The notes beneath the pieces are model-generated. The model was not told the DNA's origin and searched no databases. It saw only the letters and a program-made list of their open reading frames with translations. Shown here one piece after another: positions 1 through 43,881 of a DNA stretch of 43,881 nt (its first letter is position 1; each line of letters begins with the position of its first letter). The position numbers and the translations under genes were made by a program. The DNA comes from Desulfovibrio cuneatus DSM 11391 (GTDB lineage: Bacteria > Desulfobacterota > Desulfovibrionia > Desulfovibrionales > Desulfovibrionaceae): contig NZ_AUCY01000028.1 of assembly GCF_000430005.1 (NCBI RefSeq), positions 1 to 43,881 of the forward strand, given 5' to 3'.

Positions 1-878
1 TCGGCCTGGGCTGCTTGCGCTGCCTGGGCGGCGGCAGCTTCTGCCACGGCCTTTTCCAGCTCGGCTATGCGCTCGGCCTGGGCAGTAGATTGCTCTTGCA
101 ACTGCACCAAAGCCGCAACCTCAGGGCCAGCCACAGGAGCCAGTTCTGGCGCTTGTTGTGTGGGTGCCGCAAGAGCAGCCGGGGCCACTGGTGCCACAGA
201 TGGAGGTGTGGGGGGAGCGTCTGCCAACATGGTATCCAACATGGCATCAAGCTTGCGTATATGGTCATCGTCCATAGCGTCAGAGCCAAAATCCGGTGCG
301 GCTTCTTCGGCAATGGACAGGGCTGCACCATCGTGCGCATCCGCAGCCACAGAAGAAGCAGGCGATGCCGAAACGGCCATTTCACCCAGCAGGCTCTCAA
401 ATTCATCATCCAGAGGAACCGCCGGGGCACTCGACTCCACAGGAGCACCCTTAGCAGTGGCTGTTTTTGCCGCAGGGGCAGGCCCACCGCCCAGCAGTTC
501 GTTAAGCAAGGAATCGGCATCCAAGGCATCAGAGTCGGCTGATTCTACCGGGCCAGCATCAAGGCGTACCCCAAGCGTATCAGCATCCACATCCGCTTCT
601 GCCACCTGTGCGGCCTGGGCCTTGGCCCCGGCTCCAGCCTTGGGCGGGGCATTATTCTCTGCCCCCAAGGACTTCAGCAGGCTGTCGAGGTCATCCATCC
701 CAGGCATTTGCAATTCTTCGTGCGGGTCCACCACATGGTCTTCCGGAGTGGGGTCAGGAAAAGGGGCAAACTCTGGGTCATCAGCATTTGCCTGCAACTG
801 CGCCTCACCTTTACCAGGTGCCACTACGTCAAGCAGGTCAATGACATCCTCGTCATCAAAAGTATCAGTATTAGACAT
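1..878 (-). CDS. Acidic Ala/Pro-rich protein of unknown function, 3' end cut by window edge
   Basis: I read this frame directly from the reverse strand: it stays open from an ATG at 878 (protein begins MSNTDTFDDEDVIDLLDVV) to the window edge, about 292 codons. The start at 878 is preferred over in-frame ATGs at 884 and 896 because an AAAGG sits 8 bases upstream of it. The protein is strongly acidic and low in complexity, rich in Ala, Pro, Asp and Glu. A short motif recurs four times with spacers: LDSLLKSLG, ADSLLNELLG, FESLLGEMA and LDAMLDTMLAD. Near the cut end a heptad-like Ala/Glu/Gln stretch (QAERIAELEKAVAEA) suggests a coiled coil. No signal peptide is visible, so it is probably cytoplasmic. 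It lies downstream of the TolC-like gene on the same strand but behind a terminator and a candidate promoter of its own. I do not recognise the family. The plus-strand frames here are shadows. Confidence 0.75.
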   Translation of the reverse strand, partial: MSNTDTFDDEDVIDLLDVVAPGKGEAQLQANADDPEFAPFPDPTPEDHVVDPHEELQMPGMDDLDSLLKSLGAENNAPPKAGAGAKAQAAQVAEADVDADTLGVRLDAGPVESADSDALDADSLLNELLGGGPAPAAKTATAKGAPVESSAPAVPLDDEFESLLGEMAVSASPASSVAADAHDGAALSIAEEAAPDFGSDAMDDDHIRKLDAMLDTMLADAPPTPPSVAPVAPAALAAPTQQAPELAPVAGPEVAALVQLQEQSTAQAERIAELEKAVAEAAAAQAAQAAQA

Positions 879-962
879 ATCCATAACCTTTACCATGCAG
901 TGTGCCTGCACGTGTGGAATGTATGAAAGATGCAACAAGACCGTGAGGGGAAATGGTATATG

Positions 963-992
963 ACTATATCCCGGCATTCCCACTTCTGGCAA
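963..992 (-). promoter_or_regulatory. Candidate sigma-70 promoter for the acidic protein gene
   Basis: On the minus strand TTGCCA (987-992) and TATAGT (963-968) are separated by 18 bases, about 85 bases upstream of the chosen start at 878. It lies between the tolC terminator and the gene, so it would allow independent transcription. Confidence 0.35.
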
Positions 993-1050
993 GTGCGCAG
1001 CGTACCTTGCAAAATAAACACGCCAGCCTACAAAACCCCTGAACTGGAAA

Positions 1051-1089
1051 GAAAAAGTCGCCCCTGGCACAGCCAAGGGCGACTTTTTC
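1051..1089 (-). terminator. Rho-independent terminator after tolC
   Basis: Long hairpin with arms of about 18 bases (GAAAAAGTCGCCC...GGGCGACTTTTTC) and one internal mismatch. A-tract and T-tract are part of the stem, so it could work in both directions. It lies about 60 bases past the tolC stop. Confidence 0.8.
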
Positions 1090-1149
1090 TACCAAACAAA
1101 CACACTGTGCCGGTGCTGTATGGTTAATACTCTCATAGCCGCTTAAAAC

Positions 1150-2490
1150 CTATTTTGTTTTAATGGCCAGGGCGGAACGGTTCAGGCCGAAAGATTCCAG
1201 GAACGCTCCACCAAGTGTCATCAGGCGCAGCTTGGCAGCGGTTACGTTCTGCTGGGCAGTAACGAACTGGATAGAGGAGCTGAACAATTCGTTTTCAGAG
1301 TCAAGCACGTCCAACAAGGAGCGCTGCCCAACGTTGAACTGTTCCAGGTACATATCGCGGGTTTTGGTGCTGTACTGCACAGCATTGGCAAAGTGGCGAG
1401 CTTGTTCCTGGGCGGAAAGCATTTGGCTCCAGGTGCTGGCAACTTCATTGCTCAGGCTGTCGCGCAGGGCAGCAAGTTCCTGCTTGGACTGACGGGCACG
1501 GGCTTTGCTGCCGCGAACGTTGTACCAGTCATAACCACCGTTAAACAGGTTCCAGTTGGCACGAAGCATCACAGCAGTACCCCATGCATCGTCGGTGGAA
1601 CTTTCCACACGCCAGCGGTAGCTTGGGCCAGCTTCAAGGAAAATTTGCGGATAGAAAGACGCTTTATCCAGTTCGGCCTGTGAATCGGCAGAGCTTACGT
1701 CGGACTGTAATGCCTTGATTTTCAGGTTGCCAGCCATGGAACGGGCAAGAGCAGATTCAAGGCTGGGCAATGCTTCGCCAGGGGCAGTAGGTTCTGCCAC
1801 TTCAGCAGGGGCTTTGCCGGTAAGGCGCTGGTAATTGGCCATGGCCACTTCCAGGGCAGAACGGCTTTCAGCCAGAGAGGCCTGCGTTCTGGCAAGGCGG
1901 CTTTCAATTTGTGTTACATCTGCCATGGTGGAAGCACCGGAAACCTGGCGCTCTTTCTGGGAACCAAGAATACGCTGGTGGTTGCGCACGTTCAGTTCGG
2001 CAAGGGCTACAATGCGGCGCTGGCGATACACTTCAATGTGTGCCAGGGCAGCATCAAGGCCCAAAGCTTCTGCGTTGTCATAAAGACGCTGCTTGGCAGA
2101 TTCAAGACGGCTTTCCCCAATGTTTACCCGGTTCCAGGTAGCCATGCCATCCCAAATGGTCTGGCTTATGGTCAGGCCAGCTTCACTACGACCGTAGAAA
2201 GTGCCGGCGCGGCCATCCGTGCGGGAAGAACGGTCATGCCAGTCATCTACACCGTACCCACCACGTGCATCCACACGGGGGAACCAGCCACTTCTGGCAC
2301 GCTTCAGGTCATGCTCAGCAGCTTGCCGGTATTCCTGAAAAGCCTTGATGTTTGGGTTATACCCCAAAGTTGAAGAAATAGTGTCTTTGAGGGTAATGGC
2401 AGAACCCGCAGCAAAAGAAACAGAAGGCTCAAAAGCTGTCACAGCAAAAAGTGCAAGTGCAGCAGCCCAGTGCAAAGAAAGTGACTTCAT
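1150..2490 (-). CDS. tolC: TolC-like outer-membrane efflux/secretion channel
   Basis: Outer-membrane factor of about 446 residues, the usual length for TolC-family type I secretion channels. The start at 2490 (MKSLSLHW) is chosen because GAGGAG lies 6 bases upstream; a longer frame from 2514 has no such site. Residues 1-28 look like a signal peptide ending in SFAAG. The rest has the family's duplicated alpha-hairpin pattern: YNPNIKAFQEYRQAA in the first half, and in the second the typical ending NVGQRSLLDVLDSENELFSSSIQFVTAQQNVTAAKLRL. It is divergent from the LapB-like exporter at 2880 and adaptors that would dock onto it, so it probably completes that type I machine across the envelope. The family is also used by drug-efflux pumps; the neighbourhood argues for protein secretion here. 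Its own promoter and terminator are visible. Confidence 0.9.
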   Translation of the reverse strand: MKSLSLHWAAALALFAVTAFEPSVSFAAGSAITLKDTISSTLGYNPNIKAFQEYRQAAEHDLKRARSGWFPRVDARGGYGVDDWHDRSSRTDGRAGTFYGRSEAGLTISQTIWDGMATWNRVNIGESRLESAKQRLYDNAEALGLDAALAHIEVYRQRRIVALAELNVRNHQRILGSQKERQVSGASTMADVTQIESRLARTQASLAESRSALEVAMANYQRLTGKAPAEVAEPTAPGEALPSLESALARSMAGNLKIKALQSDVSSADSQAELDKASFYPQIFLEAGPSYRWRVESSTDDAWGTAVMLRANWNLFNGGYDWYNVRGSKARARQSKQELAALRDSLSNEVASTWSQMLSAQEQARHFANAVQYSTKTRDMYLEQFNVGQRSLLDVLDSENELFSSSIQFVTAQQNVTAAKLRLMTLGGAFLESFGLNRSALAIKTK

Positions 2491-2879
2491 AGGAAACTCC
2501 TCATAATCGAGCATCTCGACATTTTATTGGCGCAAAAGCGTCGTGCTTTCACTTTTGCAAAATGCTTGCCAAAGTGCATTGCTCAACAACTTTTAATTCA
2601 ATTCTTGAGGAATATAAACAAGTATGCGTACAAATGCAACATAAATACTTGCTTCACTCTGAAGCTTCTTGCCAAAAATGTAACCACGACCTACTATAAT
2701 GATAGAAATTTTGCTAAACTTCAAACAAATGACAGAATAAACACTTGGCTAAGTTTTTGAAGTGCGGTACAAGAAGAGGTCTAAATAGGAATGTCCATAC
2801 TATTATTTCCCTACAATTGACTGTTCAGCCACATATAGCATAGGGCGTCAATAAACTGCCGCATCCCGAGGATAACACG
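2491..2879. other. AT-rich divergent intergenic region between tolC and lapB
   Basis: This 389-base region is much more AT-rich than the genes on both sides and holds the tolC promoter. For the plus-strand lapB gene only weak matches are visible, for example TTGGCT, 17 bases, TACAAG near 2745-2773. The small plus-strand frame at 2527-2760 has no convincing ribosome site and composition typical of noncoding DNA. It is a likely place for regulators of both transcription units to bind, but no clear operator is seen. Confidence 0.5.
2611..2639 (-). promoter_or_regulatory. Sigma-70-like promoter of tolC
   Basis: Minus strand: TTGCAT (2634-2639) and TATATT (2611-2616) with a 17-base spacer, about 120 bases upstream of the tolC start, in an AT-rich stretch. 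Confidence 0.6.
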
Positions 2880-5330
2880 GTGACAACCTCTTCCCACAAC
2901 ACCGAAGCAACCACCCCGGAAACTTCCCCCACAAATGAAGCTGCCAGCACACAGGCCGCGCCTGCTCCTTCTGCCCAAACAGCCACGCAAGCTCCTGCAC
3001 AGCCACCTGTGCAAAGCCCTTATGCTGCCCTTGGCGCACCCAGTAGCCCCAACGCTACCAGTGCCCCCGGCGGGCAAGGTGCCCCAGCAGCCCAGGGGCC
3101 CAGCCCCCTTTCCCAGGCGGAAATAGAACAGCTTAAGCGTCAAAACTCTGCCACACCCGACCCTTCGGATGTGGACTACGACCCACCGCTTATCCAGTGC
3201 CTTTCCATGCTGTTTACCCTGCACGGCACGCCTGTTTCCACGCGGTTGCTTAGTGCGGGGCTCCCCAAGTCTTCTGGCCCCCTGCACCCCTCGGCCTGCA
3301 TTCGGGCTGCAAAAGCAGCGGGCATGCGGGCAAGAACAGTGTACCGCCCGTCTTTCAGCCAAATTTCTACCCTTACCCTGCCGTGTATATTATTGTTGCA
3401 AGGCGACAAAGCATGCGTGCTGACCAAGCTGGAAGAAGAAACCGCTGAGGTGCTTTTTCCTGAAACAGGCATGGAACGGCGCACTGTTTCGCGTGAATCG
3501 CTGGAACAGGAATACCTTGGGTATGCCATTTATGCCAAGCCAGAGCCAAAGCTGGACAAACGGGCCAGCGAAATTCGTCTGCTGGACCACAAGCGCTGGT
3601 TTTGGGGCACCCTTGCCCACTTTCTGCCCATTTACTCCCACGTTTTCGGGGCAAGTATTCTGGTAAACTTGCTGGCCATTGCCGGCCCGCTGTTCACCAT
3701 GAACGTTTACGACAGGGTTGTGCCCAACAGTGCCACAGACACGCTGTGGATGCTGGCCATTGGCGTGTGCATTGCCTATATTTTTGACTTTATACTGAAA
3801 AACCTGCGCAGCTACTTTGTGGACGTGGCAGGCCGCAACGCCGACATTATTCTGGCCAGCCGACTGATGCAGCAACTGCTTTCTATGCGCCTGGATGTGA
3901 AGCCAGACTCCACAGGGTCACTGGCCAACAACCTGCGTGAATTTGAATCGTTACGGGACTTTTTCGGTTCAACAACCCTTATGGCCATTGTGGACTTGCC
4001 CTTCCTGTTCCTGTTCATCGGGCTGGTCTTTCTTATTGGTGGCCCCATAGGCTTTATTCCCCTGCTTGCAGTACCCATAGTGGTCCTTACCGGTGTCTTT
4101 TTGCAGTTTCCGCTGCAAGCGGTTACCGAAAAGGGCTTCAAAGAGAACATGCAGAAAAACGCCCTGCTGGTGGAAATTATTAACGGCCTTGAAACCATTA
4201 AAACCACCATGGCCGAAGGGCGCATTCAACACGCATGGGAGCGGGTTGTGGGCATGAGCGCAAGCTCCAACAGCCAGTCCAAGCGCGTATCCAACTTTAC
4301 CATTACCCTGACCATAGCCGTTACCCAACTGGTAAGCGTGTTTATTATTGTCTGGGGTGTGTACCTTATTTCTGAAAACAAGCTTTCCATGGGTGGCCTG
4401 ATTGCTTGTAACATGCTGGCAGGCCGCGCCATGGCCCCCCTTTCCCAAATTGCCTCCATGCTTTCACGCCTGCAGCAGTCACGCATGGCGCTAAAATCGC
4501 TTGACCTGCTCATGAACCTGGAAACAGAGAAGCCGGAAAGCGGAAACTTTGTGGACTTTGGCTACCTGGAGCACTCCATTACCTTTGAGGACGTGTCCTT
4601 CAAGTACCCAGGTTCTGAACGCTTTGCCATGGAAAAGGTCAGCATCCATATTCGCCCCGGCGAAAAGGTGGGCATTATCGGCCGCATGGGCTCTGGCAAA
4701 AGTACCTTTGGCCGCCTTTGCCTGGGGCTGTTCCAGCCTGCGGATGGAGCCGTTAAAGTGGGCGGCGTTGATATTCGCCAACTGGATATGGTCGATGTGC
4801 GCTCACGCTGCGGGTATGTTTCCCAAGACAACTACCTGTTCTACGGCACAGTGCGGGAAAATATTTCCTTTGGCGCCATCAATGCAGACGACCGCATGAT
4901 TCTGCGGGCAGCCAACATAGCCGGTGTTACCGACTTCATTCGCGCCCACCCGGCAGGCTTTGGTATGCCGGTGGGTGAACGCGGCATGTCCCTTTCTGGC
5001 GGGCAGCGGCAGTCTGTTGCCATTTCCCGTGCACTGTTGAATGACCCGGACATTCTTATTCTGGACGAACCCAGCAGTAACATGGATAACAGCTCTGAAC
5101 TGGCACTGAAGCAGCGCCTTGCAGCCACCATGGGGAACAAAACACTGCTGCTGGTAACCCACCGCCTGAGCATGCTTGACCTTGTGGACCGCCTGGTGGT
5201 TATGGACGCGGGACGCATTGTGGCAGATGGCCCGAAAAATGCTGTACTGAACGCCCTGCGCAATGAGCAGTTGCGCACCGCCGCAGCCGCAAAAACAGGC
5301 GGGCAACCAGCCGTGGGCCAGAAAGCATAG
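2880..5330 (+). CDS. lapB: LapB-like type I secretion ABC transporter (ATPase + permease)
   Basis: Inner-membrane exporter of 816 residues that would drive secretion of a large repeat adhesin through the TolC channel. GTG start; GAGG lies 8 bases upstream. Residues 1-100 are a Pro/Ala/Ser/Thr-rich leader. Residues about 100-220 form a C39-like domain (LIQCLSMLFTLHG), which lacks the catalytic cysteine context of true C39 peptidases and so should bind rather than cleave substrate. The transmembrane domain spans about 240-510. The ATPase domain has Walker A GRMGSGKST, signature LSGGQRQ, Walker B ILILDEPSS and H-loop VTHR. The next gene starts 10 bases after the stop, so an operon with the adaptors is likely. 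The low-complexity N-terminal leader is longer than usual for LapB/HlyB proteins. The substrate adhesin is not in the window. Confidence 0.9.
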   Translation: MTTSSHNTEATTPETSPTNEAASTQAAPAPSAQTATQAPAQPPVQSPYAALGAPSSPNATSAPGGQGAPAAQGPSPLSQAEIEQLKRQNSATPDPSDVDYDPPLIQCLSMLFTLHGTPVSTRLLSAGLPKSSGPLHPSACIRAAKAAGMRARTVYRPSFSQISTLTLPCILLLQGDKACVLTKLEEETAEVLFPETGMERRTVSRESLEQEYLGYAIYAKPEPKLDKRASEIRLLDHKRWFWGTLAHFLPIYSHVFGASILVNLLAIAGPLFTMNVYDRVVPNSATDTLWMLAIGVCIAYIFDFILKNLRSYFVDVAGRNADIILASRLMQQLLSMRLDVKPDSTGSLANNLREFESLRDFFGSTTLMAIVDLPFLFLFIGLVFLIGGPIGFIPLLAVPIVVLTGVFLQFPLQAVTEKGFKENMQKNALLVEIINGLETIKTTMAEGRIQHAWERVVGMSASSNSQSKRVSNFTITLTIAVTQLVSVFIIVWGVYLISENKLSMGGLIACNMLAGRAMAPLSQIASMLSRLQQSRMALKSLDLLMNLETEKPESGNFVDFGYLEHSITFEDVSFKYPGSERFAMEKVSIHIRPGEKVGIIGRMGSGKSTFGRLCLGLFQPADGAVKVGGVDIRQLDMVDVRSRCGYVSQDNYLFYGTVRENISFGAINADDRMILRAANIAGVTDFIRAHPAGFGMPVGERGMSLSGGQRQSVAISRALLNDPDILILDEPSSNMDNSSELALKQRLAATMGNKTLLLVTHRLSMLDLVDRLVVMDAGRIVADGPKNAVLNALRNEQLRTAAAAKTGGQPAVGQKA

Positions 5331-5340
5331 GCAAACCATT

Positions 5341-6714
5341 ATGAACGCAATCAAGAAGTTCCTTCATATTTTTAGCAAGGAAAACAACAGAGATCTGCAA
5401 GACATGGAATTCATGTCTACAGTTGATGCGGCGCGTACCTACAAAGGCTCGCCCGTTGCCTATTTCCTTTCCGTGGGGTTGGTGCTCTTATTTATTGCCG
5501 TTCTGATAGCGTCAATGTTCAGCACCCGCGACGAAGTAACCCAGGGGCAAGGGCAAATCATTCCCTCCCAGGGTGTGCAGCCTGTACAAAGCGAAGATGG
5601 CGGCATCATCAAAGAAATTCTGGTAAGCGAAAACGAACTGGTGGAAAAAGGCACGTTGCTGGCCACCATTTCCAACATACGGGCTGTGGGCGAGTTCCAG
5701 GAACTGACCCAGAAAAAAGTGGAATACGAGTTCGCCTTGCAGCGCCTTCGGGCAGAGCAAGACGGCAAAGACCTTGAGTTTACAGAAGAACAGCGTGCCC
5801 AGTTCCCTGATGTTGTGTACGACCAGGAAATGCTGTTTAAAACCCGCAGGGCCCAGTTTGACGGGGAAGGCAAGCAACTTGCCTCTGCCCTGGAACAGCG
5901 CAAGCTGGAACTGGCTGAAAGTTACCAGCGCAGGGAACAGTATGAAAAAAAGTTACTTCTGCTGAAAAAACAGGAAGCCAGCATTTTGCCCCTGGTGCAA
6001 AGTAAAAGCTATTCCCAGGTGGAATACCTGACTTTGAAGCAGCGTATTGTCACCATGGAAAGCGATTTAAAAAGCTTGGCCGTGAATATTGCCCGCACCA
6101 TCAGCGCTGTGGATGAAGCCCAAAATGCGCTGAACAACCGCGAATCTGAGCGGCTTGCCTCCATAGCCAAAGACATTAACGACTTTCACCAGGAACTGAA
6201 CAGCATTACTGAACGCCTGAAGGCTGGCACAGACATTGTGCAGCGTTCGGAGCTGCGTTCCGTAGTGCACGGCGTGGTGAAACGTATTCTTTTGAAAGAA
6301 GAAGCCGTGGTTCGGCCAGCAGAACTGCTTATGGAAATTGTGCCCACTGACGACACCCTGGAGGTGGAAGCCAAATTCCGCCCTGCCCACCGTGGCTTTC
6401 TTGCAGTGGGGCAAAACGCCACCGTCAAAGTTTCAGCCTACGATTCCGCCGTGTATGGCACCCTTTCCGCTACCGTGGCTTCCATCAGCCCGGATACCAT
6501 TGAAGACAACAAAGGTGAGGCCTGGTATGTTGTGCGCCTGCGCACCAGCAGCACCCGCCTGCCCCACCTGGATAAAAACCTGGACATAAAAGTAGGCATG
6601 ACAGTGACTGTTGATGTCCTTTCTGGCGAAAAAAGCATCTTTTCTTACCTTGTGAAGCCGTTGTTCAAGTCCCGCCAGCAAGGCAAGGCCATTGGCTCCA
6701 AGACCACCGAATAA
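5341..6714 (+). CDS. lapC: HlyD-family membrane fusion protein (first of two)
   Basis: Periplasmic adaptor of 457 residues linking the LapB-like exporter to TolC. I choose ATG 5341 (MNAIKKFLHIFSKE), 10 bases after the lapB stop; the longer frame from 5263 overlaps lapB. One transmembrane helix at about residues 41-60 (FLSVGLVLLFIAVLIASMF) is followed by a beta/lipoyl half (GGIIKEILVSENELVEKGTLLA), a long coiled-coil hairpin (residues about 110-300) and the second lipoyl half with beta-barrel (SELRSVVHGVVKRILLKEE, LEVEAKFRPAHRGFLAVGQ). This is the standard LapC/HlyD layout. It has a close paralogue immediately downstream at 6884. Confidence 0.88.
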   Translation: MNAIKKFLHIFSKENNRDLQDMEFMSTVDAARTYKGSPVAYFLSVGLVLLFIAVLIASMFSTRDEVTQGQGQIIPSQGVQPVQSEDGGIIKEILVSENELVEKGTLLATISNIRAVGEFQELTQKKVEYEFALQRLRAEQDGKDLEFTEEQRAQFPDVVYDQEMLFKTRRAQFDGEGKQLASALEQRKLELAESYQRREQYEKKLLLLKKQEASILPLVQSKSYSQVEYLTLKQRIVTMESDLKSLAVNIARTISAVDEAQNALNNRESERLASIAKDINDFHQELNSITERLKAGTDIVQRSELRSVVHGVVKRILLKEEAVVRPAELLMEIVPTDDTLEVEAKFRPAHRGFLAVGQNATVKVSAYDSAVYGTLSATVASISPDTIEDNKGEAWYVVRLRTSSTRLPHLDKNLDIKVGMTVTVDVLSGEKSIFSYLVKPLFKSRQQGKAIGSKTTE

Positions 6715-6791
6715 ATGGTTTCCAGGAGTTAAGTACACGCCTGCTTTGGCGCTTAACAGCGCAAGTGAATTGCGCTTACGCCTGCACAGTG

Positions 6792-6839
6792 GGTAAATGC
6801 GTATGCATTTACCAGAGCATTTTCAAAATAAAATGCTCT
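6792..6839. repeat. Two adjacent perfect palindromes between the paired adaptor genes
   Basis: Two back-to-back hairpins without mismatches: GGTAAATGC/GCATTTACC with a 4-base loop (6792-6813), and AGAGCATTTT/AAAATGCTCT with a 6-base loop (6814-6839). They lie 45 bases before the second adaptor's start. Neither has a following T-run, so they may protect or process the mRNA or form a protein-binding site rather than end transcription. Confidence 0.7.
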
Positions 6840-6883
6840 CAAGCCAGAACACATACCTCTTTTTGAAGGGAACAGGATACCGC

Positions 6884-8215
6884 ATGAGCGTTTTTTGGGA
6901 AAAATCAAGCGACCCACTGAACATGACATTCATGGGAGATGTTGACGCTGCCATGCACCGGCGCGGGCACCCCTTGGCGTTTACATTGAGCATTGTGGTT
7001 GTTATGTTTTTTGTGTTAACCTATATTTGGGCCAACTTTACCATGATTGAAGATGTGGTGCGCGGCAACGGCAAGGTCATTCCTGCGGCTGGCGTGCGCG
7101 ACATTCAAAGCGATAAGGGCGGCACTATTTCTGAACTGCGTGTGCATGAAGGCGATATGGTAGAAGCCAACCAGGTGGTAGCTGTGGTGGCAAACGTGGG
7201 TGACGTAAGCGCCCTGCGTGAACTGCAACAGCGCGTATCAGAACTGGAATTTGCCTTGTTGCGCCTGAAGGCTGAAGCCGAAGGCATTCCACTGGAATTT
7301 CCTGCGGAAAGAATGGCAGAATTCCCCCAGGTAGCGCAAAACCAATTGCATATTTTCACCAGTAACGAGCAGCGCTTCCAAGGGGAAGATAACCAATTAC
7401 GGGCTCAAATTGAGCAGCGCCGCCAGGAAGTGGCAGCCGCACTGCAAGACAAGGTGCGTTTTCAGGGCAGCCTGGAAATTCTGCGTAGCGAAGAAGCAAC
7501 AGTGCGCCCACTGGTGGGGCGTTCTTACTCACAAATTCAGTACCTCGATTTACAAGAACGCATTGTTTCCATTGAAGGGGAACTGGCCGGAGCAGAACAA
7601 ACCATTGCCAGGGCGCAAAGTGCCGCCGTTGCAGCGGAAGACCGCCTGAACACCCGGGAAGCTGAACGCCAGGCCGCTATTGCCCTGGAACGCAACAAAA
7701 GCCGCATGGAACTGGATGCTTTGAAACTGCGGGTACACACCTGGACAGAACAAGTGAGCCGGGCAGAATTACGCTCTCCTGTGAATGGTTCAGTGAAAGC
7801 CATTAATGTAAAAGAAGGCAGCGTTGCCCGCCCGGCCGATATTTTGATGCAAATCATTGCCTCAGATGACGTGCTGGAAATTGAGGCCAAATTTGCCCCG
7901 GCAGACAGAGGCTTTCTGTATATTTCCCAAAAGGGCATGGCCAAGTTTTCCAGCTATGATGCCAACATTTATGGTGGCTTGCCTGCCAAGGTTACTCGCA
8001 TTTCAGACGACACAATTCCAGACAAACGCGGCGACCCATGGTATGAAGTGCGTCTTGTAACATCGCGCAAAAGTATTAAGTACCAAGGCAAGGAATTGCC
8101 CATTATGCCCGGCATGACAGTAAGCATTGACCTGTTAACGGACAAACGCTCTGTACTGGACAGGATACTTGGCCCATTGCGCCGCGCCCAGGACAATGCC
8201 ATGACAGAACACTAG
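6884..8215 (+). CDS. Second HlyD-family membrane fusion protein, paralogue of the preceding gene
   Basis: Adaptor of 443 residues. ATG 6884 (MSVFWEKSSDPLNMTFMGD) has AGGA 6 bases upstream; the frame extending back to 6797 runs through the palindromes and is not used. It shares with the first adaptor the N-terminal pattern F-M-x-x-V-D-A-A, a single helix (about residues 38-58), the GGTISELRVHEGDMVE lipoyl segment, the coiled coil (SYSQIQYLDLQERIVSIEGEL matches SYSQVEYLTLKQRIVTMESDL) and the C-terminal barrel (ADRGFLYISQKGMAKFSSYDA). Two similar adaptors in a row suggest tandem duplication; they could form a mixed ring or serve different substrates. The export role follows from the family and the neighbours. 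Confidence 0.87.
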   Translation: MSVFWEKSSDPLNMTFMGDVDAAMHRRGHPLAFTLSIVVVMFFVLTYIWANFTMIEDVVRGNGKVIPAAGVRDIQSDKGGTISELRVHEGDMVEANQVVAVVANVGDVSALRELQQRVSELEFALLRLKAEAEGIPLEFPAERMAEFPQVAQNQLHIFTSNEQRFQGEDNQLRAQIEQRRQEVAAALQDKVRFQGSLEILRSEEATVRPLVGRSYSQIQYLDLQERIVSIEGELAGAEQTIARAQSAAVAAEDRLNTREAERQAAIALERNKSRMELDALKLRVHTWTEQVSRAELRSPVNGSVKAINVKEGSVARPADILMQIIASDDVLEIEAKFAPADRGFLYISQKGMAKFSSYDANIYGGLPAKVTRISDDTIPDKRGDPWYEVRLVTSRKSIKYQGKELPIMPGMTVSIDLLTDKRSVLDRILGPLRRAQDNAMTEH

Positions 8216-8384
8216 TGCGTGTTTACATGAGGCCTGCCTTAAAGATAACTGGCACTTGTAAAAACACGTACCACGGTCCCCTTCAATAACCCTTGCCCGG
8301 CTGCGGCTGTGAAGAATTTTTTACAGAAGCGTCAGGCGCATACCCTCCATTTTCTTGCCTGGTACCCTTGCCACCACCGCACGT

Positions 8385-9317
8385 ATGAAAACAGCCGCGC
8401 CTGCAAACATCCCAGCACACGCCATTTGCGAGCTCCCTTGTCCTGTGAAAGGGCTTTTGCTGCATGCATGCCTGTTGTTATTCTTCTCCGTGCTGGGCAT
8501 GGCCCCTGGCAATGTATGGGCTGCCAACTTGAGCCTGGAAAACCACCAGGACATTCTGGGCCTGGACCAAGAAACTCCGGATACCCCCGTAGCCAAAAAG
8601 CCCCGTACTCCGGCTTCTGCCGTGGGCGACAAAGCGGGTGAAGGTATGGTCCCCCCCCAGGTGGAAGAAGAAGTTGAAGAAACTACACCTGCCTCAGAGC
8701 CAGACCCGAAAGCCGAAGCACCTGCCGACAAGCCAAAGCCAATACACCTTTTTGGGCATGTGGAATTTCGTGGGCCACTCAAGAACATTCCTAAATGGGA
8801 ACGGGTGCTGAAAGAAGAGCAAAAGGCCCCTTCCTACGGCGCAGGCAACAGCACAGGTATGCCGGAAGAAGTGCGCAAGCGCTGGTTGCCCATGCGGGAA
8901 AAGCTTATGGGCCAACCCTTAATGGATCAACTCAAAGCCGTTAACAACTTTTTTAACCAATGGCCTTACAAAAATGACATCGCCAATTGGGGGCTTGAAG
9001 ACTATTGGGCTACGCCCAAAGAGTTTTTCAAGAAGTCTGGTGACTGTGAAGATTATGCCATTGCCAAATACTATGCATTGCGCGACCTTGGCGTTCCAAC
9101 CCACAAAATGCGTATTGTGGCGGTTATGGAAACCATCAGGGGCATAGGCCATGCTGTGCTAGTTGTTTTTGTTGATGATAAAGCGTATGTTCTGGATAGC
9201 CTTTCCAACTTGCTTTTGCAGCATAGCAGACTTACCAACTACGCGCCAAAATTTTCAGTCAATGAAGAGTTTCGCTGGGTGCATGTAAAACCAGTGCAGC
9301 AACCAAAGAAAAAGTAG
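8385..9317 (+). CDS. lapG: LapG-like periplasmic transglutaminase-fold cysteine protease
   Basis: Protein of 310 residues from ATG 8385. The start is uncertain: no good ribosome site is seen and a TTG at 8355 is possible. A hydrophobic stretch (LLLHACLLLFFSVLG) about 25 residues in fits an export signal with a long n-region. An acidic, Pro-rich linker follows (about residues 60-120). The C-terminal half is the LapG (peptidase C93, DUF920) domain with its triad: Cys221 in SGDCEDYAIAKYYALRDLG, His256 in GIGHAVLVVF and Asp271 in AYVLDSLSN. In Pseudomonas fluorescens LapG cuts the N-terminus of the adhesin LapA and is held back by the c-di-GMP receptor LapD. Here it follows the exporter and adaptor genes and precedes a membrane sensor at 9395, so it probably controls release of the adhesin secreted by this system. 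Confidence 0.88.
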   Translation: MKTAAPANIPAHAICELPCPVKGLLLHACLLLFFSVLGMAPGNVWAANLSLENHQDILGLDQETPDTPVAKKPRTPASAVGDKAGEGMVPPQVEEEVEETTPASEPDPKAEAPADKPKPIHLFGHVEFRGPLKNIPKWERVLKEEQKAPSYGAGNSTGMPEEVRKRWLPMREKLMGQPLMDQLKAVNNFFNQWPYKNDIANWGLEDYWATPKEFFKKSGDCEDYAIAKYYALRDLGVPTHKMRIVAVMETIRGIGHAVLVVFVDDKAYVLDSLSNLLLQHSRLTNYAPKFSVNEEFRWVHVKPVQQPKKK

Positions 9318-9394
9318 CGGGGAAGTGGGAAGCCAGCCATGCACGCAACGCCACAAGCCGTACCAAAAAGAATACCAACAGTTTGGAGAAACAC

Positions 9395-11470
9395 ATGAGC
9401 GGGTTAACAAAACTCAAGGCCATGGAAGCACGGTCTGCCACAGGAAGGGGAAAGCAACTGCTGCTTTTTGGTGTGTTTATTACTCTGGTACTTATAGGCG
9501 TTGTCTTTTTTGCCGCCTTCCAGAATGCACGCTCCACGCGCATTGCCCTTGAAGAAGATGTGCGAAGCCGCCAGCAAAGCCAGGTGGAAAGCCGCACCTT
9601 TGCCATGAACAGCTGGATTAACCAGACAGTGGACCAAGCCAAACACTTTGCCAATTCAGAGCTTATTCAGTTGTTTGCCTCTGAAGTGGACAAAATGGAC
9701 AACATTCCGCTGCTGTTCGACACCAGCAAAAGCGACTCGGCGGATGACGACGACCAGCCCTCTTCCCGCCTGCCGCTTATGCGCACCCAGCTTGTGGAAT
9801 TTGCCTCTTACCGCAACTTCGAATCTGGGCGCATTGTGAACAGCAAGGGCGAGGTATACTTAAGTACGGAAACAGGCCTGCCCCCACTGAATGAAACCCA
9901 AATGGCCCTGGTAAAAAAAGTGGTCAGCACGGGCAAGGTCACATTTGGGCCGATAACCAAAAACAGAAACGGTCTTTCCCTGGAAATGTACCTGCCTGTG
10001 TTCCCGCCCATGTATGAAGAACAAGGCGGAAAGCCAGCTTCTATCATCATTTTTTCCCAAATTATCGGCCCGGTGCTGAACAGCTTCCTGCAACAGGACA
10101 TGACAGAAAAAGACCGCTGGTTCAGCCTTGTGCAGCGCTCAGGCAATGGCTACCAAACCATAATGCTGGAAGGGCTGCAAATTAAGCCGGTGACCAACCT
10201 TGGCGAATTGGACGCAAACCTTGTGTTTACCATGCGCCAGAGCAGCATTTCAGAGGAACTTGTCTATTCTTCCGGCATGCGCCTTTCCTCCATTGACTGG
10301 TGGGTAGTGGCTGAAGAAAAAGCCAGCCGCATAACCCATGCCTCACAGGAACATGCGCGCACTGTCTATATACTGGCAGGCCTCGTTTCCCTGGCCCTGG
10401 TACTCATGATAAGCGCTACATGGTGGTGGCTTATCGGGCGGGAACAAGGCAACATTAACGCCCAGTTTAAAGAGCTGCTGGTAGTTATTGAAAACCAGAA
10501 AAAGCTCCTTGACGGCATTAACAACACCATGGACGACCCCATTTCCTTTACGGATTCCAAAGGGGTGTACCGTTATGTAAACAAGGCCTTCGCCCAGGTG
10601 GTGGGGCGTGAAGAAGACGATGTGAACGGGCTGGATACCGCAGCAGTGCTTGGCTTTGATACTGCAAAACGCCTGAACCTTTCAGACCAGCACGTGCTTA
10701 TGACCGGCGAGCCAACACAGGTACAAGACGTGCTGTGGCTGCAATCCAAGCGCTATATCTTCCAAATTACCAAAAGCCCCATGCGCGACTCACAAACACG
10801 CACACCGCAAGGGGTGGTTTCCGTTTACCGCGACATAACCCAGCTTGTGGAAACACAGGAAAAAAGCCGCCGCGTAGTGCAGCAAACCATTGACGCGCTG
10901 GTAGGCACCATTGAACAGGCAGACCCCTTCCTTGGTGGGCACTCACGTATTATGGGCAGCATAGCCAGCCTGATGGCCCGCCAGTTGCGCCTGCCAGACC
11001 CCAACGTTGCCACCATTGAAGCAGCCGCCAACCTTTCCCAAATCGGAAAAATGTTTGTCCCGCGGGAAATTTTGCTGAAGCCGGGCATGCTGACCCCAGA
11101 AGAAAAAGCAGAAATGGAACTGCATGTGGAACATTCCCGCCAGGTATTGAAAAACATTGAATTTGAGTTGCCTGTGGTGGATGCCATTTACCAGCTCAAT
11201 GAACGCCTTGATGGAAAAGGCTACCCTCAAAAATTGCAGGCTGACCAAATTTCCATTGATGCACGGGTACTGGCAGTGGCCAACGCCTTTGCCGCCATGG
11301 CCCGCCCGCGTGCCTACCGCCCTGCCCTGCCAGTGCATGAAGTACTGGGCATTCTTGAAAGCCAGAAAGGAGCCTACGACCAGGAAGTTGTGGCGGCTCT
11401 TACCGCTGTGCTGGAAACCCCGGCAGGCCAAAAGGTTGTGGAACAGGCTGCTTTGACCAAGGCCGTTTAA
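9395..11470 (+). CDS. Membrane sensor with periplasmic domain, PAS and degenerate HD-GYP domain
   Basis: Protein of 691 residues. ATG 9395 is chosen because GGAG lies 6 bases upstream. Layout: helix 1 at about 22-42 (LLLFGVFITLVLIGVVFFAAF), a periplasmic region of about 275 residues (Cache-like), helix 2 at about 322-345, a PAS domain (LLDGINNTMDDPISFTDSKG) and an HD-GYP-type output domain. In active c-di-GMP phosphodiesterases of this class one expects H...HD.GK...H..HHE..DG.GYP. Here the HD pair reads SQ (LSQIGK) and HHE reads LNE, while GYP (LDGKGYP) and part of the fold remain. So metal binding and catalysis are probably lost, and the domain may only bind c-di-GMP or signal by shape. It follows lapG, where a LapD-type receptor might be expected. 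Domain assignment is by motif only. Confidence 0.8.
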   Translation: MSGLTKLKAMEARSATGRGKQLLLFGVFITLVLIGVVFFAAFQNARSTRIALEEDVRSRQQSQVESRTFAMNSWINQTVDQAKHFANSELIQLFASEVDKMDNIPLLFDTSKSDSADDDDQPSSRLPLMRTQLVEFASYRNFESGRIVNSKGEVYLSTETGLPPLNETQMALVKKVVSTGKVTFGPITKNRNGLSLEMYLPVFPPMYEEQGGKPASIIIFSQIIGPVLNSFLQQDMTEKDRWFSLVQRSGNGYQTIMLEGLQIKPVTNLGELDANLVFTMRQSSISEELVYSSGMRLSSIDWWVVAEEKASRITHASQEHARTVYILAGLVSLALVLMISATWWWLIGREQGNINAQFKELLVVIENQKKLLDGINNTMDDPISFTDSKGVYRYVNKAFAQVVGREEDDVNGLDTAAVLGFDTAKRLNLSDQHVLMTGEPTQVQDVLWLQSKRYIFQITKSPMRDSQTRTPQGVVSVYRDITQLVETQEKSRRVVQQTIDALVGTIEQADPFLGGHSRIMGSIASLMARQLRLPDPNVATIEAAANLSQIGKMFVPREILLKPGMLTPEEKAEMELHVEHSRQVLKNIEFELPVVDAIYQLNERLDGKGYPQKLQADQISIDARVLAVANAFAAMARPRAYRPALPVHEVLGILESQKGAYDQEVVAALTAVLETPAGQKVVEQAALTKAV

Positions 11471-11477
11471 GATGTAA

Positions 11478-11562
11478 GGGAAACGCTTCCTGCTTCAAAA
11501 AATGGTCATACACAGAACCTGTGTCCCAGGCCTTTCCAAACTTCATAACTGAGCGTTTCCAA
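11478..11562. repeat. Small intergenic element bounded by GGAAACGCT inverted repeats
   Basis: GGAAACGCT at 11479-11487 is matched by its complement AGCGTTTCC at 11553-11561, enclosing about 65 bases with an internal hairpin (ACACAGAACCTGTGT). The same terminal motif bounds the palindrome at 16784-16911 and occurs once at 12714-12722. It may be a degenerate member of a repeat family. Confidence 0.4.
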
Positions 11563-11563
11563 A

Positions 11564-11592
11564 TTGACATTTATGCAGGCCTCGTTTAATAT
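11564..11592 (+). promoter_or_regulatory. Sigma-70 promoter of tpx
   Basis: TTGACA (11564-11569), a 17-base spacer, then TAATAT (11587-11592). This is nearly consensus, and the start codon lies about 50 bases downstream. Confidence 0.75.
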
Positions 11593-11608
11593 TGAGAATC
11601 ATTCTTAA
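11592..11608. promoter_or_regulatory. Fur/PerR-family operator overlapping the tpx -10 element
   Basis: TTGAGAATCATTCTTAA is a 17-base palindrome with one unpaired symmetric position besides the centre. It matches the 7-1-7 layout of Fur-family boxes (TGAGAAT-C-ATTCTTA). Its position over the -10 and start site means a bound repressor would block tpx. PerR is the more likely regulator for a peroxidase; Fur cannot be excluded. Confidence 0.65.
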
Positions 11609-11643
11609 TACTAACGGCTTCTGCCCGAAAATACGGAGAAATT

Positions 11644-12153
11644 ATGAGCAACACTACTGTTACCTTTCTTGGCAACCCTTTGCACCTGTGCGGCACGCCG
11701 CTGAAAAAAGGGGACAAGGCTCCCAACTTTACCGTGCTCAGCAACGACTTGGCCCCTAAAACCCTTGAAGACTACAAGGGCAAGGTTGTGCTCATTTCTG
11801 TTGTGCCTTCCCTGGACACCGGCGTGTGCGACACCCAAACCCGCCGCTTTAACCAGGAAGCTTCTGCCCTGGGTGAAAACGTAGCCATTCTCACTATTTC
11901 CTGCGACCTGCCCTTTGCCCAGAAACGCTGGTGCGGGGCTGCCGGGGTAGACCGCGTGGCAACCCTTTCCGACCACAAAGACCTGAGCTTTGGCAAAGCC
12001 TATGGCGTAGCCATTAACGAATTGCGCCTCCTTAGCCGCTCTATTTTTGTAGTTGATAAAAATGGCGTCATTGTGCATGCTGAAGTTGTGCCCGAGGTGA
12101 CCCATGAGGTGAATTTTGACGCAGCCCTGGCTGCCGCAAAAGCCGCCCTGTAA
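11644..12153 (+). CDS. tpx: Thiol peroxidase (Tpx, atypical 2-Cys peroxiredoxin)
   Basis: Protein of 169 residues, the full family length. It reduces peroxides in the cytoplasm using thioredoxin. The peroxidatic cysteine is Cys62 in [14 protein letters not shown] and the resolving cysteine is Cys97 in [11 protein letters not shown], equivalent to Cys61 and Cys95 of E. coli Tpx. The Pro/Thr/Arg surroundings of the active site ([14 protein letters not shown]) are conserved. It is preceded by a strong promoter with an overlapping Fur/PerR-like box and followed by a terminator, so it is probably a single-gene unit induced by peroxide, which makes sense for an anaerobe that meets oxygen. Confidence 0.95.
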
Positions 12154-12171
12154 TCCTTGTTTGTGTGCATT

Positions 12172-12209
12172 CACTCCCCCCTTTACCCAAGTGGTGGAGG
12201 GGGTTTTTT
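12172..12209 (+). terminator. Terminator after tpx
   Basis: C-rich arm (ACTCCCCC) pairs with GGAGGGGGT across a short loop and is followed by a run of six T. It lies about 20 bases past the tpx stop and just before the ahbB ribosome site. Confidence 0.65.
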
Positions 12210-12227
12210 ATATCCCAAGGAGGCCCC

Positions 12228-12713
12228 ATGCAAGCAGCAGAACGCCAGTGGACAAACAAAGAACGCGCCATTTTACGTATTGTGCAGAAAAATATTCCTG
12301 AATCACTCACCCCGTTTGCAGATATTGCCGCCCAAACCGGCGCAACGGAAGAAGAAGTGCTGCACCTTTTGCGTTCAATGCAGCAGGAAGGGTCCATCCG
12401 CCGTTTCGGGGCCAGCATCAAACACCAAAAGGCGGGCTTTACCCACAATGCCATGGTGGCCTGGAAAGTGCCCCACGATATAGTGGACGCCATTGGAGCG
12501 GAGGCAGCCAAGCACCCCCTCATTTCCCACTGCTATTTTCGCCCCTCTTCCGCACAAGACTGGCCCTATGAATTTTTTACCATGATACACGGCCGCACCC
12601 CGGAAGAGTATTTACAAGTAGTGGAAGAACTGCGCGCCAGCACCCCGTTAAAGGAATATGCTGTGCTGGAAAGTTTGAAGGAGATGAAAAAAACCTCCAT
12701 GGTCTACTTTTAA
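12228..12713 (+). CDS. ahbB: Sirohaem decarboxylase subunit, AhbB-type (Lrp/AsnC-like fold)
   Basis: Protein of 161 residues. ATG 12228 follows AAGGAGG at 7 bases; the longer frame from 12165 would start inside the tpx terminator. The N-terminal third is a winged helix ([35 protein letters not shown]) and the rest an AsnC-type ligand domain with [27 protein letters not shown]. In sulfate reducers and archaea the AhbA/AhbB pair decarboxylates sirohaem to 12,18-didecarboxysirohaem, the first committed step of the alternative anaerobic haem pathway. The C-Y-x-R-P and W-P-Y-x-x-F-T-M-x-H-G motifs make me prefer the B subunit, but A and B are related and I cannot confirm this without alignment. 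hemL lies downstream, which supports a tetrapyrrole role over a transcription factor. No partner subunit is in the window. Confidence 0.75.
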
Positions 12714-12857
12714 GGAAACGCTGAACATTTCCCAAAAACTATGTAAGCCATTGTTCGTTTTGAAACACCGTGGTTTTCATAATAACAGCAATGGCCTTAC
12801 CTAGTCGCCTTATCCATAGTTGCCCCCGCCCAACGAAGCCAAATCGAAGGAACACAC
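12714..12857. other. Intergenic region with inverted repeat upstream of hemL
   Basis: Starts with AAGGAAACGCTGA, a motif shared with the repeat arms at 16784. GTAAGCCATTG (12743-12753) pairs imperfectly with CAATGGCCTTAC (12789-12800). A weak promoter candidate, TTTTGA (12758-12763), 16 bases, TAATAA (12780-12785), lies inside that stem. Confidence 0.35.
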
Positions 12858-14126
12858 ATGAGCCACTCATCTACCTTGTTTGCAGAAGCTTCCACCATTA
12901 TCCCTGGCGGCGTTAACAGCCCTGTGCGGGCTTGCGCCAGCGTTCACTGCGAGCCCCTGTTCATTGCCAAAGGGCAAGGGGCCTACGTTACCTGTGCAGA
13001 TGGCAACACATATATTGATTACGTACAGTCCTGGGGCCCCATGATTTTAGGCCACGCCCACCCCAAAGTAAGCGCAGCCTTGCACCATGCGGTAGATAAC
13101 GGCACAAGCTTTGGTGCCCCTTGTGAAGCGGAAGTGACCCTGGCCAAAGCCGTGCTTGCTGCCATGCCCGGTATGGACATGGTGCGCATGGTAAACTCCG
13201 GCACGGAAGCCACCATGAGCGCCCTGCGTCTGGCCCGTGGTGTCACCAAACGCAACAAGTTTGTAAAATTTGAAGGCTGCTACCACGGCCATGCCGATTC
13301 CTTCCTGGCAGCGGCAGGTTCCGGCGTTGCTACCCTTTCTATTCCCGGCACACCGGGTGTGCCGGACAACGTGGTGGCAGACACCCTGCTGGCCCCTTAC
13401 AACGACCTTGAGGCCGTTAAAGCCCTGTTTGCCGCCCATGGCAAAGACATTGCCGCAGTTTTTGTAGAACCAGCCGCAGCCAATATGGGCCTTGTGCTGC
13501 CTCTGCCCGGCTTCCTGGAAGGGCTGCGTGCCCTATGCGACACCCACGGCAGTTTGCTTGTGTTTGATGAAGTCATTACAGGGTTCCGGGCTGCCCTTGG
13601 TGGCGCCCAGCAGCGTTTTGGTATTACCCCAGACCTGACCACCATGGGCAAAATAATTGGCGGCGGCCTGCCCGTGGGGGCCTATGCCGGTAAACGCCAG
13701 TACATGAGCCACATAGCCCCCAGCGGTGGTGTCTATCAAGCAGGCACACTTTCCGGTAACCCCCTGGCCATGGCTGCGGGCATTGCCACCCTGCAAGAAT
13801 TGAATAAGGCAGATTACACTGCCCTGGAACACAAGGTAGAAGGCCTGTGCCAAGAGCTGGAAAACATATTTGCCAGCAAAAACATGCCCGTTACCATTAC
13901 CCGCCTCGCCAGCATGTTCACCATTTTCTTTGGGCAAGGCCCCATCCACAACTTTGGCGATGCCAAAAAATGCAGCACTGAACGCTACGCCCGCTTCTTC
14001 AAGCACATGCGGGCACAGGGCATTTACCTGGCTCCCTCCGCCTTTGAAACGGCCATGGTTTCCTTTGTGCACAGCGATGACGATTTCAAAAAAACCCTCG
14101 TCGCCGCAGCTTCTTTTACTGAATAG
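12858..14126 (+). CDS. hemL: Glutamate-1-semialdehyde 2,1-aminomutase
   Basis: Cytoplasmic PLP enzyme of 422 residues, the normal length, which turns glutamate-1-semialdehyde into 5-aminolevulinate, the precursor of all tetrapyrroles made here (haem, sirohaem, cobalamin). The PLP lysine is Lys265 in [18 protein letters not shown]; other family marks are GGVNSPVRA near the N-terminus, [15 protein letters not shown] (113-127), [14 protein letters not shown] and DEVITGFR (237-244). AAGGA lies 8 bases before the ATG. It follows ahbB by 144 bases on the same strand and precedes cbiG, forming a tetrapyrrole gene neighbourhood. Confidence 0.97.
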
Positions 14127-14159
14127 AGACTATTGCAACGTTGAACTTGCTCTCGTTAC

Positions 14160-14305
14160 CAGGGGAGGCTCTGCCTCCCCTGCCCCCTCCGCCAAGGGCA
14201 TAATGCCCTTGGCTCCCTACATACACGTTTCGCGAAAAGCTCAACGTAAATGGGGGTCAAGGGGCGTCACGTCCCTTGCAGGGGGTATGGGGGACAGCGT
14301 CCCCC
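14160..14305. repeat. Cluster of palindromes between hemL and cbiG
   Basis: Hairpins follow one another: AGGGGAGGC/GCCTCCCCT (14160-14180), CCAAGGGCAT/ATGCCCTTGG (14192-14212), an imperfect AAGGGGCGT/ACGTCCCTT (about 14260-14278) and GGGGGAC/GTCCCCC (14289-14305). The last is repeated as a complement at 15634-15650 after cbiG. Such stacked GC-rich palindromes could end hemL transcription or stabilise message ends. Confidence 0.65.
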
Positions 14306-14353
14306 AAGTAACTTTCATAATTTCTCCAATCGCTCAAAGTTCTCAACTATTAT

Positions 14354-15604
14354 ATGCCCAAGCACACTCCCCCAACACACGCGCCAGCCCCTACGGCAAG
14401 CAGCATTCCCTTTCCGCGTAGCGCTGTGTATGCCCTTACGCCCCAGGGAGCACTGTTGGCCCTACGCATTGCCCGCATTACCGGGGCCACGCCGTATTTG
14501 GCAGAAAGCCTGAAACCTGTGGCCCAAGCGGCTTCTGTTGGGACAGGGACAGCAAGTAGAAACACAATACCCCCCTTCCTTCATGCCCTGCCGGGGGAAC
14601 AGCCCGCCCCACCCCATTATTTTTCTGCCTTCAAGGCGTGTTTGCAGGAAACGTTCAGCCAGTTTCGCTGCCATATTATTATTGGGGCCACGGGCATTGC
14701 CGTGCGCTGCCTTGCACCCCTTATCCAGTCAAAAACTAAAGACCCTGCTGTACTGGTGCTGGACCAAAACGCCCGCCATGTTATCAGCCTGCTTTCAGGC
14801 CATCTGGGCCGGGCAAACCAGTATGCCTGCCAACTGGCAAGCCACCTGGGGGCAGAGCCGGTTATTACCACCGCCACAGATGTGGCCGGGGTGCCTGCCA
14901 TTGACGTACTGGCAGACATGGCAGGTATGTTTATTCCTCACACGGAGCGCCTGCGCTACCCCAATGCCGCTCTGGTAGCGGGCACCCCTGTGGGCCTGTT
15001 CGACCCGCACAGCCTGCTCCTTTCCCCGGAAAGCGATAACAACCACCATTTTTCGCCCCTGTGGCACAACACACTGCCATTTCCCTTATGCCCCGCCAGG
15101 GAAGAAGCCCACATGCTGCACCAATGGGCCAGCATGACCACTCACACCTGTGTGGCAGTAACCCCGGCCCGCACACCCCTGCCTGCCCCACACCTTGTGT
15201 TATGCCCGCGCATGATTTATGCCGGGGTGGGGTGCACGCGGGGCACTTCCATGCAGCGCATTGTGGGTGCCATTGCCCTGGCCTGCCACAAGGCAGGTAT
15301 TTTGCCGCAAAGCCTTGCAGGCCTCGCCAGCCTTACAGCAAAGCACGACGAACAAGGCCTTTTGCAAGCGGCCAAAGCCTTGGGCCTGCCCCTGCAATTT
15401 TTTGATGCCCCCACCCTGGCCAACCGCCCTGGGCCTTCCTTTTCCCCCAAGGCACAGGAACGCTTTGGCGTGCCAGGGGTAAGCGAGGCCGCAGCCCTGG
15501 CAGCCGCAGGGGAACACAGCCTGCTGGTGCTGCCCAAAACCGTCTTTTTTGGCGTTACTGTTGCTCTGGCAGCCCCGGCCACAGGGCAATGCAGGGAACG
15601 CTGA
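14354..15604 (+). CDS. cbiG: CbiG, cobalt-precorrin-5A hydrolase
   Basis: Protein of 416 residues from ATG 14354. No clear ribosome site precedes it, and homology-like sequence only begins about 24 residues in (SAVYALTPQGALLALRIAR), so a later start is possible. CbiG opens the delta-lactone ring of cobalt-precorrin-5A, releasing acetaldehyde, in the anaerobic cobalamin pathway. Three parts are visible: an N-terminal domain, the central segment with GATGIAVRCLAPLIQSK and HVISLLSGHLGRANQ (GG/GH motif typical of CbiG), and a C-terminal domain with PRMIYAGVGCTRGTSMQRI and ASLTAKHDEQGL. Next comes cobJ after 109 bases, so the two probably share a transcript. Confidence 0.92.
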   Translation: MPKHTPPTHAPAPTASSIPFPRSAVYALTPQGALLALRIARITGATPYLAESLKPVAQAASVGTGTASRNTIPPFLHALPGEQPAPPHYFSAFKACLQETFSQFRCHIIIGATGIAVRCLAPLIQSKTKDPAVLVLDQNARHVISLLSGHLGRANQYACQLASHLGAEPVITTATDVAGVPAIDVLADMAGMFIPHTERLRYPNAALVAGTPVGLFDPHSLLLSPESDNNHHFSPLWHNTLPFPLCPAREEAHMLHQWASMTTHTCVAVTPARTPLPAPHLVLCPRMIYAGVGCTRGTSMQRIVGAIALACHKAGILPQSLAGLASLTAKHDEQGLLQAAKALGLPLQFFDAPTLANRPGPSFSPKAQERFGVPGVSEAAALAAAGEHSLLVLPKTVFFGVTVALAAPATGQCRER

Positions 15605-15633
15605 GGAGAGGTCTTTGCGCATTGAATTTTCTT

Positions 15634-15650
15634 AGGGGACGCTGTCCCCC
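15634..15650. repeat. Palindrome copy between cbiG and cobJ
   Basis: GGGGAC-GCT-GTCCCCC is the reverse-complement version of the palindrome at 14289-14305, so the same element flanks cbiG on both sides in opposite orientation. Confidence 0.55.
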
Positions 15651-15713
15651 AATACATATCCATACCATAGTAAAGAGCCATGCCCACGGGCGAATGAACA
15701 CCATAAGGTTATT

Positions 15714-16541
15714 ATGAATACACACACTCCCGCCGCACAACGGCCAGCCCACCTAACTGTTATTGGCCTTGGCCCCGGCAGCCCGGCCCTGCTTACCCCG
15801 CAAGCCCTGCATGCCCTTACCCAGTGCCAGGTGCTGGTGGGCTACAATGCCTATGTTGCCCTGGTTGACCCTGCCGTGCAGGCAGGCAAAGAAATTATTG
15901 CCACAGGCATGATGGGTGAGGTGGAACGGGCCAAGGCCGCCATTGCCGCAGCTTACAGTGGCAGAGATACCGTGGTGGTGTGTTCCGGCGACCCCGGCAT
16001 TTACGCCCTTGCCGGGCTGGTGCTGGAACTGCTGGAAGCGGAAGCCCCTGCCAAAACAAACATAGAGTTCAACGTGGTGCCTGGGGTACCTGCGGTGTGC
16101 GCTGCCGCAGCCCTGCTGGGTGCCCCCCTTATGCACGACTTTGCCTGCATCAGCCTTTCCGACCTGCTCACCCCCATTGCTACCATTGAAAAACGCTTAC
16201 ATGCCGCCTTTGCTGCGGATTTTGTCACGGTGCTGTATAACCCGCGTTCCAAGCGCCGGCAGTCGCACCTGCCCACAGCCCTTGCCATTGCAGGGCAACA
16301 CCTGCCCACCAGCACACCGGTAGGCATAGCCCGCATGGTGGCCCGGCCGGAACAGGAAGTGCGCATTGAGCCATTGGGCGCTGTGGACATTGAAGCCATT
16401 GATATGTTCAGCCTGCTCATTGTTGGCAACAGCCAAACACGCATTGTGCCAGGCACCGGGGCCACCCCCCTGGCCTGGGGCAACGGGGCACGCATGCTTA
16501 CTCCGCGAGGGTATAAGGAAAAGTACGCCGCAAAAATGTAA
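15714..16541 (+). CDS. cobJ: Precorrin-3B / cobalt-precorrin-3 C17-methyltransferase
   Basis: SAM-dependent methyltransferase of 275 residues (CobJ/CbiH family) that methylates C17 and drives ring contraction in cobalamin synthesis. AAGG lies 5 bases before the ATG. Motifs: GLGPGSPALLTPQALHAL at the N-terminus (SAM-binding P-loop of the tetrapyrrole methylase fold), VVVCSGDPGIYALAGLV, FNVVPGVPAVCAAAALLGAPL and the C-terminal VTVLYNPRSKRR. CbiG acts in the same part of the pathway, and cbiG directly upstream fits the anaerobic cobalt-early route. A terminator is present about 145 bases downstream. Confidence 0.93.
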   Translation: MNTHTPAAQRPAHLTVIGLGPGSPALLTPQALHALTQCQVLVGYNAYVALVDPAVQAGKEIIATGMMGEVERAKAAIAAAYSGRDTVVVCSGDPGIYALAGLVLELLEAEAPAKTNIEFNVVPGVPAVCAAAALLGAPLMHDFACISLSDLLTPIATIEKRLHAAFAADFVTVLYNPRSKRRQSHLPTALAIAGQHLPTSTPVGIARMVARPEQEVRIEPLGAVDIEAIDMFSLLIVGNSQTRIVPGTGATPLAWGNGARMLTPRGYKEKYAAKM

Positions 16542-16584
16542 CGGAAAGACTCAGTCGACTTCTTTCGCTCATGCGGCAGGGAAT

Positions 16585-16662
16585 ATGCTTCGGTGGCGTA
16601 GCCACCTTCGCCCCGCCTTGTCGCTCCACGGCTCGCTACGCTCGCGACTGCCGTCGGCTTTA
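16585..16662 (-). repeat. Dispersed intergenic repeat, family 1, single inverted copy
   Basis: About 78 bases that match, in reverse complement, the repeats at 24047-24250, with only a few substitutions. The core GGCTCGCTACGCTCGCGACT and the GCCACCTTCGCCCCGCC arm are identical. It lies between the cobJ stop and the cobJ terminator and encodes nothing obvious. Confidence 0.85.
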
Positions 16663-16684
16663 GGGTACGGGTGGCAGAACAAGA

Positions 16685-16723
16685 AAAAGGGAGCAAAGCC
16701 ATGACGGCCTTGCTCCCTTTTTT
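16685..16723 (+). terminator. Terminator after cobJ
   Basis: GAAAAAGGGAGCAA pairs with TTGCTCCCTTTTTTC across a short GC-rich centre, with the T-run built into the stem. It could also serve on the other strand. Confidence 0.75.
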
Positions 16724-16783
16724 CATTAATAGCTCTAAAAGCATTCTATAAATAGTAGGGAAACACTAATTACGTGTTTCTTT

Positions 16784-16911
16784 AAGGAAACGCTCAGTTT
16801 TTCGTTTGGCAAGGCACGAGCTTTTTTTGAAGTAGGAGTGGACTCTTCCGTCCTCGACTACTTCAAAAAAAGTGATGTAACGCAGCCAAACGGAAAAATC
16901 AGCGTTTCCTT
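16784..16911. repeat. Long imperfect palindrome, repeat family 2
   Basis: A 128-base inverted repeat. Outer arms AAGGAAACGCTCAG...(16784 on) and its near complement ending AGCGTTTCCTT (16901-16911) agree at about 25 of 27 positions through the TTTGGC segment. Inner arms CTTTTTTTGAAGTAG (16821-16835) and CTACTTCAAAAAAAG (16858-16872) are perfect. The right end overlaps the stop codon of the fadL-like gene. A related half-copy lies at 23968-24030. It could fold as a bidirectional terminator or be a small nonautonomous mobile element. Confidence 0.75.
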
Positions 16912-18067
16912 AAAATTTGATGCTATACATAAGCTGGGAAGTCGTCTGCGAATGGGAAACAGTGCCCGTGAAAGGTGCACCGTTGCTTACTTCCACTTTG
17001 GGGGCATACCCAAAGCTGGCATCCACAGAATGATTTTCATTAAAGCGGTAGCCAAAACCAGTGGTGTAGTGGTTGCGGATAATGGCCGGGAACAGGGGCA
17101 CAACGTTATCTTGAATTGGGTTGTTGGCAAAGTTTACCCCCCCGCGCAAGGTGAGCTGGGGAAGAATATCCCAAGCCACCCCAAGGGCCAACACGTCCTG
17201 GTCTTTCCAGTTCTGCTTCAAGGGCATGGCTATGTTGCCTTGGCTTACGTGCAGTGTTTTCATGGCATCAGACCAGAAAATGCGGGTATAGTCGGCTGTG
17301 AGCATCACATTTTCAAAGGGTTTCACAGCAAAACCAGCACTCCAGGAGGCAGGCATGTTCAGGTTTTTCACTCGTGCGCCATCGCCTGTCAGGTCGCTCA
17401 GTTCCCCTTTGAACTGGTAGGCGGAACCAAAGGTAACGCGCTCATGCAGCTTGTAGGTAATGCCCAGCTTGCCGGAAACACCCCAGCCGGAAGTGGCCCC
17501 GGTAAAGTCGGAACCATCACGAAAATCAAAAATACGCATACCGTACTGGGGGTCTGTCATGACCAAATCCATGTCGGCCTTAATATATTCCAGGGTACCA
17601 CCCACGGTAAGCTTGTCGGAAATGTTATAGGCAATGGGTAATAATACTTTACCCACCACCAACTGGGAATACATGCCTGCATCGGGATAATCTGTTCCCA
17701 TACCACCAAGGGCATAGGCCCCAATGCCATAGGCCCAGTCGCCCTGGCGGCGCACATAGCCAACAGCAGGCATCACAAAGCTCCGGGAGTCTGAACGCTC
17801 GCTCATGCCTTGGCCCATGTCCCAGCGTACATTGGGCCGCAACATGCCCACGGCAATATCAATGCGGTTGCCTTCCGGTGCAAGGCCAAGGGTGGCGGGG
17901 TTGTTGGTCATGGCTGCGGCCCCGTTATCAAAGGCCATGGAAGTACCACCCATGGCATGGCTTACCGGGCCATACCCTTCAAGCAACAAACCATTGGTGG
18001 CAAAAGCCGTGCCGGCAGCGCCGCACACCAGCAGTGCAGAAAGAACAATACTTTTTATAACTCGCAT
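16910..18067 (-). CDS. OmpP1/FadL-family outer-membrane transport protein
   Basis: Outer-membrane beta-barrel of 385 residues, near the family's usual 400-450. ATG 18067 (MRVIKSIVLSALLVCGAAG) has AAAGGGG 7 bases upstream; the longer frame from 18190 adds a stretch with no ribosome site. The signal peptide ends at TAFA, and the mature protein starts TNGLLLEGYGPVSHAMGGTSMAFDNGAAAMTNNPATL, the diagnostic N-terminal plug sequence of FadL proteins. Alternating aromatic strands follow (SGKLGITYKLHERVTFGSAYQF, NVMLTADYTRIFWSD), and it ends in SQLMYSIKF with a terminal Phe needed for barrel insertion. The family takes up hydrophobic compounds such as fatty acids or aromatics; the substrate cannot be told. 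The stop codon lies inside a repeat arm. Confidence 0.9.
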   Translation of the reverse strand: MRVIKSIVLSALLVCGAAGTAFATNGLLLEGYGPVSHAMGGTSMAFDNGAAAMTNNPATLGLAPEGNRIDIAVGMLRPNVRWDMGQGMSERSDSRSFVMPAVGYVRRQGDWAYGIGAYALGGMGTDYPDAGMYSQLVVGKVLLPIAYNISDKLTVGGTLEYIKADMDLVMTDPQYGMRIFDFRDGSDFTGATSGWGVSGKLGITYKLHERVTFGSAYQFKGELSDLTGDGARVKNLNMPASWSAGFAVKPFENVMLTADYTRIFWSDAMKTLHVSQGNIAMPLKQNWKDQDVLALGVAWDILPQLTLRGGVNFANNPIQDNVVPLFPAIIRNHYTTGFGYRFNENHSVDASFGYAPKVEVSNGAPFTGTVSHSQTTSQLMYSIKF

Positions 18068-18396
18068 AGTAAGCCCCTTTACGTACAAAATTTGCGATAC
18101 ACAAAAAAACATGCCTGTGGCCCTGCCCACACCCCAAGGCAAAAGCAGAAAATACCATGTAAAAATGTGCACAGCACAACACCATGCCATACTTTTTGCT
18201 CATGTCAATAGCATTCCCCCTGGAAATGGGTGGTATTGCCACATACAACATACATACAATAGTATACATCAACAATACGCCAATGTGCACACCAAAAAAC
18301 ACAAAACCACCCATAGCAAGGGGTTTCCTTACTTGAGTGGTTTTGCGGTACATAAATGCAGAGAATACTTCCGCACGTATTTTTATAATCAAATAC
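18068..18396. other. Intergenic region upstream of fadL-like gene
   Basis: 329 bases. Apart from the terminator at 18302-18345 it is A/C-rich on the plus strand with several ACATACA-type stretches (18240-18270). A promoter for the minus-strand porin must lie here, but I see no near-consensus pair. Confidence 0.4.
18302..18345 (-). terminator. Terminator after the ferredoxin gene
   Basis: CAAAACCAC...GTGGTTTTG hairpin with about 18-base imperfect arms. Read on the minus strand it is followed by GTGTTTTTTGG, 50-90 bases past the ferredoxin stop. Confidence 0.65.
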
Positions 18397-19380
18397 CTAT
18401 TCAGGAATAGTAACCACTTCCAGGATATTCGCCTGCACGGCAATGCCGCTGTCTTCAAGCGCCTCGGTGCAGGCATGCACCAGCGCCTGGCAGCAGGGTA
18501 CTTCCATACGGGCCACAGCCACACTACGGGGGCGAGCAGTACGGAACAGCTCAGTCAGCGCTTCATGCAGGGCATCTTTCCCTTCCAGTTTGGGGCAACC
18601 AATAAGCAGTACTTCCCCTTGTTTTTGCCGCTCATGCAGCCACGGGGCCACAGCCATGGCGCAGTCTGCCGCCACCAGCACAGCAGCTCCTTGCAGCCAG
18701 GAAGCTTCCGCAGGAGCAAGGCGCACCTTAACAGGCCAGCGGTTAAAGGCAGGGCGTTTGCCCGGCATGGCAGCCGCAAGCCCCGGGCGCACGGCCATGG
18801 ACTGCGGGAACTTGCTTACCAATACCTTGCCAATGCCGCCGCAACACTCGGAACCATCTGCATGTTTGTGGTGCTTGTCTTTGCCGCCGCAGCATTCATG
18901 GTGCCCGTGCTTGCCTTTATGTTTATCATGATGTTCTTCGTGGTGCTTGTCCTTGCCACCGCAACACTCAGAACCGTCGGCATGCTTATGGTGCTTGTCC
19001 TTGCCACCGCAACACTCGGAACCGTCGGCATGCTTATGATGCTTGTCAACAGGTAGGTCATGGTGACCATATTGTTTATGCGTAGCACGCGCATAGTCCT
19101 GCCCAACGTCTTCACCCACGCGAGTTTGCATAATAGCCTGCTTATTTTCACGCGCGGCTACTGCATCATAGTCTTCCACTTTCCGCTGGGAAAGCGTCAA
19201 CGCCCCAGTGGGGCACCTGCCAATGCATTTGCCAAGGCCGTCGCAAAAAATATCAGAAACAACATGGGCTTTGCCATTAGCAATAGCCAAGGCACCGCCA
19301 GGGCATTTCAACACGCACTTGCCACAACCAATGCACAGCTCTTTATTCACAGAAATTACAGTTCTCAGCTTCTTTTCCAT
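18397..19380 (-). CDS. 4Fe-4S ferredoxin-type protein with His/Cys-rich tandem-repeat insert
   Basis: Protein of 327 residues. Cluster 1 has all four ligands (CIGCGKCVLKCP, Cys16-26). Cluster 2 reads CDGLGKCIGRCP: the position of the second cysteine is Leu49, leaving three Cys ligands, a pattern I recall as usual in this family. Residues 112-182 are an insert of four units, DKHHKHADGSECCGGK three times and one longer His-rich unit, giving many His and paired Cys residues for metal binding. The C-terminal domain (residues about 200-327) carries Cys in ADCAMAV, LLIGCPK and the family mark RMEVPCCQALV. Without the insert the protein matches a known anaerobe family of unclear function, often near hybrid-cluster or redox genes. 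It is cytoplasmic by lack of a signal. The gene is divergent from the riboswitch-controlled cobalt/B12 operon. Function unknown; redox plus metal storage or sensing is inference. Confidence 0.85.
   Translation of the reverse strand: MEKKLRTVISVNKELCIGCGKCVLKCPGGALAIANGKAHVVSDIFCDGLGKCIGRCPTGALTLSQRKVEDYDAVAARENKQAIMQTRVGEDVGQDYARATHKQYGHHDLPVDKHHKHADGSECCGGKDKHHKHADGSECCGGKDKHHEEHHDKHKGKHGHHECCGGKDKHHKHADGSECCGGIGKVLVSKFPQSMAVRPGLAAAMPGKRPAFNRWPVKVRLAPAEASWLQGAAVLVAADCAMAVAPWLHERQKQGEVLLIGCPKLEGKDALHEALTELFRTARPRSVAVARMEVPCCQALVHACTEALEDSGIAVQANILEVVTIPE
18835..19047 (-). repeat. Tandem coding repeat (His/Cys-rich units) in the ferredoxin
   Basis: Four in-frame units of 15-24 codons. Units 1, 2 and 4 are nearly identical in protein (DKHHKHADGSECCGG) and very similar in DNA; unit 3 has an expanded His/Lys core (HHEEHHDKHKGKHGHH). 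Near identity of units suggests recent expansion or ongoing homogenisation. Confidence 0.9.
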
Positions 19381-19562
19381 ATAAATTCCTTATATACAGT
19401 GCCGTAGCACAGGTTAATTACAAAATGAATAGCCGTGAGCATAAAGGAGAAAGTGCCTTGTGCGGCACTGTGGGCTATACCACTATTGTACAAGTAAGCC
19501 TTGCCTGTAAAAAAGCAACACCCCCTCATACAGGGTTTTCCCGCTGGGGAGCAGTGTTTTCC

Positions 19563-19591
19563 TTGACGCACCCTACCCCTGCCGCTATACT
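19563..19591 (+). promoter_or_regulatory. Sigma-70 promoter of the riboswitch-cbiK operon
   Basis: TTGACG (19563-19568), 17-base spacer, TATACT (19586-19591). Transcription would begin near 19598, just before the riboswitch. Confidence 0.75.
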
Positions 19592-19604
19592 CCCCCTTGA
19601 ATTC

Positions 19605-19790
19605 AGGAGTCCTCTGCCACCAGAGGTTCACCAGGCTCTTGCCGGGTGAAAGGGAATCTCGTGAAAAACGAGAGCGGACCCGCCGCCGTAATCTTTTTGG
19701 CCATGCAAGCCAAGCGCATTTCACACATGCCACTGGGTAACCGGGAAGGCGGAATGCGTGTATAAAGAAAGCCGGAAGACCTGCCTGAAC
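19605..19790 (+). promoter_or_regulatory. Cobalamin (adenosylcobalamin) riboswitch
   Basis: Conserved blocks occur in the right order: GCCGGGTGAAAGGGAA (19641-19656), CGTGAAAAACGAGAGCGGACC with CCGCCGCCGTAA, the B12 box GCCACTGGG (GCCACTG at 19729-19735) with GGGAAGGC (19743-19750), and the closing AGCCGGAAGACCTGCC (about 19770-19785). It precedes cbiK and B12 transport genes. Bound cobalamin should favour the terminator that follows. Ends are approximate. Confidence 0.93.
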
Positions 19791-19851
19791 TGGACACCAC
19801 CGCGTGCAACGGGGCCTTTTGCCACGCGGAACCAGAAAAAGGAATAATACG

Positions 19852-19898
19852 GGAACCTTTTTACGTTTTGGCGTAGAAAGGTTCTTTTCTTTTTTCTT
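19852..19898 (+). terminator. Riboswitch expression-platform terminator
   Basis: GAACCTTTTTACG pairs with CGTAGAAAGGTTC, followed by TTTTCTTTTTTCTT. Placed between riboswitch and cbiK, it points to control by premature termination. Confidence 0.8.
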
Positions 19899-19948
19899 CA
19901 CCGGCCCCGCACGCCGGGCGCAGCGCCGCCCGCAACCGGGAGTTGTTT

Positions 19949-20869
19949 ATGCACCGTTTTCACACCATGGGCAGAAAGTTTTTCCTGTTCACTGTTGTGT
20001 CTTTTTTCATTCTTTTTTGCCTGCCCCTTATGGCACCCAAGGCAGGGCAAGCCACCCCACCCAAAGCCCCCAAAACAGCGCTGGTACTGGCCTATTTTGG
20101 CTCTACCATGACAGAAGAGGCAAACCCCGTGGCCCTTATCCAGGAAAGCATTGCCAGAAAGCATCCTGAAGTGCCTGTGCTGGTTGCCTTTACTTCTGCC
20201 CATGTGACCAGAGTACTGCAACAGCGCGGGCAAGACGCAAAAATGCTGCCAGAAGTGCTGGCTGCCCTCTCCACCCAGGGGGTTACCCATGTGGCAGTGC
20301 AGTCGCTGCACATTACCCCTGGCCTGGAATTTGAAAGCATGGGCACCATTGCCCAGCGTTTTGCCAACTTGCCCAAGGGCATACAGCGCATAAGCATTGG
20401 TGCCCCCCTGCTGGGTGCGGAAGAAGATGTAGCCCCGGTAGCCGCCGCCCTGCTTGCCAGCCTGCCCCCCCAACGCACCCCGCAAGAAGCGGCTGTATTT
20501 GTGGGCCATGGGGCCGCCGGGCCTGGGGGGCTGGCCTACCCTGCCCTGCAAGCAGCACTTTGGACAGAATCCCCTCTTACTTTTGTGGGCACTCTTGAAG
20601 GGGCCTCCACTTCTTCCCCAAAAACCATTATTGCGGCACTGAAGGCCAAAAAAGTGACCACTGTGTGGCTGGCCCCCCTGCTGGGCACCGTGGGTGACCA
20701 TGCCCGCAACGACATTTTCGGCTCCGGGGCTGAAAGCTGGGCAACGCAACTAACGGCTGCCGGGTTTACCGTGCGGCCCCACACCGTGGGCCTGTTTGCC
20801 CTGCCGCAAGTTGCCACGCGCTTTACCAGCCATGCCACTGCCGCGTTACAGGCGCTGGAAAATCAGTAA
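19949..20869 (+). CDS. cbiK: Periplasmic-type CbiK, sirohydrochlorin cobaltochelatase
   Basis: Protein of 306 residues. ATG 19949 has GGGAG 6 bases upstream; a TTG at 19943 has none. Residues 7-33 form an export signal (FFLFTVVSFFILFCLPLMA, then AGQA), so the enzyme should be periplasmic, as is the CbiK-P form in Desulfovibrio vulgaris, which has a cytoplasmic sister. The mature part has the type II chelatase fold: ALVLAYFGSTMTEEANP, HVTRVLQQRG, a metal-binding His in FVGHGAAGPGG and a second in LLGTVGDHARND. It inserts cobalt into sirohydrochlorin in vitro; the reason for a periplasmic form is unclear and haem or metal handling has been suggested. Its stop overlaps the start of the transporter by one base (TAATG), so translation is coupled, and all are behind the riboswitch. 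Confidence 0.93.
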   Translation: MHRFHTMGRKFFLFTVVSFFILFCLPLMAPKAGQATPPKAPKTALVLAYFGSTMTEEANPVALIQESIARKHPEVPVLVAFTSAHVTRVLQQRGQDAKMLPEVLAALSTQGVTHVAVQSLHITPGLEFESMGTIAQRFANLPKGIQRISIGAPLLGAEEDVAPVAAALLASLPPQRTPQEAAVFVGHGAAGPGGLAYPALQAALWTESPLTFVGTLEGASTSSPKTIIAALKAKKVTTVWLAPLLGTVGDHARNDIFGSGAESWATQLTAAGFTVRPHTVGLFALPQVATRFTSHATAALQALENQ

Positions 20870-22953
20870 TGCCCCAGCCTGAAGCCCACAACACTTCGTG
20901 CCCCGGCCTGCACCTTATAACCAACCGCCTGTTTATTTGGGGGGGCCTTGCCGCCCTTGTGCTGTTTTCCCTTATGGCTGCCCCGGCCTTTGGCCCTTTG
21001 CACCTGCCCTTGCACGCTGTGGGGAATGCACTGTGGCATGGCTTGGGGGAAGCGTTGGGGCACACCCTTGCTTTAGGCAGCCTTGCCAGCATAGGCACCA
21101 TGCCCGACGGTACCCAAGTAGCCCTGCCCCCGGAAGCTGTCATGCAAGTGGTGTGGCAATTGCGCCTGCCACGGGTACTGCTGGCCTTTGCCGCCGGGGC
21201 TGGGCTGGCCCTTGCTGGCACGGCATTTCAAGGCATATTGCGTAACCCCCTGGCAGACCCCTTTACCCTTGGGGTTTCCAGCGGGGCGGCATTTGGGGCA
21301 GCCCTGGCCATCAGCCTGGGGCTGGCAGCCTTTGCCGGGGGGTTTGGCATTGCCCTGTTTGCCCTGGCCGGGGCAGGTGCGGCCCTGGCCACAGTGCTTG
21401 GGGTAAGCCGTCAGGCCGGGGGCCTTACGCGTGAAACCCTGGTGCTGGCCGGGGTTGTGGTTTCCGCTTTTCTTGCCGCCCTTATTTCCCTGGTAAAGGC
21501 CCTGGACGAATCTTCCGTAACAGGCATTGTATTTTGGATTATGGGCAGCTTTCAGGGCCGGGGCTGGGGGGAACTGCACCTGGCCCTGCCCCTTGTCACG
21601 TTGGGGGGGCTTTGCCTGCTGGCCCTGTACCGTGAACTGGACCTGCTTTCCCTGGGGGACACAGCCGCCGCCACCCTGGGCCTGGCCCCTGTGCCCACCC
21701 GCCTTGCCTTGCTGTTGGCGGCAAGCACCGTGGCTGCGGCGTGTGTAGCTGTTTCCGGCATTATCGGCTTTGTAGGGCTGGTAGTGCCCCACATGGCCCG
21801 TAGCATTACCGGGGCCGGGCACCGCGCCCTGCTCCCCTTAAGTGCCGGGCTGGGGGGCGTTCTGCTTGTGTGGTCAGACGTGCTGGCCCGCACCGTGCTG
21901 CCCGGTGGGGTTGAACTGCCCGTGGGGGTAGTAACTGCCATGCTAGGGGGGCCTTTTTTTTGCTACCTGCTGGCCCGCAAAAACAAAAACGCAGCCCGCC
22001 CCTTACTGCCACAGGCCCAGCCCACGCAACCCCCTGCCCTATCCCCTGGCCTGCTCCCTGCTTCAAAGGATTCTGCCACACCCACAGCTCCTTCTACCCG
22101 TGAAACAAGACGTAACAGCACTTCACCCCCTCTGCTTCAGGCAAGCAACCTCACCGTCTACTACAAGAGTACCGCGCAGCACATAAATAGCCCCCCTGCC
22201 GTGCAAGAGCTCAGCCTAGCTATCTTTCCCGGTGAGTTCGTGGGGGTACTTGGTCCCAATGGCAGTGGCAAAAGCACTCTGCTTGGCTGCTGCACCGGGC
22301 TGGTGCCTGCCCGGCAGGGCACGGTGTGCCTTGGGAAAACGCCCGTACACGCCCTTTCGGCCCGCAGCCGGGCACAGCGTGTGGCCTTTATGCCCCAACG
22401 GGTGGCAAGCCTGCCCATGCTAACGGCCTTCGCCTTTGCCCGCATGGGGCGCTATGCCCACACCCCATTTTTAGGGGGTTACACCAGCCGCGACAACCAC
22501 GTGGTGTGGCGCAGCCTTGCCGCAGCAGGGGCCCAGCACCTTGGGCAGCGCTTTATCAGCCACCTTTCCGGCGGCGAATTACAAAGGGTACTGCTTGCCC
22601 GCGCCCTGGCCCAAGAAGCTCCCTTGCTGTTGCTGGATGAAGTAACCGCAGGCCTGGACCCTGCCTGCCAGGTAACCATGATGCACATGCTGGCCCAGCG
22701 TGTGCACCAACACCAGTTGGGGGTAGTGGCAGCCCTGCACGACATTAACCTTGCCGCCAGCTATTGCACCCGCCTCATTTTTTTACAAAAGGGCCATATA
22801 GTAGCACAAGGCACCGTGCAGGAAGTGTTTACCCAGGCTGTGCTGGAACAGGTGTACGAAACCCCCATAACCCTTATCACCCACCCGGCAACCGGGGCAC
22901 CCCAAGCCTTGCTTACTGCCCCCACCCATACGCCAAAACTACCGCATGAATAA
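20869..22953 (+). CDS. btuCD: BtuC-BtuD fusion: B12 ABC permease and ATPase in one chain
   Basis: Single open frame of 694 residues. Residues about 20-375 are a FecCD/BtuC-type permease with many hydrophobic helices and the family motifs LRLPRVLLAFAAGAGLALAG, NPLADPFTLGVSSGAAFGA and GFVGLVVPHMARSITGAGHR. A Pro/Ser/Thr-rich linker (about 375-420) leads to a complete ATPase: Walker A GPNGSGKST, signature LSGGELQR, Walker B LLLLDEVTAGLD, H-loop ALHDINLA. In most bacteria these are separate genes; here two such chains should make the functional C2D2 complex. It is coupled to cbiK upstream and overlaps btuF by 8 bases. The riboswitch supports cobalamin/cobinamide as substrate; siderophore or haem uptake is the alternative for this family. 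Confidence 0.88.
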   Translation: MPQPEAHNTSCPGLHLITNRLFIWGGLAALVLFSLMAAPAFGPLHLPLHAVGNALWHGLGEALGHTLALGSLASIGTMPDGTQVALPPEAVMQVVWQLRLPRVLLAFAAGAGLALAGTAFQGILRNPLADPFTLGVSSGAAFGAALAISLGLAAFAGGFGIALFALAGAGAALATVLGVSRQAGGLTRETLVLAGVVVSAFLAALISLVKALDESSVTGIVFWIMGSFQGRGWGELHLALPLVTLGGLCLLALYRELDLLSLGDTAAATLGLAPVPTRLALLLAASTVAAACVAVSGIIGFVGLVVPHMARSITGAGHRALLPLSAGLGGVLLVWSDVLARTVLPGGVELPVGVVTAMLGGPFFCYLLARKNKNAARPLLPQAQPTQPPALSPGLLPASKDSATPTAPSTRETRRNSTSPPLLQASNLTVYYKSTAQHINSPPAVQELSLAIFPGEFVGVLGPNGSGKSTLLGCCTGLVPARQGTVCLGKTPVHALSARSRAQRVAFMPQRVASLPMLTAFAFARMGRYAHTPFLGGYTSRDNHVVWRSLAAAGAQHLGQRFISHLSGGELQRVLLARALAQEAPLLLLDEVTAGLDPACQVTMMHMLAQRVHQHQLGVVAALHDINLAASYCTRLIFLQKGHIVAQGTVQEVFTQAVLEQVYETPITLITHPATGAPQALLTAPTHTPKLPHE

Positions 22954-23965
22954 CGATTATTTTCCATCCATGCCCAAAATCACTCCCTGGAATAGCCAGT
23001 GCAAACTCAGGTTTGGCAACGCTATAGCCCTTATCTTTACCCTGCTTCTGGCCTGTGGTGGAACCATACTCCCAGCCAGTGCCGCAGAAGAAATCACACC
23101 GCCACCTCCAGTGCTGCCCGTGTCCCCCTATACCATTCAGGACGACGCCGGAAATACAGTAACCCTGGCAGCCCCGGCCACCCGCATTGTACCCATGTAC
23201 GCGGCGTTCAGCCAAATGCTTGTGCACATAGGGAAAGGGGCCACCATTGCCGCCCGCACCAATAACGACGATGCCGCCCCGCAAAGCGCCCCGGTTATTG
23301 GCACCCACATGCGCCCCAACCTTGAGGTTGCCGTGGCCCTGGCCCCAGACATGGTACTTATTCCCCTGGGCAGGGAAGAAGCAGACCAGGCTGCCCTGCA
23401 CATGGAGCGCCTTGGCTTTGCCGTGGCGCGCTTCCGGCTGGATTCCTTTGAGGCCATGTTTTCCTGCATACAGCGCCTTGGGATTCTTACCGGGGCCCAA
23501 GCAGAAGCACAACAGCGCATTGCCGCCCTGCGCCAGCGCCTTGATGCAGTGGCAGCCCGCTGGCAAGAGGCAGGCCACAAGCCCAGCGTTTTTTTTGAAA
23601 TACGCTACCCCAACCTGCTGGGGGCCGGGGCCGGGGGCATGCTGCATGATGTGCTTACCCATGCCGGGGGACGCAATGTGCTGGAAGCCCATACCCAAGC
23701 CATGGCCCGGGTGAATGAAGAAACCCTGCCCGCCCTTGACCCGGATGTGTATGTAATGCAGCAAGGCCCCATGAACAAGGCCGCCCTGCCCCCCACCCAG
23801 CGCCCGCACTTCCAAACGCTGCGGGCTGTGGCCACCGGACGCTGGCTTGCTGTGCCGGAACACCTTTTTTCTCGCCCCAGTCCCCAAAGTGTGGACGCCG
23901 TGGAAGCCCTGCACCAGTTTTTATACCCACAACTGCCCCCCCTGCCTGGCAGGGTTACACCCTAA
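22946..23965 (+). CDS. btuF: BtuF-like periplasmic corrinoid-binding protein
   Basis: Protein of 339 residues overlapping the transporter gene by 8 bases; ATG 22971 is an alternative start. A hydrophobic signal (NAIALIFTLLLACGG... to PASAA) precedes the mature part; LLAC resembles a lipobox but not perfectly, so a soluble or lipid-anchored form is open. The body shows the class III binding-protein pattern: TIQDDAGNTVTLAAPATRIVPMYAAFSQMLVHIG, LEVAVALAPDMVLI, a long connecting helix and FFEIRYPNLLGAGAGGMLHDVL. It should deliver cobalamin or cobinamide to the fused BtuCD. It is the last gene tightly coupled to the riboswitch operon; a repeat cluster follows. Confidence 0.88.
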   Translation: MNNDYFPSMPKITPWNSQCKLRFGNAIALIFTLLLACGGTILPASAAEEITPPPPVLPVSPYTIQDDAGNTVTLAAPATRIVPMYAAFSQMLVHIGKGATIAARTNNDDAAPQSAPVIGTHMRPNLEVAVALAPDMVLIPLGREEADQAALHMERLGFAVARFRLDSFEAMFSCIQRLGILTGAQAEAQQRIAALRQRLDAVAARWQEAGHKPSVFFEIRYPNLLGAGAGGMLHDVLTHAGGRNVLEAHTQAMARVNEETLPALDPDVYVMQQGPMNKAALPPTQRPHFQTLRAVATGRWLAVPEHLFSRPSPQSVDAVEALHQFLYPQLPPLPGRVTP

Positions 23966-23967
23966 TA

Positions 23968-24030
23968 CAACGCTGATTTATTTCGTTTGGCGGCGTTACT
24001 TCACTTTTTTAAGCAGAAGAAACTCTTCCT
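23968..24030 (+). repeat. Half-copy of repeat family 2
   Basis: CGCTGATTTATTTCGTTTGG...GCGTTACTTCACTTTTTT aligns with the reverse complement of the right half of the palindrome at 16784-16911 (CGCTGATTTTTCCGTTTGG...GCGTTACATCACTTTTTTT). It begins 3 bases after the btuF stop. Confidence 0.7.
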
Positions 24031-24046
24031 TTCAGGGCTGTTCCCC

Positions 24047-24250
24047 TAAAGCCGACGGCAGTCGCGAGCGTAGCGAGCCGTGGAGCGATGCGGCGGGGCG
24101 AAGGTGGCTATGCCGCCAAAGCATCCAACCCGCCGTAAGAGCGGAAGAAAATAGACGGCAGTCGCGAGCGTAGCGAGCCGTGGAGCGATGCGGCGGGGCG
24201 AAGGCGGCTATGCCGCCAAAGCATCCAACCCGCCGTAAGAGCGAAAATAG
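24047..24250 (+). repeat. Tandem pair of family 1 repeats, 100-base period
   Basis: Two units, GACGGCAGTCGCGAGCGTAG... starting at 24054 and 24154, identical over about 93 bases except T24105 versus C24205, then diverging by a small indel. An inverted partial copy is at 16585-16662. Each unit contains palindromic parts (GCGAGCGTAGCGAGC; GGCGGGG...CCGCC). Short frames crossing it are shadows. Confidence 0.9.
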
Positions 24251-24354
24251 GAATATTTGCACTGTAGCACACTCTCATGTACAAATGCGTTCGGCGTGCC
24301 CTGGCACCCACTCAACCCCGCCGCAACACGGCATAACCGTAAGGCTTTTTCCCC

Positions 24355-25101
24355 ATGAATCATGCTTCCCCCGCCCCTGGCGTACTCTATGGCATTGGCG
24401 TTGGCCCGGGCGACCCAGACCTTATTACCCTGCGGGCAATACGTGCCCTGCAACGAGCTGATATTATTCTTGCTGCGGCCTCTTCACGCAATGAACATTC
24501 CATTGCCCATGGCATTGCCGCCCAGCACCTTTCCCCCCATGCACAAGTACTGCGCCTGAACTTTCCCATGACACGCAACCAAACCGAGCTGGAACAAGCC
24601 TGGGAAGAAAACGCCGCCATAACCGCCACCCATTTGCGCCAAGGCAAAAACGCTGTGTTCCTGACCCTTGGCGACCCCCTGATATACAGCACCTTTGGCT
24701 ACCTGCTGCGCACCCTGCAAGCCACTGCCCCAGAATTGCAGGTGGAAGTGATTCCCGGCATTACCTCCTACCAGGCAGCCGCAGCAAAAAGCCTGACGGT
24801 GCTGTGTGAAGGCAGCGAAACACTGCTGCTGGCCCCTGGCATTAACGATGGAGCTGCCCTGGAAAACGCCCTGCACCATGCTGATAGCGCCGTGATTCTT
24901 AAAACCTACCGCAACGCACAGGCCATTTATACGGCCCTGAGAAACACAGGCCGTGCGGAAACGGCTGTGTTTGCCTCGCGCCTTGGGCTGGAGGGCGAAC
25001 ACATTGCGGTGGGGCTGGATAACGCCCCGGCAACGCCCACCTACCTTTCCCTTATGCTCAGCCCGGCAATACGCCCACATGCCGGAGAGCCGGAAGACTA
25101 A
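24355..25101 (+). CDS. cobI: Precorrin-2 / cobalt-precorrin-2 C20-methyltransferase
   Basis: SAM-dependent methyltransferase of 248 residues (CobI/CbiL family), adding the methyl at C20 of (cobalt-)precorrin-2, directly after the cobalt insertion step that CbiK-type enzymes perform. Motifs: GVLYGIGVGPGDPDLITLRAIRAL (SAM site), FPMTRN, VFLTLGDPLIYSTFGYLL and VEVIPGITSYQAAAA, all typical of this family. AAGG lies 11 bases before the ATG, rather far. It is separated from btuF by repeats but on the same strand, so it could belong to the riboswitch operon or have its own promoter. Confidence 0.93.
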   Translation: MNHASPAPGVLYGIGVGPGDPDLITLRAIRALQRADIILAAASSRNEHSIAHGIAAQHLSPHAQVLRLNFPMTRNQTELEQAWEENAAITATHLRQGKNAVFLTLGDPLIYSTFGYLLRTLQATAPELQVEVIPGITSYQAAAAKSLTVLCEGSETLLLAPGINDGAALENALHHADSAVILKTYRNAQAIYTALRNTGRAETAVFASRLGLEGEHIAVGLDNAPATPTYLSLMLSPAIRPHAGEPED

Positions 25102-25400
25102 AGCCAACCTGTATGCTTTGTGTTGAGTTTTTAGAAAGGTTGACCAACACGGGATGTTATCTCCATAGCACAAGGAAAGGCGATATTTTTTGTGTTTGAC
25201 TAGACCTGTCTACAAGGTACTCAGCGTACTTTTATTGGCAAGGCCTGTTGCTTGTAGAACTTCCATTTGCCATGTATAGGAAAACCACGAGCGATGGTTC
25301 CTTTATGAGCGTCCATTGCCAAAGGGGACATGCTCTCAAAGACATTTGAGGCACACCGTGTTCATAAAGGGACCCACCTTTCACATGAAACAGGGGAACC
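25102..25400. other. Intergenic region upstream of the histidine kinase
   Basis: 299 bases without a gene. GGTTCCTTTATGA (near 25295) and TCATAAAGGGACC (near 25362) are nearly perfect complements about 55 bases apart; TGCTCTCAAAGACATTTGAGG forms a small hairpin between them. No strong promoter pair is seen. The large stem just before the kinase could be regulatory. Confidence 0.45.
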
Positions 25401-27080
25401 ATGACCAGTAGTCAAAACTATCGGCGCTTGCGTGCCAGCATTCTTGGCATGACCTTATGCTTTGCCCTGGTACCCATGCTACTGGTGGGCATACTCATTC
25501 CCAATCAATTTACCAGTTTATACCACGAAAAAACCATTCGCGAGGTTGAAAACGTTGCCCAGGCCAAGGCCCGCAGCATTGATGTTTTTTTTGAAGAGCG
25601 CATTGCCCAGCTCAATTACCTGGCAAGCTTCTATAACTATGAAGAACTCACCAGGGAAGGCAAACTGGCTGAAGTGCTGCGGGTGTTGCAGCACTATTCC
25701 CAGTCTTACGTTGACCTTGGTGTGATAGACATGGACGGCACCCATGTGGCCTATGCCGGGGCCTATGCTGTGCGCCATGCGAACTACAAAAACGAATTGT
25801 GGTTTCAGGCTGTGCAGCGACACGGTGTGTATGTAAGCGATGTCTTCATGGGTTTTCGCCAGTTTCCGCACATTAGTATTGCCATAATGCGCCATGAAGG
25901 GGACCGCTCCTGGATTCTGCGCGCCACCATCGATTCTGAAGTGTTCAATTCCATTGTGCAGGCAAGCAAGCTAAGTGCTCAGGGCGATGCCTTTGTTATT
26001 AATGCCGACAACATTCTGCAAACCAATTCCCGCATGGCAGGTGCCCTAATGACCAAGGCAAACCTTGGTATGCCTGCCCACAAGGAGCTTTCTTTCCGCG
26101 GCACACTGGGTAACAAAGAAATGCTGTTTGCCAAAATCCCCCTGGTGCATGCCCAATGGTCCCTTGTAGTGGCGGAAGACCCTTCAGAACACCTAACCCT
26201 GTTGTGGCGCACCCGCTTTTTTGCTGCCATTGGCATTCTTCTTGGCATGCTGGCCCTGGGCTTTAGCACATGGTTCATTACCCGCATGCTGGTGAGCAGG
26301 CTGGAGGCGGCTGACAAGGAAAAAGCCACCCTCAATGCCTCGCTCCTGCAAACCGGCAAAATGGCGGCCCTGGGGAAAATGGCTGCCGGGGTTGCCCATG
26401 AAATTAACAACCCCCTTATGCTGATTCGTGAAACAGCCGGGTGGATTAAAGACCTGATGGAAGACGAAAAGCCGGAAAACATGGTGCATTACAACGACAT
26501 CACCACTTCCGCAGGGAAAATTGAACAGCATGTGGACAGGGCCAAGGACGTTACCCACAGGCTGCTTGGCTTTGCCCGCAGCGTAAACCCCAACCCGGAA
26601 AGCATGCTGCTGAACCCCATGGTGGAACAGGCTATTGGCTTTTTGCAGAATGAGGCCAGCCATAGAAGCATTCTCATTCAACAGGTGCTGGCAAGCCCTA
26701 GCCCGCGCGTGCTGGTGGATGTGGGACAACTGCAACAGGTGGTGTTGAACCTGGTGGACAATGCCCTTGATGCCATTGGACACGACGGCACAGTGACGGT
26801 GGTTACGGCAATTGAAGACAATAATGCCGTCATCCGCGTACAAGATACAGGCCCTGGCCTGCCAGAAGGCCGGGTGGAACACCTGTTTGACCCCTTCTTC
26901 ACCACAAAAGCACCGGGTGAAGGCACTGGGCTTGGCCTTTCCATTTGCTTCTCCATTATGGAAAAACTGGGGGGCAGCATAACCTGCCACAACAGGCCGG
27001 AGGGCGGGGCAGAATTTATTCTCCAATTACCAATCCACGGGCAGGCTGGCCCCATGGCCGGGCCATGTAACCACCAATAG
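25401..27080 (+). CDS. Cache-domain sensor histidine kinase
   Basis: Membrane two-component kinase of 559 residues; AGGGGA lies just before the ATG. Layout: helix 1 at about residues 14-34, periplasmic Cache-type sensor (about 40-270, with VDLGVIDMDGTHVAYAGAY and RHANYKNELWFQAV), helix 2 (about 275-298), then the HisKA dimerisation domain with phospho-acceptor His in AAGVAHEINNPL, and a full ATPase domain: N-box QVVLNLVDNALDAI, G1 VQDTGPGLPEG, F-box LFDPFFTTK, G2 GTGLGLSI. No response regulator is next to it, so it is an orphan in this window. Ligand unknown; Cache sensors of this kind often bind small organic acids or amines. Composition is like its neighbours. Confidence 0.9.
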   Translation: MTSSQNYRRLRASILGMTLCFALVPMLLVGILIPNQFTSLYHEKTIREVENVAQAKARSIDVFFEERIAQLNYLASFYNYEELTREGKLAEVLRVLQHYSQSYVDLGVIDMDGTHVAYAGAYAVRHANYKNELWFQAVQRHGVYVSDVFMGFRQFPHISIAIMRHEGDRSWILRATIDSEVFNSIVQASKLSAQGDAFVINADNILQTNSRMAGALMTKANLGMPAHKELSFRGTLGNKEMLFAKIPLVHAQWSLVVAEDPSEHLTLLWRTRFFAAIGILLGMLALGFSTWFITRMLVSRLEAADKEKATLNASLLQTGKMAALGKMAAGVAHEINNPLMLIRETAGWIKDLMEDEKPENMVHYNDITTSAGKIEQHVDRAKDVTHRLLGFARSVNPNPESMLLNPMVEQAIGFLQNEASHRSILIQQVLASPSPRVLVDVGQLQQVVLNLVDNALDAIGHDGTVTVVTAIEDNNAVIRVQDTGPGLPEGRVEHLFDPFFTTKAPGEGTGLGLSICFSIMEKLGGSITCHNRPEGGAEFILQLPIHGQAGPMAGPCNHQ

Positions 27081-27507
27081 GTGCCCCAGCAAGCCTAGTA
27101 CTGATTCCCTTTGAAAGTATACATTAGAGCATTTTACCTTTGAAAAGTTGTCTTCATTTTCCGTAATACACATGGGCAACTCAACATAACTCAAGGTGAT
27201 AATAGAATAAAACAACATGCTTCGCGAGTGTCCGCTACGCGTCCACAGAACATTTCAAATGTACTGCGGTAGCATGTTCTTAGGGAAGTTCTGCCTCCCA
27301 AGCCCACTACCCCATAGGAATGATTCCGCTTACCCCCACAGAGCGTGTACTTTTCCACAAAGCAGGAAAGTAAACGCTCTGTGGTTCCCTTTCTGCAATG
27401 CTTTCAATTGGCCATAGGGTTAGCATTCCAACCGCAACCCATTCCATACAAAACGGGGTGGAAGCCAATGGCTTCCACCCCGTTGTTATGCTAAGCGGGA
27501 TGATGGT
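27081..27507. other. Intergenic region between convergent kinase and bamA genes, with strong hairpins
   Basis: 427 bases without a credible gene. The first 130 bases are AT-rich. A near-perfect 20-base stem, CCACAGAGCG.../...CGCTCTGTGG with an 8-base loop (27336-27384), lies 70 bases before the bamA terminator. It has no T-run, so it may be a small RNA or a protein-binding site. The frame at 27217-27417 has no ribosome site and no plausible composition. Confidence 0.5.
27452..27484 (-). terminator. Strong terminator of the lysS-lol-bamA unit
   Basis: Perfect 15-base arms (AACGGGGTGGAAGCC/GGCTTCCACCCCGTT) with a 3-base loop, followed on the minus strand by TTG after a TTTT-type run. It lies 24 bases past the bamA stop. 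Confidence 0.9.
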
Positions 27508-30225
27508 CTAGAAGAAACGGCCCATGGAGAATTCAAAGCGACCGCTGTCGCGTTTGCCGTTACGGTTGTCATCCATAGGAATACCGTAGGCAAAGCGCAG
27601 GTCACCCATAGGGGAGCGCCAACGAAGTTCAGCACCGTATGACCGTTTGATTTCGTCAGACCAGTTGTAGTCGTGGTCCTTATCAACGTTAAAGCCCACG
27701 TCAAAGAACGGTACCAAGTTCAGGCCGAATTCATTGCTGAATGTCCAGATGTATTCAAAGTTGGCAAAGGCCATTCTGGTACCACCAATGCGGTCGCCTG
27801 TTTCTGGGTCACGCGGAACGATGGAACGGCTGTCGTAACCACGAACAGATTCCATGCCACCCATCCAGAAGCGTTCAAACACAGGTACTTCGTCGGAGCC
27901 GTTGGTGAATATGGCAGAGCCCTTCACGCGGCCATGCAGCACGTGGTTACGCATCAGTTCGTAGTAGGTTTGGTGTTCGGCAGTAACGGTAATGAAGTCG
28001 TCATCGCCTGCAATAATGCCACCGCCGTATTCCACACCAAGCTTGTCAATGTTCCCGGTAGTGGGGCGCAACTGGTCTGTGGTGTCGCGCACCACACGGG
28101 TAAACAGTACGCTGCTTATGCGGTCGCCAGTGGCGTAGTCGCGGATAAGCTTGGAAGCATCATCTTCTACATCGTACAGCTTGTAGAAGTCTGCGCGGTA
28201 GCCCCAACCAAGAGAGGTGTATTCACCCAGGGGGTAAGCGAAGCGCAAAACGCCACCAGTGGTACGCTTGCGGTAATCAATATAGTCGTCACGCCAGTGG
28301 TAAATGTCGGTACCCACAGAAAGGGGTGTGTCGTTCCAGCGCGGGTTGGTGAAGGAGAAGGTCAGCGCATCGCGGCGGCCAGAAGTGGCAGCCTGCAAAG
28401 AAACCTGATAGCCTTTGCCCCACAGGTTGTTTTCCATGATTGTACCGGTTACGCCAACTTTAGAGAAGGTGGAGTAGCCAATACCAGCCATGAGTGCGCC
28501 AGTGGGACGCTCTTTCACTTTTACTTTCAAATCGGCTTCGTCAGGAGATTCAGTAGCCACAAGCTCTGTTTCCACAGTTTCGAAGTAGCCCAGTTTATTC
28601 AGGCGCTCAGTACTGCGGCGAAGCTTTCTGGCATCAAACTGCTGGCCGTCTGTCACGCGCATTTCACGCAGAATAACGTTGTCACGTGTTTTAGTGTTGC
28701 CTTCAACGGTAACACGGCGCACATGAATTTTTTGCTTCTTCAAAACGTTGTAGGCAATGTCAACCGTGTTCCCCTGTTTGGTGGGGGTTGGGTTCACTTC
28801 AGCATAGGCATAGCCGTAATCGCCGTAATAATCGGAGATTTTACGGGCATCTTCCTGCATAACAGCCAGGTTGAAGTAATCGCCTTTGGCTGCCAGTTTG
28901 TGCAGCTCGGTCATAGACTTCAACTGGTCTTCCGGGGCAATGAGGTCGCCATCAAAGGTAACTTTGCCCAAAGTGTAGCGCTGGCCTTCCGTAACGGGGA
29001 AGGTAATGTAAATGCCGTCTGTTTTATATTCAATATTCGGGGCACCTACAGTTACGTCCATAAAGCCACGGTTCATGTAGTAGTTGGCAATGGCAGAGGT
29101 GTCGCGCTCAATAAGTTCTTCTTTCAGCACGCCAGTGCCTGTAATCCAGGAAATCATGCCGCGTTCGCTCAGCAGCATTTCGTCGCGTACATCGCTTTCT
29201 TTCAGTTGGGAAACGCCCGTAAGCTTCACACCCCGAATGTACATTTCTTTGCCTTCATTGACCTGGAAGACAACTGCGGCACTTTCACCGCTGGCGCGGG
29301 TGTGGGTTTGTGAAGTAACGCTGGCCTGGAAAAAGCCTTTTTTGCGGTACATTTCCATTATTTTCTGGATGTCTTCAGCAATGAGCTTGTCGTTGACAAT
29401 GGCACCGGCTTTGGACCCCAGCGCAGCAAGAATATCTTCTTCGCTGACTTCGCTGGAACCTTCAACGCTTACGCTGTCAATGCGGGGTTTTTCCACCACA
29501 GTGTACACAAGCACAGGGCCTTGGGGGCGGTTTTCAATTTCAACGCGTACGTCGCTGAAGTACCCCAGCTCCCACACGCGCTTCACTTCTGCGTCAATGG
29601 CAGAAGAATCAATGGCGTCGCCTTTTTTGGTGTTAATGCGCATCAGCACCACTTCGGGGTCAAGCACACGGGTACCGCGCACTTCAACACCAGCAAGGGA
29701 ACCTTTGCGGGCAAACACGTTGGAAAGGCGGGAAGAAAGTTCGTCGGCCGCAGGGTTCAGGCTTGTGCTGATGCCGTGCTTTTCCACATAAACGGGCCGG
29801 GGCTTTTCATTCCCGGTGGCGCTTACAAGGCGGGCATCCACGCTTAATGTGTCGCCCAATTGGCTAATGTTGCCGTAAACACCATGGGTTGCTCCGGCAG
29901 CACGGGCAAGCTTACGCACGGTTTCCGTATCCAGCGTGGTCACCTTGTGCTCTTGCAGAAGACGCATCATGGTAGCTGGGGAAACAGTTTGTATGCCGCG
30001 GCTGTTCAGTTGCTCGGCAAGGGTTACAGGCAGCTCATCAGCGGCCTTGGTCAGGGATGAACCCTCGTTAATCTGGAAAGGAAGCACCAGAAAAACAGGA
30101 GCCCCGCCACCCTGTGCGGTTCTTTCTGCGGCAATTACCACAGAAGACAACAGGAACACCCCGCAAAACGCCAGTAGCGCCAGCAGGGGCATGAGGCTGT
30201 GTAACCGGTCAGCGCGTTTGATCAT
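27508..30225 (-). CDS. bamA: BamA outer-membrane assembly factor with extra N-terminal domain
   Basis: Protein of 905 residues, about 100 longer than E. coli BamA. GGAG lies 7 bases before ATG 30225. After a signal peptide (about 1-33) comes an added domain of roughly 130 residues (VFLVLPFQINEGSSLTKAAD... ATHGVYGNISQLGDTLSVDARLV) that looks like the TolB/FlgO-type lipoprotein-like fold. POTRA repeats begin near residue 170 (VEVRGTRVLDPEVVLMRINT, then SVSVEGSSEVSEEDILAAL, VRRVTVEGNTKTRDNVILREMR). The C-terminal barrel has the Omp85 motifs GIGYSTFSKVGVTG, VRGYDSRSIVPRD (the conserved VRGF-type loop) and ends in MGRFF with terminal Phe. BamA folds barrel proteins such as the TolC- and FadL-like proteins here. 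It overlaps lolD by 17 bases. No skp gene follows; a terminator does. Confidence 0.95.
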   Translation of the reverse strand: MIKRADRLHSLMPLLALLAFCGVFLLSSVVIAAERTAQGGGAPVFLVLPFQINEGSSLTKAADELPVTLAEQLNSRGIQTVSPATMMRLLQEHKVTTLDTETVRKLARAAGATHGVYGNISQLGDTLSVDARLVSATGNEKPRPVYVEKHGISTSLNPAADELSSRLSNVFARKGSLAGVEVRGTRVLDPEVVLMRINTKKGDAIDSSAIDAEVKRVWELGYFSDVRVEIENRPQGPVLVYTVVEKPRIDSVSVEGSSEVSEEDILAALGSKAGAIVNDKLIAEDIQKIMEMYRKKGFFQASVTSQTHTRASGESAAVVFQVNEGKEMYIRGVKLTGVSQLKESDVRDEMLLSERGMISWITGTGVLKEELIERDTSAIANYYMNRGFMDVTVGAPNIEYKTDGIYITFPVTEGQRYTLGKVTFDGDLIAPEDQLKSMTELHKLAAKGDYFNLAVMQEDARKISDYYGDYGYAYAEVNPTPTKQGNTVDIAYNVLKKQKIHVRRVTVEGNTKTRDNVILREMRVTDGQQFDARKLRRSTERLNKLGYFETVETELVATESPDEADLKVKVKERPTGALMAGIGYSTFSKVGVTGTIMENNLWGKGYQVSLQAATSGRRDALTFSFTNPRWNDTPLSVGTDIYHWRDDYIDYRKRTTGGVLRFAYPLGEYTSLGWGYRADFYKLYDVEDDASKLIRDYATGDRISSVLFTRVVRDTTDQLRPTTGNIDKLGVEYGGGIIAGDDDFITVTAEHQTYYELMRNHVLHGRVKGSAIFTNGSDEVPVFERFWMGGMESVRGYDSRSIVPRDPETGDRIGGTRMAFANFEYIWTFSNEFGLNLVPFFDVGFNVDKDHDYNWSDEIKRSYGAELRWRSPMGDLRFAYGIPMDDNRNGKRDSGRFEFSMGRFF

Positions 30226-30937
30226 ACAAGTCTCCGGACTTAAGTTCTAAACATCTACCCATTTGTGCAGCAAGCTCCATGTTGTGGGTTACCACAACCA
30301 TAGCCATTTTGTGCCGCTGGTTCAATTCCAGCAAAAGATCAATTATCTTTTGGCCTGTAGTCGCATCAAGATTACCTGTGGGTTCATCCGCAAGCAACAC
30401 CTTGGGCCCATTCAAAACTGCGCGGGCAATAGCAGCACGCTGCCGTTCCCCGCCGGAAAGCAAGGTAACATTATAGTTTGCCCGGTGGGTAAGCCCCACC
30501 TGTTCAAGCAATGCACCCGCTTTTTCATACGCCTGGCGGCGTGGCACGCCCCCAACAAGGGCAGGCATTGCTACGTTTTCAAGCGTGGTAAACTCTGGCA
30601 GCATATAATGGTACTGAAAAACAAAACCGATGTCCCTGTTTCGCAGCAGAGCTTTTTCCCCTGCGGAAAGGGCGGCAATGTCTATACCCTCAAAATATAT
30701 CGTGCCCTGATTAGCATTAGCAAGAGTTCCCAGCAGATGCAAGAGGGAAGATTTGCCTGAGCCGGAAGCCCCCACGATGGCAAGGGTTTCCTGCTGCTCA
30801 ATTTGCATGGTAATGTCTTGTAATACTTGTATTCTTTCACCAGCGGTTTCATAACTGTGGGTCAAAGAAATAATTTTATACAGCGGGGCCTGCCCGCCTT
30901 CTTGTGGGCCTTGGCATGGTTGTTGTGGCATTTCCAT
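30209..30937 (-). CDS. lolD: LolD, lipoprotein-releasing ABC transporter ATPase
   Basis: ATPase of 242 residues that powers release of lipoproteins from the inner membrane. Walker A GASGSGKSS, Q-loop FVFQYHYMLPEFTTLENVAMP (the LolD/MacB-type sequence), signature LLSGGERQR, Walker B VLLADEPTGNLD and H-loop VVTHNMELA. An N-terminal extension of about 18 Pro/Gln-rich residues precedes the domain; a start at the second Met (MPQQPCQ) is possible. Its ATG shares one base with the lolC/E stop (TAATG), and its 3' end overlaps bamA, so the three are coupled. Confidence 0.94.
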   Translation of the reverse strand: MEMPQQPCQGPQEGGQAPLYKIISLTHSYETAGERIQVLQDITMQIEQQETLAIVGASGSGKSSLLHLLGTLANANQGTIYFEGIDIAALSAGEKALLRNRDIGFVFQYHYMLPEFTTLENVAMPALVGGVPRRQAYEKAGALLEQVGLTHRANYNVTLLSGGERQRAAIARAVLNGPKVLLADEPTGNLDATTGQKIIDLLLELNQRHKMAMVVVTHNMELAAQMGRCLELKSGDLYDQTR

Positions 30938-32166
30938 TATTCGCCCCTCAATGCGCTGACAGGTTCAAGGGAGGCGGCCTGGCGTGCCGGGTAAATGGTT
31001 GCCAGGAAGCTCAGCAAAAAGCCCCCAACCCCTGTGGCCACCAGGTCTGGCCATTGCAACAGCACAGGCACATAGTCTAGCGAATACACGCCAGGGGGCA
31101 ATTTAATAAACTGATACTTGGTAATAAGGAAGCAGGTGAACAGCCCCAATACAAACCCCAGCACCGTGCCCATGGCCCCAATAACAGAGCCTTGCAGCAT
31201 AAAAATGCGGCGGATGTTTTTGGGTGTTGCCCCCATGGAAAGCAAAATGGCAATATCCTTTGTTTTTTCCATAACCAGCATTACCAGCGAGGTTACAATG
31301 GAAAAACAGCCCACCACAATAAGCAGGTTCAGAACAATGGCCATGGCAGTTTTTTCAAGCTTCAGGGCGGCAAACAGGTTGCCGTTCATGCTCATCCATG
31401 TTTGATACCGAAACTCAGGCCCAAGGGCGGCAATGGAGCGCCCCCCCACATTTTCAGCATCATAAATATCGGCCACCGCCATTTCCACGCCGCTGATATA
31501 GGCAGGAGGTAGCCCCAAAAGGCCACGGGCCGCATCCAGGGAAACATAGGCCACAGAAGTATCGTATTCCCCAAAACCGATGCGGAAAATACCCACCACC
31601 CGGAAGGGCTTTATGCTTGGGGAAAATCCCGTCATGGACTGCTGCCCCGTGGGGGAAAGCAAGTTCACCCGGCTGCCTATGTCCAGGTCAAGGTGGCTTG
31701 CCAGGGCAGCCCCCACAATAATGCCGGGAAGGCCTTCCTTGCTCCCCAGTTCAGCCACGGAACCAGCCGTGAGCTTGTTCAGGGCAGCCAGCACCTGGGG
31801 GCCAGTAGTCGGGTCAATGCCCCGCACCATAACGCCCTTTACCCCGCGGGAGTTGGAAAGCATCAGTTCCGAATAAATAAACGGCGTAACGGCGGTAACA
31901 CCGGGTACATTGCGCAAGGTTTCGTACAGCTTTGGGGTATCTTCAGTGGGGCCAAAGCTATTGGAAACAACAACCTGGGCTGTAACGCTTATAAGCTTGT
32001 CGCGCAGGTCTGTGGTAAAACCGGTCATTATTCCCATAACCACAATAAGCGCCGCAACGCCAAGGGCCACCCCCAAAACGGAAATAACCGACGTGATGGA
32101 AATGAATTTTTGGCCACCCTTACGTGCAAACAGGTAGCGCAGGGCAATGAACAGTTCGAAGTTCAT
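30937..32166 (-). CDS. lolC: LolC/LolE-type lipoprotein-releasing permease
   Basis: Inner-membrane permease of 409 residues with four helices: one near residues 24-46 (ISITSVISVLGVALGVAALIVVMGIMTGF) and three in the C-terminal third (AIVLNLLIVVGCFSIVTSLVMLV, GAMGTVLGFVLGLFTCFLI, LVATGVGGFLLSFLATIYPARQAA). The periplasmic MacB-core domain lies between. It begins MNFELFIALRYLFARKG and ends PARQAASLEPVSALRGE, the standard family signatures. Only one permease gene is present, so it probably works as a homodimer (LolF-like) with LolD; LolC and LolE cannot be told apart by eye. It follows lysS after 134 bases on the same strand. Confidence 0.92.
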   Translation of the reverse strand: MNFELFIALRYLFARKGGQKFISITSVISVLGVALGVAALIVVMGIMTGFTTDLRDKLISVTAQVVVSNSFGPTEDTPKLYETLRNVPGVTAVTPFIYSELMLSNSRGVKGVMVRGIDPTTGPQVLAALNKLTAGSVAELGSKEGLPGIIVGAALASHLDLDIGSRVNLLSPTGQQSMTGFSPSIKPFRVVGIFRIGFGEYDTSVAYVSLDAARGLLGLPPAYISGVEMAVADIYDAENVGGRSIAALGPEFRYQTWMSMNGNLFAALKLEKTAMAIVLNLLIVVGCFSIVTSLVMLVMEKTKDIAILLSMGATPKNIRRIFMLQGSVIGAMGTVLGFVLGLFTCFLITKYQFIKLPPGVYSLDYVPVLLQWPDLVATGVGGFLLSFLATIYPARQAASLEPVSALRGE

Positions 32167-32300
32167 GTGAGCCTCTGGGGCGTTTTACGGTGCAATACCA
32201 TTGCTGCGTAAATTGCTTTTAACTGGGCGCGGGTGCGCCAAGGCAAGCACCCCTGCCTGGTGCAAACCTGACAGGGGTGTGGTGTTTATAAAGCCAACAA

Positions 32301-33902
32301 TTAGTTGACGGGCTTTAAAAGCGGAAACAGTATCACTTCGCGAATGGAAGGCGAATCCGTAAGCAGCATAATCAGCCGGTCTATGCCAATGCCTTCCCCG
32401 GCGGCAGGGGGCATACCATATTCCAGCGCACGCAAATATTCTTCATCCATACTGTGGGCTTCGTCGTCGCCTGCTTCTTTTTCAGCCACTTGGGCTTCAA
32501 AGCGCATACGTTGGTCCACCGGGTCGTTGAGTTCTGAAAACGCGTTGGCAATTTCCCGGCCCGTAATAAACAGTTCAAACCTGTCTGTTACGTTGGGGTT
32601 GTCGTCATTGCGCCGTGAAAGGGGCGAAATGTCTGTGGGGTAGTGGTAAATAAAGTGCGGCTGAATAAGCTTTGGCTCCACGTCCAGGTCGAACAGCTTT
32701 GCCTGAAGCTTTGCCAGCTTTTCCCCTTCAATCACTTTTTCCCCACGCTGGCGAATGTATTTTTGCACCGCAGTGTAGTCATTATAAAAATCAGGCGTAT
32801 GCCCACCTATTTTTTCCAGTGAATCATAGAAGGAAACCCGGTGCCATGCGCCCATGGCCAGGTTAATTTCCTGCCCCTGGTAGGTAATGGTGGTGCTGCC
32901 GCACACGCTTTGGGCAAGGTGGGCAAACAGGCGCTCCGTAATGTCCATAAGGTCGGTATACGTTGCATAGGCCCAGTAAAATTCACACATGGTGAATTCC
33001 GGATTATGCTGGGTGGAAATACCTTCGTTACGGAAGTTACGGTTAATTTCAAACACCTTTTCAAACCCGCCCACCAGCAGGCGCTTCAAATACAGCTCTG
33101 GGGCAATGCGCATATACAGCTTCATGTCCAGGGCATTGTGGTGGGTGGAAAAAGGCTTGGCTGTGGCACCGCCTGCCACGGGTTGCAGCATGGGGGTTTC
33201 CACTTCAAGGAAGCCTTCGGCCTCCATAAATTTTCTGAACTCGCTCACCACCTTGATGCGCTTGCGGAATATTTCCTTGGTGCGCGGGGTAACCAGCAGG
33301 TCCACATAACGCTGGCGGTAGCGAATTTCCACATCTTTCAGGCCGTGGTATTTGTCCGGCAGAATGCGGATAGATTTGGTCAACAGCATAACGCTGTGGC
33401 ATTCCAGGGTAAGTTCGTTGGTTTTGGTGCGGAACATGTGCCCAACAACACCAACAATGTCGCCTATGTCCAGCTTCCTGAATGTGGAATAGGCCTCGTC
33501 GCCAATCACTTCTTTGGCGGCATAACACTGCAACCTGCCGGAAGCGTCCATTATATGGAAAAAAGTGGCCTTACCAAAGGAACGCAGGGCCATAATACGC
33601 CCTGCAACGGAATAGACTTGCCCGCCAAGGGCTTCGCCTTCCTTAAGTTCATTTTCTGCCAGTACGCCGGCAGCATCGTGCAGGCGTTCAAAGGTATTGC
33701 TGTACAGGCGCAAACCTGCATCCAGCAATTCACACGATTTAACAACCCGCGTTTTCACCACCTCGTTCAGTTCGTCCCGCGCAGCGAAACTTTCAAGCAT
33801 GGGCATGAAATAGGGAACGTGTTGTGACTTGCTGGGCAGCTTTACGGCTGCCTTGGTCTTTTTCGGTGGCATGGGGGGCTTTGGGGGCTGTTGCGCGTTC
33901 AA
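32301..33902 (-). CDS. lysS: Lysyl-tRNA synthetase, class II
   Basis: Cytoplasmic enzyme of 533 residues that charges tRNA-Lys. Start is TTG 33902, with GGAG 8 bases upstream; an in-frame ATG at 33872 is the alternative. Residues 1-25 are a Pro/Lys-rich extension (PPKPPMPPKKTKAAVK) not needed for the core. The OB-fold anticodon domain contains GRIMALRSFGKATFFHIMDASG; class II motifs follow: motif 1 GFLEVETPML, motif 2 NRNFRNEGISTQHNPEFTMCE, motif 3 GEGIGIDRLIMLLTDSPSIRE. It is first in the minus-strand run lysS, lolC, lolD, bamA, an order I recall from other Desulfovibrio-like genomes. Confidence 0.96.
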   Translation of the reverse strand: MNAQQPPKPPMPPKKTKAAVKLPSKSQHVPYFMPMLESFAARDELNEVVKTRVVKSCELLDAGLRLYSNTFERLHDAAGVLAENELKEGEALGGQVYSVAGRIMALRSFGKATFFHIMDASGRLQCYAAKEVIGDEAYSTFRKLDIGDIVGVVGHMFRTKTNELTLECHSVMLLTKSIRILPDKYHGLKDVEIRYRQRYVDLLVTPRTKEIFRKRIKVVSEFRKFMEAEGFLEVETPMLQPVAGGATAKPFSTHHNALDMKLYMRIAPELYLKRLLVGGFEKVFEINRNFRNEGISTQHNPEFTMCEFYWAYATYTDLMDITERLFAHLAQSVCGSTTITYQGQEINLAMGAWHRVSFYDSLEKIGGHTPDFYNDYTAVQKYIRQRGEKVIEGEKLAKLQAKLFDLDVEPKLIQPHFIYHYPTDISPLSRRNDDNPNVTDRFELFITGREIANAFSELNDPVDQRMRFEAQVAEKEAGDDEAHSMDEEYLRALEYGMPPAAGEGIGIDRLIMLLTDSPSIREVILFPLLKPVN

Positions 33903-34272
33903 GGCTTTTACTCCATAAAGGTGTCAACTGAGGGAATCCAAAGAAATATGCCATATGGGTTCTCTCGTCAAGCTGTTAGCGCAGTGGCAGCGCAAGAAGA
34001 ACGCACCGCCTTGCCATTGCCCTGCTGCCGAATGTATTATTTCATGTAAGTATCTTCCATATAACGTACTGTGCCACCATGTTTTCACTGAAAATTCACA
34101 GCGCATATCTTGCCCCACGTAGCCACCTGAAACCAACACCCCCTGCATACCCCTTTTTTATGCGGCGAAAATGCCCGGCAAAAGAAAATGAAAAAAAATA
34201 ACATTTATTCAAAAAATGCTTGACGATGGCCCCGGAACCGGGTAGTTACCTCCTCTGCGCATCACTGCACAT
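33903..34272. other. Divergent intergenic region between lysS and tRNA-Asn
   Basis: 370 bases with no convincing gene: the minus-strand frame at 33924-34148 lacks a ribosome site and known features. The stretch at 34150-34220 is AT-rich and ends in the tRNA promoter. An lysS promoter must be here, but none is clear. Confidence 0.5.
34220..34248 (+). promoter_or_regulatory. Promoter of tRNA-Asn
   Basis: TTGACG (34220-34225), 17-base GC-rich spacer, TAGTTA (34243-34248), with the tRNA starting 25 bases downstream. Confidence 0.7.
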
Positions 34273-34348
34273 TCCCCGGTAGCTCAGCTGGCAGAGCGGG
34301 TGACTGTTAATCACTAGGTCGGCGGTTCAATCCCGTCCCGGGGAGCCA
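34273..34348 (+). tRNA. tRNA-Asn (anticodon GTT), with encoded CCA
   Basis: Complete cloverleaf: acceptor TCCCCGG/CCGGGGA, D-arm GCTCAGCTGGCAGAGC, anticodon loop CTGTTAA (GTT, Asn), T-arm GGCGGTTCAATCCCGTC, then G and CCA. The 3' end is a common integration target, and an integrase gene begins 130 bases further on, so this end probably contains the left attachment site. Confidence 0.96.
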
Positions 34349-34356
34349 GTAAATTC

Positions 34357-34389
34357 AAGCACTTACGAGAAATCGTAAGTGCTTTTTTT
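34357..34389 (+). terminator. Terminator after tRNA-Asn
   Basis: AAGCACTTACGA/TCGTAAGTGCTT, perfect 12-base stem with a 4-base loop, followed by a T-run. It separates tRNA transcription from the integrase gene. Confidence 0.9.
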
Positions 34390-34406
34390 GTATTTAATTG
34401 ATTTAT

Positions 34407-34459
34407 TGCTCCAAGTATGCTCCATTTGCCCCACAGGCTGCTCCAAATAGGATGGAGCA
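34407..34459. repeat. Four TGCTCCA heptamers upstream of the integrase
   Basis: TGCTCCA at 34407-34413, 34418-34424 and 34439-34445, and its complement TGGAGCA at 34453-34459, just before the integrase ribosome site. The spacing and position fit binding sites for the integrase arm domain, an excisionase or an autorepressor. Confidence 0.6.
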
Positions 34460-34479
34460 AACACCAAAATGGGGGGCAT

Positions 34480-35484
34480 ATGGCAACTATCCGCAAACGG
34501 GGCAACCTACAATGGGAAGCCCGCATTCGCCGTAAAGGCTGGCCTGTTACCTGCAAGACTTTTGAAACCAGAGTGGATGCAGAAACCTGGGCACGGCAGA
34601 TTGAAGGCGAAATGGACAGGGGCGTGTTTGTTTCGCGCACAGAAGCTGAGAATACTACCCTTACTCAGGCCTTAGACCGTTACCGCGATGAATATATTCC
34701 CCGCCTTGCTCAGCAGCAGCGGGAAAAAAATCGCGTAGCCTTTTTACAGAAGCGCCTTTTGGCAAGCCGTTTTCTGGCCAGCATACGCGGCAAAGATATT
34801 GCCGACTTCATTAAAGAGCGTGAAGCCGATGGTGTTGGCCCCAACACCATACGCCTTGACCTTGCCCTTATTTCCCGCCTGTTTGAAGTAGCTGCCAGCG
34901 ATTGGGGCATGGAAAGCCTAAGCAACCCCGTGCGCAAGGTGAACAAGCCCAAGCTGCCCGGTGGGCGTACCCGCCGCCTGGAAGGGCGGGAAGAACAGAA
35001 ACTTTTGGAAGTCTGCCCACTCCCCTTTGCCCGTGTGGTGCGCTTTGCCCTGGAAACAGCCATGCGCCGTGAAGAGATTGCCCGCCTTTCCTGGGATTAT
35101 GTAGACCTGAACAGACGCAGTGCCCACTTGCCCAAAACAAAAAATGGCGAAGCCAGAAGCGTACCGCTTTCCCCTGCTGCCTTGGCTGTGTTGCAGGAAG
35201 TACTGGCAGAAGATGGCAACAATGGCTGGGTATTCTGTATGTCTGCCGATGCCATAACCCAGGCCATGGAACGGGCACGGAAACTGGCAGGCATAGAAAA
35301 TTTGACCTTCCATGACCTGCGCCATGAAGCCATTTCCCGCTTGTTTGAGAATACCGACCTTGATGTGATGGAAATTAAGACTATCTCCGGGCACCGCTCC
35401 ATGCAAATGCTGGCCCGCTATAGCCACTTGCGGGCGCATAAGCTGGCGGACAGGTTGGCAGGGAAAAAACGTGGAGAACAATAA
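34480..35484 (+). CDS. int: Tyrosine recombinase / integrase of the tRNA-Asn element
   Basis: Protein of 334 residues. ATG 34480 (MATIRKRGNLQWEARIRRKG) follows a GGGGGG run by about 5 bases; the longer frame from 34417 runs through the heptamer repeats. An N-terminal arm-binding domain (RKRGNLQWEARIRRKGWPVTCKTFETRVDAETWARQIEGEMD) and SAM-like core domain are followed by the catalytic domain: Arg in LETAMRREEIARLSW, HDLRHEAISRLFE (HxxR), His in ISGHRSMQ and nucleophile Tyr in MLARYSHL. It would integrate and excise the element at the neighbouring tRNA-Asn. Orientation away from the tRNA fits the element extending to the right. Confidence 0.93.
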   Translation: MATIRKRGNLQWEARIRRKGWPVTCKTFETRVDAETWARQIEGEMDRGVFVSRTEAENTTLTQALDRYRDEYIPRLAQQQREKNRVAFLQKRLLASRFLASIRGKDIADFIKEREADGVGPNTIRLDLALISRLFEVAASDWGMESLSNPVRKVNKPKLPGGRTRRLEGREEQKLLEVCPLPFARVVRFALETAMRREEIARLSWDYVDLNRRSAHLPKTKNGEARSVPLSPAALAVLQEVLAEDGNNGWVFCMSADAITQAMERARKLAGIENLTFHDLRHEAISRLFENTDLDVMEIKTISGHRSMQMLARYSHLRAHKLADRLAGKKRGEQ

Positions 35485-35510
35485 CCTATTCTTGTAGTGA
35501 GGGGGCAGCT

Positions 35511-35768
35511 ATGATGGATTTTGACACCATGATTGACCACATTGAACAATTACAGGCTGAAAATGACGCTGAAGATGCCTTGGATGAACAACGTCTACAG
35601 GCCCTTGTGGCGCAATATGGTGAAGAGCAGGGCCAAGCTTTGTTTGGGGAGAAGTACGGCTCTTACTCGCAAGCGCAGGTGAGGCTATCTGAAGAGGAAC
35701 AACAACGCTACAGGGCGCAAGGCATGGATGGGGTAGATATGGTGCGCTTGTTTGGGGTGAGGGCGTGA
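35511..35768 (+). CDS. Small acidic hypothetical protein downstream of int
   Basis: 85 residues, preceded by GAGGGGG 5 bases before the ATG and 26 bases after the integrase stop, so probably co-transcribed. Mostly helical, acidic, with Gln/Glu-rich stretches (IDHIEQLQAENDAEDALDEQRL, LSEEEQQRYRAQGMDG). No helix-turn-helix or metal motif is seen. Excisionase or accessory roles are possible by position only. Confidence 0.65.
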   Translation: MMDFDTMIDHIEQLQAENDAEDALDEQRLQALVAQYGEEQGQALFGEKYGSYSQAQVRLSEEEQQRYRAQGMDGVDMVRLFGVRA

Positions 35769-35896
35769 TGAGTCTATGCAACTAATTGTACTAAGTGTTG
35801 TATATTTTTAATGATTATTAACGCCATAGGCAGTTAGAAATACCTTGCACTACAATTATCTGCTGCTTCACTGTGTTTTGCTATATAGAAACATTA

Positions 35897-35927
35897 GCAT
35901 GAACCATTGACATGTTCATGTTCATGC
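35897..35927. promoter_or_regulatory. Inverted repeat around a -35-like element, possible operator
   Basis: GCATGAAC (35897-35904) and GTTCATGC (35920-35927) are exact complements; an extra GTTCATG overlaps the right arm (35914-35920). TTGACA (35907-35912) lies between the arms. No -10 at normal spacing is clear. The repeat could be where an element regulator binds before the gene at 35953. Confidence 0.4.
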
Positions 35928-35952
35928 TTATTCTTATAAAAAAGGAGTACAT

Positions 35953-36135
35953 ATGGCCAAGAACACAGGCAATGGCTTTCGGAAGGGTTCCGTGAATGAT
36001 CGGACTCAGTCACAAAACCCTAAAACTGGCAATTGGACAAAAAGAGACACCGAAACTGGACAGTTCATTGATTCTAAGCAGGGAGGGGCTCCATTTAAAG
36101 GAGTTGCCAAAGAAGAAGACGGGCGGCGTTCATAA
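35953..36135 (+). CDS. Small basic conserved-looking hypothetical protein
   Basis: 60 residues with an excellent ribosome site (AAGGAG 5 bases before ATG). Highly polar, without cysteines or helices of note: MAKNTGNGFRKGSVNDRTQ, SGNWTKRDTETGQF-like repeats of Lys/Thr/Gly, ending FKGVAKEEDGRRS. I recall similar short proteins of unknown function in many genomes, often near mobile or restriction genes. The next gene starts 11 bases later, so the two are paired. Confidence 0.7.
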   Translation: MAKNTGNGFRKGSVNDRTQSQNPKTGNWTKRDTETGQFIDSKQGGAPFKGVAKEEDGRRS

Positions 36136-36146
36136 AGGAGGTTACT

Positions 36147-36449
36147 ATGAGCTTACCCATTAGCGAATGGAAGCATAAAGGTGGCACATCGGATCGCAAA
36201 TGTACTTGCGGCACATGGAAAGAACATTGGCTGAATTTTAGTAAAAAATCTTGGCCAAGCTTTTGTTCTGTAGCTTTTTGCTCTAATGCAGCAGAAGTTG
36301 GGGCACACGTAACAAATCAAAATTCTGACAAAGAGTGGATTGTCCCGACTTGTAAGGTTTGCAACGCAAAATCGACGCAAGAAACGTTTGATCTTTCTGG
36401 AAGCGTAACTCTCGTACCAGCGAATCAAGCGGAAACGTGTGCAAAATAG
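36147..36449 (+). CDS. Small HNH-like zinc-binding protein
   Basis: 100 residues, with AAGGAGG 5 bases before the ATG and 11 bases after the preceding small gene. Cysteines are arranged CTCGTWKEHW near the N-terminus and FCSVAFCSNAAEVGAHVTNQ, then WIVPTCKVCNAKSTQETF. The G-A-H-V followed by W-I-V-P-x-C-x-x-C-N is the pattern of treble-clef/HNH-type nuclease domains, where His and the C-x-x-C-N part hold metal. Nuclease activity is not shown; a DNA-binding zinc protein is the alternative. It converges with the peptidase gene of the restriction operon. Confidence 0.7.
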   Translation: MSLPISEWKHKGGTSDRKCTCGTWKEHWLNFSKKSWPSFCSVAFCSNAAEVGAHVTNQNSDKEWIVPTCKVCNAKSTQETFDLSGSVTLVPANQAETCAK

Positions 36450-36470
36450 CAGCCAAAAATCATAACAGAC

Positions 36471-37241
36471 TTACCATCGCAAAATGGTCATGGCAACTTC
36501 GCGCATGAAATTGCCACGAGTCCACTCATATACGACGCAACCTGGAACAGAACGGGTTAGCCATTTTTCTGGCTCACAGGCTGCAAAGCTCTCTTGATTG
36601 CGCTTGTTCACTATCGTGTTATGGGCAGCAGTACCCTGAGGTATATGCGTTATGGTACGCAGAAAGCCTAGTGCTGCCCTTGAGCTTTTATGGGTCGTAA
36701 TGGTATTGCGGTTGGAAAGAATGACAGCGTATGGTTCCCGCACAAAGTCCAAAGCACGATTTGCGCAGGCATGTTTGGAAACTTGAAATTCCCTGGCGAG
36801 GCTATTGATAAGGGTAAAGTCCAGCACAGAACCCGCCATGAGTGGGCGGAAAAGGTGTTCCGGCATAAGCAACGCTACAGCGAAACGATTGGCTTCGGCT
36901 TCTTGCTTTTTGTAATTGTGTTTTATGTCATCCGTGGAACACCAGAAGCCAGTGTTGCCGTCTTTGGTAAAACTTGGGGTATGTTCTAAAAAGTAGTGCC
37001 CCAATTCATGAGCGAAGGTAAAAGCATGCTTGCCGGGATTGCCGTTATGCGTGTTAACAATAATGCCTTTTTTGTCCCCTTTAAAGAGAAGTTGTCCACT
37101 CAAGCCTGGGTCATTAGGCAAATTACGGTAGAGGTAGCGAATGCCTTCATGGTCGGCAATGGCATGCAGCGCAGTGGTGGGTGGGCCTGAAACGCCTAGC
37201 GTTTCCAAAACCCATAATGCCTTTGCCGTTGCCATGTCCAT
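36471..37241 (-). CDS. ImmA/IrrE-like metallopeptidase at the end of the hsd operon
   Basis: Protein of 256 residues with the zinc peptidase motif HELGH (residues 78-82) in HAFTFAHELGHYFLEH, and the third-ligand region KKQEAEANRFAVALLMP (about 111-127), both typical of the ImmA/IrrE family (DUF955). In ICEBs1 and Deinococcus, such enzymes cleave a repressor under DNA-damage signals. Here there is no obvious XRE-type repressor in the window and no N-terminal helix-turn-helix. It begins 3 bases after the hsdS stop, so it is co-expressed with the restriction system. It could relieve repression of the element or act as a control or toxin-like partner; this is inference. ATG 37235 is an alternative start. 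Confidence 0.85.
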   Translation of the reverse strand: MDMATAKALWVLETLGVSGPPTTALHAIADHEGIRYLYRNLPNDPGLSGQLLFKGDKKGIIVNTHNGNPGKHAFTFAHELGHYFLEHTPSFTKDGNTGFWCSTDDIKHNYKKQEAEANRFAVALLMPEHLFRPLMAGSVLDFTLINSLAREFQVSKHACANRALDFVREPYAVILSNRNTITTHKSSRAALGFLRTITHIPQGTAAHNTIVNKRNQESFAACEPEKWLTRSVPGCVVYEWTRGNFMREVAMTILRW

Positions 37242-37244
37242 TCC

Positions 37245-38903
37245 TTATTCTCCGAACAGATCTTCCTGAGCTTGTTTCAGCTCCTCTGAATCTTGTTGGC
37301 CTACCTGTCCTCTGGCAGCCATAAGGAGTTCCGGCTCTTCATAAGGTATTTGCTGCAAAGAAGCTGGTGCAAGCTTTATGGGCTGTATTTCAGGTAAATC
37401 AGGTGCAGTGTGAAGTTGTTTGCACAACGCCATGAGTTCATCTGTTTTGGAGGCAATACGTTGCTGTTCTGCAAGGGGGGGGAGGGGGACAAGCGCTCTC
37501 CTACCATCTTCTGTGCCAAGGCGGGGCATTTTAACTCCATATGAACAAGTGTTAGTATATTCAACAAAAATAGGGTTTCGCAAAAACCACAACATATAAT
37601 CGTGGTTAATTATACCAAAGTCTAAAGGCAAAATTTCAGAAGTACAGTATCCATCCTCTGGCGCAATAATCACTTTATTTAAGTAAGGGCGCAATTTGCT
37701 GTATAAAATATTACCTTTTGTGAAAACATGTTTCGTACTTTTGCTAGCACGAGAGGAAAAAGTCACTCGCTGTAACAGTCTCCCACTATCTCTTTCAAGA
37801 TCTTCAAGCTCTAGAAGCCACGAGTCTTGAGAAATGTGTGAGGGAGAGGCATTATTAGCAGCACCGTAGTTACAAAGTTCCCCTAATCTACACCACTCCC
37901 AACCTTCTGGTAAGTCATAGGGCATTTCCTCTTCCGTGATGGACGGTAACGGTTCTTCCTTCTTTACCTTACCCTCTTTGACAAGCTGTGCTTTTTCTGC
38001 CCGGATATGTTCCAGCAATGCGGATGCCGGTTCATCATGAATATTCTGCGGCACCAGTTTACCCTGTACTGCTGCCTGCAAAATAGATTTTGGCAGGTAT
38101 TCAGCAAAATTCGCTTCCAGTGCATCCAGCTTTTTTTCTGCTGCCTCAAGCTCATCACACATGGTCATGAGTTCATTTACTTTGGCGACTATTCGTTGCT
38201 GTTCGGCAAGGGGAGGGAGCGGGATTAATAAACTTCTCAAGCCAACGAGTGGAACTGTTTTTTGTGCCGTACCCGTGGCAATGCGCGAGCACTGATTATA
38301 TATCAATGACGACCTTAGGGAAATAAAGGAATAGTTAATATCTATGTTCGGAAGCGCACGGAACAAAGCAATATGACGTTGAAAACAAAATTGCTGTTTA
38401 CCAGAAACAAGAATAGGTATTCCATATGACCCTGTAACCGTGAAAAGAATATCCCCTGATTTAGCTACTTTGTCTGAAGAAAGAGCTTTAAAATAGCTCT
38501 CAGAGACAAATCGAGTGTTTGAGAAGTCCAAGTATCCTGAGGAAATATTTGAAATAACAAGAAAAGGTATGCCATTCTCTTGTTTTGGCGGAGGCTGATG
38601 ATCCCCATCAGTTATAGCGCTTGAGATATCTCTTAACCGACACCACACCCAACCTTCCGGCAAGTCATAGGGGATTTCATCTTCCATAATGAGAGGTAGC
38701 GGCTTTTCCTTCTTTATCTTGCCTTCTTTGACCAATTGTGCCTTTTCGGCTTTAATACGCTCCAGCAGCACAGAAGCAGGCTCATCATGCAGGTTTTGCG
38801 GCACCAGTTTACCCTGCACGGCAGCTTGCAGAATAGATTGCCGTAACTGTGCAGCCTTGAATTGCGCACGGTTGGCATGTCCGGATTTAGGACGACCAGC
38901 CAT
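37245..38903 (-). CDS. hsdS: Type I restriction-modification specificity subunit HsdS
   Basis: Protein of 552 residues with two target-recognition domains (about 91-228 and 341-480), each followed by the shared conserved segment LPPLAEQQRI. The regions before the two domains repeat almost exactly: residues 23-90 and 273-340 both read SILQAAVQGKLVPQN.HDEPAS.LLE... LPEGW.WCRL. This two-fold plan is normal for HsdS, each half reading one part of a split DNA target, with the conserved helices as spacer. The ATG shares one base with the hsdM stop (TAATG). The target sequence cannot be deduced. The C-terminal tail (about 490-552) is Gln/Glu-rich. Confidence 0.95.
   Translation of the reverse strand: MAGRPKSGHANRAQFKAAQLRQSILQAAVQGKLVPQNLHDEPASVLLERIKAEKAQLVKEGKIKKEKPLPLIMEDEIPYDLPEGWVWCRLRDISSAITDGDHQPPPKQENGIPFLVISNISSGYLDFSNTRFVSESYFKALSSDKVAKSGDILFTVTGSYGIPILVSGKQQFCFQRHIALFRALPNIDINYSFISLRSSLIYNQCSRIATGTAQKTVPLVGLRSLLIPLPPLAEQQRIVAKVNELMTMCDELEAAEKKLDALEANFAEYLPKSILQAAVQGKLVPQNIHDEPASALLEHIRAEKAQLVKEGKVKKEEPLPSITEEEMPYDLPEGWEWCRLGELCNYGAANNASPSHISQDSWLLELEDLERDSGRLLQRVTFSSRASKSTKHVFTKGNILYSKLRPYLNKVIIAPEDGYCTSEILPLDFGIINHDYMLWFLRNPIFVEYTNTCSYGVKMPRLGTEDGRRALVPLPPLAEQQRIASKTDELMALCKQLHTAPDLPEIQPIKLAPASLQQIPYEEPELLMAARGQVGQQDSEELKQAQEDLFGE
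37884..38837 (-). repeat. Intragenic duplication in hsdS
   Basis: 38634-38837 and 37884-38087 encode 68-residue segments matching at most positions, exactly 250 residues apart. Such repeats can support domain exchange by homologous recombination. Confidence 0.85.
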
Positions 38904-40372
38904 TATACCTCTCCCCGATCCGCTGTTTGGGCTTCTGACACGTCCATGGCGGCGCTGATGCGATTGAGAATACTTTCAATGTGGGTGGAAATGGTATTCT
39001 TTTCATACAGGTAATTGGCAATGAATTCTTCTGGGGGCAATATCTCCACAGTTTCATGGGGAAAGCCACACAAATCAATATTGTAGCCATTGGCTGCGAT
39101 ATCTTCCACTGGCACATATTGGGAAATTTCACTTTCTTGCCTGTTGCCCCACCATTCCTTTACGGGCTCAAAGTGTGCATCCACCATAGGTTTAGTTTTG
39201 GAAAAGTGCTTGTAGCCTTGCGGCATTTCCAGCCGATAGAACCAGACGCCTTTTGTAGGCTTCCCCTTGGTGAAAAAGAGTAAATTCGTATTGATAGAGG
39301 TATACGGGGCAAACACACTTTTAGGCAGGCGCACTATGGTGTGCAGGTTACATTCTTCCAGCAGTTTCTTTTTTATAGCTGCTTTGGTGCCATCGCCAAA
39401 CATGAAGCCATCGGGCAAAACCAGTCCACACCGCCCCCCATCTTTGAGTAAAGCCATCATATGCACCAGAAAGAGATCTGCGGTTTCCGTAGTGCGCAGG
39501 TCAACAGGCACAGACTGGGCAACAACTTTTTCTTCCGCACCGCCAAAGGGCGGGTTGGTGACAATGACATCCACCTTATCTTTCAGGCCATACTCTGACA
39601 CATGCTTTTGCAACGTATTGCCATGCCGCACATCCGGTACATCAATGCCATGGGCAATCAGGTTGGTTACGCACAACAAGTAGGGGAAAGGCTTTTTTTC
39701 AAAACCTTTGATGGTTTTTTGCAGCAGAGCATACTGCTCCGGGGTCTCAACACCCTCTGAAAAACCGTCTATAACGCTGGTAAGGAAGCCGCCCGTACCG
39801 CAGGCCGGGTCTAGTATGCTTTCCCCCAGTTTTGGCGCTACTCTGTCTACTATGAAGCGTGTAACGGGGCGTGGGGTGTAAAATTCCCCGGCTTTGCCCG
39901 CGCTTTGCAGGTCTTTCAGCATACCTTCATAAAGACCATTGAACAGATGCGTTCCTTTGACCTCATCAAAATTGATGTCCTCATTGATTTTGTTGACGAC
40001 TTGACGCAACAGTGTGCCAGACTTCATGAAGTTGTTGACGCCTTCCATCATGTCCCGGATGAGCCATTTTCGCTTTTTGGGGTCTTCACTGGTGTCCAGA
40101 TTGCGAAGAGCTGCAAACATGCTTTCCACATGGGTGAGCAAAGTGTCACCTGTAATGCTCTCGGCATTGTCAGCCCAGGTGTTCCAGCGATATTCTTGGG
40201 GTATGACGGGGTAGTAATCGTCTTCCGTCAGTTCCCACTCCTGTTCTTTGTGGTCAAAGGCTTTCAGAAAAAGCATCCAGGTGATTTGTTCAATGTATTG
40301 CGCATCGCCGTTAATACCGGCGTCAATGCGCATAATGTCCTTAAGGGCTTTAGTGGTGTTGCCGACAGCCAT
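38903..40372 (-). CDS. hsdM: Type I restriction-modification methyltransferase HsdM
   Basis: N6-adenine methyltransferase of 489 residues. AAGGA lies 8 bases before the ATG, 18 bases after hsdR. The N-terminal domain (about 1-140) leads to the SAM site: GEFYTPRPVTRFIVDRVAPKL, motif I ILDPACGTGGFLTSVIDGF, motif IV VIVTNPPFGG. The C-terminal part matches the HsdM dimer-forming region (GLVLPDGFMFGDGTKAAIKKKLLEECNLHTIVRLP). It modifies the target read by HsdS and, with HsdR, forms the restriction complex. Intact by length and motifs. Confidence 0.96.
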   Translation of the reverse strand: MAVGNTTKALKDIMRIDAGINGDAQYIEQITWMLFLKAFDHKEQEWELTEDDYYPVIPQEYRWNTWADNAESITGDTLLTHVESMFAALRNLDTSEDPKKRKWLIRDMMEGVNNFMKSGTLLRQVVNKINEDINFDEVKGTHLFNGLYEGMLKDLQSAGKAGEFYTPRPVTRFIVDRVAPKLGESILDPACGTGGFLTSVIDGFSEGVETPEQYALLQKTIKGFEKKPFPYLLCVTNLIAHGIDVPDVRHGNTLQKHVSEYGLKDKVDVIVTNPPFGGAEEKVVAQSVPVDLRTTETADLFLVHMMALLKDGGRCGLVLPDGFMFGDGTKAAIKKKLLEECNLHTIVRLPKSVFAPYTSINTNLLFFTKGKPTKGVWFYRLEMPQGYKHFSKTKPMVDAHFEPVKEWWGNRQESEISQYVPVEDIAANGYNIDLCGFPHETVEILPPEEFIANYLYEKNTISTHIESILNRISAAMDVSEAQTADRGEV

Positions 40373-40390
40373 TCGTAATTTCCTTGTATG

Positions 40391-42742
40391 TTATGCAGCG
40401 TACAATTCTTGCGCCAGTTCATGAAGTGCGCTTTCAAAGTTGGCCTTCCCTTTGAAAATGCCGTTCACAATGTGCAGAGGAGAGCCAAAGTTACGGATGG
40501 GGTTTACCTTGAGTATGTCCATACTCTCTAGGCTCAGGATGCCTGAATCCGCGTACTTTTCCAGCAAAGCGTCCAGAATGACGGCAGCTTGCTCTCCGTA
40601 CTTGGCAAAGTAATTGCGTTTTTTTACATTGTTCGCCCTTTCCTGACGGGTTAGGGGCGGCTTGTCATACGCGATATGGCAAAGTAGGTCAAAGGGGTCA
40701 AACTCGTGCCCGATTTGCTCTTGCAACTCCTCTATGAGAACCCCTTGGCTTGCCAGCTCATCCAGCACAGCCTGCTTACGTTTGGCTGTGTTCCAGGCGG
40801 CAAGAAAGGCTTCAAGGGTAACGAACTGATCGCGCAGGTTGCGCCGGGTATAATCGGTGAGCGACTCTGTAATCAGCTTGCCGTCTTTATCAATATACTG
40901 CACACGCTGTTTTAGCACAGTGACTTCAACGTCATGCACATAATACTTCATGCGCCCTTCGGGCCTGGGGCCGTCGCTTCCTGTTCCCGGTGGCTCTGGG
41001 TTTTCCCCCTCGCCCGGCTCATCTACAGGCGGCTCTGGCGGGGAAGGAAGTTCACCATCCGGGCTGGGGGTAAAGGCATCATCCTGTTCACAGGGGCCGT
41101 CAAAGTCTGGGTCGGCAAAAAGCCTGGTTGCATCCCGAAAATCAAAAATCGTAAAAAACATTTTTCCAAGGTCTTCGCGTACTCGTGTGCCCCGACCAAT
41201 AATCTGTTTAAACTCTGTCATGCTGTTGATATGGGCATCCAGCACAATATTTTTCACCATTTGAACGTCAACACCAGTGGTAAGCAATTTGGAGGTTGTC
41301 ACCAGCACAGGATATTTACTGGAAACATCTCTAAAATTGTCCAGTTGTTTTTTCCCAATATCATCATCACCAGTAATGCGCATAACATAGCGTTCATCGG
41401 CTGTGACAAGGTCGCTATTTTCATTTATGAGCGCTTGGCGCATTCGATCCGCATGGTCTGTATCAACACAAAAAAATATGGTTTTATCGTAACGAGTATC
41501 ATGCTTTTTTAGGTAGTTGGAAACAACCTTCGCAACCATTTTAGTTCGTTGCTCCAGTACAAGCTCCCGGTCATAGTCACGAGTGTTATATTCTCTGTCT
41601 ACAATTTCTTTGCCAAAACGGTCAGTTTGGCCCACATATGGGCGAAACCCTTCTGCATCTTTATCAAGTAGAACACGAATGACCCTATATGGAGCAAGAA
41701 AACCATCATCAATACCCTGCTTGAGGGAATAAACGTATATGGGGTCGCCAAAATAATCGATGTTGGAAACGTCCTTATCTTCCTTAGGCGTTGCCGTAAG
41801 ACCTATTTGTGCCGCTGCGCCGAAATATTGCAATATTTCGCGCCATTCGCTGTCCGCCTTGGCACTTCCTCGGTGGCACTCATCAACAACAATGAGGTCA
41901 AAAAAGCCGGAGCTGAATTGTTTGAAAATTTCTTTATCACCTTCACCGGTCAACCCCTGATAGAGAGCAAGGTACACTTCATAAGATTTATCTACCTTCC
42001 GGTTTCGCACAATAGTCATTTTATCTTTAAAAGGCGCGAAATCATTTATGTACGTCTGGTCTATCAAGGCATTGCGGTCGGCAAGAAACAAAATGCGTTT
42101 TTTAACGCCCGACTTCCACAGTCGCCAGATAATTTGGAACGCTGTGTATGTTTTTCCGGTTCCTGTTGCCATAACCAGAAGGGCGCGATTCTGTCCTTTA
42201 GCAATCGCGTTGACCGTCATATTAATGGCATTCAGTTGGTAGTAGCGGGCTTCTTTCTCTTCCCGTTCCATATGGTAGGGCTGCACTGCAATTTTTTCTT
42301 GTTGTTCATCAAGGTTTGCCGCGCTTTTGTACATTTCCCACAAAGTTTCAGGAGATGGAAATTTATCCAGGTGCAGAATAATTTCTTTAGTGTCAGAGGA
42401 GGAAAGGCGGTTATGGAAAACAAAACAGTCCCCGTTGGATGTAAAAACAAAAGGAACCATGAGGCGCTGTGCATAATCCAGAGCTTGCTGCATGCCATCG
42501 CCATGCGTATGATTGTTATCCTTAGCCTCTACTATGGCAAGGGGGATATGGGGTTTGTAAAATAAAACGTAATCTGCAAATTTAGCTTTGTCTCTTTTAT
42601 ATGTACCACCCCGTGCGATGATACGGCCTTTAGTAATAGCGTATTCTTCCCGAAGCTGGATTGTAGACCAACCTGAACTTTTTATTGCAGGGGTAATAAA
42701 ACGAGTACGTACTTCTTGTTCTGTTAATTGTTTTTTATCCAC
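40391..42742 (-). CDS. hsdR: Type I restriction enzyme translocase/nuclease HsdR
   Basis: Protein of 783 residues from GTG 42742 (GGAGG 7 bases upstream). N-terminal PD-(D/E)xK nuclease: Asp57 and Glu72-x-Lys74 in FADYVLFYKPHIPLAIVEAKD. Helicase domains: Walker A in VMATGTGKTYTAFQ, DECH in LIVVDECHRGSAK, motif III GLTATP and motif VI near QIIGRGTRVREDLG. A Pro/Glu/Gly-rich linker (about 565-610) joins an EcoEI-type C-terminal domain. The length is short for HsdR of the EcoKI kind but normal for the EcoEI-like group. First gene of hsdR-hsdM-hsdS-peptidase, with its own promoter. Confidence 0.95.
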   Translation of the reverse strand: MDKKQLTEQEVRTRFITPAIKSSGWSTIQLREEYAITKGRIIARGGTYKRDKAKFADYVLFYKPHIPLAIVEAKDNNHTHGDGMQQALDYAQRLMVPFVFTSNGDCFVFHNRLSSSDTKEIILHLDKFPSPETLWEMYKSAANLDEQQEKIAVQPYHMEREEKEARYYQLNAINMTVNAIAKGQNRALLVMATGTGKTYTAFQIIWRLWKSGVKKRILFLADRNALIDQTYINDFAPFKDKMTIVRNRKVDKSYEVYLALYQGLTGEGDKEIFKQFSSGFFDLIVVDECHRGSAKADSEWREILQYFGAAAQIGLTATPKEDKDVSNIDYFGDPIYVYSLKQGIDDGFLAPYRVIRVLLDKDAEGFRPYVGQTDRFGKEIVDREYNTRDYDRELVLEQRTKMVAKVVSNYLKKHDTRYDKTIFFCVDTDHADRMRQALINENSDLVTADERYVMRITGDDDIGKKQLDNFRDVSSKYPVLVTTSKLLTTGVDVQMVKNIVLDAHINSMTEFKQIIGRGTRVREDLGKMFFTIFDFRDATRLFADPDFDGPCEQDDAFTPSPDGELPSPPEPPVDEPGEGENPEPPGTGSDGPRPEGRMKYYVHDVEVTVLKQRVQYIDKDGKLITESLTDYTRRNLRDQFVTLEAFLAAWNTAKRKQAVLDELASQGVLIEELQEQIGHEFDPFDLLCHIAYDKPPLTRQERANNVKKRNYFAKYGEQAAVILDALLEKYADSGILSLESMDILKVNPIRNFGSPLHIVNGIFKGKANFESALHELAQELYAA

Positions 42743-42777
42743 CCCGCTGCCTCCAGGTAAATTTTAAACGATTTAAT

Positions 42778-42806
42778 AGTATACACAAACAGTTATGCAA
42801 ATGCAA
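42778..42806 (-). promoter_or_regulatory. Promoter of the hsd operon with overlapping palindrome
   Basis: Minus strand: TTGCAT (42801-42806), 17-base spacer, TATACT (42778-42783), about 36 bases before the hsdR start. The -35 lies inside the perfect 12-base palindrome ATGCAATTGCAT (42801-42812), a possible operator controlling the restriction genes. Confidence 0.7.
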
Positions 42807-42850
42807 TTGCATCCATTTTGTTAGAATCCTTGCAAATGTCTCTTACACAC

Positions 42851-43881
42851 TTACCTCCCCAACCCCATGCCCCTGCATGGTGTTTGTAGCTGTTCCCGCT
42901 CCGGCTCCTGCTTTTTATCTACCTGCCTTGTAACAAGCTGTTCAATTTTGCCAACAAGCCTTCCAAGTTCGTGTACAAGCCGCTCAAGTGTAGTAAGTGC
43001 TGTGCGTGTTCTTGTTGCTCTGCTGCTAGGCTGGTGGTTTGTTGTTCCAGCCTGTGCAGGGTGGTGGCCTGGTTGTTCAGGTGTATGGACTGTTGGGTTA
43101 AGGTATTCTGCTGGGCTTCTATGGTTGTATTGTGCGCTGCCAGAGTTTTCTGGCAATCCTGCAAGGTTGTTTGCTGATTTTCCAGCATGGTGCCTTGCCG
43201 GATTTGTGTTTCCCGCAATTCCTGTTCTATTGTCGTAAGGGATTGGGTGAGCAGACGTTCCAGTTCTGTCATGACTTATTTCCTCACTATGCTCCAGGCT
43301 TCCCGTTTTTCTATGTTGCCAGCGTAAGTCAGTGTCCAGCCCTCCGGCGTGAGCAGGTATCGTTTGTTGTCTTTGTCCTGAAAGGGCTCCAGTCCTTTGA
43401 AGGTGCTCCAGAGTTGGGCTGTTTGCGCTTCCAGTGTCTCTTTCCGCTCCGAGAGGGCCGTTATTTCGTTGTGCAGTGAGGTTATTTTCCCCTCTGCCAA
43501 AGCCATCAGCCCCCAGCCACTCAGGCCCGCGCCCAACAGAATGCTCACGGTTATGAGCAGGGCTTGCAGATTCTTCCACAGGAAGGCCCGGCTCAGGGTG
43601 CGGCACTGGCAGGTCAAGGTCTGTTCGAGCTTCCCAAGCTGGTGCAGGATAGCGGCCTCGGTTGTACTCAGCGCGTTTTGCGATGATTGCCGCAAGCTCT
43701 CGCTCAAGGCGCTGAATTGTTGCTGGGTCAGGATCTCCATCTCTTGTCGTTCCTGCTCGGTCTTGGCCTTCAACCGTTCTGCCAGTGAGGTGAGTGAAGT
43801 TCCAGTGTTCGGCATACATGCCTCCTTTCAGGCGGAGCTTGATTGTGTTGGTATTTTCTTCAGTGTCAGAATTATTTTTTG
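42851..43881 (-). CDS. mobA: C-terminal part of a MobA/MbeA-like relaxase (5' end outside window)
   Basis: The frame is open from the right edge to a stop at 42851, at least 343 codons; the apparent ATG at 43819 is internal, as codons before it to the edge are open. The visible part lacks the catalytic N-terminal domain. It has a linker with ATIQRLERELAAIIAKRAEYNRG, then a long polar low-complexity stretch, and a C-terminal helical segment LERLVHELGRLVGKIEQLV. Identification as relaxase rests mainly on arrangement: two other frames nested inside it encode MbeB- and MbeD-like proteins, as in ColE1-type plasmids. It nicks DNA at oriT for mobilization, with conjugation machinery supplied by another element. 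A single-frame protein of unknown function is the alternative. Confidence 0.7.
   Translation of the reverse strand, partial: KNNSDTEENTNTIKLRLKGGMYAEHWNFTHLTGRTVEGQDRAGTTRDGDPDPATIQRLERELAAIIAKRAEYNRGRYPAPAWEARTDLDLPVPHPEPGLPVEESASPAHNREHSVGRGPEWLGADGFGRGENNLTAQRNNGPLGAERDTGSANSPTLEHLQRTGALSGQRQQTIPAHAGGLDTDLRWQHRKTGSLEHSEEISHDRTGTSAHPIPYDNRTGIAGNTNPARHHAGKSANNLAGLPENSGSAQYNHRSPAEYLNPTVHTPEQPGHHPAQAGTTNHQPSSRATRTRTALTTLERLVHELGRLVGKIEQLVTRQVDKKQEPEREQLQTPCRGMGLGR
42919..43272 (-). CDS. mbeD: MbeD-like mobilization protein nested in mobA
   Basis: 117 residues in a different frame within the mobA gene. GAGG lies 8 bases before the ATG, overlapping the end of the mbeB-like gene, whose stop is 3 bases upstream. 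The N-terminus MTELERLLTQSLTTIEQEL matches the MbeD pattern, and the rest is a Gln-rich coiled coil (LENQQTTLQDCQKTL, LNNQATTLHRLEQQ). In ColE1 MbeD is needed for mobilization and entry exclusion. The coiled-coil character makes by-eye assignment less sure. Confidence 0.7.
   Translation of the reverse strand: MTELERLLTQSLTTIEQELRETQIRQGTMLENQQTTLQDCQKTLAAHNTTIEAQQNTLTQQSIHLNNQATTLHRLEQQTTSLAAEQQEHAQHLLHLSGLYTNLEGLLAKLNSLLQGR
43276..43815 (-). CDS. mbeB: MbeB-like mobilization protein nested in mobA
   Basis: 179 residues; AAAGGAGG ends 7 bases before ATG 43815, an excellent ribosome site inside the relaxase frame. The N-terminal third (SLAERLKAKTEQERQEMEILTQQQFSALSESL... LSTTEAAILHQLGKLEQ) resembles the MbeB N-terminal family. 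A transmembrane helix follows (LQALLITVSILLGAGLSGWGLMAL), then a coiled coil and a short globular end (YLLTPEGWTLTYAGNIEKREAWSIVRK). MbeB in ColE1 stabilises the relaxosome and links it to the membrane; the helix here fits that role. Confidence 0.75.
   Translation of the reverse strand: MPNTGTSLTSLAERLKAKTEQERQEMEILTQQQFSALSESLRQSSQNALSTTEAAILHQLGKLEQTLTCQCRTLSRAFLWKNLQALLITVSILLGAGLSGWGLMALAEGKITSLHNEITALSERKETLEAQTAQLWSTFKGLEPFQDKDNKRYLLTPEGWTLTYAGNIEKREAWSIVRK

Follow-up and report, generated by a model that had tools for sequence, protein, structure and literature searches.

A DvhD-type receptor with a degenerate HD-GYP domain lies beside a LapG-family protease in Desulfovibrio cuneatus DSM 11391 and probably takes the place of LapD

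The window, which is the complete 43,881-nucleotide contig NZ_AUCY01000028.1 of Desulfovibrio cuneatus DSM 11391, contains a gene for a putative membrane receptor immediately after the gene of a LapG-family protease, which itself follows a set of type I secretion genes (Table 1). The reading frame of the receptor is open from a TTG codon at 9383 to the stop codon ending at 11470 and comprises 695 amino acids. Since a GGAG motif is located at a plausible spacing upstream of the ATG at 9395, this codon is the likely start, which corresponds to the gene boundaries of the initial annotation and gives a 691-residue product. The same annotation had described a two-helix membrane protein with a periplasmic domain and a PAS domain, and this layout was confirmed. 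The hydropathy profile had two long hydrophobic stretches at residues 22–40 and 324–342, Pfam recognised the PAS and HD_5 domains, and the periplasmic part matched a solved structure over residues 57–314 of the 695-residue frame. The Pfam match to dCache_1 was weak (E 1.7e-4, 21.7 bits, below the cut-off of 45).

Table 1. Positions of the receptor gene, its domains and motifs, and the neighbouring genes in the window
Feature	Position	Strand	Evidence and remarks
TolC-like outer membrane factor, divergent	1150..2514	-	PF02321 E 4e-61
Type I secretion permease/ATPase, LssB type	2880..5330	+	TIGR03375 E 5e-287; start unrefined
Type I secretion membrane fusion protein, first of two	5263..6714	+	TIGR01843, PF13437; start unrefined
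Type I secretion membrane fusion protein, second of two	6797..8215	+	TIGR01843, PF13437
Probable lapG/dvhG orthologue, Peptidase_C93 protease	8385..9317	+	C-H-D triad and adjacent D-C-E; frame open from TTG 8355, ATG 8385 chosen
Probable dvhD orthologue, 691 aa: two-TM receptor with periplasmic dCache, PAS and degenerate HD-GYP	9395..11470	+	
Periplasmic dCache-like domain	9551..10324	+	phmmer vs 9rc2 E 1.2e-39; 33% identity over 258 aligned residues
PAS domain	10529..10849	+	Pfam PAS_4 E 4.3e-16; within 9rc0 match E 3.7e-111
Degenerate HD-GYP domain	10907..11389	+	Pfam HD_5 E 1.1e-40; 9rbz match E 3.7e-69
SQ where the catalytic HD pair is expected	11036..11041	+	alignments
LNE where HHE is expected (MNE in the closest relatives and DvhD)	11195..11203	+	alignments
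GYP motif, retained	11219..11227	+	

The gene order of ABC transporter, membrane fusion protein, LapG, and DvhD recurred in those relatives with loci long enough to show it. The tandem HlyD-type membrane fusion pair of the window (5263–8215) was present with both members in 10 of the 11 nearest loci (L019–L029, with L025 cut off), and a single membrane fusion protein was found in L030–L033, L035–L043, and L046. No adhesin gene was recognised in the operon within the window. The window is the whole contig, and an adhesin gene may therefore lie past the contig end.

In the HD-GYP domain, the motif NLSQIGK starts at residue 546, QLNE starts at residue 600, and GYP occupies residues 609–611, which agrees with the earlier reading of SQ for HD, LNE for HHE, and an intact GYP. 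A third change was found in the metal site, where the Asp of active proteins (the D of DVF, DVY, DIF, or DAF) is replaced by Asn. Besides GYP, the domain retains the GHSR histidine and the lysine that corresponds to position 582 of DvhD. The genome yielded 11 HD_5 hits, and SQ and LN were confined to the window protein. Because all ten other HD_5 proteins keep both the HD and HH pairs, the degeneracy is not a matter of chance, and alignment with them confirmed that HD, HH, and the further Asp had all been replaced.

These positions were then read in a family set of 97 rows (89 distinct), of which 95 came from fetched loci and one each from D. vulgaris and the window; the set excludes L045, which fell under the score threshold used, and retains same-genome copies from two collections. 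The HD position was SQ in 94 rows including the window, SH in two, and LH in one, and none of the 97 rows had HD. HH was likewise absent from all 96 readable rows, with MN in 56 rows and LN in the window row alone, and the second Asp position was Asn in 97 of 97 rows. SQ is a family trait of DvhD-like receptors.

A phmmer search of the window protein against solved structures returned six matches at E ≤ 0.01, of which the top three were entries of DvhD from D. vulgaris, covering the PAS/HD-GYP region (9rc0), the HD-GYP domain (9rbz), and the periplasmic domain (9rc2), and the identity over 320 residues of the PAS/HD-GYP region was 55%. The active phosphodiesterases PmGH (4mcw/4mdz) and 4r8z were also matched; they share an HD-GYP domain with GYP, but the HD and HH metal ligands of PDB 4MDZ and 4R8Z are lost in the window protein. 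With a homologous dCache domain, a PAS domain, a degenerate HD-GYP domain in which SQ is present and HH is not kept, and a gene adjoining a C93/BTLCP protease of the LapG family and type I secretion genes, the window protein shares these characteristics with the DvhD family.

DvhD and DvhG of Desulfovibrio vulgaris Hildenborough (DVU1020/DVU1019, also named BfsD/BfsG) have been described in PMC13090378 (Nat Commun 2026). DvhD carries SQ for HD and Met-Asn for HH, binds c-di-GMP with an average effective Kd of 99 nM, and showed no hydrolysis in the assays described there. Binding of c-di-GMP splays the stalk helices, and the periplasmic domain is a dCache domain. The data support the view that DvhD controls the LapG-like protease DvhG in a c-di-GMP-dependent manner, with the mode of restraint stated to be still unknown, and the authors describe DvhD and LapD as molecularly distinct and functionally analogous. 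The system is present in other Desulfovibrionales according to the same source, and the reconstitution experiments on the control of DvhG are the 2024 PNAS work cited in PMC13090378 and PMC11784015. The window locus resembles DvhDG in domain order, in SQ for HD, in the retained GYP, in Asn as the second residue of the HH pair, and in the adjacent protease and type I secretion genes. It differs in having Leu instead of Met in the HH pair, in four substitutions at ligand contacts (Y523F, E668Q, K520A, and R569E), in its two tandem membrane fusion proteins, in a LapG start that, judged by eye, resembles a signal peptide more than an anchor, and in the lack of a recognisable adhesin gene in that part of the operon which the contig covers.

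A canonical LapD elsewhere in the genome was sought by domain search and among the EAL proteins, and none was found. The LapD periplasmic domain PF16448 had no hits in the genome, and none of its four EAL proteins carries this domain; the assembly is 96% complete, and a LapD could therefore have been missed. Since PF16448 was also silent in the control genomes of this search, it was extended to the phylum, where 10 of 297 genomes matched, seven of them above the cut-off. One genome from a different family of this order (G004) encodes a canonical LapD with LapD_MoxY_N, GGDEF, and EAL domains beside LapG, and the pair belongs to a type I secretion operon (L124:4369-7107); the order thus contains both designs of receptor. 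In the window protein itself, Pfam found PAS, HD, and a weak dCache only, with neither a LapD/MoxY domain (PF16448) nor a GGDEF-EAL module. Like LapD of Pseudomonas fluorescens, the window protein would be an inner-membrane c-di-GMP receptor that has a dead c-di-GMP enzyme domain and restrains a periplasmic LapG, but the LapD/MoxY periplasmic domain and the HAMP-GGDEF-EAL portion of LapD are all absent from it.

The distribution of the pair was surveyed in 247 genomes of the order. Some match to the window protein at E ≤ 1e-20, ordinary HD-GYP proteins included, was found in 218 genomes, and a C93 protease (PF06035) was found in 123. Of the 150 matches listed, 106 had a C93 protease no more than 2.5 kb away, and the best 73 were all among these; at least 106 of the 123 C93-bearing genomes have a receptor–C93 pair among these matches. 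The remaining 17 may in part have receptors outside the matches listed, and at least one of them, G004, has LapD instead. In all 27 genomes with two receptors among the matches listed, one receptor was beside a C93 protease and one was not. The nearest named relatives were mostly metagenome bins labelled 'Desulfovibrio sp.'.

In a quick tree of 90 cytoplasmic regions rooted on L045, the window fell in a set of 12 rows (SH-aLRT 99, starred), and together with DvhD of D. vulgaris in a set of 28 rows (SH-aLRT 85, not starred). The use of the rooting to derive an ancestral state was rejected, as L045 is the sole candidate outgroup and forms a long branch whose join was flagged by the tree program. 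This locus (L045:7286-10130, in a record titled Geminicoccaceae bacterium) encodes a DvhD-like receptor with SQ and MH after a LapG-like protein. The receptor keeps the second Asp, unlike the 97 family rows with Asn, and the catalytic Cys region of the LapG-like protein reads GNAED instead of GDCED, so that the protease looks dead from its sequence.

Two further Peptidase_C93 proteases are encoded on contig 7 of the D. cuneatus genome (L104:7347-9327 and L103:9864-10784), giving three in total. One is directly after a GGDEF protein and the other is beside a 375-aa protein, and neither stretch contained a match to DvhD. A contig 7 protease and its preceding GGDEF protein were considered as an alternative regulatory pair and rejected, as the cyclase was unmatched by tblastn in nine second-copy loci of related genomes (L113–L121).

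The best adhesin candidate of the genome was a 4214-aa RTX protein on contig 13 (L108:6041-18685) with a FecR/retention-like N-terminus and cadherin- and Ig-like repeats. The LapA retention model scored 37 bits on it, below the cut-off of 50, and the motif [TAP]AA[GS] was absent from its first 600 residues. A single [TAP]AAG occurs at position 693, which is no more than chance given that 0.83 occurrences are expected by composition. As judged from the sequence, this protein is the likeliest exported adhesin of the genome, lacking a convincing LapG cleavage site. When 15 genomes of the genus were searched with the retention model, three gave a match at E ≤ 0.01, and the cut-off was not attained in any of them.

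Considering these results together, we assign a probability of about 0.9 to the reading that the window gene is a dvhD orthologue in a Lap-like adhesin-control system of the DvhDG type, in which an HD-GYP domain unable to hold the catalytic metals serves as the c-di-GMP receptor that restrains the adjacent LapG. Binding of c-di-GMP would rearrange the stalk helices of the receptor dimer, and the change would be relayed through the PAS domain and the two membrane helices to the periplasmic dCache domain. The dCache domain would then restrain the LapG-type protease encoded immediately upstream, keeping a type I secreted adhesin anchored, and a drop in c-di-GMP would free the protease and release the adhesin. 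By analogy with DvhD, we infer that the window protein binds c-di-GMP and contacts LapG; the DvhD-type behaviour and the choice of the adhesin that is cut are likewise drawn from that homologue. In the initial annotation, a dead HD-GYP protein had been proposed to replace LapD as the inside-out c-di-GMP receptor that acts on LapG. This mechanism is very probably right by homology to DvhD, and the role fits with the lack of a detectable LapD-type domain, but its description as a new design does not hold, as DvhDG has already been published with this design (Nat Commun 2026; PNAS 2024, through its citation in PMC13090378 and PMC11784015).

It is extremely improbable that the domain is still a phosphodiesterase using some other metal arrangement. 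The retained GYP, lysine 582, and GHSR histidine would fit an active enzyme, but the HD, HH, and further Asp ligands are replaced by SQ, LN, and Asn, HD and HH are intact in all ten further HD_5 proteins that the genome encodes, neither pair occurs in any readable family row, and the D. vulgaris homologue gave no c-di-GMP hydrolysis with any ion added in the assays described in PMC13090378. The nature of the ligand leaves somewhat more room. Six of the eight canonical c-di-GMP contacts named in PMC13090378 are identical in the window protein (L577, K582, Y621, M646, R650, and Y652), with Y523F and E668Q altered, whereas only P567 is identical among the three bridging contacts, with K520A and R569E altered. 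In the family set, K520 and R569 were each found in the D. vulgaris row alone (1 of 97), E668, to which nucleotide specificity is credited in DvhD (PMC13090378), was present in 13 of 97 rows, and P567 in 96 of 97. DvhD itself also binds 3′3′-cGAMP, approximately fivefold more weakly than c-di-GMP (PMC13090378). The window receptor might accordingly answer another dinucleotide such as 3′3′-cGAMP, or function without the bridging site, with a switch that differs from DvhD in detail. We regard this as unlikely, given that P567 and the six canonical contacts are retained and that 8 of the 12 GGDEF hits in the genome fit the ordinary diguanylate cyclase pattern ending in GD, the other four being outside the pattern altogether. 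The GxxGS form is associated with cGAMP synthases, and none of the eight has it.

The other alternative concerns the target, namely that the receptor acts on the type I exporter or on one of the other C93 proteases, either in place of the adjacent LapG or in addition to it. Of the 95 locus rows, 26 place the family receptor in a type I secretion operon with no LapG closer than 2.5 kb. SQ receptors in such operons without a neighbouring lapG were seen in genus g14 (L099–L101 and L125–L131) and in g8 (L132–L134). In eight of the g14 genomes with such a receptor, no C93 protease was found by PF06035, and a nine-row LapG profile was negative in all eight and positive in the five control genomes, which are the other five of those 13 genomes. 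In the g14 operon, an Ig-like protein (Big_13 in L099) precedes the ABC transporter, membrane fusion protein, and receptor genes, and a further protein is weakly similar, below the cut-off, to peptidoglycan-binding models. The GYP tyrosine was kept in all 26 exporter-linked rows. Six LapG-linked rows of g3 (L089, L091, L094, L096, L097, and L136) have GQP, GLP, or GHP instead of GYP and Asn at the position of Y523, and two more g3 rows (L098 and L144) were unreadable at the tyrosine. A second, exporter-linked receptor was read in five of those six g3 genomes (L088, L090, L093, L095, and L135), always with GYP. The c-di-GMP binding of the LapG-linked g3 copies may thus be altered, to judge from these residues. 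The word 'paralog' is absent from the main text of PMC13090378, although second receptor copies may have been described elsewhere.

The LapG-less operons of these eight genomes and the three C93 proteases of D. cuneatus speak for a target other than the adjacent LapG, but the window receptor directly follows lapG, the best 73 of the 150 matches listed are all near a C93 protease as well, and the D. vulgaris homologue controls DvhG in the reconstituted system (PMC13090378, PMC11784015), which makes such a target quite unlikely here. Because the family occurs in LapG-less type I secretion operons, and because some LapG-linked copies lack the GYP tyrosine while the exporter-linked copy keeps it, one could also suppose that SQ HD-GYP receptors are primarily adhesin-exporter receptors with LapG as one output, and that the targets of the window protein may include the exporter or the two other C93 proteases. 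This broader view is speculative, and we give it little weight against a DvhD-type receptor acting on its neighbouring LapG.

The D. cuneatus locus extends the DvhDG design with a dead catalytic site, itself already published, to a further lineage. Polar contacts in the bridging c-di-GMP site described for DvhD are poorly kept in the family, which calls the generality of that site into question. The less ordinary leads are the LapG-less SQ receptors of eight genomes and the six LapG-linked copies without the GYP tyrosine. As the receptor family reaches exporter operons without LapG, what those receptors control becomes a testable question.
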